Shown here: piece after piece, positions 1-64,000 of the stretch
Layout: every line of letters starts with the position of its first letter
How positions within the stretch are numbered: the stretch's first letter is position 1
Origin: Companilactobacillus ginsenosidimutans
GTDB taxonomy: Bacteria > Bacillota > Bacilli > Lactobacillales > Lactobacillaceae
Direction: 5' to 3'
Assembly: GCF_001050475.1 (NCBI RefSeq)
Contig: NZ_CP012034.1
Span: 1,612,001-1,676,000, forward strand
Length of the DNA stretch: 64,000 bases
The notes under the pieces: model-generated
What the model was told of the DNA's origin: nothing
What the model saw: the letters and a program-made list of their open reading frames with translations, nothing else
Database searches by the model: none
Made by a program: the position numbers and the translations under genes

Positions 1-570
1 CATCAAATTTTTTGCGGCCAAGCCACGATGTGTCAGGGGAATACGTTCTTCGTCAGGTAATTCAGCCAGGGTCTTACCCAAATCTGGTAAGTAAAAGATT
101 TTATCAAAGCCACTGGAATACTCACCTTTATCCTCAGTTGAAATTCGACCAGTAACTTCACCCTTAGCTGTAATGATTTTTCCTTCTTGATCAATCGCTG
201 CCAAATAGGTGATCATTCTAGCAGTACGTTCTTCTTCAGGAACATCCTTCATTAACTCCAATAAAGTTTTGTTATCACTGCGAGTTGGATCTTTATGAAG
301 GTCACGCTTAGTAGTTACACCCAAAGCAGTTGGTAACGCTGGAATCTCAATCCCACTATCATCACCAATTACCGGACGTAAAATTTTATTTGATAAAAAT
401 TCAGCCTTATGAACCGCATTATTTTCATAGCTATCAGTACTTTCCTCTGGAAATTTAACAGCTTCAAAATAGTCGGTATACTGAGCAGTTTCAAGGCCAA
501 AGAATTCTAAATCTTTTTGTAAATCAACTGCTTTGAGCGGGTTATTTGATGCAATTAACCATTTCGTCAA
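1..570 (-). CDS. Ham1/RdgB-like non-canonical purine NTP pyrophosphatase, partial
   Basis: Partial gene whose 3' end lies beyond base 1; 190 codons are open with no stop. The start is a TTG at 568-570 with GGAG seven bases upstream. The N-terminus (TKWLIASNNPLKAVDL), the NNAVHKAEF stretch and VIGDDSGIEIPAL are typical of the Ham1/RdgB family, which hydrolyses ITP, dITP and XTP to monophosphates to keep deaminated purines out of nucleic acids. It follows folC by 11 bases. In Lactobacillus plantarum a gene of this family (xtp3) sits in the folate operon before folP, so folP may follow outside the window. Family assignment is firm, but the substrate is inferred. Confidence 0.85.
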   Translation of the reverse strand, partial: MTKWLIASNNPLKAVDLQKDLEFFGLETAQYTDYFEAVKFPEESTDSYENNAVHKAEFLSNKILRPVIGDDSGIEIPALPTALGVTTKRDLHKDPTRSDNKTLLELMKDVPEEERTARMITYLAAIDQEGKIITAKGEVTGRISTEDKGEYSSGFDKIFYLPDLGKTLAELPDEERIPLTHRGLAAKNLM

Positions 571-581
571 TTGGAAACTCC

Positions 582-1910
582 TTACTTCTCAAACCAAATT
601 GGTCGGATTTTATTAATTAAGTAAAACGAACCAGTGAATATCAACAAACTATTATTTTCAGCTTGCAACTTACGCGCAGACTCAACAGCCTGCTTAATTG
701 AGTCAGTCAAAATCAGTCGGTCGTCCACACTCTTAGGACTATCCGAGAAAGTTTTCATCAAGTCGGTTGCAGCCAAGTGGCGCTTATCATTGTCTGGACT
801 AGTAATGATAAAAGTCGCCGGCAAATCTAATAATCGATCAACACATTTTTGATACTGTTTATCTGCTAGAAATCCCACCACAAAAACCAAATCATCAGTC
901 GAATTGATTTTTTCTAAACTATCAACTAAGCCATTGATGGCGTTAATATTGTGTGCACCATCAATCAAAACAGGTGGCGTTTTTTGAATCAGTTCCATTC
1001 GGCCCGGCAATGTCACTTCTTGAAGCATCCTTTGTAAATTCTCTAAAGTGATCTTCCTACCTGAGTTCTGATTAAAAACGGCAACCCAATTCAAAACATT
1101 TTGCAAATTAGTAATTTGATACAATCCACCCAAGTTAAAGTATTGGTCAGATAATTTCTTATCCTCAAAATACAAGCTAATGATTGAGTGAGTTAAATCT
1201 TCTTCATCCAATAAAACTGTATTCTGACTAGAATTATAGAGTCGGACATTTTGCCGGTCTGCCTCATTTTGTAAAATATGAATCACTTTTGGTGACTGTT
1301 TGGGATAACTAATTACCGTCATGCCTGGCTTGATAATTTTTGACTTAGTCGTCGCAATTTCTTCAATCGTTGAACCGAGGATATTCATGTGGTCCATCGC
1401 AATCTTCGTGAAAATGGCGTACTTAACATTGCGGGTAGCATTAGTAGCGTCAAACTCACCACCAAGCCCACACTCATAAACTACGTAATTTACATGTTTT
1501 TTTGCGAAAAAAATTGTCGAAATCAAGTACCAGGTTTCAAACATTGAGAAATCAGCTTGAGTTAGATTAATTTTCTCAAAAGCAACTACCAAATCTTGGT
1601 AGCATTCAATAAAATCCGTATAAGAAATCAATTCACCATTTAGTTGAATCTGTTCGCGGTCATCATACATCGGTGGACTAGAAAATAGACCCACGTCGAA
1701 ATCAGCGCCAGTCAAAAGATGCCGAATCATCGTCGAAGTCGAACCCTTACCGTTAGTACCGCAAATATGGATCGTTTCAAATTCCATATCTGGTGAGCCG
1801 GCAGCCGCCAAAACTTCTTGTAACAGCGGAATTCTTGAACCGGTATCTTTATATTTCATTACATCAGGTATCTGTGAAATTATCTTATCGAACTGAATTT
1901 TTTCAGTCAT
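582..1910 (-). CDS. folC: Bifunctional folylpolyglutamate / dihydrofolate synthase
   Basis: Adds glutamate to folates and/or converts dihydropteroate plus glutamate to dihydrofolate in the cytoplasm. The 442-residue protein has the Mur-ligase-type P-loop GTNGKGST at residues 51-58, the FSSPP segment after it, and the FPGS signature around YECGLGGEFDATN. A GAHN motif lies near residue 319. The length is usual for FolC. It lies 11 bp downstream of folE and 11 bp upstream of the Ham1-like gene, in a co-directional operon folB-folK-folE-folC. Start ATG follows an AGGAGATC-type site. Confidence 0.93.
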   Translation of the reverse strand: MTEKIQFDKIISQIPDVMKYKDTGSRIPLLQEVLAAAGSPDMEFETIHICGTNGKGSTSTMIRHLLTGADFDVGLFSSPPMYDDREQIQLNGELISYTDFIECYQDLVVAFEKINLTQADFSMFETWYLISTIFFAKKHVNYVVYECGLGGEFDATNATRNVKYAIFTKIAMDHMNILGSTIEEIATTKSKIIKPGMTVISYPKQSPKVIHILQNEADRQNVRLYNSSQNTVLLDEEDLTHSIISLYFEDKKLSDQYFNLGGLYQITNLQNVLNWVAVFNQNSGRKITLENLQRMLQEVTLPGRMELIQKTPPVLIDGAHNINAINGLVDSLEKINSTDDLVFVVGFLADKQYQKCVDRLLDLPATFIITSPDNDKRHLAATDLMKTFSDSPKSVDDRLILTDSIKQAVESARKLQAENNSLLIFTGSFYLINKIRPIWFEK

Positions 1911-1921
1911 CGCAAGATCTC

Positions 1922-2494
1922 CTAGTTATATTTAATTTCCTCAAGAAATTCCATCTTTTTGTCTCGATCACGGAAAACTCCGCTGTAAAACGTGGTAGTA
2001 GTCTTACTAGCAGTTTTTTGAACCCCTCGCATCTCAACACACATGTGTCTAGCCGTAACAATCACAGCAACCCCTTGTGGTGCAAGCAGCTTATTTAATC
2101 TCGTACCGATTTCACTAGTAATATTTTCTTGAACATTGGGCTTTCTAGCAACAAAATCCACCAAACGTGGAATCTTGCTCAAACCAATGATCTTCCCATT
2201 TTTAGGCTCATATCCCACAGTCACCTTTCCAAAGAACGGCAACAAATGGTGTTCGCACATTGAATAAAAAGGGATATCCTTCACAATGACATTTTCACCA
2301 TCAACTAAATTACTCGATTGAAAAATTTTTGAATCATTGAATTCTGGTTCCTCAAGTGAACTAAAAATTTCGGAATACATTCTGGCAACACGTGCAGGTG
2401 TCTCTTGAACACCCTCCCTATCAGGGTCGTCGCCAACTGCCTTAAGAATATTTTTAACACTATCTTCAATTATTTTCTGATTATCAGGAGTCAT
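1922..2494 (-). CDS. folE: GTP cyclohydrolase I
   Basis: Converts GTP to 7,8-dihydroneopterin triphosphate, the first step of folate synthesis. The 190-residue length is typical of the short bacterial type. Zinc ligand motif CEHHLLPF at residues 80-87 and the second cysteine in ARHMCVEMRG are both present. The GVFR C-terminal region is complete. The gene starts only 2 bases after folK, which suggests translational coupling within the folate operon. Confidence 0.96.
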   Translation of the reverse strand: MTPDNQKIIEDSVKNILKAVGDDPDREGVQETPARVARMYSEIFSSLEEPEFNDSKIFQSSNLVDGENVIVKDIPFYSMCEHHLLPFFGKVTVGYEPKNGKIIGLSKIPRLVDFVARKPNVQENITSEIGTRLNKLLAPQGVAVIVTARHMCVEMRGVQKTASKTTTTFYSGVFRDRDKKMEFLEEIKYN

Positions 2495-2496
2495 AT

Positions 2497-2991
2497 TTAC
2501 GCTTCCTTAGCTATTTTCACTATATATTGTTGCCCATTTAATTTGTCAGCTGCTGCCTGTATACGTTTTTTATATGGATTATCAGCATCGATAATTTCCA
2601 GCAGCGGAATTAACACAAAAAGCCGATTGAACATTTCAGCATGAGGCACATCCAATTCAGAGTCGTGAATAATTTCATCCCCAAACAATTCAATATCCAG
2701 ATCCAACGTCCGCGGACCCCAACGAACCGTGCGCACACGCTTATATTTAATTTCTAACTCATGTAGAAAGTTTAATAGTTCATGAGCATCCAAACTGGTG
2801 TCAATCTTGATAACAGCATTGATGAATTGATCTTGCTCTACTCCCCCGACTGGGTCAGTCAAATAATAGGAAGAACTCTTCACACCTGTTATCTCAGGAT
2901 GGTTCTGTAAATCTTTAATAGCACTAGCAACAATATCTTCAGACTTTCCCATATTGCTGCCAATACCAATGTAGGCAATTGTTTCTGGCAT
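2497..2991 (-). CDS. folK: 2-amino-4-hydroxy-6-hydroxymethyldihydropteridine pyrophosphokinase (HPPK)
   Basis: Transfers pyrophosphate from ATP to 6-hydroxymethyl-7,8-dihydropterin. The 164-residue protein begins with the family's AYIGIGSNMG and carries the HPPK signature VRWGPRTLDLDIELFGD, in which the Asp pair binds magnesium. DVPHAEMFNRLFVLIPL is also characteristic. The ATG overlaps the stop of folB as TAATG, so translation is likely coupled. Length is normal and no oddities were seen. Confidence 0.96.
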   Translation of the reverse strand: MPETIAYIGIGSNMGKSEDIVASAIKDLQNHPEITGVKSSSYYLTDPVGGVEQDQFINAVIKIDTSLDAHELLNFLHELEIKYKRVRTVRWGPRTLDLDIELFGDEIIHDSELDVPHAEMFNRLFVLIPLLEIIDADNPYKKRIQAAADKLNGQQYIVKIAKEA

Positions 2992-3356
2992 TATTTATCC
3001 GACACTTCCACTTCAGCACTATCGATAATTCCGTTAATTGGTAGATTTTTCTTTTTTATACTGACAATAACATTGTCCAATTGGTCAGAATAATCGGCTT
3101 TAATTGATTGTAAAATGGTTACCGCCAAGGTTTCAATTAGTTTGATTTCTGGTCGTGAAACAATTTCAGCGACCATTTTATAAACAGGACCATAATTAAT
3201 CGTGTTTTCCAATTTGTCTTCCAGTAGAACTTCATTGTCGACCGGCTTGGCATCAAGCTCAACATTGACGATAATGTCTTGGCCAACTGCGCGTTCTTCT
3301 GGATAAACGCCAATATGCGCATGAAATTGCATTTCATTCAATTTTATTTTAAGCAA
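2991..3356 (-). CDS. folB: Dihydroneopterin aldolase
   Basis: Cleaves 7,8-dihydroneopterin to 6-hydroxymethyldihydropterin and glycolaldehyde. The 121-residue protein has the FolB pattern QFHAHIGVYPEERAVGQ, with a catalytic glutamate in the GVYPEE segment, and the C-terminal KKKNLPI pattern, including a conserved lysine. The chosen start is TTG at 3354-3356 because AAAGGGGAA sits eight bases upstream; the next in-frame ATG would remove the conserved N-terminus. It is the first gene of the folate operon. No folate riboswitch is recognisable in the 3357-3531 leader. Confidence 0.94.
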   Translation of the reverse strand: MLKIKLNEMQFHAHIGVYPEERAVGQDIIVNVELDAKPVDNEVLLEDKLENTINYGPVYKMVAEIVSRPEIKLIETLAVTILQSIKADYSDQLDNVIVSIKKKNLPINGIIDSAEVEVSDK

Positions 3357-3480
3357 AGTTGATTCCCCTTTCAGCTTTTATAACAAAATAGGCTAAATCC
3401 GAATATTATATTATTAATTATCAATATAAGTTCATTTTTCGTGTGTCTAAATTTTACCACGACAGCTTAATAAATAGAAA

Positions 3481-3509
3481 TTGTGAGTTTGGGTGTAGTA
3501 AACTTAATA
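3481..3509 (+). promoter_or_regulatory. Candidate sigma-A promoter for the phosphatase pair
   Basis: TTGTGA at 3481-3486 and TTAATA at 3504-3509 are separated by exactly 17 bases, upstream of the ATG at 3532. The match to consensus is moderate. It shares the folB/phosphatase intergenic space with the opposing folate promoter, which I could not place. Confidence 0.4.
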
Positions 3510-3531
3510 TACTTGGAAAAAGGAGATAATT

Positions 3532-4185
3532 ATGACAAAATATCAAATTTACTTTGTTCGACATGGGCGCACTTTTTACAACAAGCTCCACAAAATGCAA
3601 GGTTGGTCTGACTCACCTCTACTTCCTGAGGGCGTTGAGGTTGCCAAAACAGCTGCTAAGGCATTGAGTGACGTCGATTTTAATTTGGCTTACTCCTCAG
3701 ATACACGTCGTGCAATGGCGACTGCTAAAATTATCATGCACGAAAATAAAAACGATCTTAAGCGTCACACAATTAAAGAATTCCGTGAACAATTTTATGG
3801 ATATTTTGAAGGCATGTTTGCCAAAGAAGTATGGTTCATCACGGGTGACCAGCATGGAACTCCTACCTATTTAGGAATAGTTGATAAATATGGTTTGGAT
3901 GCCACATTTGATTTGATGAAGGAAGCTGATCCATTCCACTTCGCAGAAAATTCCGAAGAATATTGGAAACGTATCGATCATGGGTTTGAAAAGCTAGACA
4001 AAGTTGCCAAAGATGGCGACAAAGTGTTGCTAGTATCACACAGCACAACTATTTACTCGTTGGCAGAACGCTATCACATACCTGAACTAGAAATAAATGA
4101 GACGCCAAAAAATTCCAGTCTAACTATTCTTGACCGTGAAGATGGCGTGAATTCAATTTCAACCTACAATAAAGTTTTAAAATAA
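3532..4185 (+). CDS. Histidine phosphatase (phosphoglycerate mutase-like), copy 1
   Basis: Cytoplasmic 217-residue member of the histidine phosphatase superfamily. The catalytic RHGRT motif is at residues 11-15, the second histidine lies in SHSTT near residue 173, and EFREQFYGYFEG carries the conserved acidic residue. Families with this fold include cofactor-dependent phosphoglycerate mutase and small-molecule phosphatases; lactobacilli carry many such paralogues and the substrate cannot be told from sequence. It is followed after 21 bp by a close paralogue with the same domain layout, indicating tandem duplication. The start follows AAAGGAGATAATT. Confidence 0.88.
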   Translation: MTKYQIYFVRHGRTFYNKLHKMQGWSDSPLLPEGVEVAKTAAKALSDVDFNLAYSSDTRRAMATAKIIMHENKNDLKRHTIKEFREQFYGYFEGMFAKEVWFITGDQHGTPTYLGIVDKYGLDATFDLMKEADPFHFAENSEEYWKRIDHGFEKLDKVAKDGDKVLLVSHSTTIYSLAERYHIPELEINETPKNSSLTILDREDGVNSISTYNKVLK

Positions 4186-4206
4186 TAAATAACCAAGGAG
4201 ATAATA

Positions 4207-4866
4207 ATGGCAAAATATCAAGTTTATATTGTTCGACATGGTAAAACCTGGTTCAACCGTTACGACAAAATGCAAGGTTGGTCAGATTCACCCCTTGCTC
4301 CAGACGGTGTTGAGGTCGCCAAAAAAGCAGCTGAAGCATTGAAAGACGTCGATTTCAGTGCGGCATTCTCATCAGACGCCAGACGCGCCATTGACACATG
4401 TAAAATCATCGTCGATGCTAACAAGGATCACGATAAAATCACACCAGTTAAGCTCCCAGAATTTCGAGAAGAATTTTACGGCTATTTCGAAGGTAACAAT
4501 TCACCGGAAACTTGGTTCATCGTAGGACAACCTCACGGTGCCGAGACTTATGGTGAGTTAGTAGCAAAATGCGGCATGGACGCTAGTAAAGATTTTCTCA
4601 AAGAAGCTGACCCATTCCACGACGCTGAAAACGCTGAGGAATACTGGGAACGAGTAAACAAAGGCTTCAAGAAGCTAGATGACGTAGCCAAAGATGGTGA
4701 CAAAATCCTACTAGTATCACACGGAACAACCATCCGTTCAATCACTGACCGTTATAACGCTGGGAACTTCGACATCACAGTCAGTCCAAGAAACGCCAGC
4801 TTAACTATCATGGAAGTAGATGGCGATGAACGAAAAGTAACCACATATAATAAAATGTTAAACTAA
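4207..4866 (+). CDS. Histidine phosphatase (phosphoglycerate mutase-like), copy 2
   Basis: 219-residue paralogue of the preceding gene; identical blocks include KMQGWSDSPL and the ADPFH..EN..EYW region. RHGKT replaces RHGRT at the catalytic N-terminus and SHGTT replaces SHSTT at the second histidine. Both catalytic histidines are retained, so both copies should be active. The pair probably forms one transcript ending at the terminator at 4873. The substrate is unknown. The start follows AAGGAGATAATA. Confidence 0.88.
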   Translation: MAKYQVYIVRHGKTWFNRYDKMQGWSDSPLAPDGVEVAKKAAEALKDVDFSAAFSSDARRAIDTCKIIVDANKDHDKITPVKLPEFREEFYGYFEGNNSPETWFIVGQPHGAETYGELVAKCGMDASKDFLKEADPFHDAENAEEYWERVNKGFKKLDDVAKDGDKILLVSHGTTIRSITDRYNAGNFDITVSPRNASLTIMEVDGDERKVTTYNKMLN

Positions 4867-4872
4867 GTACTC

Positions 4873-4913
4873 AAAAAGACCATCACTGGGCGATAACAGT
4901 GATGGTCTTTTTT
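4873..4913 (+). terminator. Rho-independent terminator of the phosphatase pair
   Basis: Perfect hairpin with arms AAAGACCATCACTG and CAGTGATGGTCTTT, an 8-base loop and a T-run. It lies between convergent operons (the fuc operon ends at 4974 on the other strand) and could act in both directions. Confidence 0.9.
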
Positions 4914-4973
4914 GTTTAGGCGGTATACATATATGGGGATATAAGTATTTCTAATGAAAGAAAATCGATAGTG

Positions 4974-5402
4974 TTATTTCGGAACAACTACACCCTTTTT
5001 GAGGATTAAGTTTCCGTACAATGCGGTTTCACCAGATTGGATAATGGCAAAGCAATCGCGGGAATACTTGTAGAAATTTTGTCGTTCAATCGTTTTAATG
5101 TTGTATCCCGGATAAGCTTTATCAAGATCTTCCTTATAAGTGTCCCAAATGGTTGGTCTTGGGTCACCTTCAACAGTCTCCATTAAAATCGCTTGATAAT
5201 CAGAATAAGGGTCTAGAGGCATCAATTGTAAAATATCCTCTAATAAGGTTGGAACCCCTATTCCATCAGCACGAATTACTCTTTGACTGTTGGTCATAGC
5301 TGGATAATTTCCATCCGCAATCAAAATTTCATCGCCATGCCCCATCTCCATGAGGCATTTAACTAGTTCTGGTGATAATTCTTTTGGAATGTTGTTTAAC
5401 AT
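4974..5402 (-). CDS. fucU: L-fucose mutarotase
   Basis: Interconverts alpha- and beta-L-fucose, feeding the isomerase. 142 residues, as in the RbsD/FucU family. Visible family features are MGHGDEILIADGNYPA, with the catalytic histidine, and the terminal ALYGNLILKKGVV. An upstream in-frame ATG at 5447 would add 15 lysine-rich residues that overlap the transporter gene; I chose ATG 5402 because AAGGA lies just before it and the family starts at this point. It is the last gene of the fuc operon, 4 bp after the transporter stop. Confidence 0.92.
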   Translation of the reverse strand: MLNNIPKELSPELVKCLMEMGHGDEILIADGNYPAMTNSQRVIRADGIGVPTLLEDILQLMPLDPYSDYQAILMETVEGDPRPTIWDTYKEDLDKAYPGYNIKTIERQNFYKYSRDCFAIIQSGETALYGNLILKKGVVVPK

Positions 5403-5406
5403 ATGT

Positions 5407-6762
5407 TTATCCTTCTTTCGTTTCCCAGTATTTTTCAATATCTTCAAGTGATCTACCTTTAGTTTCTAGAACATACTTGTGGATGTACCAAACAGCGAAT
5501 AGCGATAATGCTGCGAAGAAGTAGAAAATGTTAATTCCAATTGCTTCAAGTATGATTGGGAATACTAATGAGAACAAAGCATTGAATAAATATTGAGTGA
5601 AAGTGATAACACCCATTCCTAGGGCTCTGGCTTTTAGAGGTAAGATTTCTGGTACGTATGACCAGAATACTGGACCAAGTCCGAAACCAAACATAAATAC
5701 ATACAAGAAAATTGAAACGATGGCAACTGTTGCATTGTTTGACCAAATACATAGAGCAATGGCTGGCAATACCTGACCACCTAGACTAATTTCCAATAAC
5801 TTCTTACGACCGAGTCTATCAATAAATGGTAGTGAAACTAAAGTTGAAATAACCAAGGCTCCACCAACACCAAAGTCAGCAATAATACTTGCGTTTGCTA
5901 AACCTAAATTGTGGAAAATCTCAGGTGCATAATATACGGCTGCATTAATTCCGGTAAATACTTGGAAAGCTGTTAAGACGAATAACAGTGTTAATACAGG
6001 TCTGAATGTTCCGAATAGTTCTTTTAGACCAGCTTCTTTAGTCTTCAAACTGTTTTGAATATCAGTGATTTCACCTTCGATTTCTTTATCTGAAACACGA
6101 ACCTTTTTCAAAACTCTTCTTGCCTTGTCAACTTGATGATCTCTGATCAACCAACGAGGACTTTGTGGGCTACAAAACATACCGATTGTGAAGATGGCAG
6201 CAGGAATGACTCCTAATCCTAAAGTCCATCTCCAGTCATTTGTTGGTAAATTGTAAGCTCCGACTCCATAGGCGGCCAAGATACCAACGTTAACACTTAA
6301 CTGATACAGGGAGGACATCAATCCACGAATATGCTTTGGTGCCAATTCTGATAAGTAAATTAATCCATACATGTTGGCAACACCAGCTGCGATTCCCAGG
6401 ATGAATCTAGCAGCCATTAAATATGCTGTCGATGTTGCAAATGCTGATAATAAACTACCGACAATAAAGACGATACCACCGATAATCAAGACATTACGTC
6501 TTTCAATTTTTTTCTCAAGTCCGGTAAATACCACGATTGATGGTAAGGCACCGAAGAGTAAGAAACTAACTACTAAACCTTTTGTTGTTGCATTCAATCC
6601 AAAGGAATTTGTGATTGAAGGGAGAGCCAAGGAAATTGCACCTGAATCGTATCCATATAATAACCCAGCAAATCCACCCAGAATTGCAAAGATGTATACG
6701 ACAGGGGCAGTTTTCGGCTTAACTGTTTCTTCTACTGAAGTTTCTTGTTCATTAAGTTCCAC
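5407..6762 (-). CDS. MFS sugar porter, probable L-fucose transporter
   Basis: 451-residue membrane protein of the sugar porter (SP) branch of the major facilitator superfamily, with about 12 hydrophobic segments. Motifs include GGFAGLLYGYDSGAIS in TM1, the PESPRWL equivalent PQSPRWLI near residue 190, DRLGRKKLL after TM8 and a C-terminal ETKGRSLEDIE. It is not a FucP-type protein, so fucose transport is inferred from its position between fucK and fucU. The start is a GTG at 6760-6762 preceded eight bases earlier by GGAGG; the longer frame from GTG 6777 would place that site inside the gene. Probably a proton symporter. Confidence 0.82.
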   Translation of the reverse strand: MELNEQETSVEETVKPKTAPVVYIFAILGGFAGLLYGYDSGAISLALPSITNSFGLNATTKGLVVSFLLFGALPSIVVFTGLEKKIERRNVLIIGGIVFIVGSLLSAFATSTAYLMAARFILGIAAGVANMYGLIYLSELAPKHIRGLMSSLYQLSVNVGILAAYGVGAYNLPTNDWRWTLGLGVIPAAIFTIGMFCSPQSPRWLIRDHQVDKARRVLKKVRVSDKEIEGEITDIQNSLKTKEAGLKELFGTFRPVLTLLFVLTAFQVFTGINAAVYYAPEIFHNLGLANASIIADFGVGGALVISTLVSLPFIDRLGRKKLLEISLGGQVLPAIALCIWSNNATVAIVSIFLYVFMFGFGLGPVFWSYVPEILPLKARALGMGVITFTQYLFNALFSLVFPIILEAIGINIFYFFAALSLFAVWYIHKYVLETKGRSLEDIEKYWETKEG

Positions 6763-6776
6763 ATTCGTAACCTCCA

Positions 6777-8279
6777 CTATTCAACTTCATAATCATGAAG
6801 TATTTTTTCAAAATCTCTAGAACGTTCATCTAAATTAATTGAATTAAGCTTTTGTGGGGTTACACATTTGCTTTCGAATGAATTGTTTAAAATGTCGATA
6901 CGTTCATCTTCATCCTTAATCAATCCTAAAGTTTTATATTGTGAAAGAACATTTCCAAGAACACTTGCTTCTGTCGGACCAATTACTACGTTTGTTTGAC
7001 AGAAATCTGCTGTTAGTTGAACCAGTAAGCTATTCTTCGTCCCCCCTCCAAACATATAGATTGTGTCAATTGATTCATTTGTTGCCTTCTCTAATTCAAT
7101 AATTGTTTGATGATAACTTAAAGCTAAACTTTCAAAAACAATTAGTAATAATTCACCACGACTTTGTGGCAAACGTTGATTAGTTTTCTTCAAGAACTCA
7201 ATAATTCTTTCTTCCATATCACTTGGTTCAGAGAAACATGCCGCATTTGGATTGATGTAACTACCAATATGTTCAGCATTCTCAGCTTGTTTGACCATTT
7301 CGCCAAACTCCACCATTTCCCCTTTAAATGACCATTCCTTTTGTAATTCCTGAACAATCCATAACCCAGTAATATTTTTCAAAAGACGATTGCTTCCATC
7401 GAAACAACCTTCATTCGTTAAACCAGCTTCAAATGCATCTGAGCTGATTACCGGACTCGCAGTTTGTTGCCCTACGATTGACCAAGTTCCGCAACTGATA
7501 AATGCTGCATTTTTTCTTTCTGAACCGGTCATAGGTAATGAGTAAACTGCAGCACCTGTATCATGTCCAATGCCATTAATCACTTGAATGTCTGGATCAA
7601 GGTGCATCTCTTTAGAAATTTCGGGCAAAATCTTACCTAGAACTTTTCCACCCTTTGAGATCTCCCCAAACCATTCTTTTTTCAGACCCAATTGGTCCAA
7701 AACTTCAGTACTGAGCTCTCGAGTTTCCCCATCCAGCAATCCGCTAGTTGAAGCAATAGTATATTCGTTTGACTCAATTCCACTAAAGAAATATTCGACT
7801 AAATTTGGCATGAACATAATGTGCGATACTTCATTTTTAAGATAAGGATGTAAATTCATATCAGCAAATAGCTGATAGTTTGAATTAATTAAATCAGGTT
7901 GAATACCAGATTGTTCAAACATCTCTTGAGGCGAAACTTTTTCATGTAACGCATCAGAATATTTTTTTGTTCTAGTATCCCGATAACTGTGAGGAGTAGC
8001 TAACATGTTTCCATCATTACCTACAAACCCATAATCAACACCCCAGGTATCAACACTCAAACTGTCAATTTTTTCCAAATCACGTTGAGCAATTGCTAAC
8101 CCATATTTGATTTCTTGGAATATTTTCAAATAATCCCAATAAAGTGAGTTTGTAATATTAATTGGTTGGTTAGAAAAACGAAATTGTTCTTTTAATTCCA
8201 ATTTTCCATTTTCTAATGATGAGGAGATAATTCTACCTGAACTTGCACCCAAATCGACTGCTATCACATTATGTTTCAT
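6777..8279 (-). CDS. fucK: L-fuculokinase (FGGY family, rhamnulokinase-like)
   Basis: Phosphorylates L-fuculose to L-fuculose 1-phosphate. 500 residues of the FGGY carbohydrate kinase family; the N-terminus AVDLGASSGRII, the VDTWGVDYG segment around residue 77 and the C-terminal MFGGGTKNSLLVQL nucleotide-binding stretch are visible. The DLGASSGR signature is closest to rhamnulokinases, and many Firmicutes fuculokinases belong to that branch, so the name rests on the neighbouring fucI and fucA. Gap to fucI is 21 bp. A rhamnulokinase is the main alternative, but no rhamnose isomerase is present. Confidence 0.85.
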   Translation of the reverse strand: MKHNVIAVDLGASSGRIISSSLENGKLELKEQFRFSNQPINITNSLYWDYLKIFQEIKYGLAIAQRDLEKIDSLSVDTWGVDYGFVGNDGNMLATPHSYRDTRTKKYSDALHEKVSPQEMFEQSGIQPDLINSNYQLFADMNLHPYLKNEVSHIMFMPNLVEYFFSGIESNEYTIASTSGLLDGETRELSTEVLDQLGLKKEWFGEISKGGKVLGKILPEISKEMHLDPDIQVINGIGHDTGAAVYSLPMTGSERKNAAFISCGTWSIVGQQTASPVISSDAFEAGLTNEGCFDGSNRLLKNITGLWIVQELQKEWSFKGEMVEFGEMVKQAENAEHIGSYINPNAACFSEPSDMEERIIEFLKKTNQRLPQSRGELLLIVFESLALSYHQTIIELEKATNESIDTIYMFGGGTKNSLLVQLTADFCQTNVVIGPTEASVLGNVLSQYKTLGLIKDEDERIDILNNSFESKCVTPQKLNSINLDERSRDFEKILHDYEVE

Positions 8280-8300
8280 TTAGATACACATCCATTCATT

Positions 8301-10088
8301 TTAATCGTATAGTGGTCCAAATGCTTTACATGCATTGAAATCTGCTGCTTCAAGGTTTTCTGTTCCAAGTGAAGCCCATGAACGTGGTCTGAAGATCTTA
8401 TCTTCGTCAACGTTATGCATATTTACAGGGATACGTAAGATTGAAGCTAATGTGATTAAATCAGCACCAATATGGCCATAACTAATAGCACCATGGTTTG
8501 CACCCCAGTTGTTCATTACGTCGTAAACTGACTTAAATGCGCCTTTACCTGTTAATTTTGGAACGAAGAATGTTGATGGCCAACCTGGATCTGTACGGTC
8601 GTTAACGACATTAAATACATTTTCAGGTAGATCAACTGCATAACCTTCAGCAATTTGTAGTTCTGGTCCAACACCTTTAACAAGGTTGACACGTGCCATT
8701 GTTACAGGCATGCCATCTGGGCCACCTTCTGTAACGTAGTTACTTGAGAAACCACCGCCACGGAAGTATCCAATATTAGCTGGAACCCAACGAGTCTTAT
8801 CTAAGTTAGCTTTAGCTTCGTCTTCTGTTAAGTCATAGAATGGTTTGATTGCTGGTTTGCCATCAATCTTTTCTTGACCAGTTGCATCAACAGTTTGTGC
8901 ACCTGAGTTTGAAAGGTGTAAGAATCCGTTTGCTGCAAGTCCAGTAAGTTTTGTTCCTGAAACTCTTTCAATTGCGTCGGCACTCCAGAATGTACGTACA
9001 TCGGCAAAAATTTGAGGTGTGTTTGTTAATAGGTAGTTGAATAGCATTGTTGTTCCATTCAAACTATCGTTTTCAGTTGCGAATACGTGTGGTGCATGAA
9101 TTCCATTCCAGTCATATTGTGAGTTCATCATTGTTTCCATGTAGTCACCATTTGGGAAATGGTCTGTCCATTGACGTTGACCTTGGAATCCAGCAGCAAT
9201 TGCATAGTGACCTTCTGATTCTTCTTTGAATCCAAGATCAGCAAGTGTTGTATTACCATCCATCAAGTCTTTGGCAATCATGTACATCTTGACACATTTT
9301 TCTAATTGTTCTTCTTTTTCTTCATCAGTAAACTTATTAGGATCATCTTCGTTGTAGACATCCTTACCAACTGGTGTATATTCTTTAGCCCAAGCAAGAG
9401 CCTTCTTAAATTCTTTTTCGTCATAAATCTTTTCATCCCAACGACGAACGATTTCTGACATATCAACATATTCATTACGCATACCTAAGTAGTCTTGGAA
9501 GAAATCAGCGTCAGCGATTGAACCACCAATACCCATGGCAACGTTACCAATTGATAGATAAGCTTTGTTATGCATAATTCCAACAGCATATGCTGCCTTT
9601 GCATAACGAATAATTTTTTCTTTTACATCTTCTGGAATTGAAGTGTCGTCAGCATCTTGAACATCTTCTCCATAAATACCGAAAGCAGGAATTCCTTTTT
9701 GAGTATGTGCGGCTAGAACTGCAGCTAGGTAAACAGCACCTGGACGTTCTGTACCATTGAATCCCCAAATTGCGTGAGGTAAATCTTTGGACATATCCAT
9801 TGTTTCACTACCGTAGCACCAGCAAGGTGTAACAGTTAAAGTACCACAAACATTTTCTTTATCAAATTTAGCTTTACACATTGCTGCTTCATGGACGCCA
9901 CCGATCGTCGTGTCAGCAATAACTGTCTTAACTGGAGTTCCATCTGGATATTTCAATGTACTTTCAATTAATTCAGCAGCAGATTTTGCCATCTGCATTG
10001 TTTGTTCCTCAAGCGATTCACGAATACCACGTCTACGACCATCGATTGTGGGACGAATACCAATTTTAGGAAATTCTGTTTTTAACAT
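8301..10088 (-). CDS. fucI: L-fucose isomerase
   Basis: Aldose-ketose isomerase converting L-fucose to L-fuculose; manganese dependent and hexameric in known members. 595 residues, the family's normal length. Family blocks seen include IGIRPTIDGRRRGIRESLE at the N-terminus, AAGFQGQRQWTDHFPNGD, and the metal-binding Glu in ATENDSLNG, Asp in FADVRT and His in SYGHIGAD. The start at ATG 10088 is supported by GGAGGG seven bases upstream; an ATG at 10103 overlaps that site and is rejected. It is the first gene of the fucI-fucK-transporter-fucU operon, with promoter and cre at 10135-10163. Confidence 0.97.
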   Translation of the reverse strand: MLKTEFPKIGIRPTIDGRRRGIRESLEEQTMQMAKSAAELIESTLKYPDGTPVKTVIADTTIGGVHEAAMCKAKFDKENVCGTLTVTPCWCYGSETMDMSKDLPHAIWGFNGTERPGAVYLAAVLAAHTQKGIPAFGIYGEDVQDADDTSIPEDVKEKIIRYAKAAYAVGIMHNKAYLSIGNVAMGIGGSIADADFFQDYLGMRNEYVDMSEIVRRWDEKIYDEKEFKKALAWAKEYTPVGKDVYNEDDPNKFTDEEKEEQLEKCVKMYMIAKDLMDGNTTLADLGFKEESEGHYAIAAGFQGQRQWTDHFPNGDYMETMMNSQYDWNGIHAPHVFATENDSLNGTTMLFNYLLTNTPQIFADVRTFWSADAIERVSGTKLTGLAANGFLHLSNSGAQTVDATGQEKIDGKPAIKPFYDLTEDEAKANLDKTRWVPANIGYFRGGGFSSNYVTEGGPDGMPVTMARVNLVKGVGPELQIAEGYAVDLPENVFNVVNDRTDPGWPSTFFVPKLTGKGAFKSVYDVMNNWGANHGAISYGHIGADLITLASILRIPVNMHNVDEDKIFRPRSWASLGTENLEAADFNACKAFGPLYD

Positions 10089-10134
10089 TGTAAGACCCTC
10101 CAAATTTTATTCACGTTCTTTATCTACACTGAGT

Positions 10135-10163
10135 ACTATAAAACGCTTACATTTGGATGACAA
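10135..10163 (-). promoter_or_regulatory. fucI promoter (sigma-A) with internal cre
   Basis: On the minus strand TTGTCA (10158-10163) and TATAGT (10135-10140) are 17 bases apart, giving a predicted start near 10128. The spacer contains the cre-like site listed separately, so CcpA binding would block RNA polymerase. Confidence 0.7.
10138..10151 (-). promoter_or_regulatory. cre-like CcpA site at the fucI promoter
   Basis: Minus-strand TGTAAGCGTTTTAT matches the cre consensus TGWAANCGNTNWCA except in the last bases. It lies between the -35 and -10 boxes of the fucI promoter, which implies glucose repression of fucose use. Confidence 0.6.
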
Positions 10164-10178
10164 CGAGTTTCACATTTC

Positions 10179-10193
10179 TTGAACATTGTTCAA
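10179..10193. promoter_or_regulatory. Candidate FucR operator upstream of fucI
   Basis: Perfect palindrome TTGAACA-T-TGTTCAA. Its centre (10186) is 58 bases upstream of the predicted fucI start site, a position typical of activator binding. Related half-sites TTGAACA recur at 10241-10247 (reverse orientation) and upstream of fucR and fucA. Confidence 0.55.
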
Positions 10194-10247
10194 AAATCTT
10201 TCGTTAATTTATTCACAAAAGTATGGTTTTTCTATTCAACTGTTCAA

Positions 10248-11003
10248 TTAATAGACAACTTCCACACATTCTTGTTTCATATTTTGAAGAAATGCATCAG
10301 TTGGTCTTGAATCTGTGATGACTATATCGATAGATGAATGGCTACACATGCGGTAATAATCAGACTTATTAATCTTCGTATGATCGCAAAGAAGAATTAC
10401 TTGATCAGCTTGATGAATCATTTGTTTCTTTATAGCTGTCTGTTCATCACTAGCCATATAAACACCATCCATATTCACACCAGCACAAGATATGAACGCA
10501 ATGTCAGCATGAAAGTCGCCTAAGAACTCACGTGCAGTGTCGCCCACTATCGAACCGGAGAATGGTCTGAGTTTACCTCCAGCAATATACGTTTTGATTT
10601 TCGGATTAGTATTTAACTTCACAGCCAGTGGCAATCCGTTGGTTATTACTATTAAGTTATCCTTCTCTGCCAAAAATGGCTCTAAATAGGAAGCAGTTGT
10701 ACTCGAACCAATAATAAGTGCTTGATTATTACCAATGAAATCAGCTGCTAATTCAGCAATTGTCCGTTTACAATTAGTATTCTCAGTTGAACGAGTGTGG
10801 TATCCAAATTCAATATTATTTCCATTAACCAATTCAACTTGACCAAAATTTCTTCTGATCTTGTGTTCTCCTTCGAGAACAATTAAGTCACGTCGCAAAG
10901 TAGATCTACTCTCAAAAGTCAGATTCTCTAAAGCTCTCATATTAAGAACTTTCTTCTGTGACATTATTTCCATAATCTTTGAAAGTCGTTCTGTTTTATA
11001 CAT
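10248..11003 (-). CDS. fucR: DeoR-family regulator of fucose genes
   Basis: 251-residue transcription factor with an N-terminal DeoR helix-turn-helix (residues 5-60, including SRSTLRRDLIVLE) and a C-terminal sugar-phosphate sensor domain (DeoRC; IGSSTTASYLEPFL and ISCAGVN..GVYMAS segments). The effector in related systems is fuculose 1-phosphate; here that is inferred. Start ATG 11003 is chosen because GGGAGGG lies six bases upstream; the frame extends to 11096 without a site. It is transcribed toward fucI and is divergent from fucA. E. coli FucR, also DeoR family, is an activator, which fits the operator positions here. Confidence 0.85.
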   Translation of the reverse strand: MYKTERLSKIMEIMSQKKVLNMRALENLTFESRSTLRRDLIVLEGEHKIRRNFGQVELVNGNNIEFGYHTRSTENTNCKRTIAELAADFIGNNQALIIGSSTTASYLEPFLAEKDNLIVITNGLPLAVKLNTNPKIKTYIAGGKLRPFSGSIVGDTAREFLGDFHADIAFISCAGVNMDGVYMASDEQTAIKKQMIHQADQVILLCDHTKINKSDYYRMCSHSSIDIVITDSRPTDAFLQNMKQECVEVVY

Positions 11004-11035
11004 AATTAACCCTCCCAAGGTCCCCTTGAATATAT

Positions 11036-11084
11036 TTGAACATTTATGAACAGCTACTGTGTGAGAAATTGAACATAATTCAAT
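11036..11084. promoter_or_regulatory. fucR/fucA intergenic operators
   Basis: TTGAACA occurs at about 11036 and within the imperfect palindrome ATTGAACATAATTCAAT at 11068-11084. The latter is centred at 11076, 58 bases upstream of the start predicted from the fucA -10 box TATAAT at 11122-11127. No good -35 box accompanies that -10, as expected for an activator-dependent promoter. Confidence 0.5.
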
Positions 11085-11207
11085 TTTACCAGACACTGGA
11101 TACTAATAGTCAGTTACAGGATATAATCATGGTGAATTAAAAAATTCATGCTTTATCTACAATAAAAATTGAATTCATTTAATAACGCATGAAGGAGCAT
11201 ATTTATT

Positions 11208-11981
11208 ATGAAAATGATGTTTCAAACAGAAAGAGAAGATTTAGCTAACACAGTTAGAAAAATGTTCGATAGAAAAGACACAAATATTGCTGGAGGAAAC
11301 ATGTCAGTGAAAGTCTTCGATAAAGAAGACCATCCCTACATTCTATTAACTCCCACATTTATGTCAGAAACATTCTTCGCAGAATTGTCACCAGCTCAAA
11401 TCCTAGTAATTGATGGAATTACATACGAAAAAATTGACGGTGTCGGCGACGTAACACGTGAAGTAAACATGCACGAAAGAGCCTATACAGCTCACCCAGG
11501 CATCAGATGTGTTTACCACTCACACGCACCAAAAGCTATGTTCTGGGCAACATCAGGACTAGACATGCCAAACGTAACCGAAGTAACCAGAGAACTAGGA
11601 GACATCAAATGCCTACCATATGCTCCAGCATGTTCACAAGCTTTAGCAGATACAGTTTATGACGAACTAATCAAAATCGGTGACAAAGCAATGGAAAACA
11701 TCTTCCTATTGAACAGCCACGGAATACTAATCACAGCAACAGACCTACACGTAGCAACAAGAGTAATGGAAACCGTAGAATGGAATGCCGAAATAGCCTA
11801 TCAACAACAAGTATTCATCAAATTAGGCCTACTACCCGATTACCAATCATGTGGCGCCAACTACAAAGAACCAGTACCAGAAGGATCATTACCAGCAATC
11901 CCACTACCAGAAATCAACAAAGTAGCTTATGAGCACCCATTCCCAGAAAATATTGCTCGTCCAAATGAGGAGGTGTACTAA
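11208..11981 (+). CDS. fucA: Class II aldolase, probable L-fuculose-phosphate aldolase
   Basis: Cleaves L-fuculose 1-phosphate to dihydroxyacetone phosphate and L-lactaldehyde. 257 residues of the class II aldolase/adducin family: NIAGGNMSVKV near residue 27, zinc ligands in YHSHAPKAMF around residue 105 and the third histidine in NSHGILITA. It is about 40 residues longer than E. coli FucA, so another sugar-phosphate aldolase of this family is possible; the divergent fuc operon favours fuculose. From about 11500 onward the codons are strikingly A- or C-ended compared with neighbours. AAGGAG lies 11 bases before ATG. Confidence 0.82.
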   Translation: MKMMFQTEREDLANTVRKMFDRKDTNIAGGNMSVKVFDKEDHPYILLTPTFMSETFFAELSPAQILVIDGITYEKIDGVGDVTREVNMHERAYTAHPGIRCVYHSHAPKAMFWATSGLDMPNVTEVTRELGDIKCLPYAPACSQALADTVYDELIKIGDKAMENIFLLNSHGILITATDLHVATRVMETVEWNAEIAYQQQVFIKLGLLPDYQSCGANYKEPVPEGSLPAIPLPEINKVAYEHPFPENIARPNEEVY

Positions 11982-12019
11982 ATAAGAAAAAGACAATTAA
12001 AAGCATATAGTTGAATTGT

Positions 12020-12074
12020 ATTTAAAAAACAAATGATATCGCTTTCTTCAAAATTCGATATATGTTTTTTAAAT
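12020..12074 (+). terminator. AT-rich hairpin downstream of fucA
   Basis: Long interrupted inverted repeat with outer arms ATTTAAAAAACA / TGTTTTTTAAAT and inner arms ATATCG / CGATAT around a 14-base loop. It starts about 40 bases after the fucA stop and probably terminates or stabilises its transcript. Confidence 0.55.
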
Positions 12075-12116
12075 AAACAAAATACGCATTGATACGCGCA
12101 AAAAAATTCAAAACCA

Positions 12117-12157
12117 AAACAAGGCTGAAAACAATAAAAGTTTTCAGCCTTGTTTTA
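12117..12157 (+). terminator. Rho-independent terminator in the fucA-pck gap
   Basis: Perfect arms AAACAAGGCTGAAAAC and GTTTTCAGCCTTGTTT with a 7-base loop. It is a second termination-type hairpin after fucA; no gene is visible between the two. Confidence 0.8.
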
Positions 12158-12380
12158 TTTTGTATGGATTTGATTTAGTTGAATAACTTTAGCTCAACTT
12201 TGGACTTGAAGATGATCACTGACACAAGTGGACCTATACCTATATCCATAAAATAAGAACAGTGGTGACTTGGAGTTGGCATACTAATTAGTACATTGTA
12301 ATTTCTTGACATACATAATATCTATCCCCACTAAACAACAAGGAGTCCAGCGGAAATAATAAATTTGGAATACTATTTAG
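12158..12380. other. Gene-free stretch upstream of the structured repeat
   Basis: Within the 759-base gap 11982-12740 this part shows no convincing open frame, palindrome or promoter. The rest of the gap holds two hairpins (12020 and 12117), the structured element at 12381-12537 and the promoter region of the next gene. Confidence 0.6.
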
Positions 12381-12537
12381 ATTCCGGGGGAAAATCGATT
12401 CGGCCTCAGCCGCCACATTTCACTTTGCCGGCGAAGTCGGCTTAGTGAAAGGGTCGCTTTGGAGACATTTCGTACTTTGAAATGGCTTCAAACGTCCCGG
12501 CAGCGTTCCAGGCCAAAGAATCGATTTCCCCCGGAAT
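12381..12537 (+). repeat. Structured palindromic element, copy 1
   Basis: 157-base GC-rich imperfect palindrome. The outer stem pairs 12381-12405 with 12511-12537 (ATTCCGGGGGAAA with TTTCCCCCGGAAT). Inside are hairpin B at 12418-12450 (7 bp, symmetric TT/TT internal loop, short GC stem) and the 35-nt hairpin A at 12458-12492 (TTTGGAG, A, CATTTC, 7-nt loop, GAAATG, G, CTTCAAA). The flanking sequences CTCAGCCG and CAGCGTTCCAG recur in other copies. No coding capacity. Compare 18185, 36970, 43730 and 50955. Confidence 0.8.
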
Positions 12538-12618
12538 CGGGTCTCCCCTCCACACCAAAACAAATTTTATTTTTCCATAAATGATTTTTATACAAGAAAA
12601 CTATTGACTACAATAACA

Positions 12619-12632
12619 AGGTAACGTTTCCA
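12619..12632 (+). promoter_or_regulatory. Possible cre site upstream of the PEPCK-like gene
   Basis: AGGTAACGTTTCCA matches 11 of 14 positions of the relaxed cre consensus and lies about 110 bases before the start codon, near a TATAAT at about 12650. Weak, but catabolite control of a gluconeogenic gene would make sense. Confidence 0.35.
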
Positions 12633-12740
12633 AAAATTAAAATATTATAATCTTTCTAATAAAAACTTAATTTGGACTATTTATTTACTCCATTTTGTTT
12701 TAGAATGATGGTACATGTAACTTTGAAAGGAGAATTTTTA

Positions 12741-14435
12741 ATGTCGCAATCATTACAACCAATTGATACCCCTGCGTTTTATATGAACCCAGATGCAAAC
12801 GTATCAGTTATTAACTATAGCGAAGGCTATATTCAGGACATTTTTCAACTAATCAACAGTAAGGCACTCTTAGGTCTAGTAAAACTATTCCTAGAAGAGC
12901 AGAAACAAAATGCAGCAAATGATGTTGTACAAGTAACACCAGAAGATTACGTTGCTATTCTAAAGGCCATCGTTATCGATGAAACAGATAAATATGACCA
13001 ATATGATAAGGATAAAATTCTTAAAAGTGTTGAGGATCTATATTCATTCTATAGAAACTTCTTCCGTGTATCTCTAGTTAACAAACATAATAATGCGGTT
13101 ATCAAAGGTAACTTCATGGATATTGATAATCATTTCAATGAAGTAGTTATCGATCTATATCGTGCCGTTGAAGAGAAACTTCAAGGTTTCCAAAACCACA
13201 CATACCGTCAAATCAACGCTGGTACTAATGCCAGTGCAATTGTTCAATCAATCGAATGGCCTGCTCCTGCTGGCTACGAAAAGCTACAAAACATTCGTTT
13301 TATTGATACCTTAATGCTTCGTCCACCAATGATGATGCACACAAAGAGTAACAAACGTGAAGGTGTCTTTGATGCCGTTCCTGATAATCCAATTAAGAAG
13401 TTTGATGGTTCACGTAGCGAGTGGTTCTGTTTCCCAGCTAAAATTGGTGAAAGTCTTGCTTACATTTACTTCCAACGTGACTACTTTGTAAGTGGGATCG
13501 CTCTTGGTAACTTGTTCGACATCGCCAGTGAAGAAGAAGTTAAAGGTAAGAAACCAGACGAGATCTTGCTATTTGGTCTACCTGAAACTGAAGGCGACGT
13601 ATGTCACTACTTCCATGATGAAGCTAATGATATTTGGGTCGGTGAAGTTCCATACAACGATAAGACTACTTACTTTGGTTACATGAAGAAGATGTGTTTA
13701 ACATTGCACAACCTTCACATGATTTATGAAAATAGACTTCCAATCCATGGTTCAATGGTTAAGATTACATTCTCAAATGGAAAAGTTAAGACAGTTGTCT
13801 TCTTCGGTGATTCAGGTGCCGGAAAGTCAGAATCTATTGAAGCTTTACAAGAAATTGCTGATGAAAAAATTGTTGATATCGAAACAATTTTTGATGACAT
13901 GGGTAGTTTTGCATTCGATAAGAATGGTGAAGTTTACGCACAAGGAACTGAAACTGGTGCCTTCGTACGTTTGGATGATTTAAGTAGTGCTGTTGCCTTC
14001 AACAACATGGATCGTGGTATCTACTTGAACCCTGAGTTGAAGAACGCTCGTGTTATCTTGCCTGCTAACTCATACAAACGTGTCGTAATGCATCACAGCA
14101 TCGACATGTGGGTTTACGCCAACAACTACGATTCAGATATTGGTTTGCACCAATTCCCTGATGAAGAAGCCGCAAAAGCAACATTCATTGCCGGTAAGAG
14201 AAAGGCACTTGGAACAACTGATGAAGTTGGTATGAGTACAACATTCTTTGCTAACCCATTTGGCCCTGTTCAAGAAGAAGCAAAAACACGTCCAATTATC
14301 GATAAAGTTTTCAATCAACTTTATAAAGACAAGATTTATGTTGGTGAAATTTATACTCACCTTGGTAACGACAAGTCTAAGGACAGTTTAAAAGAATCAG
14401 CTAAAGAATTGCTCGATCAATTAATGAACAACTAA
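12741..14435 (+). CDS. PEP carboxykinase/HprK-fold P-loop protein
   Basis: 564-residue cytoplasmic protein. A kinase-type P-loop GDSGAGKSE lies at about residues 356-364, preceded by KTVVFF and followed by the acidic strand VDIETIFDDMGSF. This loop form is typical of HPr kinase/phosphorylase, whereas ATP-type PEPCK usually has GLSGTGKTT. The two enzymes share a fold, and long lactobacillar proteins of this type are, as I recall, commonly annotated as phosphoenolpyruvate carboxykinase. Function is therefore a family-level inference. The start ATG 12741 follows AAAGGAG; an upstream ATG at 12672 has no site. Monocistronic, ended by the hairpin at 14448. Confidence 0.6.
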   Translation: MSQSLQPIDTPAFYMNPDANVSVINYSEGYIQDIFQLINSKALLGLVKLFLEEQKQNAANDVVQVTPEDYVAILKAIVIDETDKYDQYDKDKILKSVEDLYSFYRNFFRVSLVNKHNNAVIKGNFMDIDNHFNEVVIDLYRAVEEKLQGFQNHTYRQINAGTNASAIVQSIEWPAPAGYEKLQNIRFIDTLMLRPPMMMHTKSNKREGVFDAVPDNPIKKFDGSRSEWFCFPAKIGESLAYIYFQRDYFVSGIALGNLFDIASEEEVKGKKPDEILLFGLPETEGDVCHYFHDEANDIWVGEVPYNDKTTYFGYMKKMCLTLHNLHMIYENRLPIHGSMVKITFSNGKVKTVVFFGDSGAGKSESIEALQEIADEKIVDIETIFDDMGSFAFDKNGEVYAQGTETGAFVRLDDLSSAVAFNNMDRGIYLNPELKNARVILPANSYKRVVMHHSIDMWVYANNYDSDIGLHQFPDEEAAKATFIAGKRKALGTTDEVGMSTTFFANPFGPVQEEAKTRPIIDKVFNQLYKDKIYVGEIYTHLGNDKSKDSLKESAKELLDQLMNN

Positions 14436-14447
14436 TTTTAAAACTTT

Positions 14448-14481
14448 GACACTCCAGCAAATCGTTGGGGTGTCTTTTTTT
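14448..14481 (+). terminator. Terminator of the PEPCK-like gene
   Basis: GACACTCC pairs with GGGGTGTC across an 11-base loop, followed by a run of seven T. Confidence 0.88.
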
Positions 14482-14586
14482 GCTCAAAAATAACTAAACC
14501 TGTTCGTTATTTTTGAGTAGGGTTTTTATTAGAATGATGATATTTTATAAACGTGATGAGGCTCACGCTAACGCGGAGTGTTTATT

Positions 14587-15378
14587 ATGAAAAAGAAAAT
14601 TTCGGCATTCTTAATAGCAGCAGTTTCATTACTTTCACTTATTTTTATTACTCAACTTGCAACACCTCAGACCTCTCAGGCCGCCACCTCTGAAGATCCG
14701 ATTTTATTCGTACCAGGTTCTTACTCGAACCAAGATAGTTGGGATAAGATGTATCAACAATTGGATCCCGACAATGTTCACACCGTTGTCAAGTTACTAG
14801 TGCATGACAATGGCTCAGTTACAAGAACCAACGTTAGAACTGGTCAAAGTGATGAAAGACCTTTCGTAACTATCGCTTTTGACAATTATTTATGGAATGA
14901 CGATGCAGTTTATGCAAATGCTGCCGGATTACAACAAGCAATCCAGTCATATCAAAAACAAGATCCATTCACACACGCAGATTTCGTTGCTCAATCAAAT
15001 GGTGGCAACATTGTAGTTAGATATATGGAAGCTGATCCTTCAACAATGTTCGGAACTCTCATCACCGTAGGAACACCATATAATATGAGAGCCGGTAACG
15101 GAGATCCAGCTGATCCACTGTTAATCAGTCAAATAGCCGGAGCAGATCGTCTAAATCCTAACATGAATGTTTATAACGTAATCGGACGTGATTATGATGA
15201 CACATCAACAGATACCGTAGTATCCAGAGATAGTGCAATGGACGGTGGTCACATATTCAGAGGCCATGTAGCATCCCTAACTTACTTATATCTAAGTGGT
15301 GAAGATGCAATCCATATGAATCAAGTTTCAGCTCCACAATTTGCACAGATTCTTACAAAATACCTAAGTTTTAACTGA
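14587..15378 (+). CDS. Secreted alpha/beta hydrolase (DUF915-like lipase/esterase)
   Basis: 263-residue protein with a classical signal peptide (MKKK, hydrophobic core to residue 25, probable cleavage after SQAA near residue 33). The mature part begins with PILFVPGSYSNQDSW, the oxyanion-side strand of alpha/beta hydrolases. The nucleophile elbow is probably AQSNGGN; a late histidine lies in DAIHMNQ or GGHIFRGH. It resembles DUF915 cell-surface hydrolases, whose substrates are mostly unknown. The start ATG 14587 has GGAG eight bases upstream; GTG 14578 is less likely. The frame continues open for 37 codons after its TGA (see the pseudogene entry). Confidence 0.75.
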   Translation: MKKKISAFLIAAVSLLSLIFITQLATPQTSQAATSEDPILFVPGSYSNQDSWDKMYQQLDPDNVHTVVKLLVHDNGSVTRTNVRTGQSDERPFVTIAFDNYLWNDDAVYANAAGLQQAIQSYQKQDPFTHADFVAQSNGGNIVVRYMEADPSTMFGTLITVGTPYNMRAGNGDPADPLLISQIAGADRLNPNMNVYNVIGRDYDDTSTDTVVSRDSAMDGGHIFRGHVASLTYLYLSGEDAIHMNQVSAPQFAQILTKYLSFN

Positions 15379-15540
15379 AATACTGGTGGCGACCTATTGT
15401 ACCAACCCTGGACTCAGGTAAACCTCATACACAAAGAAGTAGTATTTTTACCGGATGGGACGGTTCTAAAATATCAAGATAGTTTTTACTAGGAGATTTA
15501 CCAAAGTTTCAAAACGGGTAGCACCATCAAGGTTTATTAG
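15379..15540 (+). pseudogene. Possible coding remnant in frame with the hydrolase
   Basis: After the TGA of the hydrolase the same frame stays open for 37 codons with protein-like content (DLLYQPWTQVNLIHKEVV, then FLPDGTVLKYQDSFY). It meets a TAG, then reads EIYQSFKTGSTIKVY to a second TAG. This may be the decayed end of another gene or an old C-terminal extension. No start codon with a binding site was found. The remaining bases to 15637 show nothing else. Confidence 0.3.
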
Positions 15541-15637
15541 ACGTCTACAACTTCAAATCTAATCAACTGAAAGATACAAGATAACCACACAAGAAAATCA
15601 GACTGGCTAAGCAAATAGCCTTTATAAAAACAAAAGC

Positions 15638-15674
15638 AAAAAGGACTCAAGAAATTAATCTTGAGCCCTTTTTT
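15638..15674 (-). terminator. Terminator of tex
   Basis: Hairpin AAAAGGGCTCAAG / CTTGAGTCCTTTTT on the minus strand with T-run, 28 bases after the tex stop. Its inner 15 bases TCAAGAAATTAATCT are repeated in a second hairpin upstream of tex at 18029. Confidence 0.85.
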
Positions 15675-15701
15675 GATGAATAAGTTTAATTGTTTAAATT
15701 A

Positions 15702-17912
15702 TTATTCAGATACTGATTGCAATTGGCTCTTACGCATGGTCAATTGAATTCTTTGACGATTTTCATCAACATCCATTACCCAAACATTTACGATATCACC
15801 AATTGTCACAACAGTACTTGGATCACTCACATAACGATCAGCTAGTTGAGAAATATGTACTAATCCATCCTGTTTAACCCCAATATCAACGAATGCACCA
15901 AAATCAACAACGTTGCGAACGGTGCCTTGAAGTTCCATTCCAGGTTTTAAGTCGGCCATGGTCAACACATCTTGACGAAGTAATGGTGCCGGCATACTGT
16001 CACGTAAGTCGCGACCAGGTTTACTTAGCCCAGCAACAATATCGGTCAAAGTTTCTTCCCCAATATCAAGTTCAGATGACCAGTCCTTAATATCCAACTG
16101 CTTTAATTGGTTCTGTAATTCGACAGTTCCAATTTCATCTGGAGTCACACCTAATTCCTTTAGTAATTTTCTAGTTGCTGGATAACTTTCAGGATGAATA
16201 TCAGTATTGTCTAATGGATCCGATCCAGCAATAATTCTTAGGAATCCTACGGCTTGTTGATATGCCTTAGGACCTAATCGAGGAACTGATTTTAGTGACT
16301 TTCGATCATCAAAAGAACCATTTTCATTACGATACTTCACGACATTTTGTGCAGTTGTCGAAGTCAGTCCAGAAATATGCGTCAATAATTCTGGACTAGC
16401 AGTATTTACGTTAACTCCAACTTGGTTTACTGCAGTTTCCACTACCCTATCCAATTGTGAGTCCAATGATTTTTCAGGCACATCGTGTTGGTATTGTCCG
16501 ACACCAATAGACTTTGGATCAACCTTAATCAATTCAGCTAGAGGGTCTTGTAGACGTCGTCCAATACTGATTGCTGACCTTTCTTCAACGTGAAGTTTAG
16601 GGAATTCGGCACGAGCATTATCGCTGGCAGAATAGACTGAAGCTCCCGCCTCATTTACAATCACATAGTACACAGGATAGTCCATAGTCTTCAAAATTGA
16701 ACTAACGAATTCCTCAGATTCACGACTGGCTGTTCCGTTACCAATAGCAATCATTTGCACATGATATTGCTCTAATAATTGTTTAAATTCGACTTTTGCT
16801 TCTGCACGTTTTTCGTCATTAGCCGGTTTATGAGGATAAATCACTTGCTTAGTCAAAAATTGACCATTAGCATCCATAATTGCCAGCTTACAACCAGTAC
16901 GATATGCAGGATCAAATCCCATCACAACTTTCCCCTTCAAAGGAGATTGCATTAAGAGATGATACAAGTTTTTTCCAAAAATTTGAATTGCGTGAGTACT
17001 AGCAACATCAGATAGCTTCTTGCGCAATTCACGCTCAATCGCAGGGCCTAAAAATCGTTTGTAAGCATCAATATATGCAAATTCAATTTTATCAACCGCT
17101 GGACCCATATGCGAACCAATCAATTTGTCTTGTTCGTGACGTAAAATCGGATCTGAATCGATAATAATTCCGGCCGTTAATACTTTCTCATGTTCACCAC
17201 GATTAATGGCCAAAACACGATAAGGTGGTATTTCCTTCAAACTCTGAGAAAAATCATAATATGTTTCATAAACTTGTTGCTCATCCAAGTCACGACCATG
17301 AGTCTTAACCTTGCTGGTAAGCTGACCATTTTTCCAAGTATATTCACGAATCCATTCACGAAAGTCCGCCCGATCACCAAATTTTTCAGCAAGAATTTCA
17401 TTAACACCAGCCCAAACAGCCTCCAGATCCGGTAAATCTTTATCAGCAGAGATGAAGGTCTTTGCCTTCTCATCAAGTCCGACATTAGGAAAAGTTAATA
17501 ACCATTTAGCCAAAGGCTCAAGACCAGCTTCACGAGCAATGGTAGCCTTAGTACGTCTTTTCTGCTTATAAGGCAAGTATAAATCCTCAACCTGTTGCAA
17601 GACAGTAGCATGTTCCAATTGCTGTTGAAGAGCAGGAGTCAACTCACCCTGCTCCTTAATAAGTTTCAAAACATCCTGGCGACGTTGATTCAATTTCATC
17701 AAACGATTAGCCTCATCCTCAATATCACGAATAGCAACCTCATCAAGAGTCCCCGTCCGTTCCTTACGATAACGAGCAATAAAAGGCACAGTATTACCTT
17801 CATCCAGCAAACTTAAAACAGCTCGAATCTGCCCAACTCCATACTGACTCAATTGGAGATGAACAGGCCCAGCCAATTCCGACATACCATTTTCAACTTG
17901 TTTAGTAACCAT
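15702..17912 (-). CDS. tex: Tex-family RNA-binding protein
   Basis: 736-residue cytoplasmic protein. Order of regions: N-terminal helical Tex domain, a YqgF/RuvC-like RNase-H fold around residues 320-450 (VVMGFDPAYRTGCKLA, AIGNGTASRESE), helix-hairpin-helix repeats near 490-560, and a C-terminal S1 RNA-binding domain (residues about 650-722; DFGAFVDIGVKQDGLVHISQL). Tex is implicated in transcription and RNA processing, but its precise role in lactobacilli is unknown. Start ATG 17912 follows GGAGG at five bases; ATGs upstream overlap that site. It is monocistronic. Confidence 0.95.
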   Translation of the reverse strand: MVTKQVENGMSELAGPVHLQLSQYGVGQIRAVLSLLDEGNTVPFIARYRKERTGTLDEVAIRDIEDEANRLMKLNQRRQDVLKLIKEQGELTPALQQQLEHATVLQQVEDLYLPYKQKRRTKATIAREAGLEPLAKWLLTFPNVGLDEKAKTFISADKDLPDLEAVWAGVNEILAEKFGDRADFREWIREYTWKNGQLTSKVKTHGRDLDEQQVYETYYDFSQSLKEIPPYRVLAINRGEHEKVLTAGIIIDSDPILRHEQDKLIGSHMGPAVDKIEFAYIDAYKRFLGPAIERELRKKLSDVASTHAIQIFGKNLYHLLMQSPLKGKVVMGFDPAYRTGCKLAIMDANGQFLTKQVIYPHKPANDEKRAEAKVEFKQLLEQYHVQMIAIGNGTASRESEEFVSSILKTMDYPVYYVIVNEAGASVYSASDNARAEFPKLHVEERSAISIGRRLQDPLAELIKVDPKSIGVGQYQHDVPEKSLDSQLDRVVETAVNQVGVNVNTASPELLTHISGLTSTTAQNVVKYRNENGSFDDRKSLKSVPRLGPKAYQQAVGFLRIIAGSDPLDNTDIHPESYPATRKLLKELGVTPDEIGTVELQNQLKQLDIKDWSSELDIGEETLTDIVAGLSKPGRDLRDSMPAPLLRQDVLTMADLKPGMELQGTVRNVVDFGAFVDIGVKQDGLVHISQLADRYVSDPSTVVTIGDIVNVWVMDVDENRQRIQLTMRKSQLQSVSE

Positions 17913-17944
17913 AAATTCCTCCATCATCACAACTTATTAACTAA

Positions 17945-17969
17945 AAAGTACACAAATTTCATGTACTTT
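17945..17969 (-). promoter_or_regulatory. Hairpin in the tex leader
   Basis: Perfect 8-bp inverted repeat AAAGTACA / TGTACTTT with a 9-base loop, about 35 bases before the tex start. On the minus strand it is followed by five T, so it could be a weak attenuator. Evidence is structural only. Confidence 0.35.
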
Positions 17970-18028
17970 AGGTGTAAATGCGCAATGAAAATTATATCAT
18001 GTTCTATTTAAAAATCCGAAAATAACAA

Positions 18029-18064
18029 AAAGTCATCAAGAAATTAATCTCAATGACTTTTAAG
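18029..18064. terminator. Hairpin upstream of tex related to its terminator
   Basis: AAAAGTCAT and ATGACTTTT flank TCAAGAAATTAATCTC. The loop region is nearly identical to that of the tex terminator at 15638. In the plus direction a T-run follows only partly. It may be a duplicated terminator for an element that once ended here. Confidence 0.4.
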
Positions 18065-18184
18065 TAATATATGTAATTGTGTATGGTTAAGGGTTAGTGA
18101 TTTTTCAAATAAAATATATATGTACAAAACCAAATATCATGAATCAAATTTGATGTCCAATTTATTATAGAAAATCTAGTCGTA

Positions 18185-18344
18185 GGAGCTGAAAATATTC
18201 TTGGCTGTGAAGGTGGTGTTATAGCTTTAGCCATTACAGCACCGGGCGAGTTTGGAGACTTACCGATTTATGGTAAGGCTTCAAACCGAGGTCCGAGACC
18301 TTGGCTCGGGCCGGTCCGCACAGCCATGAATATTTCTCAGCTCC
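18185..18344 (+). repeat. Structured palindromic element, copy 2
   Basis: 160-base imperfect palindrome between tex and the GH3 gene. The outer stem pairs GGAGCTGA with TCAGCTCC, then AATATTC with GAATATT, and GGCTGTG with CACAGCC. Hairpin B is at 18212-18243. Hairpin A is at 18251-18285: TTTGGAG, A, CTTACC, 7-nt loop, GGTAAG, G, CTTCAAA, the same 35-nt geometry and A/G mismatch as copy 1 but with a different inner stem. A 7-base linker GGGCGAG separates B and A. The rest of the 485-base gap shows no gene. Confidence 0.8.
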
Positions 18345-18397
18345 GAAGACGGCATATTTATCCAGCACAAAACTTTTCCTGAGGAGGAATAAAAAAC

Positions 18398-21256
18398 CTA
18401 CCAGTTCAAACCATTAGCAGACATGATAGAATCCACGTCAGATGGAGTTAATGACTTAGCCTGTAAGTTATTCTTCTGAGCAAATGTATAAGCCTGCATA
18501 ATAGTACCCAATACACGTGCAGCAGATTTTTGCAAATCACCCAATGCCAACTTGTTACCGTCAGCAGAATTTGTGGCAGCAATTTGCAATGCTTCTTGAG
18601 TACCACCAGGCATGATCAGATCATTACCAGCGCGCATCAATGAAGCAGGATCTGACAAACTCTTTAAGTTATACCAGTCTGTCATAACAGTACCTTTGAA
18701 ACCCCATTCGCCACGTAGAATGTTAGTTAACAAGTCGTAGTTTGCGGCATTGTAAGTACCATTTACGAGATTATATGATGACATTACGTACTCAGGTTGT
18801 GCATCTTTGATGACAGTTTCAAAGCCTTTAAGATAAATTTCTCTCATGGCTTGTTCACCGATTTCGTCATCCATTGTTTGACGCTTTGTTTCTTGGTTAT
18901 TAGCGAAGAAGTGTTTAATAGTTGTACCGACGCCAGGATTTGATTGAACACCCTTTGTCATAGCGGTTGCACTAACTCCGGCAATAAGTGGATCTTCTGA
19001 ATAGTATTCGAAGTTACGTCCATTTAATGGATCTCTGTGGATATTCATACCAGGAGCTAACCAAGTATCTACTCCGAACTCTTTCATTTCTTTACCAACG
19101 GCATCTCCGACTTGATACATCATTTCGGGATCCCATGCTTGAGCAAGCAAAGTTCCAATAGGCCATGCTGTGGCGTATTGATATCTTGTTTGACCATTAG
19201 TAGTTGTTTCTGGTGTTAAACGAAGTCCAGCAGGACCATCGGAATTAACTGAAACTGGAACTCCTCTATTAATTAGTTGATCTGTTGTTTGACCAGCTGC
19301 GCCAGGAACTTGTGTTGCAGCACTACCAATAATTGATAATACTTTTGATGAATCAGAATCACTACTGTCGCCGTTTAGCATAGTATCAACACCACCACTC
19401 ATCATGTTGTATGTTGAAGCTAATTGTTTGGCAGTCATTACTAAATTACCATTAACGATTTGTGAAAGTTGTTTTGTTGAAAGACTAGCAATGAATTGAT
19501 CCATTGTAATCTGGCCATCATAAACATCTTTCAAGCTTGAACCGCTAATTCCGTTGATTGAAAGAATGGTTTGATTCAAATCAGTTGTTGGCAATTTTGT
19601 AGTTGTGTTCTTGTTAACGATTGTTGTTACAGCGTTCTTGTCATAAGTTGAAGCATTATTTCCACGAACCATGTTCAATGAATTTGCGTTCAATTGGATA
19701 ACAGGAGCGTTACTTAATTCAGCAGCTTGCTTTGCAGGAACAAATGTATTGTCGCCGCCATGCAAAACTGTTGGATCAACAGCTGGAGGCATTTCTGATG
19801 AAAGTTGTTCTGTAGTTACCTTTGAAGATAAATTCAAAACGGCCGCAACATCAGTATTACGTGAGCTATCACCAACTCTGACAATATATTGACCAGGGTC
19901 GAGAATATAGCTACTTGTAGCTGTATCATAACTAGCCATGTTGTAAAGTGGGAATGACATTGTCAAAGTTTGGCTTTGACCAGGTGCCAACTCATCTGTC
20001 TTAGCATATGCAGCCAAGTTTTGGAAAGCTTTATCAACAGAGCCTTTTGGTGCTGAATAATATTCTTGGACAACTTGACGTCCAGAATACTTGTCACCAG
20101 TATTTGTAACAGTAACTTTAGTTACTAAGTTGTTACCTTTTACAGCAACAGAATCAGTCTTAGTAGCAAATGTTGTATACGAAAGTCCATAACCGAATTC
20201 ATAATGCGGCGTTACGTTGTATGTATCGAAGTAACGATATCCAACATAAATACCTTCGTTATAAGCTTCTTTATCAGAGTTACCGTCATTGTCAGCAAAT
20301 GTTGCTGAACTAGGATAATCTGAATAGTTATTGGCCCATGTATCAACTAATTTACCAGAAGGTGTAACCTTGCCACTCAAAATATCAGCAACAGCGGTAC
20401 CAGTATTTTGTCCAGCTTGGGAAACTAGTAATACACTATCCAATCCAGGAATTTGGTCGATAAATTTAGTATCGATTTGACCACCAACATTTAGCAATAA
20501 AATACTTTGCTTGTAGTTAGCAGCAACATTCTTGATATTATTGAATTCAGCATTGGTAATCTCGTAATCGCCTTTAGTATCAGTACGATCTGTACCTTCA
20601 CCAGCATTACGTGATAGAACGTAAATACCTACATCAGCAGGATCATTATCAAATGTAGCTTGAGAAATTTGTTTATCGGCATAATTAAATGTTCCCATCA
20701 TAGGATGAGCTTTTGTAAAAGCAGCATTTTGCTCATCATAATCTTTAGCAGTAGCAGTTAAATAGTCGTCAGTTGTGACATCATAGCCAGCATCTTTCAA
20801 GCCATCCCAAATGTTAATCACTTTTCTAGGATTGACATTACCTGAACCAGTTCCTCCTTTCACCGTTCCATAAGCACCTGCACCATACAATGCAACCGTA
20901 TCGTCAGTTGAAATTGGTAAAGTTTGATTCTTGTTTTGCAACAGAACCATACCATCTTCAGCGGCGGAAGTTGATAATTGCGAATTTGCAATTTCAGTTT
21001 CATTTGGATCAGGACTAGTTGTTGCTGAATCGTCAGATGAAGTTGTCTTGTTAGCATTTACCTCGTTGCTAGCTGACGCACTAGTTGAAACAGCTTCAGA
21101 AGTCTGTGCATTTGCTTGAGAAACATTAGTTTCTGAAACTTCAGAGTCAGAAGTTGTAGCGGCCGAAGCATTACCTAAGTATGTGTAGAAACCTACAAAT
21201 AGTAACGCAATAATGCTCGTCAAAACTACAACAATCCTCTTCTGTTTTTTATCCAT
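18398..21256 (-). CDS. Secreted glycoside hydrolase family 3, permuted domain order
   Basis: 952-residue beta-glucosidase-like enzyme with an N-terminal signal or membrane anchor (KKQKRIVVVLTSIIALLFVGF) and a Ser/Thr/Ala-rich linker to about residue 90. The domain order is reversed relative to BglX: the GH3 C-terminal domain comes first (EDGMVLLQNKNQTLP, GGTGSGNVNP), then a fibronectin-III-like domain (residues about 360-480), then the catalytic (beta/alpha)8 domain (DGPAGLRL, LAPGMNIHRDP, TIKHFFANNQE). The nucleophile should be Asp860 in VMTDWYN. Some rumen-bacterial GH3 enzymes share this order. It releases glucose or other sugars from exopolymers or plant glycosides. Expression is controlled by the cre sites at 21279-21306. 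Confidence 0.88.
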   Translation of the reverse strand: MDKKQKRIVVVLTSIIALLFVGFYTYLGNASAATTSDSEVSETNVSQANAQTSEAVSTSASASNEVNANKTTSSDDSATTSPDPNETEIANSQLSTSAAEDGMVLLQNKNQTLPISTDDTVALYGAGAYGTVKGGTGSGNVNPRKVINIWDGLKDAGYDVTTDDYLTATAKDYDEQNAAFTKAHPMMGTFNYADKQISQATFDNDPADVGIYVLSRNAGEGTDRTDTKGDYEITNAEFNNIKNVAANYKQSILLLNVGGQIDTKFIDQIPGLDSVLLVSQAGQNTGTAVADILSGKVTPSGKLVDTWANNYSDYPSSATFADNDGNSDKEAYNEGIYVGYRYFDTYNVTPHYEFGYGLSYTTFATKTDSVAVKGNNLVTKVTVTNTGDKYSGRQVVQEYYSAPKGSVDKAFQNLAAYAKTDELAPGQSQTLTMSFPLYNMASYDTATSSYILDPGQYIVRVGDSSRNTDVAAVLNLSSKVTTEQLSSEMPPAVDPTVLHGGDNTFVPAKQAAELSNAPVIQLNANSLNMVRGNNASTYDKNAVTTIVNKNTTTKLPTTDLNQTILSINGISGSSLKDVYDGQITMDQFIASLSTKQLSQIVNGNLVMTAKQLASTYNMMSGGVDTMLNGDSSDSDSSKVLSIIGSAATQVPGAAGQTTDQLINRGVPVSVNSDGPAGLRLTPETTTNGQTRYQYATAWPIGTLLAQAWDPEMMYQVGDAVGKEMKEFGVDTWLAPGMNIHRDPLNGRNFEYYSEDPLIAGVSATAMTKGVQSNPGVGTTIKHFFANNQETKRQTMDDEIGEQAMREIYLKGFETVIKDAQPEYVMSSYNLVNGTYNAANYDLLTNILRGEWGFKGTVMTDWYNLKSLSDPASLMRAGNDLIMPGGTQEALQIAATNSADGNKLALGDLQKSAARVLGTIMQAYTFAQKNNLQAKSLTPSDVDSIMSANGLNW

Positions 21257-21278
21257 CCAATCACCCCTATACCTATAA

Positions 21279-21306
21279 TTGAAACGTTTTCATGAAAACG
21301 CTATCA
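21279..21306 (-). promoter_or_regulatory. Two adjacent cre sites upstream of the GH3 gene
   Basis: TGAAAACGCTATCA at 21293-21306 matches the cre consensus at all 14 positions. Adjacent TTGAAACGTTTTCA at 21279-21292 is a second, imperfect cre read on the other strand. They lie 23-50 bases before the ATG and should give strong CcpA repression. Confidence 0.8.
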
Positions 21307-21398
21307 CGGTGATTATTATATCGCTATCATTTCATTTATGTAATGATAAATTTGACGATATTATCATTTTATATATCATTTGCTTGCTATAATATAAT

Positions 21399-21427
21399 AA
21401 AAAGCCTCAGGCTATAGGTCTAAGGCT
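21399..21427 (-). terminator. Terminator of the Nudix gene
   Basis: On the minus strand AGCCTTAG...CTGAGGCTTTTTATT forms an imperfect stem with a T-run, beginning nine bases past the stop. Confidence 0.65.
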
Positions 21428-21435
21428 AAATTATT

Positions 21436-22068
21436 CTAGTCAAAAATTGTTTGCCAATTTGAATTTTCATGAGAATTGAAAGCCATCTCAATATCTTCTG
21501 GTAAGTTACGGTTCAAAGAAAGTTTCAACTTTAAAGCATCTTCTAATGAAAAGTATTTGGCATCACTGGTTTCGGAGTTATCAACCGCATCCAAATGATC
21601 ATTATCCGGTACACATTCAATAAAGTGCTTGTAAATATAGCTCAGGTTCTTCTGTTCGTACGCATGTTTCTGAATATCGCGAACAGCAATCAAACGTTTG
21701 GGAGTGACGTGGATATTTGCCTCCTCGCGAATTTCTTTAATTGCTATTTCACTTGCGGAGTATCCAATATCAGCCCAGCCACCAGGAATTGACCAAGTAT
21801 CACTCATTTTTTCATGAACCATGAGCAATTCGCTTTTTTGGTTAAAGGTAATAGCACGAACGTCAACTTTTGGTGTCACATATCCATTATCTGAATCAAA
21901 AAACACATCAATTTGTTTCTCATTTCCATTAGTCAGCTGCAGAGTTAATTTTTTGGAGATGTCCTTCAACTGCTCATAACGCTCTTTGTCAAAAACGTCT
22001 TTGGTATAGTGCAAACCAGATTGAGATATAGCTTCTAGTTGCATAATAAGTAACTTGAGATTATCCAT
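21436..22068 (-). CDS. Nudix hydrolase
   Basis: 210-residue cytoplasmic hydrolase of nucleoside-diphosphate-linked substrates. The Nudix box runs from GWADIGYSASE to AIKEIREEANI, with the REEAN core intact. The first 60 residues form the small helical N-terminal domain found in a group of Nudix proteins from Firmicutes, often annotated as ADP-ribose pyrophosphatase. The exact substrate is unknown. The ATG at 22068 follows AGGAGACACCC; the longer frame to 22098 lacks a site. It follows the unknown protein gene after 64 bp with an intervening terminator. Confidence 0.85.
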   Translation of the reverse strand: MDNLKLLIMQLEAISQSGLHYTKDVFDKERYEQLKDISKKLTLQLTNGNEKQIDVFFDSDNGYVTPKVDVRAITFNQKSELLMVHEKMSDTWSIPGGWADIGYSASEIAIKEIREEANIHVTPKRLIAVRDIQKHAYEQKNLSYIYKHFIECVPDNDHLDAVDNSETSDAKYFSLEDALKLKLSLNRNLPEDIEMAFNSHENSNWQTIFD

Positions 22069-22098
22069 TGGGTGTCTCCTATGATTTAATTTATACAA

Positions 22099-22128
22099 TA
22101 AAAGCCTTAGTTTAAACTAGGGCTTTTT
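22099..22128 (-). terminator. Terminator between unknown and Nudix genes
   Basis: AAAGCCTTAGTTT / AAACTAGGGCTTT imperfect hairpin with T-runs on both strands. Confidence 0.7.
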
Positions 22129-22132
22129 CTAT

Positions 22133-22594
22133 CTAATATTCACCTTTGATAACAAAGAATGAGCCACGAATCGTACCAGCCAATTTCGATTTTTGGTGCG
22201 CAAATTTGAACTTGCCTTCAAACTCTTTGGGAACTTCCATTCCATCTGAAAGTTTGAATCCAACAGCTCTTTTTCCACCGTCTTCGACCGCGTACATAAT
22301 GTTTACAGCCAGTCCGTTTTCGTAAAAGACATAGGCAAACTTAATACCATCTTCCTCAAAGTGAGTAACTTCTAGTGGCTTATACGGAAATTTCATATCA
22401 CGTTCTGACAAGATTTTCTCAATCCCAGGAAGTGTCTCTGGATCTTCTTCCGGCGTGTATGTAACAAATTCATGCTTAAATTTATTCCAGTAATAACGAG
22501 CTTCATTGGCACGCAACCCCGCCAAAGACTCGGAAACCGGTGAGCTTTCTAAACCTACGGTTGATACATCTTTAAAATCCACTTTATATGACAT
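22133..22594 (-). CDS. Conserved-looking protein of unknown function
   Basis: 153-residue soluble protein, not recognised. It is acidic, without signal peptide or membrane segment. The N-terminal half is predicted helical (SLAGLRANEARYYWNKFKHEF) and the C-terminal half looks like beta strands (IKFAYVFYENGLAVNIMYAV, GTIRGSFFVIKGEY). It has its own terminator and a good GAGGA site before ATG, so it is probably a real monocistronic gene. No function is proposed. Confidence 0.7.
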   Translation of the reverse strand: MSYKVDFKDVSTVGLESSPVSESLAGLRANEARYYWNKFKHEFVTYTPEEDPETLPGIEKILSERDMKFPYKPLEVTHFEEDGIKFAYVFYENGLAVNIMYAVEDGGKRAVGFKLSDGMEVPKEFEGKFKFAHQKSKLAGTIRGSFFVIKGEY

Positions 22595-22639
22595 AGCTTT
22601 TCCTCGATATTAAATTATTGAACTAATCATAGCACTAAC

Positions 22640-22675
22640 AAAAAATCCCTCAACTACAAAATTGAGGGATTTTAT
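22640..22675 (-). terminator. Terminator of the low-complexity surface protein gene
   Basis: AAAAATCCCTCAA / TTGAGGGATTTT with an 8-base loop; T-run on the minus strand. Confidence 0.85.
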
Positions 22676-22722
22676 TTATCTATTATTTATTTTCGGATAC
22701 TGAGGAGGATACGAAAAATAAA

Positions 22723-23757
22723 TTAACCATTGTAAATAACATCATTAGCGTTTACATATTCGTTAGTCGAAACACGATAGAATGTGTCACCAGTGTTGTT
22801 ATTAATTCTAACAATATCTGTGAACCAGTCTGTATTTGGTGCTAATGAACGGCTTTGTAGTTGGCCAACTTGGTCATAAAGTGATGTTAAATCCTTAGTA
22901 GTTACAGTACTGTTGATTTCGTTGTTTGTGTAGTTAGCATTTGAAACAACGGGAGTACTTGTTTCTTCATCAGCATTGTCTGGATCAGGAATCAAATCAC
23001 TCTTACCAGTAACTAAACCATAAGCACCACCGACAGCGTTATCAACTAAGTCTAATGGTTGAAGAACCTTCATAACGCCTGAAGCCAAAGGTCCAACTAG
23101 TGGAATTTGACCAACTCCATCGATAACTTTGTTTTGAATGTTTTTAACGAAGTTTCCACCTTTGTTAGTAGTTGATTTAATCAAACCAGTAGCACCGGCA
23201 ACAACGTTTCCAATGATTGGAGTTTGCTCAGCATTCTTGATTATAGTATCAACAGAATCAACATCAGTTGTTGGGTTTGATGTGCCAGCAGGTGCTGTTG
23301 TTGTGTCATATGCATTAGTTGCAGAAGCTTCAACATTAGAATCAGCAGTTGCAGTTGCTTGTGTATTAGCAACTGTAGCGGAGTCCGATTCAGCAACGGC
23401 GGCTGTTGGTGCAGTTGCAGCTGTTCCGGCAGTTGCAGCTGTTCCAGCTGTTGGTGCAGTAGCGGCTGTTCCGGCAGTTGCGGCAGTTCCTGCTGTGGCG
23501 TTTGTAGTTGCAGCGGCATCGTCAGTAGTTGCAGAAGTTGTATCTGTAGTAGCTGGTGTTAATTCAGCAGCTGGAATAACAACTTGTGAAGCATCTGCAG
23601 TTGTAGCAGTAGCATCTGTAGCAGCAACTTGGGCAGTAGCAGGTGTAGTGTCTGTGTCAGTAGTAGCGGCATCAGCGTTACCTTGAACAGCAGCAACACC
23701 TGTTAAAGTCATAGCAATAGCAAATGTTGATGATAATAGAACTTTCTTATATGTCAT
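22723..23757 (-). CDS. Secreted Ala/Thr-rich surface protein with SLAP-like C-terminus
   Basis: 344 residues. It has a signal peptide (residues 1-32, cleavage near ADAAT), a long Ala/Thr low-complexity region to about residue 165 including AGTAATAPT-type repeats, and a glycine-rich hydrophobic middle (IIGNVVAGATGLI, VGPLASGVMKVL). The C-terminal module contains FYRVSTNEYVNANDVIYNG. The same RVSTNE module ends the 638-residue protein at 30582 and resembles the SLAP/S-layer-associated cell wall-binding domain. It probably binds the cell wall non-covalently. There is no LPXTG. Function unknown. Confidence 0.78.
   Translation of the reverse strand: MTYKKVLLSSTFAIAMTLTGVAAVQGNADAATTDTDTTPATAQVAATDATATTADASQVVIPAAELTPATTDTTSATTDDAAATTNATAGTAATAGTAATAPTAGTAATAGTAATAPTAAVAESDSATVANTQATATADSNVEASATNAYDTTTAPAGTSNPTTDVDSVDTIIKNAEQTPIIGNVVAGATGLIKSTTNKGGNFVKNIQNKVIDGVGQIPLVGPLASGVMKVLQPLDLVDNAVGGAYGLVTGKSDLIPDPDNADEETSTPVVSNANYTNNEINSTVTTKDLTSLYDQVGQLQSRSLAPNTDWFTDIVRINNNTGDTFYRVSTNEYVNANDVIYNG
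23402..23491. repeat. Two tandem 45-bp coding repeats
   Basis: Copies at 23402-23446 and 23447-23491 start GCTGTTGGTGCAGT and differ at a few positions. Each is built from shorter 9-15 bp Ala/Thr/Pro-encoding units, so the array could change length by slippage in frame. Confidence 0.85.
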
Positions 23758-24059
23758 AAAAAATCCCCTTTTCCCTAATTAAAATTGCTTGCAGCTCTGT
23801 CTTATGAATAGTTTGCTGACAGCGCTAACAAATTAAATTAATTATACAACATTTTAAAGGAAAAAGATTAAGGATTTTTTAAAAAGCATAAATATTTTGG
23901 TTTATAAAATAAAAATTTATCCGTTGATTTTTGGGTAAAAAAAAGACCACTTGGTTGTGTGGCCTTTAGGATGGTTATGTTTCGTGGTGATGAGGAGCTT
24001 GAGAGAAATGTTATTGAAGGAAGGGAAATATATTTATTTCTAAAAATTAGAATAGTTAA
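23758..24059. other. Gene-free leader of the surface protein gene
   Basis: AT-rich region holding the promoter and leader of the surface protein gene. A short hairpin, AAAG.CCAC / GTGG.CTTT at about 23941-23969, is a possible terminator. No open frame with a binding site is seen; together with 24060-24279 this makes a 522-base gap. Confidence 0.5.
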
Positions 24060-24273
24060 GTGCTGGTTCGATGGATGCCAAATTCCCCTCCGCTGTTTGC
24101 TCCTGGGAATTTGCTTTGCTATCGATTCATTGGGTAACCGTTCTATTTTTATAGTGGAAACGAGTTCCGGAAGCCAAATGCCTCCGCTTAGCTACGAGCA
24201 TCGATGGATGCACAAACCGCATCAATCGCTCCTCTAGGCTATGCTCAGCATTTTAACGGCTTCCTCCACTCTC
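24060..24273. repeat. GC-richer structured intergenic element, different type
   Basis: Contains CAAATTCCC / GGGAATTTG (24079-24112) and a long stem-loop pairing GGAAGCC with GGCTTCC and AAATGC with GCATTT, enclosing GAGCATCGATGGATGC / GCATCAATCGCTC. The undecamer TCGATGGATGC occurs twice. It lacks the 35-nt hairpin of the other structured elements. No coding potential. Confidence 0.5.
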
Positions 24274-24279
24274 TTTTCT

Positions 24280-25215
24280 TTATTTTCGAAAAACATCATA
24301 AAAAGCATCCATGCTCTTAAATCCCAATTTCTCGATTGACCCATCTATATCACGGGTAATACTAGTAAACGATCGTTTTATATTATCGAAACGATACTTG
24401 GGGTTAATTGCGTACATCATGTGGACTACTATTACGATGACTAGTGCAATTTTATTTGTGTAACTGACATTACCGTTTATATTCTTAAACCACAAATATT
24501 CTTTGTAATCTTTTGGTGCTACTGCGTTTTGTGACAGTGATATATCTAGCACGTTTGAATTGTGGCAACATATATTTCTTACGAAGTTTAAACATTCTAA
24601 CCATGAAACTAATTCTTCTCTTGAACAATCAAAGTAATCCGTGAAATATTTAATGTTTTCGTCTGACATTACTCTTATCAAACTGGATGTTGTTTCAAAG
24701 GTTAGTAAGTTTGTCATTAACCAGACTGTTGGAAAATTATCGGCGTTTAAATTTTCTCGGTAATCTAGATCCAATATATTGGAATTATATGCTTGTCTAA
24801 GTAATGATTTTTTAAAATAAAACTGTTTTTCCTCTAGTGAATACGCTGATATCTTCTTATCTGCCCACTTCGAAAAATCTAGGTGTCCGAATGGACCATA
24901 TTTATCACCTAAAACGTGTGATATCAAGCTATTCATTGAAACTTCAATATCCTCTATCGCATGTAACAAGTTGATTCTTAAATTCTTATCCTGATAATAT
25001 CTCTTAACTACAAAGTCAAATGACAGTCCATCGTAATCGGGGGTGTTATATCCGTCCCGATAGGCAAATGGATAGGCAAATTGCTTCAATGTATAATATC
25101 CAATCGCCTCGATTGCATTTATATTTTTGTCTCGCATTTCGGGATCTAGGTTCATCCCTCGTTCAGCGAATAAGTTTAGCTGATCTTCATACGAGAGTTG
25201 CTTAGGGCTATTCAT
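24280..25215 (-). CDS. Abi_2 family abortive infection protein (AbiD/AbiF-like)
   Basis: 311-residue protein of the Abi_2 family. Family features are the N-terminal SYEDQLNLFAERGM, AIGYYTLKQFAYPF near residue 40, and FVRNICCHNSNV with an R-x4-H motif (Arg213, His218), the HEPN-type ribonuclease signature. AbiD/AbiF proteins of lactococci stop phage multiplication by killing or arresting the infected cell; activity here is inferred. It is monocistronic, next to a structured intergenic element and between unrelated genes, as expected for an accessory defence gene. Confidence 0.85.
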   Translation of the reverse strand: MNSPKQLSYEDQLNLFAERGMNLDPEMRDKNINAIEAIGYYTLKQFAYPFAYRDGYNTPDYDGLSFDFVVKRYYQDKNLRINLLHAIEDIEVSMNSLISHVLGDKYGPFGHLDFSKWADKKISAYSLEEKQFYFKKSLLRQAYNSNILDLDYRENLNADNFPTVWLMTNLLTFETTSSLIRVMSDENIKYFTDYFDCSREELVSWLECLNFVRNICCHNSNVLDISLSQNAVAPKDYKEYLWFKNINGNVSYTNKIALVIVIVVHMMYAINPKYRFDNIKRSFTSITRDIDGSIEKLGFKSMDAFYDVFRK

Positions 25216-25423
25216 CTCTACACCTTCTATCTATTTTTTACCGTACTAAAAGTAACACGTTTTAATTGTAAGAGGTAACAATCAATTTGTGAATTGTGTC
25301 ATTTTTTACTGTATATTATTTCTTTATTACATCTCTATTCTGTACTTTTTATATATTTATTGACAACTATTTATCAAAAATAACTTATTGTATTTTGATA
25401 TAAGGAAAATTCAATTTTTTAAT

Positions 25424-25455
25424 AAAAAAGAAGCCGCTTAAATACTGGCTTCTTT
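25424..25455 (-). terminator. Terminator overlapping the NhaC-type gene stop
   Basis: AAAGAAGCC / GGCTTCTTT with an 11-base loop that contains the TAA stop, followed on the minus strand by a T-run. Confidence 0.85.
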
Positions 25456-26826
25456 GGCTGAATTTAATTTTTTCAAACCTATTCCGGTAAATCCACTTAG
25501 GATTGATAAGATTGGTGACAATAGACTGAAGAAACAGAATGGCAAGAATTCAATTGTCGAAACTCCTAATGTATTGGCCGCAAACGCTCCGGCAACTCCC
25601 CAAGGTATCAAGTAATTAATAACTGTTCCCCCGTCTTCTAGGACACGACTAAGGGCTAAATTATCTAATCCACGCTTGGTATATGTTTCTTTGAATGCTT
25701 TTCCTGGCAAGATAACTGATAAATATTGTTCACCGACGAAAATATTTACACCGATTCCTGAAAGAATTGTGGCTGTCACTACTGACCCTGGTGACTTGAG
25801 ACGCTTGGCTAAGGGCTCGATGGCGGTTTGAATAATGTCGTATTTCATCAATAACCCACCTAATGACAAAGTTAGAAAGATCAACGATATTGTTCCCATC
25901 ATTGAACTAATTCCTCCACGTGTCAGTAAGGCATCAACATTGGCGTTCCCTGTTTTTGAGACGAATCCATCTTGAATGAATCCCGCAATCTTTTGAACTG
26001 TCATCCCTGGAACTTGGACGAAAATCATCACGATTGCGACTGTTACGTTGAGTAATAAGGTTGCGATAGCTGGAACTCGCATTATTGCACAGACGAATAA
26101 TAATATAATCGGTAAAACAGCCCACCAAGAAACCGCAAAGTGCGTGTTTAATGTATTAAGAGTTGGTTGAATGTTAGTTAGCTTGGCGCCTGCTTCATTT
26201 AATCCTAAAATCCAGTACAAAATAAAAGAAATTACAAAGGCTGGAATTGTGGTCCACATCAAATTTTTAATATGAGCAAATAAATCTGAATCAGCTATGG
26301 CTGCTGCCAAATTTGTAGAATCTGACAACGGTGACGTCTTATCTCCGAAGATAGCACCAGAAATAATTGCTCCAGCAACGAGGGCCGGGTTCACTCCCAT
26401 GGTTGTTCCCATTCCGAACAAGGCGATTCCGATTGTGGAAACGATGGTGAACGCTGATCCGATTGATGTTCCGATTAGCGCACATACTAGGAAAACTGAG
26501 GGCACAAACCACTGTGCAGAAATTAGGTGGAATCCGGCGACCATCATTGATGGAATAACTCCAGCGGCTATCCAAGTTCCAATTAGGGCTCCGATTAGGA
26601 TGAAAATAAAAATTGGCACGATACCATTTTTTACTCCATCCATTATTCCGTCATGGATTGAATCCCAACTCTTGTGGCGGATTTTTGCCCAGAGGACTAC
26701 TAGCGCAATCACTGCTAAGACTGGTGTTTGTGGTGATAATCCGAAGCCGATTACCCCTGTTCCTAGGACAATCAACATAACGATTAATATTAAAATTGAT
26801 TCTCGAAAACTTATTTTTTTCTCCAT
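25438..26826 (-). CDS. NhaC-family transporter, probable tyrosine uptake
   Basis: 462-residue integral membrane protein of the NhaC Na+/H+ antiporter family, with about 12 hydrophobic segments and the conserved IGSAFTIVSTIGIA, FGDKTSPLSDSTNLA and GGTVINYLIPWG stretches. Although the family is named for sodium/proton exchange, members under T-box control in Firmicutes are predicted amino acid transporters (tyrosine for the yheL group). Start ATG 26826 follows TTTGGAGAAATATT; the frame running to 26916 would translate the T-box terminator and is rejected. Its leader is the T-box at 26842-27070. Confidence 0.82.
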   Translation of the reverse strand: MEKKISFRESILILIVMLIVLGTGVIGFGLSPQTPVLAVIALVVLWAKIRHKSWDSIHDGIMDGVKNGIVPIFIFILIGALIGTWIAAGVIPSMMVAGFHLISAQWFVPSVFLVCALIGTSIGSAFTIVSTIGIALFGMGTTMGVNPALVAGAIISGAIFGDKTSPLSDSTNLAAAIADSDLFAHIKNLMWTTIPAFVISFILYWILGLNEAGAKLTNIQPTLNTLNTHFAVSWWAVLPIILLFVCAIMRVPAIATLLLNVTVAIVMIFVQVPGMTVQKIAGFIQDGFVSKTGNANVDALLTRGGISSMMGTISLIFLTLSLGGLLMKYDIIQTAIEPLAKRLKSPGSVVTATILSGIGVNIFVGEQYLSVILPGKAFKETYTKRGLDNLALSRVLEDGGTVINYLIPWGVAGAFAANTLGVSTIEFLPFCFFSLLSPILSILSGFTGIGLKKLNSAKEASI

Positions 26827-26841
26827 AATATTTCTCCAAAT

Positions 26842-27070
26842 AAAAAATCGTCCCCGCTGCAACAATTGCAACAGGGACGATTGACGTAACCGTGGTACCA
26901 CCCAGCTTAAGGTCACAAATAGACCTTCACTCGTGAGTGTTAACGGTACTCTTCCGCTTGGAAAACCAAGTCATATCTGGTATTTCATCCTAAACACCCT
27001 GACCGGTTCGCATCAACCACCGGCTTTCTTACACTAAAGTGCAGGATTACTCAATACAGAGAGCGGTTTA
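26842..27070 (-). promoter_or_regulatory. T-box riboswitch (probably tyrosine)
   Basis: Minus-strand leader with all hallmark parts: Stem I with AGTA and the distal AGAAAGCCGGTGGTTG segment, the antiterminator motif GGGTGGTACCACG (26889-26902 region), and a strong terminator AATCGTCCC / GGGACGATT plus T-run at 26842-26882. The probable specifier loop reads GAAATACC after AGGAT; TAC (Tyr) fits the downstream NhaC-type gene, ACC (Thr) being an alternative. Uncharged tRNA would favour read-through. Confidence 0.93.
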
Positions 27071-27139
27071 ACTATATGTTGAATTGCTCGTTTAATGACT
27101 AGAATCATAACAAGTATTTTGATACTCGTCAAACTAAAC

Positions 27140-27793
27140 TTAAGCTAGTCGTCTGTCGATTAGTTTTGAAACTATTGATAATGCATAACATACAATGAAG
27201 TACAAAACTGCTAGAGCTAAGTACATTGGAACGATAAAGTTAGCATTTTGCCCATAGATAACTTGCGCATGTTGCATTAATTCTGGAACAACGATGATTG
27301 TTGCCAAAGATGTATCCTTGATCAATGAAATCAATTGACTAACTAAGGCTGGAATCATCTTTTTATATGCTTGTGGTAAGACAACATGCCACATTGCTTG
27401 TGGATAACGCATTCCCATGGCACGTGCAGCTTCCATTTGTCCGGGATCAACAGCCAAAATACCTGAACGGATGATTTCTGCGACCATCATTGATTCAAAG
27501 ACTGACATCGCAAGGATGGCGGCTGGAATGGTATCTGGTTTAAACCCGAAGGCTGGTAGTCCAAAGTAAACGAAGAAGATAATCAAAAGTAGTGGCAAGT
27601 TACGGATAATATCAATAATGACACCAACTATTTTTGACAACCAAGGAATTTTTGTATATCTAATAATTCCCAAAATAGAACCGATAATCAAACTGAAAAC
27701 AACGGAAATAATTGAAATTTCTACAGTGACCCAGAGTCCTTGGAGAAGGAATCGTAGGTTTACTGCTGAATAAGCATCAATCCAATTTTGCAT
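27140..27793 (-). CDS. glnP: Polar amino acid ABC transporter permease
   Basis: 217-residue inner-membrane permease of the HisM/GlnP type with five hydrophobic segments. The EAA loop reads EAARAMGMRYPQAMWHVVLPQA. It is the last gene of a four-gene operon whose order (ATPase, binding protein, permease, permease) equals B. subtilis glnQHMP. It should form a heterodimer with the preceding permease. The substrate is likely glutamine or another polar amino acid, inferred from family and order. Gap to the preceding gene is 15 bp. Confidence 0.85.
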   Translation of the reverse strand: MQNWIDAYSAVNLRFLLQGLWVTVEISIISVVFSLIIGSILGIIRYTKIPWLSKIVGVIIDIIRNLPLLLIIFFVYFGLPAFGFKPDTIPAAILAMSVFESMMVAEIIRSGILAVDPGQMEAARAMGMRYPQAMWHVVLPQAYKKMIPALVSQLISLIKDTSLATIIVVPELMQHAQVIYGQNANFIVPMYLALAVLYFIVCYALSIVSKLIDRRLA

Positions 27794-27808
27794 AATTCAT
27801 TCTCCCCT

Positions 27809-28447
27809 CTATGCCAATTTTCTTTCTAGATGCTGCATGTAGTAACTGATTGGCAATGTAATGATCAAATAAAATAGACCAACTACCAAGTAGGTATTAA
27901 CAGTATCGAAAGTTTGTGATGCAATAGCATTTCCTTGATACATCAAGTCAAATCCAGCAACAAAGGCTAGGACTGATGAATTCTTTACTAAGTTAACGAA
28001 TTGGTTACCTAGTGGTGGAATTACCATTTTGAAAGCTTGTGGCAACACGACATAGCGCATGGCTTGCGTATATTTCATACCCATGGCACGTGATGCCTCC
28101 ATTTGTCCAGGATCAACTGAAATAATACCTGAACGAACAGTTTCAGCAATAAATGCTGATGTATAAATTGTTAGACCGATTGTACCGGCTGTAAATCCAT
28201 TGATTTTAACGAAGTACAAAGGAATAACTAAGTAGAAAAACATTGTGATAACTAGTAATGGAATATTACGGAAAATTTCAACGTAGATATTTCCAATTAC
28301 ACGTAAAAATTTAACTGGTACTACTTCAAGAATGGCAAACAACGATCCGATAACTAGACTGAAGAACAATGCCACAACAGATGAAAGAATTGTCCAGCCA
28401 AATCCAGTTAGGAAGTTTTGCCAGTTATTTGTAAATGCTGTAATCAT
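27809..28447 (-). CDS. glnM: Polar amino acid ABC transporter permease
   Basis: 212-residue permease paralogous to the next gene; its EAA loop reads EASRAMGMKYTQAMRYVVLPQAF. Five membrane segments. Its ATG overlaps the stop of the binding-protein gene (TAATG). It is a partner subunit in the same amino acid importer. Confidence 0.85.
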   Translation of the reverse strand: MITAFTNNWQNFLTGFGWTILSSVVALFFSLVIGSLFAILEVVPVKFLRVIGNIYVEIFRNIPLLVITMFFYLVIPLYFVKINGFTAGTIGLTIYTSAFIAETVRSGIISVDPGQMEASRAMGMKYTQAMRYVVLPQAFKMVIPPLGNQFVNLVKNSSVLAFVAGFDLMYQGNAIASQTFDTVNTYLVVGLFYLIITLPISYYMQHLERKLA

Positions 28448-29271
28448 TAGCGTAGCACCTCCCTATAATTGAATCCTGGAACATTACCGAACCATTTCTT
28501 AATCAATCTATTATATGTACCGTCTTCTTCAACTTCTTTAATTGCTTTGTTCAAAGCATGTCTGAATTCTGGCTGGTCTTTATTGATACCAATACCATAT
28601 GGTTCAGTGGTGAAGGCTTTACCTTGAACTTTGTAACCAGGATTTTCAACTGCCATACCAGCTAAAATAACGTTATCAGTTGTTAAAGCATCCCCTTGTC
28701 CTGACTTCAAAGCAACTAATGCCTGTGCATAATCTTGAAGTTGTAAAACACGTGCTTTTGGAGCATATTTTTTAACATTCTCAACTGAGTTGGAACCAAC
28801 AACACCAATGATTGTACGTCCATTCAGATCTTGAACTTTCTTAATTGGTGAATCATCTTTAACTAAAATAGCTTGTCCAGCATCGAAATATGAATTGGAA
28901 AAGTTAATTACCTTTTGACGTTCAGGTGTGATGGTCATTGTGGCCATAATTGCATCGATATTACCGTTCTTCAATAAAGGAATACGTGATTGCGAAGTAA
29001 CAGTAACGAACTTGGCTTTACCATTCTTACCGAGAATTTTCTTAGTAAGAGCCCGAGCCATATCGATTTCGAAACCTTTTTCCTGGCCGTCTTTAACATC
29101 GACCAATCCCATCAATTTTGTATCTGCCTTAACACCCCAACTAATAGTGTTAGCATCTTTTGCGTTTTGCAAAACATTTTGTTGTGAGAGTGGCTTAGAA
29201 CCACAGCCCGCTAGCACTAATGCGACGAGTAAAGACATGACAAGCATTGCAGCATATTTAAATTTTTTCAT
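28447..29271 (-). CDS. glnH: Amino acid ABC transporter substrate-binding lipoprotein
   Basis: 274 residues. A lipoprotein signal peptide ends in the lipobox LAGC (Cys23). The mature part is a family 3 solute-binding protein: ISWGVKADTKLMGL, KGFEIDMARAL, ATMTITPERQKVINFSNSYFDAGQAILV and DGTYNRLIKKWFG are characteristic. It captures polar amino acids outside the membrane for the two permeases downstream. GGAGGGG lies nine bases before ATG. Confidence 0.9.
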   Translation of the reverse strand: MKKFKYAAMLVMSLLVALVLAGCGSKPLSQQNVLQNAKDANTISWGVKADTKLMGLVDVKDGQEKGFEIDMARALTKKILGKNGKAKFVTVTSQSRIPLLKNGNIDAIMATMTITPERQKVINFSNSYFDAGQAILVKDDSPIKKVQDLNGRTIIGVVGSNSVENVKKYAPKARVLQLQDYAQALVALKSGQGDALTTDNVILAGMAVENPGYKVQGKAFTTEPYGIGINKDQPEFRHALNKAIKEVEEDGTYNRLIKKWFGNVPGFNYREVLR

Positions 29272-29285
29272 GCGCTACTCCCCTC

Positions 29286-30023
29286 CTAGTGCTTAATAAT
29301 TTTACTCAAGAATTGTCTAGCACGTTCATTTGTAGGGTGATCGAAGAATACGTCTGTCTTATCATCTTCCAAAATTTGGCCGTCAGCCATGAAAATAACA
29401 CGGTTGGCAACTTCCTGAGCGAAGCCCATTTCGTGAGTAACAATCAAAGATGTCATATCACTTTGGCTAGTAACATACTTGATAACACCCAAAACATCAT
29501 CAATCATTTCAGGATCAAGCGCACTAGTTGGTTCATCGAACAACATACAACGAGGCTTCATAGCTAGTGATCTAGCAATTGCCACACGTTGAGCTTGTCC
29601 ACCGGAAATTTGTGAAGGCATATTGTGAGCCTTATCAGCCAAACCAACACGGTCAAGCAAAGCCATAGCGGCTTTCTTGTTTTCCTCTTCATTCATTTTC
29701 AAAACGATTCTTGGCGCAATCATAACGTTTTCAAGCACATCTTTATTAGCGTATAAATTAAAATGTTGGAAAACCATCCCCACATCAGTACGGATACGAT
29801 TAATATCAGTACTCTTGTCAGCAATATCACGACCATTAACAATAAGCTGACCCTCTTGAATTCTTTCAAGACCATTAACACTACGAGCCAAAGTACTTTT
29901 ACCAGAACCAGAAGGTCCGATCAAAACAACAGTTTCCCCTTTATCAATCTCCAAGTTAATGTCCTTCAAAGCATGAAACTTACCGTAATACTTTTGCACA
30001 TCGCGGAATTCAATCATTGACAT
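29286..30023 (-). CDS. glnQ: Amino acid ABC transporter ATP-binding protein
   Basis: 245-residue ATPase with Walker A GPSGSGKST (residues 36-44), signature QISGGQAQRVAIARSLA, Walker B CMLFDEPTSALDPE and the H-loop VTHEMGFAQEVANR, which is typical of amino acid importers. First gene of the operon. The long leader 30024-30323 contains a perfect cre site at 30300, but no clear promoter was placed. Confidence 0.92.
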   Translation of the reverse strand: MSMIEFRDVQKYYGKFHALKDINLEIDKGETVVLIGPSGSGKSTLARSVNGLERIQEGQLIVNGRDIADKSTDINRIRTDVGMVFQHFNLYANKDVLENVMIAPRIVLKMNEEENKKAAMALLDRVGLADKAHNMPSQISGGQAQRVAIARSLAMKPRCMLFDEPTSALDPEMIDDVLGVIKYVTSQSDMTSLIVTHEMGFAQEVANRVIFMADGQILEDDKTDVFFDHPTNERARQFLSKIIKH

Positions 30024-30299
30024 AGATACTTCTCCCTTCGTTTATAAGAGCGTTGTTAAACCCGGGTAACTTTTGAGCATTAACATAGAAATCGACAACC
30101 CCCAAACCCAGTAATCCACACTCCAACTAAAAATGACTATTAAAGAAATTTTAATGTTTTTAATCCAATTTAGCAATCAAAATAATTTTCGACCTACACT
30201 TAAATTTCAATTGAATCAAATAAACAAGTCAATGATACCGCTGGTAAGGCAATTCGAAAATGAATTTTCAAAAAAACTAAAAATATTTTTAACATTTTG

Positions 30300-30313
30300 T
30301 GTAAGCGATTACA
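30300..30313. promoter_or_regulatory. Consensus cre site in the glnQ upstream region
   Basis: TGTAAGCGATTACA fits the cre consensus completely, with TGTAA/TTACA symmetric. It lies about 280 bases before glnQ and directly below a minus-strand terminator at 30324. The gene it controls is uncertain. Confidence 0.6.
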
Positions 30314-30323
30314 TTCTAATATT

Positions 30324-30347
30324 AAAAAAAGAACGTCCGAAGACGTA
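30324..30347 (-). terminator. Minus-strand terminator upstream of glnQ
   Basis: ACGTC-TTCG-GACGT hairpin followed on the minus strand by seven T. No minus-strand gene ends here, so it implies either a small RNA from 30350-30530 or an attenuator in a long glnQ leader. The rest of 30024-30323 contains no convincing gene. Confidence 0.65.
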
Positions 30348-30409
30348 CTTACAACCATTTTTGAAAACAACGAGTAAGTTGACCCAACTACCTCCGCTTA
30401 AATAAGGAG

Positions 30410-30475
30410 ATGCTCAATTGTTACGTGGCTAATTTACTTTCTATTATTTTGTTGAGGGGTGAACATCCCCAGTGA
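30410..30475 (+). CDS. Doubtful 21-residue hydrophobic peptide
   Basis: ATG to TGA encodes MLNCYVANLLSIILLR followed by GEHPQ: a hydrophobic core with a charged end, the size of a type I toxin. AAGGAG abuts the ATG with no spacing, which weakens the case. A plus-strand-compatible hairpin at 30536 follows and an opposing terminator at 30324 could end an antisense RNA. Reported as a candidate only. Confidence 0.2.
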   Translation: MLNCYVANLLSIILLRGEHPQ

Positions 30476-30535
30476 TTTTAGTCAGGGGTCTACCAACAAC
30501 TACATAAGACATTAGTCCCAATATATAAGCACACA

Positions 30536-30573
30536 AAAACATCCCTCCAGGTCAATTAGAGGGATGTTTTTTT
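30536..30573 (-). terminator. Terminator of the large surface protein gene
   Basis: AAAACATCCCTC / GAGGGATGTTTT with a 12-base loop and T-runs on both strands, nine bases after the stop of the minus-strand gene. Confidence 0.88.
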
Positions 30574-30581
30574 AGTATCTA

Positions 30582-32498
30582 TTATTTAGTCACATGTTCG
30601 TGATGTACGAATTCGTTGGTGGAAACACGGAAATGTTTAATTTCATCGGATCCGAGATATGCAATCCTGTCGTACTTCCATTTGGTGTCGTTTGCTAGGA
30701 AACGGTTAGATTGTTCTAAATTGCTGCTGAACATCTTTGTTTCGTTGTGCTCAGTTGTACTAACGATTCCATTTGAATACTTGTATCTGTACACATCAGA
30801 AGCCTTAGCCCATTCATTTGTTGAAACACGGTAATACACTTCATTTTCAAACTTTAATGTTTTGTCAGCTTTCCAATCAGAAAACTTGGATAGTGAACGC
30901 AATGGGGATGCCACTAACTTATTATCCGACAATTCATATAGCTTCACCGTGTTATTCATAGTTCCGATAAACCCATCAAATTCGTTTTGTTCGATTGGCT
31001 CTGGATCTGGTTTAGGCGTTTCAATCTTTGAATAAACGACCTTTTCATCAGTCGTAATAGTTCCATTGCCATTTACTTTTGCCTTTATAGTTGTCTTATC
31101 TGGTGTATATCCATCAACCTTGGGTACATCAACAGTAATAGTTGTTCCAATCTCTCCAAAAACATCCTTAATAACTTTATCTCCCAAGTTAGTTGATATT
31201 GTTAAATCATTTACGGTGTGCGAGTCAGACTTTAAATACAATTTTGATTCATAGGTTCCACCGGAAAATCCATCAGACAATGCCATGTAACGGAATTTCT
31301 CACCGGCACCAGACATTGCTACATAAGCCCACAATAGTGAAGTGGAAGACTTCAATGGATTAGTTCCATCATTGAAAGATTCATTTAAAAGAGAATTTTT
31401 TATATTTGTGAGAGCTTCTGCATTTTCAAACAAAGGTTTGTCGAACGAATAATTAGGATTCTTTGTTCTGATAACTGATTTCTCAGTATCAACAGAAAGG
31501 TCTTTAACTTCATCCAACTGTTTAGCAGCAAACTCTGACTGGCCATTAGGATAATATTTATTAACCTCTACATCTTTAGTTACTCGGTGTAATTGACGAC
31601 CATTTAAGTAATAAGTCACGTCAACTGTTGCTGGCTTGGCCTTTTTAAGATAAACATTGAAAACAGCATCTTCGGGATTCTTGTTTTTCCAATCAAATCT
31701 GCCGTATAAATAATCGAATGTTAACAAGCTACCATCCGAATTAGGTTTGTCGTAATCTAAATAGTTTAAATAACCTGGATGAGGAGTTTCTAATACCTTA
31801 TGCAACGGATTAAACTGAAAGCCTTCCTCAACAGGTACTTGAACAGTCTTAGTAGCAATCTTCTCTTTAGTATCTTCCAAGAAGTAATTTACTTGAATTG
31901 AAGAATATTGAAGGTGATATACAACATATCCGTCTTGCATCAAATTGTCTTTATTATCGTAGATATCAATCGTATTAGTTGAGTCGTTATATTTAAACTT
32001 TGGAAAGCGAACTGTCCCTACATTGCCGTTATTGTCTGTTGAATTCTTTTGTGGAAGATATGTTGAAACACCTTCCCAAGAAGTCGAAACGTTTACACCA
32101 GCTGGAACAACCGAGTAGCCCTTAGTACTATCCAACAAACTGGATACGAACCTACCATCAATTTTGAAACGGTCATAACCAAGTATCTTACCATCAGTGT
32201 TTCGCTTAACCGGCACCAAAATTAAAGTGTCTCCATTAATTTTATCTTTATCAATTGGTTTTCCGATAATAACTTCATTATCCGCAAGGGGGTGATCGAT
32301 TGGTAATGGGTAATTGCCACGGTCTTTATTATTTCCATTATTATCTTCGTCAAACATTGATGAATTGCGACCTAAATCATTCTTGCTAATACTTGATACA
32401 TCATCCACATCTAATGCTTTAACTTCTGTAATTGAGTTTGCTGGAACAATAAATCCTGACAGAATCAATCCAGTCAAAAGAATAGCTTTCGATTTCAT
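30582..32498 (-). CDS. Large secreted surface protein with SLAP-like repeats
   Basis: 638 residues with a signal peptide (residues 1-28). The N-terminal 170 residues are unrecognised. Two beta-rich MucBP-like stretches follow (IQVNYFLEDTKEKIATKTVQV; VDVTYYLNGRQLHRVTKDVEV). The C-terminus carries two wall-binding-type modules with YYRVSTNEWAKASDVY and FRVSTNEFVHHEHV, the module also found at 22723. Probably a cell wall-associated adhesin-like protein; there is no LPXTG anchor. Start ATG 32498 follows AGAGGAGA; the upstream frame to 32597 has no site. Monocistronic. Confidence 0.75.
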   Translation of the reverse strand: MKSKAILLTGLILSGFIVPANSITEVKALDVDDVSSISKNDLGRNSSMFDEDNNGNNKDRGNYPLPIDHPLADNEVIIGKPIDKDKINGDTLILVPVKRNTDGKILGYDRFKIDGRFVSSLLDSTKGYSVVPAGVNVSTSWEGVSTYLPQKNSTDNNGNVGTVRFPKFKYNDSTNTIDIYDNKDNLMQDGYVVYHLQYSSIQVNYFLEDTKEKIATKTVQVPVEEGFQFNPLHKVLETPHPGYLNYLDYDKPNSDGSLLTFDYLYGRFDWKNKNPEDAVFNVYLKKAKPATVDVTYYLNGRQLHRVTKDVEVNKYYPNGQSEFAAKQLDEVKDLSVDTEKSVIRTKNPNYSFDKPLFENAEALTNIKNSLLNESFNDGTNPLKSSTSLLWAYVAMSGAGEKFRYMALSDGFSGGTYESKLYLKSDSHTVNDLTISTNLGDKVIKDVFGEIGTTITVDVPKVDGYTPDKTTIKAKVNGNGTITTDEKVVYSKIETPKPDPEPIEQNEFDGFIGTMNNTVKLYELSDNKLVASPLRSLSKFSDWKADKTLKFENEVYYRVSTNEWAKASDVYRYKYSNGIVSTTEHNETKMFSSNLEQSNRFLANDTKWKYDRIAYLGSDEIKHFRVSTNEFVHHEHVTK

Positions 32499-32723
32499 TA
32501 AAAATCTCCTCTTTATCTCTCGCCATGAGAGTTGCTTGTTAAGAGTATAACAAGCAGAAAGAGTGTTGTAGAGCCTTATATCGCAATATATTGACAAACA
32601 ATTTTCAAGACAAAAGGAACATATATGTGATTACTTAGTGAATAAATAAACGTTTTTCTAGTCATTAATATTGAAATATGTTTCTGAAAAACGACGGCAG
32701 CAAACCGACAGGAAAGAACTAAT

Positions 32724-34505
32724 TTACTTCAATACAATCTTCTTATACAAGTACCTCGTGACGAAATAGTACAGGAAGTACAAGACTAAGAAGATGGCAA
32801 ATGGTATTTCAATCCCAACGTATGGGTGTGGCAATAGTCCTTTAAACATTTGAACACCAACTAATACGTGGACAATTCCAATCACTCCAGGAACTGCGAA
32901 CAACACGGCAATTTCTTTGTTGATAGATTTACGTAAAGTTCTTTGTCTAGTACCAATCTTGTAGAGCATGTTGTAACGTTTTACGTCTCCTGCTGCTCCA
33001 GATAAAATCTTGAACATTAGACAACTAGCTAACATGGCTAGAAAAGCAATTCCCAGGAAGAATCCCATGAATTCGAGTCCAGAGTAGAATCCGTTGATGA
33101 CAGTGTAGGCCGAATACTTATCAGTCTGCATTTGTACCAGCTTTGGGAAACGTTTCTGTTGAATTTTAGAGATGGCTTTCATTTCGGCAAAATTTTTCTT
33201 GAATGAATCTGTTTTAACAAATGTCACTTTGTTAGTTTTCGCTGAAATCTGATCGAATTTCTCGTTGCTAACAGCTTTGACTGGTGCTTGATCTTCACCG
33301 GTAGCTGATAATGACTGCAGGTCAAAGCTAGCTTTTTCAACATTTGAAGTTGTTTCTGTTTTTGAATCCATAACATTACCATTGAAAACCTTAATTTTCA
33401 GTGGCTGATCATTAAAGGCAGACTGTTTAACATAAATTCCATCTTTAGCATTTTTATAATCATATTCGTAGATAGATTTATCATTAATCTTGTCCAATTG
33501 AGCATTCTCTTTGTCACCAATATTGATGATTGAAGTGTCATACCAATGTTGGCCGTTCACAGTAGTATCAATTTGGCCACGGAAACCCAATCCAACCGTA
33601 ATTGCACCAAGTGCCAAAGCAAACATAATTGAGACAACTGAAAGAATTCTTGTATAGTCACCAATTCTGAAATTCAATTGTGACAAGGTGAAATTGTTCA
33701 ACCCTTTTTGAGAAAATGATTTCTTGCGCTTAAGCGCATTAATAATTGTGGTTGTTAATGAATTGATAATGAAATATGTTCCCAGAACAATTGTGATTAG
33801 AGCCACTACGACACCAATCATAATGAATCCGGGATTCTTTCCCATATAAATCATGCTGAAGTATCCGACTGCTAATAAAATTATTCCAATGACTGATTGA
33901 GCCGCAGTCCAAACAGTGTTGCGTTTAATTTTAGTTGGTTGACTGTCTTTTTGAAGCAGTGTTAAAACTTTTGTCATGCGAAGTGTAATTGAATTTCTGA
34001 TTGCTGAAATAATGAAAATTAAAGCGAAGAATGCAATTGTTACTAGTAGTGCTGGCATGTAAAAGCTATTAAAGTGAGAAATTTGCATGCCCATATTTTT
34101 AACTAAGATATCGCCAACGAATCCGGTTGCTAAAATTCCAATTAAGATACCAATTGCTGATGCGATAGCGCCAATAGCGAATGTTTCCACAAAAATCATC
34201 TTAGAAATTTTGCTACTTTTGGCACCAAGCATCATAAACATTCCATATTCCTTCTGACGCATGCTCAAAAGGAATTTATTTGCGTAATTTATATAGACGA
34301 CAGTAATTATTGCTAAAAGTACAGCACCCACTCCAAAGATAAAGACTGTCGCCGCGGCTGGTGAATTAGAATTTAAAAATTGTTTGTTCATGGCTAAGGT
34401 CATAAACATATAGAAGATGGCTGCGGCAATCATCAAGCCAGAAAACAAGACACTGTAATCTCTTAGACGATGTCGAATACCACCTAAAGCTAACTTGTTT
34501 AACAT
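32724..34505 (-). CDS. BceB-type ABC transporter permease (FtsX family)
   Basis: 593-residue membrane protein. The N-terminal block NKLALGGIRHRLRDYSVLFSGLMIAAAIFYMF, four hydrophobic segments, two more around residues 205-240, a large extracytoplasmic region at about residues 310-460, and a final group of three membrane segments give the BceB layout. BceAB exporters protect against peptide antibiotics such as bacitracin or signal their presence to a BceRS two-component system. No such system is adjacent here, so the role is inferred. It follows its ATPase after 13 bp. Confidence 0.82.
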   Translation of the reverse strand: MLNKLALGGIRHRLRDYSVLFSGLMIAAAIFYMFMTLAMNKQFLNSNSPAAATVFIFGVGAVLLAIITVVYINYANKFLLSMRQKEYGMFMMLGAKSSKISKMIFVETFAIGAIASAIGILIGILATGFVGDILVKNMGMQISHFNSFYMPALLVTIAFFALIFIISAIRNSITLRMTKVLTLLQKDSQPTKIKRNTVWTAAQSVIGIILLAVGYFSMIYMGKNPGFIMIGVVVALITIVLGTYFIINSLTTTIINALKRKKSFSQKGLNNFTLSQLNFRIGDYTRILSVVSIMFALALGAITVGLGFRGQIDTTVNGQHWYDTSIINIGDKENAQLDKINDKSIYEYDYKNAKDGIYVKQSAFNDQPLKIKVFNGNVMDSKTETTSNVEKASFDLQSLSATGEDQAPVKAVSNEKFDQISAKTNKVTFVKTDSFKKNFAEMKAISKIQQKRFPKLVQMQTDKYSAYTVINGFYSGLEFMGFFLGIAFLAMLASCLMFKILSGAAGDVKRYNMLYKIGTRQRTLRKSINKEIAVLFAVPGVIGIVHVLVGVQMFKGLLPHPYVGIEIPFAIFLVLYFLYYFVTRYLYKKIVLK

Positions 34506-34518
34506 CAGTTTTCCCCCC

Positions 34519-35271
34519 TTATTCTGCGAATGTTCCTAATGAATCAAGAATTTCTTGGTAGAAAATGCCTCGTGAATTCTGTTCGTTTTTCAATTCTTGA
34601 CCAATTTCACCATCTTTAATGAACAAGATTCGGTCACAGAAACTGGCTGAGAATGGATCGTGGGTTACTAATAAGATAGAAACATTATCTTCATGGTTAA
34701 TTTTTGTCATAGTGTCCATCAAAGCGCGGGCACTTTTTGAATCCAAGGCACCTGTTGGTTCATCACCAAAAATGATATTGGGCTTATGAACCAAAGCTCG
34801 AGCGGCAGCGACACGTTGTTTTTGACCACCTGATAATTCTGTTGGGTAGTGATTCAAAATTTCTGTTAAACCTAATTTTTCAGAAATGCTCATTACTGCT
34901 GGTTTAATTTCTTTTACAGGTTTATTTTGTAATGCCAGTGGTAGTGCAATGTTTTCGTATGCTGTTAGATTTTCTAGCAAGTTGAAATCTTGGAAGATAA
35001 ATCCAATTTTGTTGGCACGAAAATCTGCCATTTCATTAGTATTAAGTTTGGTAATATCTTCTCCAGCAATTTTTACTTCCCCACTAGTTGGAGTATCTAA
35101 TGTAGATAAAATATTTAGAAGAGTAGTTTTACCTGATCCAGACGCTCCCATAATACCAACGAACTCACCTGGTTGAACTTCAAAGTTTACATCTGATAAA
35201 GCTTTAAATTGTTTCTCATTTGCCTTACCGTATATTTTTTCGACGTTTTTAACATCAACTATTTTTGTCAT
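34519..35271 (-). CDS. BceA-type ABC transporter ATP-binding protein
   Basis: 250-residue ATPase. Walker A is GASGSGKTT (residues 42-50), signature ELSGGQKQRVAAARAL, Walker B IIFGDEPTGALDS. This arrangement is characteristic of the MacB/LolD/BceA group. It is the first gene of a two-gene operon with the FtsX-type permease. GGAGGGATATACAA precedes the ATG. The region 35272-35504 holds the two divergent promoters; I did not define their boxes. Confidence 0.88.
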   Translation of the reverse strand: MTKIVDVKNVEKIYGKANEKQFKALSDVNFEVQPGEFVGIMGASGSGKTTLLNILSTLDTPTSGEVKIAGEDITKLNTNEMADFRANKIGFIFQDFNLLENLTAYENIALPLALQNKPVKEIKPAVMSISEKLGLTEILNHYPTELSGGQKQRVAAARALVHKPNIIFGDEPTGALDSKSARALMDTMTKINHEDNVSILLVTHDPFSASFCDRILFIKDGEIGQELKNEQNSRGIFYQEILDSLGTFAE

Positions 35272-35504
35272 TTGTATATCCCTCCATCTGATATATCTAT
35301 CTTATGAAAAATAGTGGGAATAGTCGTTGGATTCATATTACAAGAACTTACACTTTTGTAAGCCAACCTCACTTAGCAATAATTTGATATTGTTTTATAT
35401 TCAAATTCAATTGATTTATCAGTAAAAAAGTTGAACAATCTAATATATACTATTAAGGTTGTAAAAATTTTTGTATATAGGGGTGTTTCGCTTTGGGGGA
35501 AAAA

Positions 35505-36947
35505 ATGCCAGAACTTGACTCTAAAAAGTCATACATTAGCTGGCCTGTCATAGCTTTGATGGACTTTGTTACCGTAATTGGTTTTGATGATATTATTTAT
35601 AACTTTCAAAACCAAGGTCTCGGTATCGTTACTACTTGGATTTTAATGCTATTTTTATTCGTTGTTCCTTATGAAATGATGGTTGGACATATGGGTTCAG
35701 TCTTCAGTCACGAGGGTGGCGGTATGTCATCATGGGTTCGTGGTACTAGTGGAAATGTCTGGGGATACATTTGTGCCTGGACTTACTGGGTTTCAGGACT
35801 TCCATATATCGTCGATGTTGCCAACTCAATGTTAATTTCATTCGGTTGGTTGATTCACGGAAACAATACGATGTCGAATACGATGAGTAATAGTATGTTT
35901 GCGTTATTAACAGCCGCAATCTTCACATTATTCATTTTCATTCAACATCATTTAAAGAACTCACTTCAATGGTTAGGAATCATTGGTGGTGGTGCAATGT
36001 TCATCGTTACTGTTTTGTATGTAATTATGACTGTAGTTTACCTTGGACAAGGAAACGCACCGCACACTCAACCTTTCACGCTAAAATCATTTATTCCTAA
36101 ATTTGATTTGCACTACTTATCAACTTTCGGATTAGTAATTTTTGCCATGAATGGCTCTGAATTTGCTGCACCATACGTTACGGAAATGAAAAATGGTAAA
36201 CGTGATTTTCCAAAAGCTATGTGGATGTTAGCAATTATGACCGGATTCTTGACAGTCTTAGGATCATTCTCATTGGGTGTGTTTTTCAACGCCCATCACT
36301 TGCCTAATGACTTGAAAATGAATGGTTCATACTACGCCTTCCAAGCCATGGGAAATGACTTTGGAATGGGTCGATTCTTCCTATATGTATTCGCAATTAC
36401 GCAAGCTATCTACATGATGGCCCAACTTGCGGTGCTAATTGATGCCGGAACGCGTATGTTCTTGTCTGACACGGCAAAATCTTATTTGCCTAAGGGTCTA
36501 ACTAAGACGGATAAACGTGGTTTGCCTATCAATGGATATTGGCTCACTACCGGTATTTGTACAGTTATTATGGTGCTTAGTGCTACTTTGCCAAATATGA
36601 ATTCAATCTTTAATCAACTGTTGAATTTGAATGGTATTGTTTCGCCTTACACTACTTGTTTCTTATTTAGTTCATTCATTATTGTTCGTTTGAAACCTAA
36701 GAAGTTCCCTTCTGATTTCACTTATATTAAGAATCAGAAGTGGGCTGTTATTGTTGGTGCTTGGTGTTTCTTGATCACTTTTGGTGCTGCTACTCTTGGG
36801 ATTTTGCCTGTTGATGAGGCTTATGGTACTGGTACTTGGTATCATGTTTTGGCGCTCAATATTATTGAACCGTTATTGATGATTGCTGTCGGGGTTATCT
36901 TACCGTTGATAGCTCGAGCAGAACGCCGCAAAGACAACCTCGCTTAG
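35505..36947 (+). CDS. APC-family amino acid permease
   Basis: 480-residue membrane protein with about 12 hydrophobic segments. SWPVIALMDFVTVIGFDDIIYNF, GGGMSSWVRGTSGNVWGYICAWTYW and MNGSEFAAPYVTEMKNGKRDFPKA are typical of the glutamate:GABA antiporter/basic amino acid branch of the APC superfamily. The substrate is unknown. Start ATG 35505 has GGGGG six bases upstream; TTG 35493 overlaps this site. Monocistronic; a structured element (36970-37130) and a terminator-like hairpin (37287) follow. From about 36700 the codons shift toward T-ended forms. Confidence 0.82.
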   Translation: MPELDSKKSYISWPVIALMDFVTVIGFDDIIYNFQNQGLGIVTTWILMLFLFVVPYEMMVGHMGSVFSHEGGGMSSWVRGTSGNVWGYICAWTYWVSGLPYIVDVANSMLISFGWLIHGNNTMSNTMSNSMFALLTAAIFTLFIFIQHHLKNSLQWLGIIGGGAMFIVTVLYVIMTVVYLGQGNAPHTQPFTLKSFIPKFDLHYLSTFGLVIFAMNGSEFAAPYVTEMKNGKRDFPKAMWMLAIMTGFLTVLGSFSLGVFFNAHHLPNDLKMNGSYYAFQAMGNDFGMGRFFLYVFAITQAIYMMAQLAVLIDAGTRMFLSDTAKSYLPKGLTKTDKRGLPINGYWLTTGICTVIMVLSATLPNMNSIFNQLLNLNGIVSPYTTCFLFSSFIIVRLKPKKFPSDFTYIKNQKWAVIVGAWCFLITFGAATLGILPVDEAYGTGTWYHVLALNIIEPLLMIAVGVILPLIARAERRKDNLA

Positions 36948-36969
36948 TTTTGTTGGGAGGTTCACTTTC

Positions 36970-37130
36970 GCCCTGCGGTCAGGTTCCTGGGGGCCGTGGT
37001 CGCTGTGAACACGAATTCGAGCTTTTCCAAGTTCGGGAAAATCTCGAATCTCGGTTTTTATGTAAGCCTGCCCTTTGGCAGGCAAACATAAATCTCACGG
37101 CTTGGGCCCCCAGGAACCTGACCTCCGGGC
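36970..37130 (-). repeat. Structured palindromic element, copy 3 (reverse orientation)
   Basis: 161-base palindrome. The outer stem GGTCAGGTTCCTGGGGGCC (36977-36995) pairs perfectly with 37105-37123, and GCCC with GGGC outside it. Hairpin A is at 37015-37049 (7 bp, 1x1, 6 bp, 7-nt loop; 35 nt) and hairpin B at 37057-37092 (TTTATGT, AA/AA internal loop, GCCTGCC stem). Read on the minus strand, order B then A, 7-base linker AACCGAG and 3' CACAGCG match copies 1 and 4. The rest of the 463-base gap (37131-37286) shows nothing definite. Confidence 0.82.
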
Positions 37131-37286
37131 TTGTACTCCAATAAAACTTACTTGGTTGTGGGTTTTTGCTTGCTCCTCCGCGTAATTCCTACGATAAGAT
37201 TGGACAGACTGTAATACTGTTTTCGTCTGATCGTTAGTCTGCACAGATCGATATTTTGAATTGTAAAATCTAAAGTCAAGACACTA

Positions 37287-37327
37287 AAATAGCGCATTCC
37301 AAAAATTGGAATGCGCTATTTTTTTGT
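37287..37327 (+). terminator. Terminator upstream of ogt
   Basis: AATAGCGCATTCC / GGAATGCGCTATT with a 7-base loop and seven T. It ends plus-strand transcription from the permease region. Confidence 0.9.
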
Positions 37328-37410
37328 ATTTATTGATATTAAAAAGCCAGATTGTGATACTTCTTGATTCTTTTGTGTTGTATTATCGTATCAGTAAAGG
37401 GGGCGTTTCT

Positions 37411-37926
37411 ATGTATCTTAAATCGGTTTATGCTTCACCTCTTGGTGAAATGACTTTGCTGGCTAAGGATGAGGCTTTGGTTGGGGTTTGGTTTTCTGAT
37501 CAGGCTCATTTTGGGGCTGGTTATGACTTGGACTCTGTTGATTTTGGCGAGTCTCATCCGCTTTCTCTTGCTGCTTCTTGGTTGGATTCTTATTTTGCTG
37601 GGGAACGTCCTTCTATTGATTCTTTGCCACTTGCCCCTGAAGTTACTGAATTTCGGGGTCTTGTTTTGTCGGTGCTGGAGTCGGTTCCTTATGGTTCTAC
37701 TATTACCTATAAAGAGATTGCCACTCGTATTACTGACCTTCGTGGTGGACGCAAATCATCTGCTCGGGCTGTTGGTGGTGCTGTTGGGCATAATCCTATT
37801 TCAATTATTATTCCTTGTCACCGCGTTGTTGGTAGTAATGGATCCTTGACTGGCTATGCCGGTGGGATTTCTCGTAAAATTGCTTTGTTGGATTTGGAGG
37901 GTGCTGCTCATGGCAAGTTCATCTGA
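37411..37926 (+). CDS. ogt: Methylated-DNA--protein-cysteine methyltransferase
   Basis: 171-residue suicide DNA repair protein that takes the methyl group from O6-methylguanine. The active-site motif IPCHRVVG with the acceptor cysteine is intact, and SARAVGGAVGHNPI upstream forms the DNA-binding helix. Start ATG 37411 has AAGGGGGCG upstream; the longer frame begins inside a terminator. The end overlaps the downstream adaA start by 17 bp, so the two are co-translated. Codons are strongly T-ended compared with neighbours. Confidence 0.94.
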   Translation: MYLKSVYASPLGEMTLLAKDEALVGVWFSDQAHFGAGYDLDSVDFGESHPLSLAASWLDSYFAGERPSIDSLPLAPEVTEFRGLVLSVLESVPYGSTITYKEIATRITDLRGGRKSSARAVGGAVGHNPISIIIPCHRVVGSNGSLTGYAGGISRKIALLDLEGAAHGKFI

Positions 37927-38455
37927 GTGGAAAGCTATTTCGAATAACGATGCGGAATTTGACGGTGTCTTTTGGTATGGGGTTAAAACTACTCATATTT
38001 TTTGTCGACCTTCTTGCCCGTCTCGTCTTCCAAAACGGGAGAACATCTCAATTTATTACGACCCTAAACTGGCGGAAGCTGATGGTTTTCGTCCTTGTAA
38101 AAGGTGTCGTCCTTTGAACTCAATTGTTTCTAATGAAACTTGGGTTCAAGAAATCGATGAATTTTTAAATAATCATTATTCTGAAAACATCACTTTATCT
38201 TCGTTATCTAGCCAGATTCATGGTTCTGAATCTTATTTACGTCATGTTTATAAACAACTGACTGGTGTGACTCCGCAACAAAAGCTGATGAATATTCGTT
38301 TGGAATATGCTAAGTCTTTGTTGAAGAATACTAATGATTCCATTAAATCCGTTGGTATGTCTGTTGGAATCGATAATACAACTTACTTTATTCAGTGTTT
38401 CAAACGTCGGTTTGAGATCACGCCGAAACAATTTCAGTATCAATCTAGGCTTTAA
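37910..38455 (+). CDS. adaA: AdaA-like methylphosphotriester-sensing AraC regulator
   Basis: 181 residues. The N-terminal Ada zinc domain has the four cysteines Cys32, Cys36, Cys63 and Cys66 (FCRPSC and RPCKRCRP), where methyl transfer from DNA phosphotriesters activates the protein. The C-terminal AraC helix-turn-helix pair follows (ITLSSLSSQIHGSESYLRHVYKQ; VGMSVGIDNTTYFIQCFKRR). It regulates the adaptive response to alkylation, presumably this operon. The start follows GGAGGG inside ogt. Compact length matches B. subtilis AdaA. Confidence 0.92.
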   Translation: MASSSEWKAISNNDAEFDGVFWYGVKTTHIFCRPSCPSRLPKRENISIYYDPKLAEADGFRPCKRCRPLNSIVSNETWVQEIDEFLNNHYSENITLSSLSSQIHGSESYLRHVYKQLTGVTPQQKLMNIRLEYAKSLLKNTNDSIKSVGMSVGIDNTTYFIQCFKRRFEITPKQFQYQSRL

Positions 38456-38502
38456 TGAAGTAATATCAAATTAAATATATATTTATGGAAGGAAATTCCC
38501 AT

Positions 38503-39009
38503 ATGACTCAAATGAAATGTAAAGATACCCTCTCAATTACTAATCACCGTGTTTTCGCTTCTGATTTAAACGAACACAATACTGTTTTTGGTGGTCAAAT
38601 TTTATCTGCTATTGATAATAATTCTTCTATTGCAGCTTCTCGTGCTGCTCGTATCGAAACCGTTACTGCCTCTGTTGACCAAGTTAATTTTATGCATCCC
38701 TTTGTCTTACAAGATTCACGTTGTGTTGAGTCTTATGTGACTGGTGTTGGTAGTTCCTCGATCGAAGTTTTTACCAAAATTATTGGTGAACATTTAAAAA
38801 CTGGCGAGCGCTTCCTTGGTCTCACGTGTTTTTCAACCTTCGTACTAACTGACCGTAGCATAAAGCTTCCCGAGATAATCCCCGTCAGTGATGAAGAAAT
38901 ATTTGTTTGCGCAGGCTATAAACAACGCAAACTTGAACGTGGAGAGAAGCTTAAAGAACAAGTTGAGCTCAATAAGCATATGTCACTCGATTTTCCTTGG
39001 GATAACTAA
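38503..39009 (+). CDS. Acyl-CoA thioesterase (hot-dog fold)
   Basis: 168-residue protein of the YciA/BFIT-like acyl-CoA thioesterase family. The signature reads DLNEHNTVFGGQILSAID, with the catalytic acidic residue region, and ASVDQVNFMHPF. It hydrolyses acyl-CoA; chain-length preference is unknown. The start at ATG 38503 follows GGAAGGAAATTCC. The stop overlaps that of the convergent SDR gene by 3 bases, leaving no room for a terminator. Confidence 0.85.
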   Translation: MTQMKCKDTLSITNHRVFASDLNEHNTVFGGQILSAIDNNSSIAASRAARIETVTASVDQVNFMHPFVLQDSRCVESYVTGVGSSSIEVFTKIIGEHLKTGERFLGLTCFSTFVLTDRSIKLPEIIPVSDEEIFVCAGYKQRKLERGEKLKEQVELNKHMSLDFPWDN

Positions 39010-39758
39010 TAATCGCGTTGGTTTGTTGAACGAAGAATAACTTCGTTGATCGCAACGGTGTCTTCAGTATTGATTGCATATACTACTGCATTGGCAACAT
39101 CTTTGACGTTCAAGCCTTCATTCATTTCAGTTGCCTTAACAGCAGCTCTTGTTTCTGGATCCGAGATTGTTTGTGCCAAGGCCGTCTGTGCGTGTCCGGG
39201 TGAAATCATTGTTGATTTAATATTCTTGCCAACTTCTTCGACACGCAAACCTTCCATAATTGCACGCATTGCGTATTTTGTTCCTGAATAAACTGCTGAG
39301 CCTGCTCCTGTAAAATGTCCAGCGACTGAGTCGGTTGTGATTATTTGGCCACCACCTTGTTCCTCCATAATAGGAAGAACAGCGTTGATTCCATATAAAG
39401 CACCCATGACGTTGACTGACATCATTTGTTCCCATTCAGAAACTTTTCCATCACGTAATTCGGAAATAGGCATCAAACCTGCATTGTTAAATAGGACATC
39501 AATTTTTCCAAAATGGTCTTTGGCAAAATCAATTAGACTTTTGACCTCTTCATTTCTTGTGACATCGACTGATTGATAGATTACTTCTGTATCAGGATAA
39601 GTTGTTGTTAGTTGATCAGACAAATTTTTAAGTGCCGATTCTCTTCTGGCTCCCAAAACTAATTTGGCACCTTTTTCTGCCAATTGTGTAGCTGTTTCTT
39701 TACCGATACCACTTGATGCTCCTGTGATTACGACTACTTTATTTTTGATGAATTCCAT
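39006..39758 (-). CDS. Short-chain dehydrogenase/reductase
   Basis: 250-residue NAD(P)-dependent oxidoreductase. Cofactor motif TGASSGIGKE at residues 12-21, NNAGLMP, and the catalytic Ser...YSGTKYAMRA (Tyr-x3-Lys) are intact. It resembles the classical SDRs at 62137 and 63906, which share the ending of the protein. The substrate is unknown. It is divergent from an HxlR regulator at 39917, which probably controls it through the palindrome at 39841. Confidence 0.88.
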   Translation of the reverse strand: MEFIKNKVVVITGASSGIGKETATQLAEKGAKLVLGARRESALKNLSDQLTTTYPDTEVIYQSVDVTRNEEVKSLIDFAKDHFGKIDVLFNNAGLMPISELRDGKVSEWEQMMSVNVMGALYGINAVLPIMEEQGGGQIITTDSVAGHFTGAGSAVYSGTKYAMRAIMEGLRVEEVGKNIKSTMISPGHAQTALAQTISDPETRAAVKATEMNEGLNVKDVANAVVYAINTEDTVAINEVILRSTNQRDY

Positions 39759-39840
39759 TGTTAAATCCTCCTGTAAACTAGGTTATGGACACAGTTTAGC
39801 GGGATTCTAAATCTTTACAATTACGCACTTTGATATACCT

Positions 39841-39860
39841 AACTTACCTAAAAGTAAGTT
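39841..39860. promoter_or_regulatory. Candidate HxlR operator
   Basis: Perfect inverted repeat AACTTAC-N6-GTAAGTT in the SDR/HxlR divergent region. Another half-site GTAAGGTTA lies at about 39903, before the regulator start. Confidence 0.5.
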
Positions 39861-39916
39861 TTATTGAGACTCTAAGATTTGCTCGAATTAATTTTTTTGA
39901 AAGTAAGGTTAATTAT

Positions 39917-40300
39917 ATGGCTGAAAAACAAGCAAGCTACCAAAATGGCGTCTTGGCGACCCTTTCTGTAATGGGAGGAAAATGGAAACCCCTGATTCTT
40001 TGCCACATGGGTGCAGGCCCAATTAGACCCGCAGAATTACTTCGAGTTGTTCCAGGCATTTCCCAAAAAGTTTTAACAGATCAATTACGCGAATTAGAGC
40101 GCGATGAAATCATTGCCAGACATGTGTACAATGAAGTTCCACCTCACGTTGAGTACGAAATCACACCTTATGGCGAAACTTTGAATAAAGTTTTAATCGC
40201 GATGTCGACCTGGGGTGAAGATAGAATCAAGCGTCTGCAAGAAAAAGGACAGTCGGTTGATTTAGTTTATCCAGATCATGAAGGATACGATAACGATTAA
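39917..40300 (+). CDS. HxlR-family transcriptional regulator
   Basis: 128-residue winged-helix regulator: GKWKPLILCHMGAGPIRPAELLRVVPGISQKVLTDQLRELE is the HxlR DNA-binding domain, followed by RHVYNEVPPHVEYEITPYGETL. Members often sense reactive electrophiles or aldehydes and control an adjacent oxidoreductase, here the divergent SDR. Start ATG 39917 was chosen over 39830, since AAGG lies before it and the family starts here. Confidence 0.88.
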   Translation: MAEKQASYQNGVLATLSVMGGKWKPLILCHMGAGPIRPAELLRVVPGISQKVLTDQLRELERDEIIARHVYNEVPPHVEYEITPYGETLNKVLIAMSTWGEDRIKRLQEKGQSVDLVYPDHEGYDND

Positions 40301-40425
40301 TTATTATTACCCTATTGGCTAAAATGATAACTAGTAGGGTTTTTCTTAAACTCCGTATATGTTAAAGCTGAATTAAACTGCAAACAGATATGAACCAGTT
40401 TTGTAAATAGAAGAAGGGAAACAGG

Positions 40426-40683
40426 ATGTTGAATTATCTCTTTGCGTGGGGAATCCCATTTCATTTGTTATCACTCGTAATCATATATATGTTTGCTGAG
40501 TCAAATGCCATGAAACATATGCGTCCTATACTCTTTGGTGGAAAGCCGTTGAATATGTTGTTGTCATGGTCTTTATTAATCTTAATCGGTGTACTTGTTT
40601 ATTTAATTCCCTATTTTTACCAACTGTTAATCTTCATAATAGGATTTTATCTTGTATTTGAATTGCATAAGTTCAATAACTAA
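40426..40683 (+). CDS. Small membrane protein of unknown function
   Basis: 85 residues with three hydrophobic segments (residues 5-22, 42-58, 62-78) and short polar loops. Good start signal GAAGGGAAACAGG before ATG and its own terminator at 40684, so it is likely real. No family is recognised. Confidence 0.7.
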   Translation: MLNYLFAWGIPFHLLSLVIIYMFAESNAMKHMRPILFGGKPLNMLLSWSLLILIGVLVYLIPYFYQLLIFIIGFYLVFELHKFNN

Positions 40684-40722
40684 AAATAAGGGCGAAAACC
40701 AAATTGGTTTTCGTCCTTATTA
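40684..40722 (+). terminator. Terminator of the small membrane protein gene
   Basis: AATAAGGGCGAAAACC / GGTTTTCGTCCTTATT with a 5-base loop. Confidence 0.85.
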
Positions 40723-40884
40723 AATTTCAACGTTATCCTAAATCACCTGTCAAAAATTGTCCTTTACAGAACCTATAGCTCCAAATAGTTTTTAATTTAT
40801 TCCGCGATAACTATAGCATGTTCATCTTTACATAATACTCAAATTTGTCAGAGAGAGTAATATTAAAGTTATGGAGGCTTCACA

Positions 40885-41634
40885 ATGACATATGTTTCCT
40901 TGATATTAATTGGTTTTGCAATTGGTTTATTCGTTCTATCGACTGGTGGCGGTGGTGCAGCACTTTACATTGGCGTCTTAACTAGCGTTTTCCACCTAAG
41001 CGCACCAGTGGCTGCAGCAACTTCACTGTTCACAGCCTTCCCTTCACTTTGTGTTGGCGCATTCGGACACTATAAAGCTGGTAATATTCGATTTAAAATT
41101 GGAAACCAAATGTTGCTATCAGCAATTCCAGCAACTATTGTTGGGGCATTAGTATCACGTTTCATACCTAAAGATGTTTACACTTGGATCGTCGCAATTA
41201 TCTTAATCGTCCTAGGAATTCAAATCTTGTACTCACGTTTCTTCGGTAAACAAAAAACCAATATGAAAACTGCTCACGCTGGTTTAAAAACTGCTTTCTT
41301 TGGAATTGTCAGTGGCCTCATGGTCGGAATCGCCGGGTTAAGTGGTGGTGGACCAGTCATTGCCGGGCTATTGGTTATGAATTTAGACATGGTTCGAGCT
41401 GCCGCAACTTCCTCATATATTCTCGTCGGAACAACTGGAGTCGGATTACTCTTCCACTTATCAACCGGAAATATCGATTGGAAAATCGGTGTTTCATTAA
41501 TGATTGGTGCCATCGCAGGGGGATTATTAGCGCCAAAAATTTTGTCAAAATTAGATCCAATCAAATTTAATTCATACGTGAAACCATTTATTGGTGTATT
41601 ACTACTGGTCATGGGATTACGGATGGTTGTTTAG
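40885..41634 (+). CDS. TauE/SafE-family transporter
   Basis: 249-residue membrane protein of the sulfite exporter TauE/SafE family, with about eight hydrophobic segments arranged as two similar halves: STGGGGAALYIGVLTSVFHLSAPVAAATSLFTAFPS and GIAGLSGGGPVIAGLLVMNLDMVRAAATSSYI. Substrates in the family are small organic or sulfur anions; none can be assigned. Monocistronic with ATGGAGGCTTCACA before the start. Confidence 0.88.
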   Translation: MTYVSLILIGFAIGLFVLSTGGGGAALYIGVLTSVFHLSAPVAAATSLFTAFPSLCVGAFGHYKAGNIRFKIGNQMLLSAIPATIVGALVSRFIPKDVYTWIVAIILIVLGIQILYSRFFGKQKTNMKTAHAGLKTAFFGIVSGLMVGIAGLSGGGPVIAGLLVMNLDMVRAAATSSYILVGTTGVGLLFHLSTGNIDWKIGVSLMIGAIAGGLLAPKILSKLDPIKFNSYVKPFIGVLLLVMGLRMVV

Positions 41635-41694
41635 AATCACGAGTGCTATTGTGTATACGACATGAGGGGTTGAAAACCTATTGGAGGAATATTG

Positions 41695-41967
41695 ATGAAA
41701 AACAGAAATTCTGAGAACATGACGAGCATCGAAATAATTTTGAATAAAGAATCTAAAAAAAAGGCAGAAGAAGTTATCAAAGCTAGAACTGGTCTTAAAT
41801 TTAATGAATACATTGAAGCATTAGTTCAAAAATATGCAAACGAGTATGACAACGAGATATTAAATAATGAAACTCAAAAATTCATCGATGAGGCAGGTAG
41901 AGGTGATAGAACAAACTTCATAACTGCTGAAACCACCGAAGATTTTTTCAATGATACAAATATTTAA
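41695..41967 (+). CDS. Antitoxin-like small protein (RelB/DinJ or ribbon-helix-helix type)
   Basis: 90-residue charged protein. The N-terminal SIEIILNKESKKKAEEVIKARTGLKFNEYIEALVQKY has the strand-helix-helix pattern of RelB/DinJ antitoxins, and the C-terminal half is acidic, as in toxin-neutralising tails. No toxin gene follows; the next gene is an oxidoreductase beyond a terminator. The start is ATG 41695, with GGAGG seven bases upstream. An orphan antitoxin or a plain DNA-binding protein. Confidence 0.55.
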   Translation: MKNRNSENMTSIEIILNKESKKKAEEVIKARTGLKFNEYIEALVQKYANEYDNEILNNETQKFIDEAGRGDRTNFITAETTEDFFNDTNI

Positions 41968-41990
41968 ATTAATAAAAGTTACATTCAACA

Positions 41991-42031
41991 AAATAGAGAA
42001 CTGACATAAGTCAGCTCTCCATTTTTATTTT
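41991..42031 (+). terminator. Terminator of the antitoxin-like gene
   Basis: GAGAACTGAC-ATAA-GTCAGCTCTC hairpin with one mismatch, followed by a T-rich run. Confidence 0.8.
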
Positions 42032-42136
42032 ATATTGGTCGCATTCCCTCCTACATCTTTAAAATATCAGAATACTGATTTCACCAAATCTCTCAGATAA
42101 AATACAATGCCCTTAAAGATTACGGAGGCAGTGACT

Positions 42137-43054
42137 ATGCAAGCTATTTTACAAGAGTCCTTTAACGGTATCGAAGATTTGAAAATCAGAAACGTCGTCG
42201 AACCCAAGATTTCACCTTTTACGGCTTTAGTGGAAACGAAATTCACACCTGTTTTGCCTTACGATTGGCGAACCGAACTTGGAGAGCTGCAAGCAATTCG
42301 TCCAGTCAAACTTCCGTTCACCATCGGTTACAGTTTCAGTGGCATCGTCAGGGGCACCGGCGCTTTAGCAAGCAAAAGTTTAATAGGGAAAAATGTTATC
42401 GGTGTGTCACAGTCTGGTACTTCTCAACAATTCAATCGTGTGTTGGTATCCCCTATTTTGTTCACTTTGCCTGATAATGTCAGTTTGGCTGAGGGTGCAA
42501 CAATCTTCGGTGGGGCAGATGCGGCATTGAGCGCTGTTAGAAAAATTCATGCAGGATCAGGCGATACGGTTTTAATTACTGGTGCATCCGGTGGTGTCGG
42601 AACTTACATGATCCAATTTTTGAAGATGCGAAACGTCAAGGTCATCGCTTTGGGACATCCCCAAAATAAAAATTTCCTACTAGGAATTGGAGCCGATGAC
42701 TTTATCGACTACACTTCTGACATAGATAGACATCTACAGGATCATCCAGAAATAAATAAAGTGTTAGATACAGCTGGAAGACCTGAACTACTTTCAACAA
42801 TCTCACAAAATTTGAACAATCTTCAAATCATATCTTTATCCCTACCAAATTTCCGAACGGCAAAAATAAATCAATCTTTTTCATTCACACAAGGTCCAAT
42901 TATGCCGAGTGATTACAAGAAAATAATTGCTCAACTTGCTAACAATGAATTACATGCCTACATTCAAGAAGTTTTCAATTTCAGAGACGTCATTGCCGCT
43001 CAAAATAAATCCAAAAACTCACATTCGTCTGGAAGAATCTTACTACAATATTAG
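42137..43054 (+). CDS. Zinc-independent medium-chain dehydrogenase/quinone reductase
   Basis: 305-residue NADPH-dependent oxidoreductase of the MDR superfamily. GYSFSGIV, LPDNVSLAEGATIFGGADAALSAV, the cofactor motif ITGASGGVGTYMIQF and an NADP-type domain after it are visible; zinc-binding cysteines are absent. The substrate is unknown; family members reduce quinones or enones. Start ATG 42137 has GGAGG eight bases upstream. It is followed 14 bp later by a small membrane protein gene in the same transcript. Confidence 0.85.
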   Translation: MQAILQESFNGIEDLKIRNVVEPKISPFTALVETKFTPVLPYDWRTELGELQAIRPVKLPFTIGYSFSGIVRGTGALASKSLIGKNVIGVSQSGTSQQFNRVLVSPILFTLPDNVSLAEGATIFGGADAALSAVRKIHAGSGDTVLITGASGGVGTYMIQFLKMRNVKVIALGHPQNKNFLLGIGADDFIDYTSDIDRHLQDHPEINKVLDTAGRPELLSTISQNLNNLQIISLSLPNFRTAKINQSFSFTQGPIMPSDYKKIIAQLANNELHAYIQEVFNFRDVIAAQNKSKNSHSSGRILLQY

Positions 43055-43068
43055 AGAGGAACACCATT

Positions 43069-43227
43069 ATGCCTTGGTTATTATTATTAACAGATATAAC
43101 AAGTAATTCATTTATTCATCAGGCTTTCTACTTATTATTTGGAACTTTCATCACCGCTTGGATTGTCCGAGCTGTATTCATAGTCTGTCTAGTATTGTTT
43201 ATTTTGAAAAAATTGAATATAAAGTAA
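43069..43227 (+). CDS. 52-residue membrane peptide
   Basis: Small frame starting MPWLLLLTDITSN, with two hydrophobic segments (AFYLLFGTFITAWIV; AVFIVCLVLFIL) and a basic end KKLNIK. GAGGAACACCATT precedes the ATG, and a terminator overlaps its stop, supporting expression as the second gene after the oxidoreductase. Function unknown. Confidence 0.6.
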   Translation: MPWLLLLTDITSNSFIHQAFYLLFGTFITAWIVRAVFIVCLVLFILKKLNIK

Positions 43228-43228
43228 A

Positions 43229-43261
43229 GCTGCAATTAAATTAATAATTGCAGTTTTATTT
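43229..43261. terminator. Bidirectional terminator between convergent genes
   Basis: CTGCAATTA / TAATTGCAG with a 6-base loop, T-rich in the plus direction. Confidence 0.75.
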
Positions 43262-43546
43262 GTTTAGATATTTTTTCAAATCTTCTACATTAGTAAATTC
43301 AGGTATGTCATCAGGAATTATTCCCAAGTCCTTTGCTTCTGCCTCGACCATAGCTATCCTCGTTACTCTATTTGGAATCTCTTCTGGCATAACAATTTCA
43401 AAGGGAACTTTGTTTTGAATTACAAATTGTTCAGCAGCAAGCTTCATATAATCTTCAAAGCTAAGACCAATCTCACCAAGGTGGATATCTAGTTCTTGTT
43501 TAAGTTTGTTATCTAATCTGATTGTTATGGATGTTAAACTCATCAT
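43256..43546 (-). CDS. RelB/DinJ-family antitoxin, orphan
   Basis: 96 residues: SLTSITIRLDNKLKQELDIHLGEIGLSFEDYMKLAAEQFVIQ is a RelB/DinJ ribbon-helix-helix start, with KVPFEIVMPEEIPN matching the usual PFE.. segment. A YafQ-type toxin would be expected next, but the minus strand runs directly into a terminator and a convergent gene. The toxin therefore seems lost or absent. Start ATG 43546 follows AGGAAGTGAGA. Confidence 0.75.
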   Translation of the reverse strand: MMSLTSITIRLDNKLKQELDIHLGEIGLSFEDYMKLAAEQFVIQNKVPFEIVMPEEIPNRVTRIAMVEAEAKDLGIIPDDIPEFTNVEDLKKYLNK

Positions 43547-43678
43547 TCTCACTTCCTTTGTATACGTCATAACGATAACACATAAGACAACTACTTAGGT
43601 TAAGTAATTGGTCTAAATGGTTATAACTCAACAATCGTGTTATCATTGTAATAATAATTTTGAAGGGATTTGATTGCC

Positions 43679-43726
43679 ATGCGTTTTATGCGCTTAAGAA
43701 GTTTTAATAAGTACACACATAAATAA
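43679..43726 (+). CDS. hflX leader peptide with MRLR motif
   Basis: 15-codon frame encoding MRFMRLRSFNKYTHK, preceded by GAAGGGA eleven bases upstream and lying 175 bases before the hflX start. It contains MRLR, the residues at which the macrolide-sensing ErmD leader peptide stalls ribosomes. Codons 6-9 (43696-43701, AAGAAG) can pair with CTTCTT at 43788-43793, as an attenuator would require. Expression has not been shown. Confidence 0.5.
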   Translation: MRFMRLRSFNKYTHK

Positions 43727-43729
43727 ACG

Positions 43730-43883
43730 GAGCCGTGGCGTATATCCGGGTTTTGCTAAGTATGCGGAAACGCGTAACAAAACTCAGCTTCTTCCGCTTA
43801 ACAGCACAAGTCACGATATCCACAGTACGGATATTGTGACTTCTGTGTTAATGCTCGGAAGCTTAACGAGTTCTGTCACGCTC
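43730..43883. repeat. Structured element in the hflX leader (diverged family member)
   Basis: 154-base structure closed by GAGC.GTG (43730-43737) with CACGCTC (43877-43883). Hairpin A is at 43808-43842: AAGTCAC, G, ATATCC, 7-nt loop, GGATAT, T, GTGACTT, again 35 nt with the exact family geometry. A second hairpin pairs GTTTTG with CAAAAC (43750-43784). CTTCCG / CGGAAG extends hairpin A. It ends 8 bases before the hflX ribosome binding site, so it could control hflX translation or transcription. Confidence 0.65.
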
Positions 43884-43901
43884 TGATATTTGGAGGCAAA
43901 T

Positions 43902-45188
43902 TTGGAAGACTTAAATAATACTAAAGAACGAGTTATCATTGCGGGTGTTAGTCACCTGCAACCTGACTTTGACTATACTATGGAAGAACTTGGTTCATTG
44001 GTGGTCGCTAATAACATGGAAGTTGCTGATGTTATTAAGCAAAACGCTGATTCTGTCAGTGGTGCTACTTACTTTGGAAAAGGTAAGGTTACTGAGATTG
44101 CTGAAATTGCTAACGCTGATGATGTTACTACCATTATTTTGAATGATGAACTAACTCCTTCCCAAATTCGTAACTTGGAAAAAAGCACTAAGCTTTCTTT
44201 CATGGACCGAACTGAATTGATCTTGCAAGTGTTCTCGAATCGAGCTCACACTAAGCAAGCTAAACTACAAGTTGAAATTGCTAAATTGCAATATCAACTT
44301 CCAAGAATTCACCCATCAGGAAATCCACTGGATCAGCAATCATCATCTGGTGGCCTTGCTAACCGTGGTGCTGGTGAAACAAAACTAGAAATGGACCGTC
44401 GTGTCATTCGTAAACGTATCGACTATCTCAGAACTCAATTAAAGGCCGTCGACAAAACTATCGATGTTCAAAGTCGTCGCCGCACCAATACCACTGTTCC
44501 ACTAGTTTCCTTAGTTGGTTATACCAATGCCGGTAAATCAACAACTATGAACGGATTACTCAATTTCAACAAAGACGATTCCGAAGACCGTAAGGTTTTT
44601 GAAAAAGATATGTTATTCGCAACCTTGGATACTAGTGTCAGAAAAATTGATCTGGAAGATAATACTAGTTTCCTCCTATCTGATACAGTTGGATTCGTCA
44701 GCAAGCTTCCCCATAACTTGATTGAATCATTTAAAACAACTTTGAAAGAAGCTGCCGATGCTGATTTACTAATTCAAGTTATCGATGTTTCTGATGAACA
44801 CTGGCGCAATATGATAGAAGTAACTGAAAAAACTTTGAACGAAGTTGGTGTAAAAGGCAAACCTATGATTTATGCCTTTAACAAAGCTGACTTGAAGCCA
44901 GGACAACAATTTCCAATGATCGAGGGAGATAATATTTATTATTCAGCGATTGATAAAGAATCAATTGCTAAATTAGTAGATTTGATTAAATTAAAGCTTT
45001 TCGCTAATTATGAAGAAGTAACTTTAATGATTCCCTATAAAAATCAAAAAATTGCTGAGGAAATCCTTAGAAATACTCAAATCATTTCCAAAGATTTCAC
45101 CAATGACGGTTCACTTCTAACCGCTAAACTCAGTCCTGAACAAATCAATAACTACAAAGGATTCGTACAAGAAAAAGCCCCTGAATAG
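43902..45188 (+). CDS. hflX: GTPase HflX
   Basis: 428-residue ribosome-associated GTPase that splits stalled or drug-bound ribosomes. The N-terminal HflX domain contains TYFGKGKVTEIAE; a coiled segment carries SSGGLANRGAGETKLEMDRR; the G domain has G1 GYTNAGKST, G3 DTVGF and G4 NKAD. The start is TTG 43902 with GGAGG five bases upstream; a TTG at 43890 overlaps this site. In Listeria, HflXr confers macrolide-lincosamide resistance and is induced through its leader, a parallel to the upstream leader peptide here. Confidence 0.93.
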   Translation: MEDLNNTKERVIIAGVSHLQPDFDYTMEELGSLVVANNMEVADVIKQNADSVSGATYFGKGKVTEIAEIANADDVTTIILNDELTPSQIRNLEKSTKLSFMDRTELILQVFSNRAHTKQAKLQVEIAKLQYQLPRIHPSGNPLDQQSSSGGLANRGAGETKLEMDRRVIRKRIDYLRTQLKAVDKTIDVQSRRRTNTTVPLVSLVGYTNAGKSTTMNGLLNFNKDDSEDRKVFEKDMLFATLDTSVRKIDLEDNTSFLLSDTVGFVSKLPHNLIESFKTTLKEAADADLLIQVIDVSDEHWRNMIEVTEKTLNEVGVKGKPMIYAFNKADLKPGQQFPMIEGDNIYYSAIDKESIAKLVDLIKLKLFANYEEVTLMIPYKNQKIAEEILRNTQIISKDFTNDGSLLTAKLSPEQINNYKGFVQEKAPE

Positions 45189-45199
45189 GAGCTTTTTTA
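45172..45199 (+). terminator. Terminator overlapping the hflX stop
   Basis: AAAAAGCCCCT / AGGAGCTTTTTT with a 4-base loop; the TAG stop lies in the 3' arm. Confidence 0.7.
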
Positions 45200-45270
45200 T
45201 TTTGTATTTTTTCTGATGATTAGCTACAATATTAATTGTCAAGAATTAGAATTATTTTAATCAAAAAGTA

Positions 45271-45298
45271 TTGTCATTAATTTTAAGGAGAGTATTCT
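45271..45298 (+). promoter_or_regulatory. Candidate promoter for the opp operon
   Basis: TTGTCA at 45271-45276 and TATTCT at 45293-45298 with a 16-base spacer, about 30 bases upstream of oppA. Confidence 0.35.
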
Positions 45299-45328
45299 TA
45301 AAAGTATGTATGTCACAAGGGGGAAAAT

Positions 45329-46963
45329 ATGAAAAAGAAGAAGTATCTGTTAGCGCTGATACCACTATTCGGTATCGTCCTAATGTTATCCGGATGCGGT
45401 TCTGCCACTGAAAAGGACAGTAAAACTACCTTGTCAATCAGTTCATCTGACGTCATCGCCTCGATGGATTCGTCAATCAATACCGATGTTATTGGTGGAC
45501 AAGGTTTAACTAATACAATGGATGGTTTATACCGTTTCGATGGTAAAAAATTAAAACCAGCCGTCGCCAATAGTATGGTTGAGCCAACTAACGATGGTAA
45601 AACTTATACTTACAAATTACGTCATACTAAGTGGTCAAACGGCAAACCCGTTACCGCTGGGGATTTCGTTTATGCATGGCGAAGAACAGTTGATCCAAAG
45701 ACAGCATCTCAATATGCCTATATTTTCTCAGGTGTAAAGAACGCCGACGACATTAGTGCTGGTAAAAAGCCAGTCAATTCACTTGGGGTGAAAGCATTAG
45801 ACAAATATACTCTCCAAGTTCAACTTTCTGACCCAATTCCTTACTTTAACCAACTGATGGCCAATGCTACTTTCTTTCCACAGTACAAACCTGCAGTTGA
45901 AAAAGCTGGCAAACAATATGGACTAAACAGTGCTGGTATGGTCTTTAATGGACCTTTCAAGCTAGTTAACTGGCACGTTTCAGATAATAGTTGGACTCAA
46001 GTTAAAAACAACAAGTTCTGGGACGCTAAAAGCGTTAAGTTGAAGAAAGTTCAATACTACGTATACAAGGATCCAAACACTGGACTCAATTTGTATGATT
46101 CAAATCGTATCAATCGTCTAGAAAAAATTGGTGGTGACACTGCTCGCCAAGTTTCCGGATATAAAACTTTCTCAAAAGATAAATTTGCTTCTACTTTCTA
46201 TATTGAAATGAACCGTAAGAAAGATCCTTTCTTTAATAATGAAAATATTAGACGTGCTATTAGTCTTTCATTTAACCGTACACAATTAAACAAGAATGTT
46301 CTTGGTAACACTGCTGGATTTACTTCAACACTAATTCCATCAGGAATGTCTTACAATCCAAAGACTGGTGTCGACTTTACTAAAGACCCTGCCATCAAAC
46401 CACTTGCTTCATACAGTGATTACAACCAAAAGCTTGCTACAAAGCTTTGGAAGAAGGGTCTCAAAGAAACCGGTCAAAAGAACTTATCATTCACACTTCT
46501 TGGTGATGATACTGATACAGCTAAGAAACAAAATGAATATATCCAAGGTCAAATGGAGAAAAACTTACCTGGTTTGAAATTGACATTAAATAACGTTCCT
46601 TTCAAATCACGTTTAACTAAATCTACAGATGGTGACTTCGACATGGTTGTTACAGCCTGGAATGCCGATTATCCAGATCCATATTCATTCTTACAATTAT
46701 TCGAGACTGGGAATGCTCAAAATAACGGTAAATATTCTAACAAGAAATTTGACGAATACGTTAAGAAGAGTGCCACAGTCGATGCCAACAATAAAGACGC
46801 TCGTTGGAATGACCTAGTTCAAGCAACTAAGATTTTAACTGAGGACCAAGGTGTCGTTATGTTGTATCAATACTATCAAGCTAACTTAACACGTCCAAAC
46901 GTTAAGAATTATCGTGTATCACCAAACGGAATGTATAACTTAGTTACGGCTTACAAAAATTAA
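45329..46963 (+). CDS. oppA: Oligopeptide-binding lipoprotein
   Basis: 544-residue extracellular peptide-binding protein. Its signal peptide ends in the lipobox LSGC (Cys23). The SBP family 5 signature is seen in KTYTYKLRHTKWSNGKPVTAGDFVYAWRR and MVFNGPFKLVNW. It delivers peptides to OppBCDF, the chief nitrogen supply of lactic acid bacteria in protein-rich media. First gene of the operon oppABCDF, with GGGGGAAAAT before ATG. Confidence 0.95.
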   Translation: MKKKKYLLALIPLFGIVLMLSGCGSATEKDSKTTLSISSSDVIASMDSSINTDVIGGQGLTNTMDGLYRFDGKKLKPAVANSMVEPTNDGKTYTYKLRHTKWSNGKPVTAGDFVYAWRRTVDPKTASQYAYIFSGVKNADDISAGKKPVNSLGVKALDKYTLQVQLSDPIPYFNQLMANATFFPQYKPAVEKAGKQYGLNSAGMVFNGPFKLVNWHVSDNSWTQVKNNKFWDAKSVKLKKVQYYVYKDPNTGLNLYDSNRINRLEKIGGDTARQVSGYKTFSKDKFASTFYIEMNRKKDPFFNNENIRRAISLSFNRTQLNKNVLGNTAGFTSTLIPSGMSYNPKTGVDFTKDPAIKPLASYSDYNQKLATKLWKKGLKETGQKNLSFTLLGDDTDTAKKQNEYIQGQMEKNLPGLKLTLNNVPFKSRLTKSTDGDFDMVVTAWNADYPDPYSFLQLFETGNAQNNGKYSNKKFDEYVKKSATVDANNKDARWNDLVQATKILTEDQGVVMLYQYYQANLTRPNVKNYRVSPNGMYNLVTAYKN

Positions 46964-46983
46964 TAGGGAGTTGGGGAAATAAC

Positions 46984-47916
46984 ATGGCTAAATATATTCT
47001 CAAAAGAATTCTTTACTTGTTCCTGACCCTTTTCATTATTGCTTCCGTCACCTTCTTCTTGATGAAACTATTACCTGGTACACCGTTCACTAACCAGAAT
47101 CGTCTTTCACCAGGTCAGTTGAAGATCGTTAAAGCGCAATATGGATTGGATCAACCTGTTTTCATTCAATACCTTCGTTACATGGGTGGACTATTCCAAG
47201 GAAACTTGGGAACTTCATACCAATTTAACAACGAACCTGTTACACAATTAATCGGTCAAAGACTTGCTCCATCAATGCAAATTGGTGCTCAAGCTATGAT
47301 TCTTGGTACAGTTTTAGGTATCCTTCTAGGTGCCGTTGCTGCTATCAGAAAAAACACTTGGGTTGATACATTAGCAACTTTCATTTCAATTTTAGGATTA
47401 TCAATCCCTTCATTCGTGTTGGCTGTTTTGCTTCAATTCTATCTAGCTTTCAAATGGCACATTTATCCAGTTGCTCTTTGGGATAACTTCCAATCAAGTG
47501 TCTTGCCAACATTAGCTTTGGCAGCTCTACCACTTGGTAATGTTGCTCGTTTCATGCGTACCGAAATGGTTGATGTTATGAGTAGTGATTACATTGAATT
47601 AGCAAAATCCAAAGGTAATTCAAATTGGCAAGTTGTTACAAAACACGCTTTGCGTAACTCATTGATTCCAGTTGTAACTATCATCGGACCAATGGCCGTA
47701 TCAGTTATGACCGGTTCAATGGTTGTTGAAAATATCTTCTCAATTCCTGGTATCGGGGAACAATTCGTCAAATCAATCACAACTAACGATTACCCAACAA
47801 TCATGGGACTAACAATCTTCTATTCATTCCTTTTGATCTTAGTAATCTTGATTGTCGATATTTTATACGGATTCATTGATCCAAGAATTAGATTAGGAAA
47901 TGGGGGTAAAGAATAA
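46984..47916 (+). CDS. oppB: Oligopeptide ABC transporter permease
   Basis: 310-residue permease with six hydrophobic segments and the N-terminal KYILKRILYLFLTLFIIASVTFFLMKLLPG typical of OppB/DppB. The EAA-type loop ELAKSKGNSNWQVVTKHALRNSLIPVVT is present. Its stop overlaps oppC by one base (TAATG). It forms the membrane channel with OppC. Confidence 0.94.
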   Translation: MAKYILKRILYLFLTLFIIASVTFFLMKLLPGTPFTNQNRLSPGQLKIVKAQYGLDQPVFIQYLRYMGGLFQGNLGTSYQFNNEPVTQLIGQRLAPSMQIGAQAMILGTVLGILLGAVAAIRKNTWVDTLATFISILGLSIPSFVLAVLLQFYLAFKWHIYPVALWDNFQSSVLPTLALAALPLGNVARFMRTEMVDVMSSDYIELAKSKGNSNWQVVTKHALRNSLIPVVTIIGPMAVSVMTGSMVVENIFSIPGIGEQFVKSITTNDYPTIMGLTIFYSFLLILVILIVDILYGFIDPRIRLGNGGKE

Positions 47917-48938
47917 TGGAACAAGTTCCAAAAATCGCCAAAGATAAATTTAAACTACTTAAAAAAGACGATCATGCAGATCAAGAAAAACTTGGAACAC
48001 CTTCACTGACTTACCTTCAAGATGTTCGTCGTCGACTATTCTCAAACAAAGTAGCAACAACATGTTTAATTTTGTTGGGAATCATCGTCTTGATTTCAAT
48101 TTTCGCACCAGTTGTCGCACCACAAAATCCTAATGAACAAAAAGTTGAGTACTCAAACTTGCCACCTAAGATTGGTAATTTGAATATTCCCGGATTCAAC
48201 GGTATGCAAGACATGGGCGGCAAAAAAGTTGACGCCTATAAAGAAGTTGGCGCACCTAAAGGTACTTTCTTCATCCTAGGTACTGATTACTTAGGTCGTG
48301 ACCTACTTTCAAGAATTATTTATGGAACTCGTCTTTCACTTATCGTTGCCGTTCTAGCAACTCTAGTTGACTTGATAATCGGTATTCCATACGGGATTAT
48401 CTCCGGTTGGAAAGGTGGAAGGACTGATATTATTCTTCAGCGTATCGTTGAAATCATTTCTTCAATCCCTAACCTAATCGTAGTTATTTTAATGATGATC
48501 ATTTTAAAACCTGGTCTAACATCAATTGTTATTGCGATTGCCTTGACCGGATGGGTCACGATGGCCAGATTGATCCGTGCTCAGACGTTCCAGTTGAAAG
48601 AACAAGAATATGTTCTCGCAGCTAGAACGTTGGGTGAATCATCCACAAAGATTGCTACAAAACATTTGATTCCAAACTTATCTTCAACAATTATTATTCA
48701 AACAATGTTCACTATTCCCAATGCCATTTTCTTCGAAGCTTTCCTAAGTTTCATCGGTATTGGTATCCCCGCTCCAAACGCCTCACTTGGTACTTTGCTA
48801 TCTGATGGTCAAAAAGCCTTCAGATTCCTACCATATCAAATGTGGGCACCCGCAATAATTTTATCAATCATCATGATTGCTACTAACCTTCTAGGTGACG
48901 GACTTCGTGATGCCTTTGATCCACAATCATCTAACTAA
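47916..48938 (+). CDS. oppC: Oligopeptide ABC transporter permease
   Basis: 340-residue permease with a long cytoplasmic N-terminus, the OppC-type insertion between TM1 and TM2 containing LGTDYLGRDLLSRIIYGTRLSL, and the EAA loop LAARTLGESSTKIATKHLIPN. The heterodimer partner of OppB. oppD begins 11 bp downstream. Confidence 0.94.
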   Translation: MEQVPKIAKDKFKLLKKDDHADQEKLGTPSLTYLQDVRRRLFSNKVATTCLILLGIIVLISIFAPVVAPQNPNEQKVEYSNLPPKIGNLNIPGFNGMQDMGGKKVDAYKEVGAPKGTFFILGTDYLGRDLLSRIIYGTRLSLIVAVLATLVDLIIGIPYGIISGWKGGRTDIILQRIVEIISSIPNLIVVILMMIILKPGLTSIVIAIALTGWVTMARLIRAQTFQLKEQEYVLAARTLGESSTKIATKHLIPNLSSTIIIQTMFTIPNAIFFEAFLSFIGIGIPAPNASLGTLLSDGQKAFRFLPYQMWAPAIILSIIMIATNLLGDGLRDAFDPQSSN

Positions 48939-48949
48939 GGAGAATAGTT

Positions 48950-49999
48950 TTGGAAAAAATACTAGACGTAAAAAACTTACATGTAGACTTTTCAACCTAT
49001 AACGGTACAGTCAAAGCTATTCGTGGCGTTGATTTTCATCTAAATGACGGTGAGACTCTTGCTATTGTTGGTGAGTCCGGATCAGGTAAATCAGTTACAG
49101 TTCGTTCAGTTTTACAATTATTAGCTTCAAACGCCAAGATTAGCCAAGGAGAAATTCTCTATCACGGCGAGGACCTATTAAAAAAGTCTGAAAAGGAAAT
49201 GGACAACCTTCGTGGAAATAAAATTTCGATGATATTCCAAGACCCTATGACTTCTCTAGATCCAACAATGACAATTGGTAAGCAAGTTGCAGAACCACTT
49301 TTGATTCACAATGAAATGTCAAAAGCCGACGCAATGAAACGTGCCGAAGAAGTTTTGAGATTAGTTGGTATTCCTAATCCTAAAGCTAGAATGAAAGACT
49401 ACCCTCACCAATTTTCAGGTGGTCAACGTCAGAGAATTGTTATCGCAATCGCTATCGTTGATTATCCAGAAATTTTAATTGCTGATGAACCAACCACAGC
49501 GCTTGATGTTACTGTTCAAGCTCAAATCATCGACTTGTTGCGTGAGCTTCAATTAAAAATTGGTACATCCATCATCTTTATCACCCATGACCTTGGTGTT
49601 GTGGCTGGTATTGCTGACCGTGTAGCAGTTATGTATGCTGGTAAGTTTGTTGAATACGGAAGTGTTGACGAAGTCTTCTACGATCCACAACATCCCTATA
49701 CTTGGGGACTTTTGGATTCAATGCCTACCCTCGACACAAGTACACAAAATCGTTTGAACTCAATTCCCGGAACACCACCTAACTTATTGCATCCACCAGT
49801 TGGTGACGCATTTGCACCTAGAAATGCCTATGCCATGGAAATTGACACTGAAGAGCAACCACCATTCTTCAAAGTTTCAAAAACGCATTATGCTGCAACT
49901 TGGTTGTTGCACCCTGATGCACCAAAAGTTACACCACCTGAATCAATCCAAAAGCGTTTTGAAAAATATCAATCAATGATTGGAGGAGACGTTAAATAA
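48950..49999 (+). CDS. oppD: Oligopeptide ABC transporter ATP-binding protein
   Basis: 349-residue ATPase: Walker A GESGSGKS (residues 41-48), signature [15 protein letters not shown], Walker B ILIADEPTTALDV, and the C-terminal oligopeptide domain with PGTPPNLLHPPVGDAFAPRNAYAM. The usual cluster of cysteines seen in many OppD C-termini is absent. TTG start at 48950 with AAGGAG eight bases before. Its stop overlaps the oppF ATG. Confidence 0.94.
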   Translation: MEKILDVKNLHVDFSTYNGTVKAIRGVDFHLNDGETLAIVGESGSGKSVTVRSVLQLLASNAKISQGEILYHGEDLLKKSEKEMDNLRGNKISMIFQDPMTSLDPTMTIGKQVAEPLLIHNEMSKADAMKRAEEVLRLVGIPNPKARMKDYPHQFSGGQRQRIVIAIAIVDYPEILIADEPTTALDVTVQAQIIDLLRELQLKIGTSIIFITHDLGVVAGIADRVAVMYAGKFVEYGSVDEVFYDPQHPYTWGLLDSMPTLDTSTQNRLNSIPGTPPNLLHPPVGDAFAPRNAYAMEIDTEEQPPFFKVSKTHYAATWLLHPDAPKVTPPESIQKRFEKYQSMIGGDVK

Positions 50000-50928
50000 T
50001 GGCTGATGAAAGAGAACCTATCGTTCAAGTTAGAAACCTCAAACAATATTTCAACATCGGTAAACCTAATGAAGTTAAAGCTGTCGATGACGTCTCCTTT
50101 GATATTTATAAAGGCGAAACCTTTGGTCTAGTTGGTGAATCCGGTTCTGGTAAGAGTACAACTGGACGTAGTATTATCCGCTTGTACAACCCAACTAGTG
50201 GAGAAATTTTGTTCAAAGGTAAAGATATTAGCAAGATCAAAAATCACAGCAGCCAGATGAAAGATTTCCGCCGCGACATGCAAATGATTTTCCAAGACCC
50301 TTACGCATCTTTGAACCCTAGAATGAAAGTTAAAGACATTATCGCTGAAGGTTTGGACATTCACGGTATTGCTAAAAATGATGATGAGAGAACACAAAGA
50401 GTTGAAGAGTTACTCGACATGGTTCATTTGAATCCTGAACATATGACTAGATACCCTTATGAGTTTTCTGGTGGTCAGCGTCAAAGAATTGGTATCGCCA
50501 GAGCTTTAGCTGTTGATCCCGAGTTCATCATCGCTGATGAACCAATCTCAGCACTTGATGTGTCTATCCAAGCTCAAGTTGTTAACTTGATGCAAGATAT
50601 CCAAAAGGAACGCGGTTTGACTTATATGTTTATCGCCCATGATTTGTCGATGGTTAAATATATTAGTGACCGTATTGCTGTTATGTACAGCGGCAAAATC
50701 GTTGAGTTGGCTGACTCGGATGAGATTTACAACCATCCACTTCACGCTTACACTCAGAGTCTTTTATCGGCTATTCCTGTTCCTGATCCTGAGATCGAAA
50801 AGACTCGTCGTCGTATCGATTTTGATCATTCTAAGCATTTCAATGATGCTCAGCATTTCCAAGAGGTTCTGCCTGGGCATTGGTTGTATTGTGACGATGC
50901 TACTGCAGCATCGTATAAGAACAACTAA
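49999..50928 (+). CDS. oppF: Oligopeptide ABC transporter ATP-binding protein
   Basis: 309-residue ATPase with Walker [10 protein letters not shown], signature [16 protein letters not shown], Walker [14 protein letters not shown], and the C-terminal peptide-transporter extension ending GHWLYCDD. Pairs with OppD. Last gene of the operon; a structured element (50955) and a terminator (51167) follow. The 604-base gap to thiW holds these plus the TPP riboswitch. Confidence 0.94.
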
Positions 50929-50954
50929 ATTTTAGGTTATTGCGGTTCACTGCC

Positions 50955-51114
50955 GTTCTCCGGGTAGGTTCGGCGGTGGCTGGAACGCTGTGAGCCGATT
51001 TTGAGGTTTTTCACAAACCGAAAAATCTCAAAACTCGACTTTGTTGTAAACGAGGCCTTTGCCTCGTCAACAACAACGCCACGGCTGAGCCACCGGCGAA
51101 CCTACCCTGCGAAC
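50955..51114 (-). repeat. Structured palindromic element, copy 4 (reverse orientation)
   Basis: 160-base palindrome. The outer stem GGGTAGGTTCG.CGGTGGCT (50962-50981) pairs with 51088-51107 with one mismatch, plus GTTC/GAAC outside. Hairpin A is at 50999-51033 (TTTTGAG, 1x1, TTTTTC, 7-nt loop, GAAAAA, 1x1, CTCAAAA; 35 nt) and hairpin B at 51039-51075 (TTGTTGT ... ACGAGGC stem ... ACAACAA). On the minus strand it shows CTCAGCCGTGGCG, linker AGTCGAG and CACAGCGTTCCAG, matching copies 1 and 3. Confidence 0.82.
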
Positions 51115-51166
51115 TAGTCAACAGCAAACTTCTAAAATTAGCAGTTCTTAAACCTAACCACAGTTC

Positions 51167-51212
51167 AATAGCCACATTCCGACTAATTCAGTTGGAGTGT
51201 GGCTATTTTTTT
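51167..51212 (+). terminator. Terminator after the opp operon
   Basis: AATAGCCACATTCC / GGAGTGTGGCTATT with a 13-base loop and T-run. Confidence 0.85.
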
Positions 51213-51344
51213 ATTTCACTTCTTTTTTTATTTCCCTAATTTAACAATCTTATTAATAATTACTGTATTCAATTTATTGTATTTCATAAATTATCATGAG
51301 ATATACGTTAAACATGATATACTGATATCACAATTGAATACGAA

Positions 51345-51417
51345 ACATTTGGGGTGCACAAACGCTGAGATTATACCCATTGAACCTGATACGGCTAACA
51401 CCGGCGCAGGAAAATGT
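51345..51417 (+). promoter_or_regulatory. TPP riboswitch (thi box)
   Basis: Conserved parts in order: P1 arm ACATTT, GGGGTGC, GCTGAGA, ATACCC, GAACCTGAT, GGCTAACACCGGCG, AGGAAAATGT closing P1. These are the invariant thiamine pyrophosphate aptamer blocks. It controls thiW-thiM-thiE through the terminator at 51441. Confidence 0.96.
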
Positions 51418-51440
51418 GAAATGATTTTTTATGTTGATTT

Positions 51441-51479
51441 GTGCCTGTCGTTACGTTTTTTAGCGACTGGCATTTTTTT
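51441..51479 (+). terminator. Expression-platform terminator of the TPP riboswitch
   Basis: GTGCCTGTCG / GCGACTGGCA hairpin plus seven T, 24 bases after the aptamer and before thiW. TPP binding should favour it. Confidence 0.85.
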
Positions 51480-51532
51480 GTTTGTGGAACTCTGTCTATT
51501 TCTATTCAAAATTATATTAAGGAGTTTCACTT

Positions 51533-52072
51533 ATGGTTAATTCTTCAAAGACTCAAAAGCTTACTATCCTAGCGATGATGATTGCTTTGGATGTTGTTCT
51601 TTCCCCTATTTTCCGAATTGAGGGTATGGCTCCTATGTCTAGTGTGATCAATGTCACTGGAGCTGTTTTGATGGGTCCATCTTATGTTTCCGTTATGGCT
51701 TTAGTCTGTGCTGTTATTCGGATGACTATGATGGGGATTCCACCTCTCGCTTTGACTGGTGCTTTCTTTGGCGCACTGTTAGCTGGTCTTGGTTATCGTT
51801 ATACTCATAAGATCTGGGGTGCTATGTTGGGCGAAATTATTGGGACTGGTTTAATTGGATCTCTCACCTCTTTCCCGGTTATGGTTTGGTTTACTGGTAA
51901 TAGCAATGGTATGTATTGGTTCTTATATACTCCTAGATTCTTTGGTGGAGCTATTTCTGGATCAATTATTGCCTTTATCGTTTTGTACAAGTTAAAGGAC
52001 ACTCGTCCCTTTTTGCGAGCTCAATCTTTATTCCAAGGAGTAATAAAGAATGGAAAATTACAGCCAAAATGA
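51533..52072 (+). CDS. thiW: ECF transporter S component ThiW (thiazole/thiamine precursor uptake)
   Basis: 179-residue membrane protein with five to six hydrophobic segments. KLTILAMMIALDVVLSPIFRIEGMAPMSSVINVTGAVLMGP and LTGAFFGALLAGLGYRYT are typical of ThiW, the predicted thiazole-specific substrate-binding subunit of energy-coupling factor transporters. The shared ECF AAT module is encoded elsewhere. Position between a TPP riboswitch and thiM/thiE supports the role. It overlaps thiM by 23 bp. AAGGAGTTTCACTT precedes ATG. Confidence 0.88.
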   Translation: MVNSSKTQKLTILAMMIALDVVLSPIFRIEGMAPMSSVINVTGAVLMGPSYVSVMALVCAVIRMTMMGIPPLALTGAFFGALLAGLGYRYTHKIWGAMLGEIIGTGLIGSLTSFPVMVWFTGNSNGMYWFLYTPRFFGGAISGSIIAFIVLYKLKDTRPFLRAQSLFQGVIKNGKLQPK

Positions 52073-52892
52073 TTCGATATCTAAACTTGTTAAATGCAAG
52101 TTTCCACTTAGTCATAGTCCATTAGTACACTGCATCACTAATGAAATCACAATTGAATCTGTTGCTAACGCTCTGTTGTATATTAATGCAAAACCTGTGA
52201 TGGTAGCTGATATCAGAGAATTTCCTGAACTTTTTGAACAAATCGATAGCCTGTTTTTGAATCTAGGACACATTTCTCCTGAACGAGAAATTGCTTTATT
52301 GGAAGCCGGCAAAATGGCGTCTTCAATGAGAATTCCATTTGTCATTGATTTGGTTGGAATTGTTATTTCTAAAATTCGTTTTGATTTGTCAAAGGAACTA
52401 TTGGATTTCAAACCAACAATTGTCAAAGGTAATATCTCCGAAATGCGAACTTTTTGCGGATTATCAAGTCACGGTCGTGGTGTTGATAGTGCTTCGTCTG
52501 ATCAATCTTCGAATTCTGTCGATGAATTAATGAATGCAATGTTTGAAAAAGCTCAAAATCATCCCGAGACCACCTTTATTGCCACAGGAGCTACCGACTT
52601 GATTGTTTCCAAAAACTCCCGGTTAGAGCTTAAAAATGGCGTTCCCGAACTAGACAGATTTACTGGCACTGGTGATATTGTTGGTGCATTAATGACTGCG
52701 TTAGTTGAACATGAGCACGATGGATTAGTTGCTGGTGTTGCCGCGATTAGTTATTTGAACATTTGTGCTGAGAATGCCATAGAAAGTACTGAAGGCCTGG
52801 CTGATTTTCGTCAAGAAACACTTAATCAACTGTCCTTACTGATAAATAATGAATACTGGTATGAATCAATTCGAGGTGCTCTACATGCTTGA
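52050..52892 (+). CDS. thiM: Hydroxyethylthiazole kinase
   Basis: 280-residue enzyme that phosphorylates 4-methyl-5-(2-hydroxyethyl)thiazole for thiamine salvage. PLVHCITNEITIESVANALLYINAKPVM, KGNISEM and the active-site RFTGTGDIVGALMTAL are family blocks; the position that is Cys in many ThiM proteins is Asp here (GTGDIVG instead of GTGCMLG-type). The start lies inside thiW behind AAGGAG, so translation is coupled. It overlaps thiE by 8 bp. Confidence 0.92.
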   Translation: MENYSQNDSISKLVKCKFPLSHSPLVHCITNEITIESVANALLYINAKPVMVADIREFPELFEQIDSLFLNLGHISPEREIALLEAGKMASSMRIPFVIDLVGIVISKIRFDLSKELLDFKPTIVKGNISEMRTFCGLSSHGRGVDSASSDQSSNSVDELMNAMFEKAQNHPETTFIATGATDLIVSKNSRLELKNGVPELDRFTGTGDIVGALMTALVEHEHDGLVAGVAAISYLNICAENAIESTEGLADFRQETLNQLSLLINNEYWYESIRGALHA

Positions 52893-53502
52893 TATGAGTT
52901 TGTATTTAGTGACAGCTAGATACGCTTATTCTGATGAAAAATTTTTCTCAATAATCGACGAAGCTTGTCGTTCTGGTGTTACCATCGTCCAATTGCGAGA
53001 GAAGGATGTTACAACAAGAAGGCTATTTGATCTGGCTATCAAAGTTAAACAAATTACTGACAGATATCATGTTCAGTTAATCATCGATGATCGAATTGAT
53101 ATTTGTTTAGCGGTCGAAGCATCTGGTGTTCATATCGGTGACGATGAAATGCCGATTGATATATCACGAAAATTACTTGGACCGGACAAAATTCTCGGTG
53201 TTTCGGCTAAAACAGTTGAACGTGCAAAATATGCAGAGCAATTTGGTGCCGATTATCTTGGAACGGGTGCTATCTTTCCCACCGAGACAAAGGTTATTAC
53301 TAAACACACTGACATTAGGACTCTGGATGAAATCACAAAATCGGTCGACATCCCTGTTGTGGCCATTGGCGGAATCAATACTTCAAATGTTGGATCATTC
53401 AGCAATATTCCTATCGCTGGAGTTGCTGTTGTTAGTGAAATTATGAAATCTAAAAATGTTTCTCAGACGGTATCTGAATTAAAAACTACGATTAACAAGT
53501 AA
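52885..53502 (+). CDS. thiE: Thiamine-phosphate synthase
   Basis: 205-residue TIM-barrel enzyme joining HMP-pyrophosphate and thiazole-phosphate. Seen are SLYLVTARYAYSDEKFF, VTIVQLREKDVTTRRLFDLA, IDDRIDICLAVEASGVHIGDDEM, YLGTGAIFPTETK and VVAIGGINTSN. Start ATG 52885 has GAGG upstream inside thiM; earlier ATGs at 52849 and 52861 lack a site. Third gene of the thiamine salvage operon. No thiD is in this operon. Confidence 0.94.
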   Translation: MLDMSLYLVTARYAYSDEKFFSIIDEACRSGVTIVQLREKDVTTRRLFDLAIKVKQITDRYHVQLIIDDRIDICLAVEASGVHIGDDEMPIDISRKLLGPDKILGVSAKTVERAKYAEQFGADYLGTGAIFPTETKVITKHTDIRTLDEITKSVDIPVVAIGGINTSNVGSFSNIPIAGVAVVSEIMKSKNVSQTVSELKTTINK

Positions 53503-53539
53503 AAGACCAATTCCACAATAAACTGGAATTGGTCTTTTA
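53501..53539. terminator. Bidirectional terminator after thiE
   Basis: AAAAGACCAATTCC / GGAATTGGTCTTTT with a 10-base loop, between the convergent thi operon and the dar genes. Confidence 0.9.
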
Positions 53540-53562
53540 ATATCAACTAATCAATCATTAAA

Positions 53563-54624
53563 TTAATATGGCATATCATCGGTTGTATCGCATTTACCTT
53601 CATATGCAATATGATTATCGATTAACATTTGCAATGTGTATGATTCAATTGGCTTTTGAAAATTACGCGTCATTTGCTGCTTTAATAAGGCTTTCTTGCC
53701 TTTTTGAGGCCAAGTGTACACATTTCCATCTGTGAAGATTTTAAGTTGTACATTCAAATAATTATCAGTATCATCTGGATTAACTGCATATTTAACATCC
53801 TCCCAGGAATCCAAAGGATACGGTTGATAACGATTATCATCAACATTATTAACTATTGAATATCCCTTAGAACTCAGAGTAACCTTTTTAACATAATTTC
53901 TATTGGAAAAATAAGTATTTGTATATGCAACACGTATTTTCGAATCTAAATTAGTTATATTTTCCTTATGAAGCAAATTTATTAGGGTTTCTTTCTCAGC
54001 TTCAGATCTTGTATAAATCCACCTTAGAGTATTAAGTTTTAGTGGATCCGGAACAACTATTTCAGCTTGTTTCTGATCAGTTAGCTCTTTTCTTTCCTCT
54101 TTTGTCATATCAGATGTCATTACATCATCAAAATAAATTTTATCAAAAGGTAATCTTTCAAATTCTTCTGGTGTATTCATATAATGTGGAGTTCGTTTAG
54201 TTGCCAACGAAAAATCTGTGAATTTGACTCCCGGAATCTCCAATAGAGTCGACATATCAAATAAGAAAAAAATTGGAATTGGACAATTTGCCGAAAAATC
54301 CTGATCTTTGATTTCAGCAGCAGTTTTAAATCCCTCGTTGTAATACTGTGTAGGTGTCTTTGGTCGAAAATATAGTCTAATCACTTTTTCTACTTCAATA
54401 TCAGTCTGGTTAATTACGCCTAAATTTGCATTATCATTGGACATCTGAGAATTATGTTCAACAAAGTATCTAGAATGTATCTTTTTGTTTTTCAATATTT
54501 CCATTGCATTATCAATATCTGTGAAATGAAAGGCGTATTTTGGCCAATAACGTCGTTTTGACTTTCTGAGCCCAGTCTTTTCTGAATCATTAACCAAATC
54601 TTCGATAATATCCTTATACCTCAT
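53563..54624 (-). CDS. darT: DarT-like DNA ADP-ribosyltransferase toxin
   Basis: 353-residue protein. Residues 30-200 match the DarT/DUF4433 fold: YAFHFTDIDNAMEILKNKKIHSR binds NAD, VIRLYFRPKTPTQYY is the family's YFRPRNPM-type block, and QAEIVVP holds the probable catalytic Glu188. Known DarT proteins modify thymidine in DNA and halt phage replication. Here a further 150 residues (about 205-353) of unknown, beta-rich sequence follow, absent from the typical 210-residue DarT. It starts 2 bases after the antitoxin gene, giving the order antitoxin-toxin. Confidence 0.85.
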   Translation of the reverse strand: MRYKDIIEDLVNDSEKTGLRKSKRRYWPKYAFHFTDIDNAMEILKNKKIHSRYFVEHNSQMSNDNANLGVINQTDIEVEKVIRLYFRPKTPTQYYNEGFKTAAEIKDQDFSANCPIPIFFLFDMSTLLEIPGVKFTDFSLATKRTPHYMNTPEEFERLPFDKIYFDDVMTSDMTKEERKELTDQKQAEIVVPDPLKLNTLRWIYTRSEAEKETLINLLHKENITNLDSKIRVAYTNTYFSNRNYVKKVTLSSKGYSIVNNVDDNRYQPYPLDSWEDVKYAVNPDDTDNYLNVQLKIFTDGNVYTWPQKGKKALLKQQMTRNFQKPIESYTLQMLIDNHIAYEGKCDTTDDMPY

Positions 54625-54626
54625 AA

Positions 54627-55574
54627 TTATTTATCTCTCCAAATATCAAGTTGAGTAGAATCATGTATCGCAAACGGTTGACGTTTAACATTTACTTTAC
54701 TTCGATCTAGTAAACCTGATTGTCTCAGCGTAGGCACTCTTGACGATGAATTATCAAGAAATGTTGTAGATATTAACTCAATATAATCTATTTTCGATAA
54801 AATACTTTTGATTAATTCAAAGTTCTTACTTCGAGTAATATTCATAGGCCAAATTTCATCATAAATTTTACCTAGACTGAATAAACTGCCCCATACATCA
54901 ATAATATCTTGTTGCGACAAATACAATTCATCGTTTAAAAAAGTGACAAATATTTCGTTATCTGGCAAATCGTCAGATTCTTCCATGACTTGGATGTTTA
55001 GATTTTTTCCCTCTTCTGAACCTTCAAATGCGTCTATAAAATCTGACTTAAATTCATCCAGTAATACTGAATTGTATCCCTTTCTGAGAGCTTTTTTTAT
55101 TTGCTTTACATATTCAGGATGGTTTTGCCATCCAGTATAAATATGGATATAAATGTTAATTGGTAAATCTGATAGATATTTTTCCATGAGAGGTTTAACT
55201 TGTTTGTCCCAATCTAATCCGCCATTCCCTACACCTAATTGTGGAAATGAAATAGATTCGATTCCCTTATCTGCATATGTTTCTACAAATTTCTTTAAAC
55301 CGGACTCTATATATTCGATCTTTGATTTACTCCTCCAGTTTTCCTTTGTGGGAAAATTTAAGATCCATTTATTTGCTGATTTGAATAAATATAGTTTTCC
55401 AACAGTTAAACTACCATCTTGGCAATACTCTTGGTATTCTTTAAACATTTCTGGATACAATTTTTTGTATTCCAATGCGATACCCTTCCCCATCACACCA
55501 ACAGTGTTCACAGTATTTACCAATACTTGTGCAGGGCTATCAAATAGATTTTGATCAACATATTCTAGTGGCAT
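54627..55574 (-). CDS. darG: DarG-like macrodomain antitoxin
   Basis: 315 residues. The N-terminal macrodomain (1-155) has the family blocks LVNTVNTVGVMGKGIALEYKKLYP and ISFPQLGVGNGGLDW; such domains remove ADP-ribose from DNA. The C-terminal part, with VTFLNDELYLSQQDIIDVWGSLF, corresponds in position to the DarT-binding region of DarG but is not recognised by sequence. ATG 55574 follows GGAGGCAAAA; the frame to 55640 lacks a site. It is the first gene of the toxin-antitoxin operon. Confidence 0.85.
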   Translation of the reverse strand: MPLEYVDQNLFDSPAQVLVNTVNTVGVMGKGIALEYKKLYPEMFKEYQEYCQDGSLTVGKLYLFKSANKWILNFPTKENWRSKSKIEYIESGLKKFVETYADKGIESISFPQLGVGNGGLDWDKQVKPLMEKYLSDLPINIYIHIYTGWQNHPEYVKQIKKALRKGYNSVLLDEFKSDFIDAFEGSEEGKNLNIQVMEESDDLPDNEIFVTFLNDELYLSQQDIIDVWGSLFSLGKIYDEIWPMNITRSKNFELIKSILSKIDYIELISTTFLDNSSSRVPTLRQSGLLDRSKVNVKRQPFAIHDSTQLDIWRDK

Positions 55575-55672
55575 TTTTGCCTCCAATTGAGATATAAGAC
55601 TTATCTTCTCATTTATTATATTACAAAACAAATTACGCAAACTCTTGCGATTACCTTTCTAAATTTCCAACT

Positions 55673-55713
55673 AAAAAAGACCAATCTCATCAAAATGAAA
55701 TTGGTCTATTTTA
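55673..55713. terminator. Terminator between dar and the TIGR01440 operon
   Basis: AAAAGACCAAT.TCAT / ATGA.ATTGGTCT with a 4-base loop and flanking A/T runs; it ends the minus-strand operon from 57599. Confidence 0.8.
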
Positions 55714-55729
55714 ATATAAATATTATGTA

Positions 55730-56305
55730 TTATTTCTGATTCACAAATTCTTGATGCTCGATTGGTTCGTAATTTGCTCTTGGTCCACCGACATACTTTG
55801 GACGTGATCTTAATGCTGTTACGTGTGCACTTCCTAGTTCTTTAATCGTGGGTCTTACTGGTACTTGAACAAATTTTACGTGCATGCCGATTGACGTGTC
55901 GCCGATGTCCACTCCGGCTTGAGCTACTATGTGCTCTACTTCTACTGGGTCTTCAAATTGTTGGAAGGCTGCTACTGAGCAAGCTCCTCCTGCGTGCATT
56001 GCTGGTACTACTGATACTATTTCAAAACCTTTTGCTTCGGCAACTTTTCTTTCCACTACAACGCTGCGGTTGATGTGTTCGCAGCCTTGAACTGCTAGAT
56101 TTATTTCTCGTGGTTTTAGTTCATCTAGCAAGGTTTTGATGATTCTTTGACCAATTTCAGGATTGGAATCTTTTCCGATATGTCCACCAACTACTTCACT
56201 AGTTGAACATCCTAAAATGAATAGGTCGTTTGGTCTTAGTTTTGCTTCCTTTAGTACATCCTCAATAATTGTTGTTAAATCTTTCTCCAAATTTTCAAAA
56301 GTCAT
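55730..56305 (-). CDS. TIGR01440/DUF436 family protein
   Basis: 191-residue cytoplasmic protein related to B. subtilis YwlG. Family blocks are [42 protein letters not shown] and [15 protein letters not shown]. Biochemical function is unknown. It is the last gene of a three-gene operon after a ThiD/PdxK-family kinase and an ECF S component, suggesting a role in vitamin B6 or B1 metabolism. Gap to the preceding gene is 6 bp. Confidence 0.85.
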
Positions 56306-56311
56306 AATTTT

Positions 56312-56818
56312 CTACCCCCGAGCCCAATTGGGTTTTATCTTGATTAAACTTCCGACTACTAATACTGTGACCGCAATACCGAATCCTACTTGAACTAAGT
56401 TTCCTGGAATGGATGCTAGTCCAGCTGGCCAACCGAATAATAGACTGGTTGATAGGTAGTAGCCGACCACCATAATCACGCTACCTGCTAGTAATGGTAA
56501 CAACATGTTCAATAGTCCAAGCTTATGTTTTTTCGACATGTAAGCTACTGTGAAGCCTTGAAGGCCGTGAATTACTAATGAGAATAAGCACCAAACTGGG
56601 TAGCCTGAAATGATATCAATCAAAAAACCGCTGGCTCCGCCGACTACCAGTCCGACTGGATTTCCGAATAAAATTGCACTTGTGTAAATCCCCACTTCAC
56701 ACAATGTTACTAATCCGTGAGTTGCTGGTACTGGAATAACTACCAAGATCGACATTGCGACCGTCAAGGCAGTCAATACTGCCGCTAATACTTCTTGTCT
56801 AATTCTATTTTTTTTCAT
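56312..56818 (-). CDS. ECF transporter S component (predicted pyridoxine or HMP uptake)
   Basis: 168-residue membrane protein with five or six hydrophobic segments; the N-terminal ALTVAMSILVVIPVPATHGLVTLCEVGIYTSAILFG and GGASGFLIDIISGYPVW match ECF substrate-binding subunits. It is linked by 1 bp to the kinase gene. Substrate choice is inferred: pyridoxine if the MocR regulator and kinase are B6-related, hydroxymethylpyrimidine if the kinase is ThiD. No TPP riboswitch precedes this operon, which favours B6. Confidence 0.75.
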   Translation of the reverse strand: MKKNRIRQEVLAAVLTALTVAMSILVVIPVPATHGLVTLCEVGIYTSAILFGNPVGLVVGGASGFLIDIISGYPVWCLFSLVIHGLQGFTVAYMSKKHKLGLLNMLLPLLAGSVIMVVGYYLSTSLLFGWPAGLASIPGNLVQVGFGIAVTVLVVGSLIKIKPNWARG

Positions 56819-56819
56819 A

Positions 56820-57599
56820 TTAATTTCCCCTTAAACGTGTGGCACCCTGCCAAACACTTCCTGAATTCTTGCCAATTGGAACACCCGATTCGATTGCATC
56901 GTGAACAAATGATTTCGCAATCGTGATTGATTCTAAAATCGATTTATCCTTAGCTAACAATGCTGTAATGGCTGCAGATAATGTACATCCGGCACCATTT
57001 GTAGTCGTGGAATTAATCTTTTTCCCCTTAATCCACTGACTGTTTTCCCCTGTTAATAAAAAGTCGTCTCCGGTTTGACTACCATTTTTGATGAGTACAT
57101 TGCGGACACCAAATTGTTGAATCTTCGCAGCAGCCAACTCAATATCAGAGTTGCTAGTGATTTCCACTCCACTCAATTGTTCTGCTTCAGAAATATTTGG
57201 CGTCGTGACTGTGGCTAGTGGTAGTAAAACTTTTTCCACAGCTTCAACGTATTCGGGATCATTGTCGCTAGTGCCCTCTTTAAAGGCTAAAACTGGGTCG
57301 ACTACGACTGGAATTTGGTGCTTTTTTAGCTCATTTGCGACTATATTCAAGTTATCCACAGTCCCGAGAAGTCCTGCTTTAACAGCATTCAGTGGAATTT
57401 GTGGAAAAATCGAATCTAGTTGTTCCTTGACTAGGTTTGAGTTCAATACATTTATTCTGAGGTCATCTGGAAAAATGTTGGCGACGCTGGTGATGGCGCT
57501 GACGCCGAAAACATTGAACTCTTCAAACGTCTTCAAATCTGCTTGCAATCCACCACCTGCCAGGCTGTCTGAACCTGCGATTGTTAATACATTCTCCAT
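56820..57599 (-). CDS. PdxK/ThiD-family kinase, probable pyridoxine kinase
   Basis: 259-residue ribokinase-fold enzyme. TIAGSDSLAGGGLQADLKTFEEFNVFG is the shared ThiD/PdxK start, VDPVLAFKEG the substrate loop, and NGAGCTLSAAITA the catalytic loop with the Cys that marks the bifunctional PdxK/ThiD2 type. It phosphorylates pyridoxine/pyridoxal and possibly HMP. Divergent from the PdxR-like regulator, so B6 salvage is the favoured role. AGGAGGTGATCAT precedes ATG. Confidence 0.8.
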   Translation of the reverse strand: MENVLTIAGSDSLAGGGLQADLKTFEEFNVFGVSAITSVANIFPDDLRINVLNSNLVKEQLDSIFPQIPLNAVKAGLLGTVDNLNIVANELKKHQIPVVVDPVLAFKEGTSDNDPEYVEAVEKVLLPLATVTTPNISEAEQLSGVEITSNSDIELAAAKIQQFGVRNVLIKNGSQTGDDFLLTGENSQWIKGKKINSTTTNGAGCTLSAAITALLAKDKSILESITIAKSFVHDAIESGVPIGKNSGSVWQGATRLRGN

Positions 57600-57650
57600 A
57601 TGATCACCTCCTAATTCCTTCCATTATCCTAGAAACTCGTTGCTATACAA

Positions 57651-57684
57651 CAGCCAATTGGATTGTTTTTAATCCAGCCAATTA
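57651..57684. promoter_or_regulatory. Candidate PdxR operator: direct repeats
   Basis: CAGCCAATT occurs at 57651-57659 and 57675-57683, 24 bases apart, with GGATT/AATCC between. Direct repeats in divergent regions are typical of MocR/PdxR binding sites. Confidence 0.5.
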
Positions 57685-57760
57685 GTATACTAACTATTAA
57701 TATGTTAGTGACCTACGTAAATAATATATGGTACACAAAATCCAGGGGGAAAATTTACCT

Positions 57761-59161
57761 ATGATAAATTGGTCGGCTGATTTGCCGGATATTAAACCTA
57801 AGTATCAAGCTATTATTCAATTAATCAAACATTTGATCCAAACTGATCAACTTATTCCTGGTCAGCGTCTTCCGGCTGAACGTAGTCTGGCTCGTTGGTT
57901 TCGAGTTGACCGTTCGACTGTCACTCGTGCTTTGGCTGAGTTATCCACACAAGATTTATTGGTCAAAAAAAGAGGTAGCGGAACTTTCGTTGCCGAGCTA
58001 CCTCATTTAAAACCTTTAACTGTGAATATTAATTGGCAGACGATGCTTGAATCGGCCACTGATAACAACACTTTAGCGATGGAAGAATTGGATCAAGTCC
58101 GTGAACTCGATCGCAACAAAATTATTGATGGTGCTGCTAATGAATTGCCTTCTGACCTTATTCCTAATTTGGGGACTTTCAAGCTTAACTGGCAAGCTTA
58201 TTTAAAGGATCAAAAGCATGCATCTTCCACTGGTTATCTTGATTTGATAAAAACTTTGAGTCGTCAACAAGAAATCCAGCAAAAAATTGATTTGATCAAA
58301 CAAACTGTGATGATTGCGGGCGGTGCTGAACAGTCGTTGTTGCTAGTACTGAGCAGTTTACTCAAAGCCGGTGACGCGATAGCTTTTACCACGCCATCTT
58401 ATTTTAATTCCACAGCAGTTTTCAGGACCCTGGGAATAAATACATACGGAGTACCACTTATCCACAGCCACTTCGACCTCGAGAAATTGGAAGAAGTGAT
58501 TTTGAAGCATCGAATCAAGTTATTAATTCTGAACCCAACTTTCCAAAATCCAACTGGCGAAACCTTAACACGCAATCAACGTCAGCAAGTATTAGCCCTC
58601 TGTCAAAAATATCAAGTCGCTATTATTGAAGACGATGTTTTCGGGTGGCTAGTTAACGATCAGAATTCAGTTCCGACATTGAAATCATTAGCTCCGGAAA
58701 ACGTGATTTACATTAGTTCGCTTTCCAAATTGTTAGGTTCCTCAACTAGAATTGGGTGGATAATCGCTCCACAAGCAATTGGTCAACGGTTGTTGCAGGT
58801 GCAAAAACAACTCGACATGGTACCTAGCATGTTAGCGCAAGAAATGGTTAACTCTGCCTTGACTAGTTCGGAATTCTCGTTAGGATTGATCAAACTCACA
58901 AGAGAGCTCCAGAGTCGTCGAGAAGCTGTAGCAAAACTTTTCCACAAGTATCGACCAGGGTGGAATTTCTCTGTCCCTGATGGTGGATTCTATTTGTGGA
59001 TAACTCAAGATGACTCAGATATTTTCAACAAGCTTCTCCGCAAACGAATACTGGTTAAACCTGGGACAATTTATGGAGCAACAAAAAACGAGTTTCGTTT
59101 CAACGTCGCTCGTATGGATGCAAAACGGTTGAAGGAACTCGAATTTAGGTTGATGAACTAA
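57761..59161 (+). CDS. pdxR: MocR/PdxR-type regulator (GntR HTH plus aminotransferase domain)
   Basis: 466 residues. The N-terminal GntR winged helix (residues 10-80; GQRLPAERSLARWFRVDRSTVTRALAEL) is fused to a class I aminotransferase-fold domain (about 110-460) with NPTFQNPTGETL, IIEDDVFGWL and the PLP-lysine region YISSLSKLLGSSTRIGW. PdxR members bind pyridoxal phosphate and regulate B6 synthesis or salvage. It is divergent from the kinase-ECF operon. Start ATG 57761 follows GGGGGAAAATTTACC; ATG 57728 has no site. The stop overlaps the YoeB pseudogene end. Confidence 0.85.
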   Translation: MINWSADLPDIKPKYQAIIQLIKHLIQTDQLIPGQRLPAERSLARWFRVDRSTVTRALAELSTQDLLVKKRGSGTFVAELPHLKPLTVNINWQTMLESATDNNTLAMEELDQVRELDRNKIIDGAANELPSDLIPNLGTFKLNWQAYLKDQKHASSTGYLDLIKTLSRQQEIQQKIDLIKQTVMIAGGAEQSLLLVLSSLLKAGDAIAFTTPSYFNSTAVFRTLGINTYGVPLIHSHFDLEKLEEVILKHRIKLLILNPTFQNPTGETLTRNQRQQVLALCQKYQVAIIEDDVFGWLVNDQNSVPTLKSLAPENVIYISSLSKLLGSSTRIGWIIAPQAIGQRLLQVQKQLDMVPSMLAQEMVNSALTSSEFSLGLIKLTRELQSRREAVAKLFHKYRPGWNFSVPDGGFYLWITQDDSDIFNKLLRKRILVKPGTIYGATKNEFRFNVARMDAKRLKELEFRLMN

Positions 59162-59425
59162 TAATGTCCTTTGCATTGAATAATACTAATATGTGAATCA
59201 GTAATTAAATAAACTAACCTGTTGTAATCATCAATTCTTCTCGACCATGTCGGATTAGCCTCGTATTTCAGTAATTCAGGTTCACCAATACCCTCACTAT
59301 ATCCATCGCTTAATTGACTTAATCAGTTTATTTATTTTTTTAAGGGTCTTTTTATCTTCCCCTTGCCAATACACATACTCGTTCCACCCTTGATCAATAA
59401 AGGTTAATTCTCTGTTTTTATCCAT
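59158..59425 (-). pseudogene. YoeB/Txe-family toxin, frameshifted
   Basis: Starting at ATG 59425, six bases after the antitoxin stop, the frame reads MDKNRELTFIDQGWNEYVYW, QGEDKKTLKKINKLIKSIKR, then meets WI and a stop. In the next frame the sequence continues GYSEGIGEPELLKYEANPTW and SRRIDDYNRLVYLI...IIQCKGHY. Joined, this is a complete YoeB-type endoribonuclease. CGATGGA at about 59306 fits loss of GA from CGAGATGGA. The active site needs both halves, so the toxin is probably inactive. Confidence 0.88.
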
Positions 59426-59431
59426 TGAATA

Positions 59432-59695
59432 CTAGTCATCCAGGAGCTGATGAACCTCTCCTGGATTTTTTTTTGCTTGAGCAATTCTCTTCGCAAGTTC
59501 ATCCATATTCTTTTTGCTATAAAATGGATCTCTTGTTTCAAAAGGAAATCCGCCTTCAATAATACTTCGTTTTACAAAAACGTTGAATGCTGTGGAGAGA
59601 CTCATTCCCAAATTATTATATATTTCCATAACCCTTTCTTTATCATCCTTATCAATTCTAAAAGAGACTTGAACTTTATCAGATTTATTTGTCAT
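59432..59695 (-). CDS. RelB/DinJ-family antitoxin
   Basis: 87 residues: KVQVSFRIDKDDKERVMEIYNNLGMSLSTAFNVFVKRSIIEGGFPFE is the RelB/DinJ ribbon-helix-helix domain with the GFPFE end; the acidic and lysine-rich tail would bind the toxin. Its partner toxin at 59158 is frameshifted, so this antitoxin remains alone, possibly as a DNA-binding repressor or to neutralise related toxins. Start ATG 59695 follows GAGGTGATTATT. Confidence 0.88.
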   Translation of the reverse strand: MTNKSDKVQVSFRIDKDDKERVMEIYNNLGMSLSTAFNVFVKRSIIEGGFPFETRDPFYSKKNMDELAKRIAQAKKNPGEVHQLLDD

Positions 59696-59871
59696 AATAA
59701 TCACCTCGAAGCAATTATATAGCATATTGCTACCACTTTACATTGATTCACTACCTTTCTTTTATCTATACAGATAAATTACGTAAAAGTAATGACATTC
59801 TCCCTTAAATTTTTGGTGAGATATTTCTGTTGAATTTTAAATATTGTCAATAATTCATTTCAATACAGCAA

Positions 59872-60453
59872 CTAAATGGTTTGCCCATTCTTACTTGTGA
59901 CCCACATAATAACCGATAACAATGCAACATCAAACATAACTACCCAAGTCATCATTGGTGGATAAATTGTAAGTGTAATGACCAGGCCGACAAATTTTAT
60001 CAGTATATTCAAGATCATAGCCCAATTAGGTGTCGTAAATAACAATCCAAAATGTAGGTGATGGTTAGCACGGTTAAGCGCCTGAGAAATAGCAATATTA
60101 CAGAAAGTTACTAATAGCACATTAATCCCATATAAGGCTTGGGCAACCGAATTATTAAAATTCGAAGCCATAATACTGGTTGTATATGGAAAAAATGATG
60201 CGAAGAATAACATCAAAAGTGAAAGAATAACAATCGAGCTATTAATCTGCTTTACCTTTTGCCAACCATTATGATGTGACAACCACATTAATCCAATCCA
60301 GAAAAATGATGTAGTGTAGGCAAAATAATTTTCGCGGAGAGCAAAAATTCCAGCCCAACTTACTTGCGTTGGTTTTTCCAATTCCAACACTAATATAGTG
60401 ATTACAATAGCCAATACGGCGTCAGTGAATGCAATGAGTCTCTCTTTGTTCAT
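59872..60453 (-). CDS. TMEM175-like (DUF1211) potassium channel family protein
   Basis: 193-residue membrane protein with about six hydrophobic segments. The N-terminal RLIAFTDAVLAIVITILVLEL matches the conserved TM1 pattern (F-S/T-D-A) that lines the pore in bacterial TMEM175 homologues, which conduct potassium. Activity is inferred from the family. Monocistronic with GAGGGGGTAGATTAT before ATG. Confidence 0.82.
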   Translation of the reverse strand: MNKERLIAFTDAVLAIVITILVLELEKPTQVSWAGIFALRENYFAYTTSFFWIGLMWLSHHNGWQKVKQINSSIVILSLLMLFFASFFPYTTSIMASNFNNSVAQALYGINVLLVTFCNIAISQALNRANHHLHFGLLFTTPNWAMILNILIKFVGLVITLTIYPPMMTWVVMFDVALLSVIMWVTSKNGQTI

Positions 60454-60591
60454 ATAATCTACCCCCTCTAAATTTATAGGATAAATTATACAACGACATA
60501 AAATAATATTTAACTATCCGTCATTTATACGCCTGTGTAGTTCAATATTATTTCCATTTTGAACATCTAGCATTCTTCACTTCCATTAGTC

Positions 60592-60627
60592 TAATCCATG
60601 TAAAATGTGTTAATATTACATAGATTA
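60592..60627. repeat. 36-bp inverted repeat upstream of fic
   Basis: TAATCCATGTAA-N12-TTACATAGATTA, one mismatch. It overlaps the probable fic promoter and ends 12 bases before its ATG. The same arms and spacer length recur downstream at 61690-61725. Probable operator. Confidence 0.8.
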
Positions 60628-60639
60628 GAAGGTGATTCC

Positions 60640-61692
60640 ATGAAGAAATTCGATTACAAAACCCTCAACAATTTCACGATTACGCCTGAGATAACTCAAA
60701 AGCTCATTCAAATTTCTGAATTGAGGGGCAAAATAGAGGCCTCATCACTAGAATCTCACAACGCTATATTAGAGCGTTTAATTGAAGTCGCTAAGATACA
60801 AAGTACCGAGGCATCCAATGGTATAGAGGGAATCCACACTACCGACACCAGATTAAAACAAATAATGGCGAGAAAGGTTATGCCTCGCAATCGGAGTGAA
60901 GAAGAAATTTCCGGTTATCGTGATGTGCTTGATTTAATCCATCAGCAATATACTTATATTCCCGTATCTTCAAATACAATCTTGACCCTCCACAAACATT
61001 TATTCAGTTTCACTGCAAGTAACTGGGGTGGAAAATTTAAAGATATCGACAATCAAATCGTAGAAACATTGCCAGATGGGACTGAAGAAATCCGCTTTGA
61101 TCCACCAAAAGCATTTATGACGCCAACATTAATCAACGATTTATGTTTGGAATTCAATAATGCGATACAAAAAGATCAGATTCCTTCGTTAATACTTTGT
61201 GCAGCATTTGTTTTCGACTTCGTTTCGATTCATCCATTTCGTGATGGCAATGGACGAATATCTCGTTTATTAACCCTTTTAGTGTTATATCAAGCAAACT
61301 ACGGTGTCGGAAGATATATTAGTTTGGAATCATTAATTGAGAAACTTAAACCCCAATATTATCAGGCCCTGGAGGAAAGTTCAGTTGGTTGGAGTGATAA
61401 TACAAATAGTTATTTACCATTCATTAATTACTTCTTAAGTATTATTCTCCAAGCATATAGAGAACTAGATTCACGCATAACACCTACCACAAATAAGTCT
61501 GAAAATCTGGATATTTTAATACTCCAATCATTACAAAATGAACTAAGGCCTTTATCAAAACGAGACCTAATGGCTTATATTCCTCAATACGGTCAATCAT
61601 CTATTGAGCATGCACTAATGAATCTATCGAATAATGGCAAAATTAGAAAAGTTGGCGGCGGTCGATCAACTAAGTATGTACTAGTCATCTAA
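60640..61692 (+). CDS. Fic-family AMP transferase with C-terminal winged helix
   Basis: 350 residues. The Fic motif HPFRDGNGRISR begins at His198. The N-terminal inhibitory motif S-NGI-EG (residues 59-64) classes it as Fic class II, where the glutamate blocks ATP until relieved. The last 60 residues (LQNELRPLSKRDLMAYIP, SSIEHALMNLSNNGKIRKVGGGRSTKYVLV) form a winged helix likely to bind DNA. It may AMPylate a target and regulate its own promoter. Start ATG 60640 follows AAGGTGATTCC. It is flanked by matching inverted repeats; the stop codon lies in the second. Confidence 0.9.
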   Translation: MKKFDYKTLNNFTITPEITQKLIQISELRGKIEASSLESHNAILERLIEVAKIQSTEASNGIEGIHTTDTRLKQIMARKVMPRNRSEEEISGYRDVLDLIHQQYTYIPVSSNTILTLHKHLFSFTASNWGGKFKDIDNQIVETLPDGTEEIRFDPPKAFMTPTLINDLCLEFNNAIQKDQIPSLILCAAFVFDFVSIHPFRDGNGRISRLLTLLVLYQANYGVGRYISLESLIEKLKPQYYQALEESSVGWSDNTNSYLPFINYFLSIILQAYRELDSRITPTTNKSENLDILILQSLQNELRPLSKRDLMAYIPQYGQSSIEHALMNLSNNGKIRKVGGGRSTKYVLVI

Positions 61693-61725
61693 TCTATGTA
61701 AGACAGCCAATTTTTACATAGATTA
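61690..61725. repeat. 36-bp inverted repeat at the end of fic
   Basis: TAATCTATGTAA-N12-TTACATAGATTA, perfect. The first TAA is the fic stop. The arms and the 12-base spacer match the upstream copy, but the spacer sequences differ. It also overlaps the space before the convergent DUF2255 gene end. Confidence 0.82.
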
Positions 61726-61731
61726 AGAAAT

Positions 61732-62121
61732 TTATCTTGGAATAATATTTAACGTAGTGCTTTTTGGACCATCCTGAATCATCGGTGACAAGTATGCACT
61801 GCCAGCGTATTTTTCACGATATGCGTCATCCACTTTATTGATCAAAGAAGGATCAGCAACATCTTTAAAACTAATTTCAAAGTTTGCACTTGCTAAATTC
61901 ATCCGACCTGCTCGCTGTTGTACTGCCGACTGATACCAGCAAGAATTCTGACCGTTCCATGCTCTGACATACAATTTATCATCGACAACCACTGACCAAA
62001 TCCAGGTTGGTGTTCCGTAGGTTTTCCCATCGCTGTAGAATGGCGAAATTCTCATATCATCAGCTGTAGAAAATTTTTTCAATTGCTCGGCACTCCATGA
62101 TTTTTTACTAATTTCACTCAT
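61732..62121 (-). CDS. DUF2255 family protein
   Basis: 129-residue protein with the DUF2255 pattern: WSAEQLKKFSTADDMRISPF, GTPTWIWSVVVDDKLYVRAWNGQNSCWYQSAV. The fold is probably flavin-reductase/split-barrel-like, but function is unknown. It lies 15 bp after the SDR gene and is likely co-transcribed with it under the divergent LysR regulator. Confidence 0.8.
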   Translation of the reverse strand: MSEISKKSWSAEQLKKFSTADDMRISPFYSDGKTYGTPTWIWSVVVDDKLYVRAWNGQNSCWYQSAVQQRAGRMNLASANFEISFKDVADPSLINKVDDAYREKYAGSAYLSPMIQDGPKSTTLNIIPR

Positions 62122-62136
62122 AAAACCACCTCGTTT

Positions 62137-62880
62137 CTACCAAGGCTGGTCTGTTGGTCCGACTGTGAACTCGTTGACGTTGGTATCTTCGGGTTGATCG
62201 ATCGCAAATGCAACAACGTTTGCAATACGATCTGGTCCAATTTCATATTGATTATAAATTTGTTCCATACCCTTGGCTGATTCAGGATCAGTAATTGTAT
62301 CCAACAACTCTGTCTTAATTGCGGCAGGATAAATTGTTGCAGTTCTGATATGTGAATTCTCTTGGGCGGATTCCATTCTGAGTACTTCCATCAAATCTTT
62401 AACTGCCCACTTGGTTGCTCCATAAACAGCTCCACCTGGATATGCTTTCAATCCGGCAACTGAAGATGTGGCAATAACATGACCTGATTTTTGTTCTTTA
62501 AATGTTGGCAAGATTGCGGCGATCCCGTTTAAAACACCTTTGATATTTACATCAACCATACGATTCCACTCATCAGTCTTCAAATCTGACAATGGTGAAT
62601 TTGGCATTAGACCAGCGTTTAAGAACATAACATCGACTTTGCCAAAAGTTGTCTTAGCTATTTTTACTAATGATTCGTTATCATCTGGGTTAACAACATC
62701 AGTTACTTGATAAATTGCTTCTCCACCATCCTGTTTAATCTTGTCAGCCAATTGTTGTAGCTTATCCTCACGACGGGCACCTAATACCAACTTTGCACCC
62801 TTTTTAGCCAACAAAACTGCAGTTGCTGCACCGATACCACTTGAAGCCCCAGTAATAATTACCACTTTATCTTTAATCAT
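62137..62880 (-). CDS. Short-chain dehydrogenase/reductase
   Basis: 247 residues with TGASSGIGAATA at residues 11-22, NAGLMPNSPL, and catalytic YGATKWAVKDL. A classical NADP-dependent SDR; the substrate is unknown. It is divergent from the LysR gene at 62995 and followed by DUF2255. A related SDR follows LysR on the same strand (63906). GAGGAGTAATTAAAT precedes ATG. Confidence 0.88.
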   Translation of the reverse strand: MIKDKVVIITGASSGIGAATAVLLAKKGAKLVLGARREDKLQQLADKIKQDGGEAIYQVTDVVNPDDNESLVKIAKTTFGKVDVMFLNAGLMPNSPLSDLKTDEWNRMVDVNIKGVLNGIAAILPTFKEQKSGHVIATSSVAGLKAYPGGAVYGATKWAVKDLMEVLRMESAQENSHIRTATIYPAAIKTELLDTITDPESAKGMEQIYNQYEIGPDRIANVVAFAIDQPEDTNVNEFTVGPTDQPW

Positions 62881-62926
62881 ATTTAATTACTCCTCTAATA
62901 TTTATCTACAAGAAATAGATTAAAGC

Positions 62927-62955
62927 TTGACGGTATATATGTAAAATGCTTATAT
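62927..62955 (+). promoter_or_regulatory. Promoter of the LysR gene
   Basis: TTGACG (62927-62932) and TTATAT (62950-62955) with a 17-base spacer, about 40 bases before the ATG. The spacer includes the AT-rich symmetric ATATATGTAAAATGCTTATAT, a possible LysR-type site. Confidence 0.6.
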
Positions 62956-62994
62956 TGAATCAAAGACTATACGTTTACGTTATAGGAGAAAATT

Positions 62995-63867
62995 ATGGAA
63001 TTAAGAGTACTCAGATACTTTCAAGCTGTTGTTCGAGAGAAAAATATTAGTCGTGCTGCGGATCAACTTCACGTTTCTCAACCAGCTGTCTCACGTCAGC
63101 TAAGGAGTTTAGAAGAGGAATTAGGAACGACGTTGTTCGAACGTGGTAGTCGCAATATTGAACTCACTAGTAGTGGCGAATATTTCTCAAACCAAGTTGA
63201 TCAGATACTCTCTCTCACTGATAAAACCTTGAAAAATGTACAGAAGAATCAAGATATCACTGGTTCGATTGTAATTGGTGCAGCTGAAACTCGGATTTTC
63301 CTTAATGTCGCTCAAGCAATTAATAATTTGCGGACGACTTATCCTCATATTCAAACGAACATTATTAGCACTGATGCTAACGAGGTCAGACGTAGCTTAA
63401 AATCTGGTGTTTTTGATTTCGGTGTTGTAGTTGAGCCCACAAATAAGGACAACTATGACTTCTTAACTTTGCCTGGTGAAAGTCGTTGGGGATTGCTGGT
63501 GCCTAATATTTCTCCCTTGGCAAAACAAGAGCATCTTTCTCTTGAAGATTTAGAAGATGTAGATTTAATAATATCTCGTCAAACTGTGTCGACTGATTTG
63601 ATTGAGAGTTGGTACGGCAATAGCAAGCCAAAATTAAATATTGTGGCCACTTTTAGCCTAATATACAACGCTGCTCTGATGGTCTCTGCGGGTATCGGAT
63701 ACGCTTTGTGCCTTGATGGAATCATCAACACTAATCAATCCGATTTAACTTTCGTACCGTTATCACCAAGAAAAACATCAGGTGCCAGTCTAGTTTGGAG
63801 CAAAGGAACTCGTCTATCTCCTGCTGCAGAGGCATTCCTAAACCAATTAATAATCGACTTAAAATAA
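62995..63867 (+). CDS. LysR-family transcriptional regulator
   Basis: 290 residues. The N-terminal helix-turn-helix is MELRVLRYFQAVVREKNISRAADQLHVSQPAVSRQLRSLEEELGTTLF; the C-terminal part is the LysR substrate-binding fold (IVIGAAETRIFLNVAQAI..). The effector is unknown. Its divergent neighbour SDR/DUF2255 is the likely target. Ends at a hairpin shared with the partial SDR. Confidence 0.92.
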   Translation: MELRVLRYFQAVVREKNISRAADQLHVSQPAVSRQLRSLEEELGTTLFERGSRNIELTSSGEYFSNQVDQILSLTDKTLKNVQKNQDITGSIVIGAAETRIFLNVAQAINNLRTTYPHIQTNIISTDANEVRRSLKSGVFDFGVVVEPTNKDNYDFLTLPGESRWGLLVPNISPLAKQEHLSLEDLEDVDLIISRQTVSTDLIESWYGNSKPKLNIVATFSLIYNAALMVSAGIGYALCLDGIINTNQSDLTFVPLSPRKTSGASLVWSKGTRLSPAAEAFLNQLIIDLK

Positions 63868-63905
63868 AAAGTCATCATCTTCCCCGCGAAAAATGATGGC
63901 TTTTT
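63866..63905. terminator. Bidirectional terminator after the LysR gene
   Basis: AAAAAGTCATCAT / ATGATGGCTTTTT hairpin with a 14-base loop between convergent genes. Confidence 0.82.
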
Positions 63906-64000
63906 CTATGCTTGTTGCTTTGATGGACGAATCAAGACTTCACTGATTGCTACATTTTCAGGTTGATCAATTGCGTAAACAACTGCATTGGCCACATCAT
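63906..64000 (-). CDS. Short-chain dehydrogenase/reductase, C-terminal fragment
   Basis: Only the last 31 residues lie in the window: DVANAVVYAIDQPENVAISE followed by VLIRPSKQQA and TAG. This matches the end of the SDR at 39006 (DVANAVVYAINTEDTVAINE) closely. The gene starts beyond base 64000. Confidence 0.8.
   Translation of the reverse strand, partial: DVANAVVYAIDQPENVAISEVLIRPSKQQA

Follow-up and report, generated by a model that had tools for sequence, protein, structure and literature searches.

REPs are extragenic palindromes of 20-40 bp, most of them in GTAG- or CGTC-tagged families according to the passages cited (PMC3733652). They form hairpins, often lie in inverted pairs and act as hot spots for insertion sequences, as the cited part of the source describes them (PMC1525189). 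The sponge RHE and the Allomyces double-hairpin elements are dispersed multi-hairpin sequences that are thought to be mobile, and in the sections cited the RHE has conserved stems with substitutions in the loops (PMC2800124). Streptococcal BOX and RUP and other bacterial stem-loop families are described, in the portions cited here, as multicopy, intergenic and foldable (PMC3049150, PMC2267715). Our data indicate that lactobacilli carry a real, abundant and apparently unnamed family of Y-shaped palindromes. We consider it probable that the family is a non-autonomous dispersed DNA element, built around a palindrome of about 150-175 bp that folds into a Y with a three-way junction. BOX, RUP and the stem-loop families appear to differ from the Y-palindromes in size and architecture. 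A Y-palindrome is also unlike REPs in that it is about 170 bp long, contains two inner hairpins and, in Companilactobacillus ginsenosidimutans, has the ends GTTCACTGCCG and ACTAG. Compared with the RHE, as far as the cited sections describe it, the Y-palindromes show the reverse arrangement, with variable stems and a conserved set of loops and junction bases.

The window, that is, the whole stretch of 64,000 nucleotides of C. ginsenosidimutans DNA that was analysed, contains four intergenic elements, e1 to e4, at the positions where a sequence-only reading had placed them (Table 1). That reading had assigned one architecture with invariant geometry to all four. The common fold is indeed present in e1, e3 and e4, which consist of an outer stem, hairpin B (7 bp, an internal loop and 6-8 bp), a linker, hairpin A (7 bp, a 1x1 A.G or A.C mismatch, 6-7 bp and a loop) and a conserved junction (CAGCCG..CAGCG or AGCCG..CAGCG). 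Close to the foot of their outer stem, e3 and e4 have a 3x3 loop rich in purines, which is absent from e1. The claim fails for e2, a variant that keeps hairpin A but has a different hairpin B and an additional third hairpin, and lacks CAGCGTTCCAG. The sequence of e3 also had to be corrected, since it reads CACAGCGACCACGG rather than CACAGCGTTCCAG. The observation that stems differ between copies with pairing kept was confirmed for the window elements. Because e3 and e4 were among the 18 copies from which our covariance model was built, only e1 of these three is an independent model hit. The model recognises e2 over 42 nt only, within hairpin A. The class with three internal hairpins comprises e2 and a second example at L055:1757-1946, and because the model detects this type poorly, the Y-palindrome superfamily is probably larger than counted.

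Table 1. Y-palindromes of the window with neighbouring genes and terminator-like hairpins (the strand of an element is that of the covariance model).
Feature	Position	Strand	Model score	Remark
Aldolase_II-domain gene	11208-11981	+		Flanks e1
Element e1	12381-12546	+	87.7 bits	
ORF	12672-14435	+		Flanks e1; PEPCK match with a score under the curated cut-off
Element e2	18185-18344	+	24.3 bits (18247-18288, hairpin A)	Variant form, three internal hairpins; 3' end about 50 nt from the stop of the glycosyl hydrolase gene
Glycosyl hydrolase family 3 gene	18398-21256	-		
Amino-acid permease gene	35493-36947	+		
Element e3	36960-37131	-	196.1 bits	Member of the model alignment; conserved GTTCACT end 12 nt past the permease gene stop
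Intrinsic-terminator-like hairpin and T-run	37278-37330	+		Downstream of e3
Oligopeptide-type ABC ATPase gene	49999-50928	+		
Element e4	50945-51115	-	176.5 bits	Member of the model alignment; conserved GTTCACT end 16 nt past the ATPase gene stop
Intrinsic-terminator-like hairpin	51170-51214 (approximate ends)	+		Downstream of e4

A blastn search with e4 returned 36 matches in the C. ginsenosidimutans genome, and the covariance model of 18 own-genome copies, e3 and e4 included, returned 125 at E <=0.1. These correspond to at least 86 distinct sites in the 2.59-Mb genome (E 1.8e-11 or better), which is a lower bound because 150 of 475 candidates were scored; beyond this threshold opposite-strand echoes mix with weaker sites. 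Within the genus Companilactobacillus the model matched 24 of 25 genomes, and the 16 other genomes of the order that were searched alongside had no match. In the family, with 13 candidates scored for each genome, 37 genomes out of 201 had matches, and these represent 7 of 40 genera. In the order, with 9 candidates scored for each, 11 of 295 genomes were positive, every one of them in the same family. A 20-base pattern hit Companilactobacillus, Schleiferilactobacillus, Levilactobacillus, Lacticaseibacillus, Loigolactobacillus and a Limosilactobacillus bin, and the model matched in all six genera, with the Limosilactobacillus match truncated by the end of the stretch. The model search that had been proposed for further copies has thus yielded many more, both in the own genome and in other genera. 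Hits of the 20-base pattern outside the lactobacilli (Frankia, Hymenobacter and proteobacterial bins) and two hits in viral_contigs had no model match and were discarded as chance. A plasmid or phage origin was also set aside, on the weak ground that two plasmid queries and one phage query, three queries only, gave no match.

The copies appear unevenly distributed and are variable in form. Six of the at least 86 own sites, as found with 150 of 475 candidates scored, lie between 170 and 890 kb (28% of the chromosome), where about 24 would be expected if the spacing were even. Tandem arrays of Y-palindromes are present in other genera, and near-identical neighbouring copies lie head to tail in L298, L299 and L115. 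A module composed of a GTTGGC-GTA-GCCAAC-like hairpin and a second stem recurs in L030, L032, L036 and L184, where it stands in place of both inner hairpins or of a portion of hairpin A, within outer stems that are otherwise ordinary. At L243:1574-1662 a related but distinct multi-hairpin structure, with a weak match of 28.6 bits, lies on the opposite strand beside a normal copy.

Covariation in the family exceeds both shuffled and slid controls, in the own genome and in other genomes, as the sequence-only reading had suggested from the four window elements. In the 18 own copies 97.0% of cells are paired, and changes on both sides occur in 37 of 60 pairs compared with 17.3 after shuffling; none of 500 shuffles reached the observed both-side changes. 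The number of cells with both-side changes is 136, against 35.3 in shuffles and 8-17 when partners were slid by 1-3 columns, and the covariation score is 0.380 against 0.120 in shuffles. The 73 distinct copies from other genomes have 95.7% of cells paired, 1265 both-side-change cells (356 shuffled, 127-252 slid) and a covariation score of 0.720 (0.190 shuffled); these counts lean toward structure because the alignment, which includes closely related copies, was fitted to the model. Both-side changes in 58 of 60 pairs of these copies are a weak measure on their own, since shuffles already give 50.4. Information content is higher in unpaired columns (1.04 bits) than in paired columns (0.79 bits). 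A structure of 60 pairs in which nearly every pair covaries resembles a textbook functional RNA at first sight. The pattern of wobble, the reassortment of stems and the marks of insertion point instead to mobile DNA. The family cautions that covariation by itself is no proof of a functional RNA.

Wobble pairs are rare in the Y-palindromes. In an orientation-neutral count of mismatches with at least four Watson-Crick pairs on each side, G.T occurred 7 times and A.C 9 times in the own copies (n=80, 599 paired positions), and 5 and 2 times, respectively, in the copies from others (n=64, 358 paired positions). The same count found 27 A.G and 10 T.T mismatches in the own copies and 33 and 37 in the others. 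With three flanking pairs, which admit more chance matches than four, G.T and A.C numbered 56 and 39 in the own copies and 39 and 40 in the others. On the model strand, model-fitted alignments, which favour G.T, gave 101 G.T and 44 A.C in the best 80 of 116 rows, and 29 and 5 in 15 rows from relatives. Terminators at the same loci, used as a control, showed a mild asymmetry only (37 G.T and 20 A.C with three flanking pairs, 14 and 8 with four), and nine tRNAs gave 13 and 0, a control biased by tRNA calling. The structured-RNA option of the sequence-only reading therefore receives no clear support from the strand asymmetry of wobble. Little wobble and no clear strand fit pairing at the DNA level, short of proof, and we infer that pairing is maintained there. 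The stems change as Watson-Crick units, and the junction bases and fixed mismatches persist.

Near-strict Watson-Crick arms with no clear strand bias, together with whole-stem differences between copies, would also be produced by passive palindromes, in which complementarity arises only through template-switch copying between the arms and the fold is not recognised by anything. We regard this as improbable, because the A.G and T.T mismatches inside the stems are retained from one species and genus to the next, as are the junction bases, although such copying should erase mismatches.

The Y-palindromes are placed close to gene ends. When read on the strand opposite to that of the model, a typical own element begins with GTTCACTGCCG and ends near ACTAG. 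Gene context was analysed with ORFs of at least 90 aa for 80 own copies and 64 copies of relatives. The 80 were taken from 116 model matches in the own-genome loci, after removal of duplicates on the opposite strand and of most partial matches that were short or weak, two of which (29 and 51.5 bits) were retained. Sites of the own genome retrieved only with flanks of about 300 bp were excluded unless retrieved again. Both neighbouring genes lie on the same strand as the element in 22 own copies and on the opposite strand in 19, and the genes are convergent in 31 and divergent in 8. For the relatives these numbers are 21, 16, 15 and 1, with 11 copies lacking a called neighbour.

It is possible, although unlikely in our judgement, that the element is a structured 3'-UTR RNA. 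The transcript would continue past the stop codon and through the element, in the orientation opposite to the model strand, and the fold would shield the mRNA end or feed processing ahead of an intrinsic terminator. The strong covariation is consistent with this, as is the tight spacing to stop codons: in 38 of 53 own cases no more than 41 nt separate the GTTCACT end from the stop codon of a gene on the same strand, with an overlap of a few bases in three of them, and in 49 of 50 the distance from the ACTAG end to a convergent stop is 109 nt or more, a gap often occupied by a paired element. A simple scan placed a terminator in the 220 nt that follow the element in 40 of 80 own copies and in the 150 nt that precede it in 11 of 80, and in a subset of elements a T-run with GGTGGG lies about 17-27 nt beyond the element. 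However, a same-strand gene precedes only 53 of the 80 own copies, a terminator already stands before the element in those 11, and wobble is rare without bias to the strand in question. On the opposite strand the scan found terminators after the element in 30 of 80 copies and before it in 1, so many of the terminators are bidirectional. Sense and antisense orientation in tandem-gene contexts are similar in number, 22 to 19 in the own genome and 21 to 16 in relatives, and a consistent sense orientation is therefore not shown. A purely sense 3'-UTR element was our initial reading, and it was weakened by cleaner gene calls. The transcript-end role that the sequence-only reading had offered has some support from the nearness to stop codons, but the orientation in tandem contexts does not add to it.

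In the subset with the T-run, GTTCACT recurs at about +36 to +42, and this further occurrence of the motif, about 38 nt downstream, may mark the start of a lost tandem neighbour. The pattern TTTGGTG..GTTCACT occurs at 10 places; of five examined, four are at elements and one is in an apparent coding gene. Many copies form inverted pairs with their ACTAG ends inward, at spacings of 60-346 bp among at least 16 pairs (11 own and 5 from relatives). Complementary flanks were found in 16 of 80 own copies that beat all 20 of their own mismatched controls, against 3.8 expected, and these flanks may be remnants of inverted ends or of old terminator stems.

Movement is demonstrated in one species, C. 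suantsaicola, by target duplications. Four of its copies are carried by units of 323 bp whose inverted ends measure about 22 bp, and each unit is inserted in the hairpin B apex of another Y-palindrome copy with an 8-bp target duplication (GCTTTAGC, GCTAAAGC or GATTCATC). A fifth copy has the duplication CTCCATAT and lies outside any element. Inverted ends with an exact 8-bp duplication were thus present in 5 of 28 C. suantsaicola rows, which represent 27 copies with one entered twice (L225 and L289:1324), compared with 0.05 expected from mismatched flanks. All five were among 20 copies selected by model score, and none of the 8 rows that came from end-pattern loci had the signature. Because the units are near-identical and two of the hosts are alike, four independent landings are not proven. 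The signature was found in none of the 80 own copies, none of 30 in the nearest species and none of 64 others, which include further C. suantsaicola copies. Other direct repeats around the copies showed no excess, and the own copies yielded no clean empty site.

Stem types reassort in C. suantsaicola, where 20 copies show 17 combinations, in a count that takes single substitutions as types and has the hairpin B register one base off. In the other species movement is likely, judging from dispersal and turnover. The nearest species has 73 model matches, a few of which are opposite-strand echoes, and 5 of 30 loci share site and orientation with an own copy. At these shared sites the element pairs rank 11, 29, 5, 24 and 20 of 80 in similarity. 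Shared sites with dissimilar elements indicate site reuse or stem replacement, and turnover is fast in either case. This difference between species at shared sites also argues against a 3'-UTR RNA.

Fifteen loci orthologous to the e3 gene were searched with the model, and four were inspected by eye beside our own. One (G240) has an element at the stop codon with quite different stems, one (G008) has a weaker match of 39.0 bits about 55 nt past the stop and behind a terminator, one (G016) has an apparently degraded element farther downstream, and one (G007) has no element after the gene. In the remaining loci the model found nothing after the gene apart from two weak matches (E 0.04 and 0.06). 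Among 24 loci orthologous to the e4 gene that were searched with the model, an element lies behind a terminator in G240 (53.4 bits, with a replacement hairpin module) and in G007 (83.3 bits), and in G002 one is located some 380 nt past the gene.

A mobile palindrome is the best supported of the options named in the sequence-only reading, because the family is dispersed and multicopy, its members turn over between species, and inverted ends with 8-bp duplications occur in C. suantsaicola; the absence of this signature from all 80 own copies counts against it. The Y-palindromes resemble MITEs, which are non-coding, short and multicopy, and five C. suantsaicola copies have inverted ends and 8-bp duplications as MITEs do. 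They are unlike MITEs in that the 80 own copies lack the signature, the family has a conserved three-way fold with drifting stems, and no autonomous partner was found for them in one draft genome.

The end sequence (GG..) and the 8-bp duplication are reminiscent of the ISL3 family, and a DDE-type transposase would move the units in trans. In the draft genome of C. suantsaicola, one end pattern with up to 3 mismatches occurs at 18 places, which comprise four pairs at a distance of 323 bp and a number of single ends, and no pair is spaced at the length of an insertion sequence. We also considered REP-like spread through a Y1 HUH transposase that works on hairpins in single-stranded DNA. An oversized repeat of this kind would agree with the extragenic position, the many copies, the inverted pairs, the hairpins with fixed mismatches and the use of the element as a target by other insertions; the hot-spot role of REPs, in the cited part of the source, parallels the nested insertions in Y-palindromes (PMC1525189). 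However, the Y1 gene (PF01797) is present in 18 of 36 genus genomes with no relation to copy number by inspection. Four genomes (G007, G012, G014 and G022) have 57-68 element matches and no PF01797, whereas G006 has one PF01797 match and zero element matches. The Y-palindromes do not match the distribution of the Y1 gene, and their size and ends are unlike those of REPs. The REP/RAYT partner was therefore rejected, and we consider an oversized REP-like repeat very improbable.

In a mobile DNA element, folded or cruciform DNA might be recognised through the junction bases and fixed mismatches, and the palindrome would be kept for this reason. Stem letters would be free to drift, and arm-to-arm copying by template switching may partly keep the stems complementary, beside selection. 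Four of the five duplication-bearing insertions sit in the hairpin B apex of another copy, which suggests that resident copies could act as landing pads, so that incoming copies would insert into older ones, in intergenic DNA where they do no harm. We therefore offer, tentatively and as a rather unlikely extension, a self-targeting palindrome: the folded Y DNA would be recognised, its drifting stems would be held complementary at the level of DNA, resident hairpin apices would serve as landing sites, and nested, paired and tandem clusters would build up behind stop codons. If this is true, it would represent a class of DNA element defined by shape and junction and not by sequence. The Y-palindromes are an abundant natural system for the study of long-palindrome upkeep in bacteria and of the co-evolution of stem arms, and they suit the question of how mobile DNA reaches innocuous positions at the ends of genes. 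In lactobacilli they mark dozens of sites per genome that apparently had no name.

The sequence-only reading had not recognised the family, and this agrees with our searches. No Rfam family (release 15) matched the elements of the window, and in 8 loci searched at E up to 1 the two miRNA-type matches were far under the curated scores and outside the elements, so that a known Rfam RNA was rejected for the window and these loci. We recognised no description of this repeat in the open-access literature searched, which does not prove that none exists. The only match in the window at the curated score is a TPP riboswitch (51340-51429), just past e4 and its terminator and upstream of a ThiW-type thiamine-precursor transporter gene (51533-52072). 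Elsewhere in the window, positions 23384-23650 contain nine-base periodic repeats that overlap an ORF (22723-23757, minus strand).
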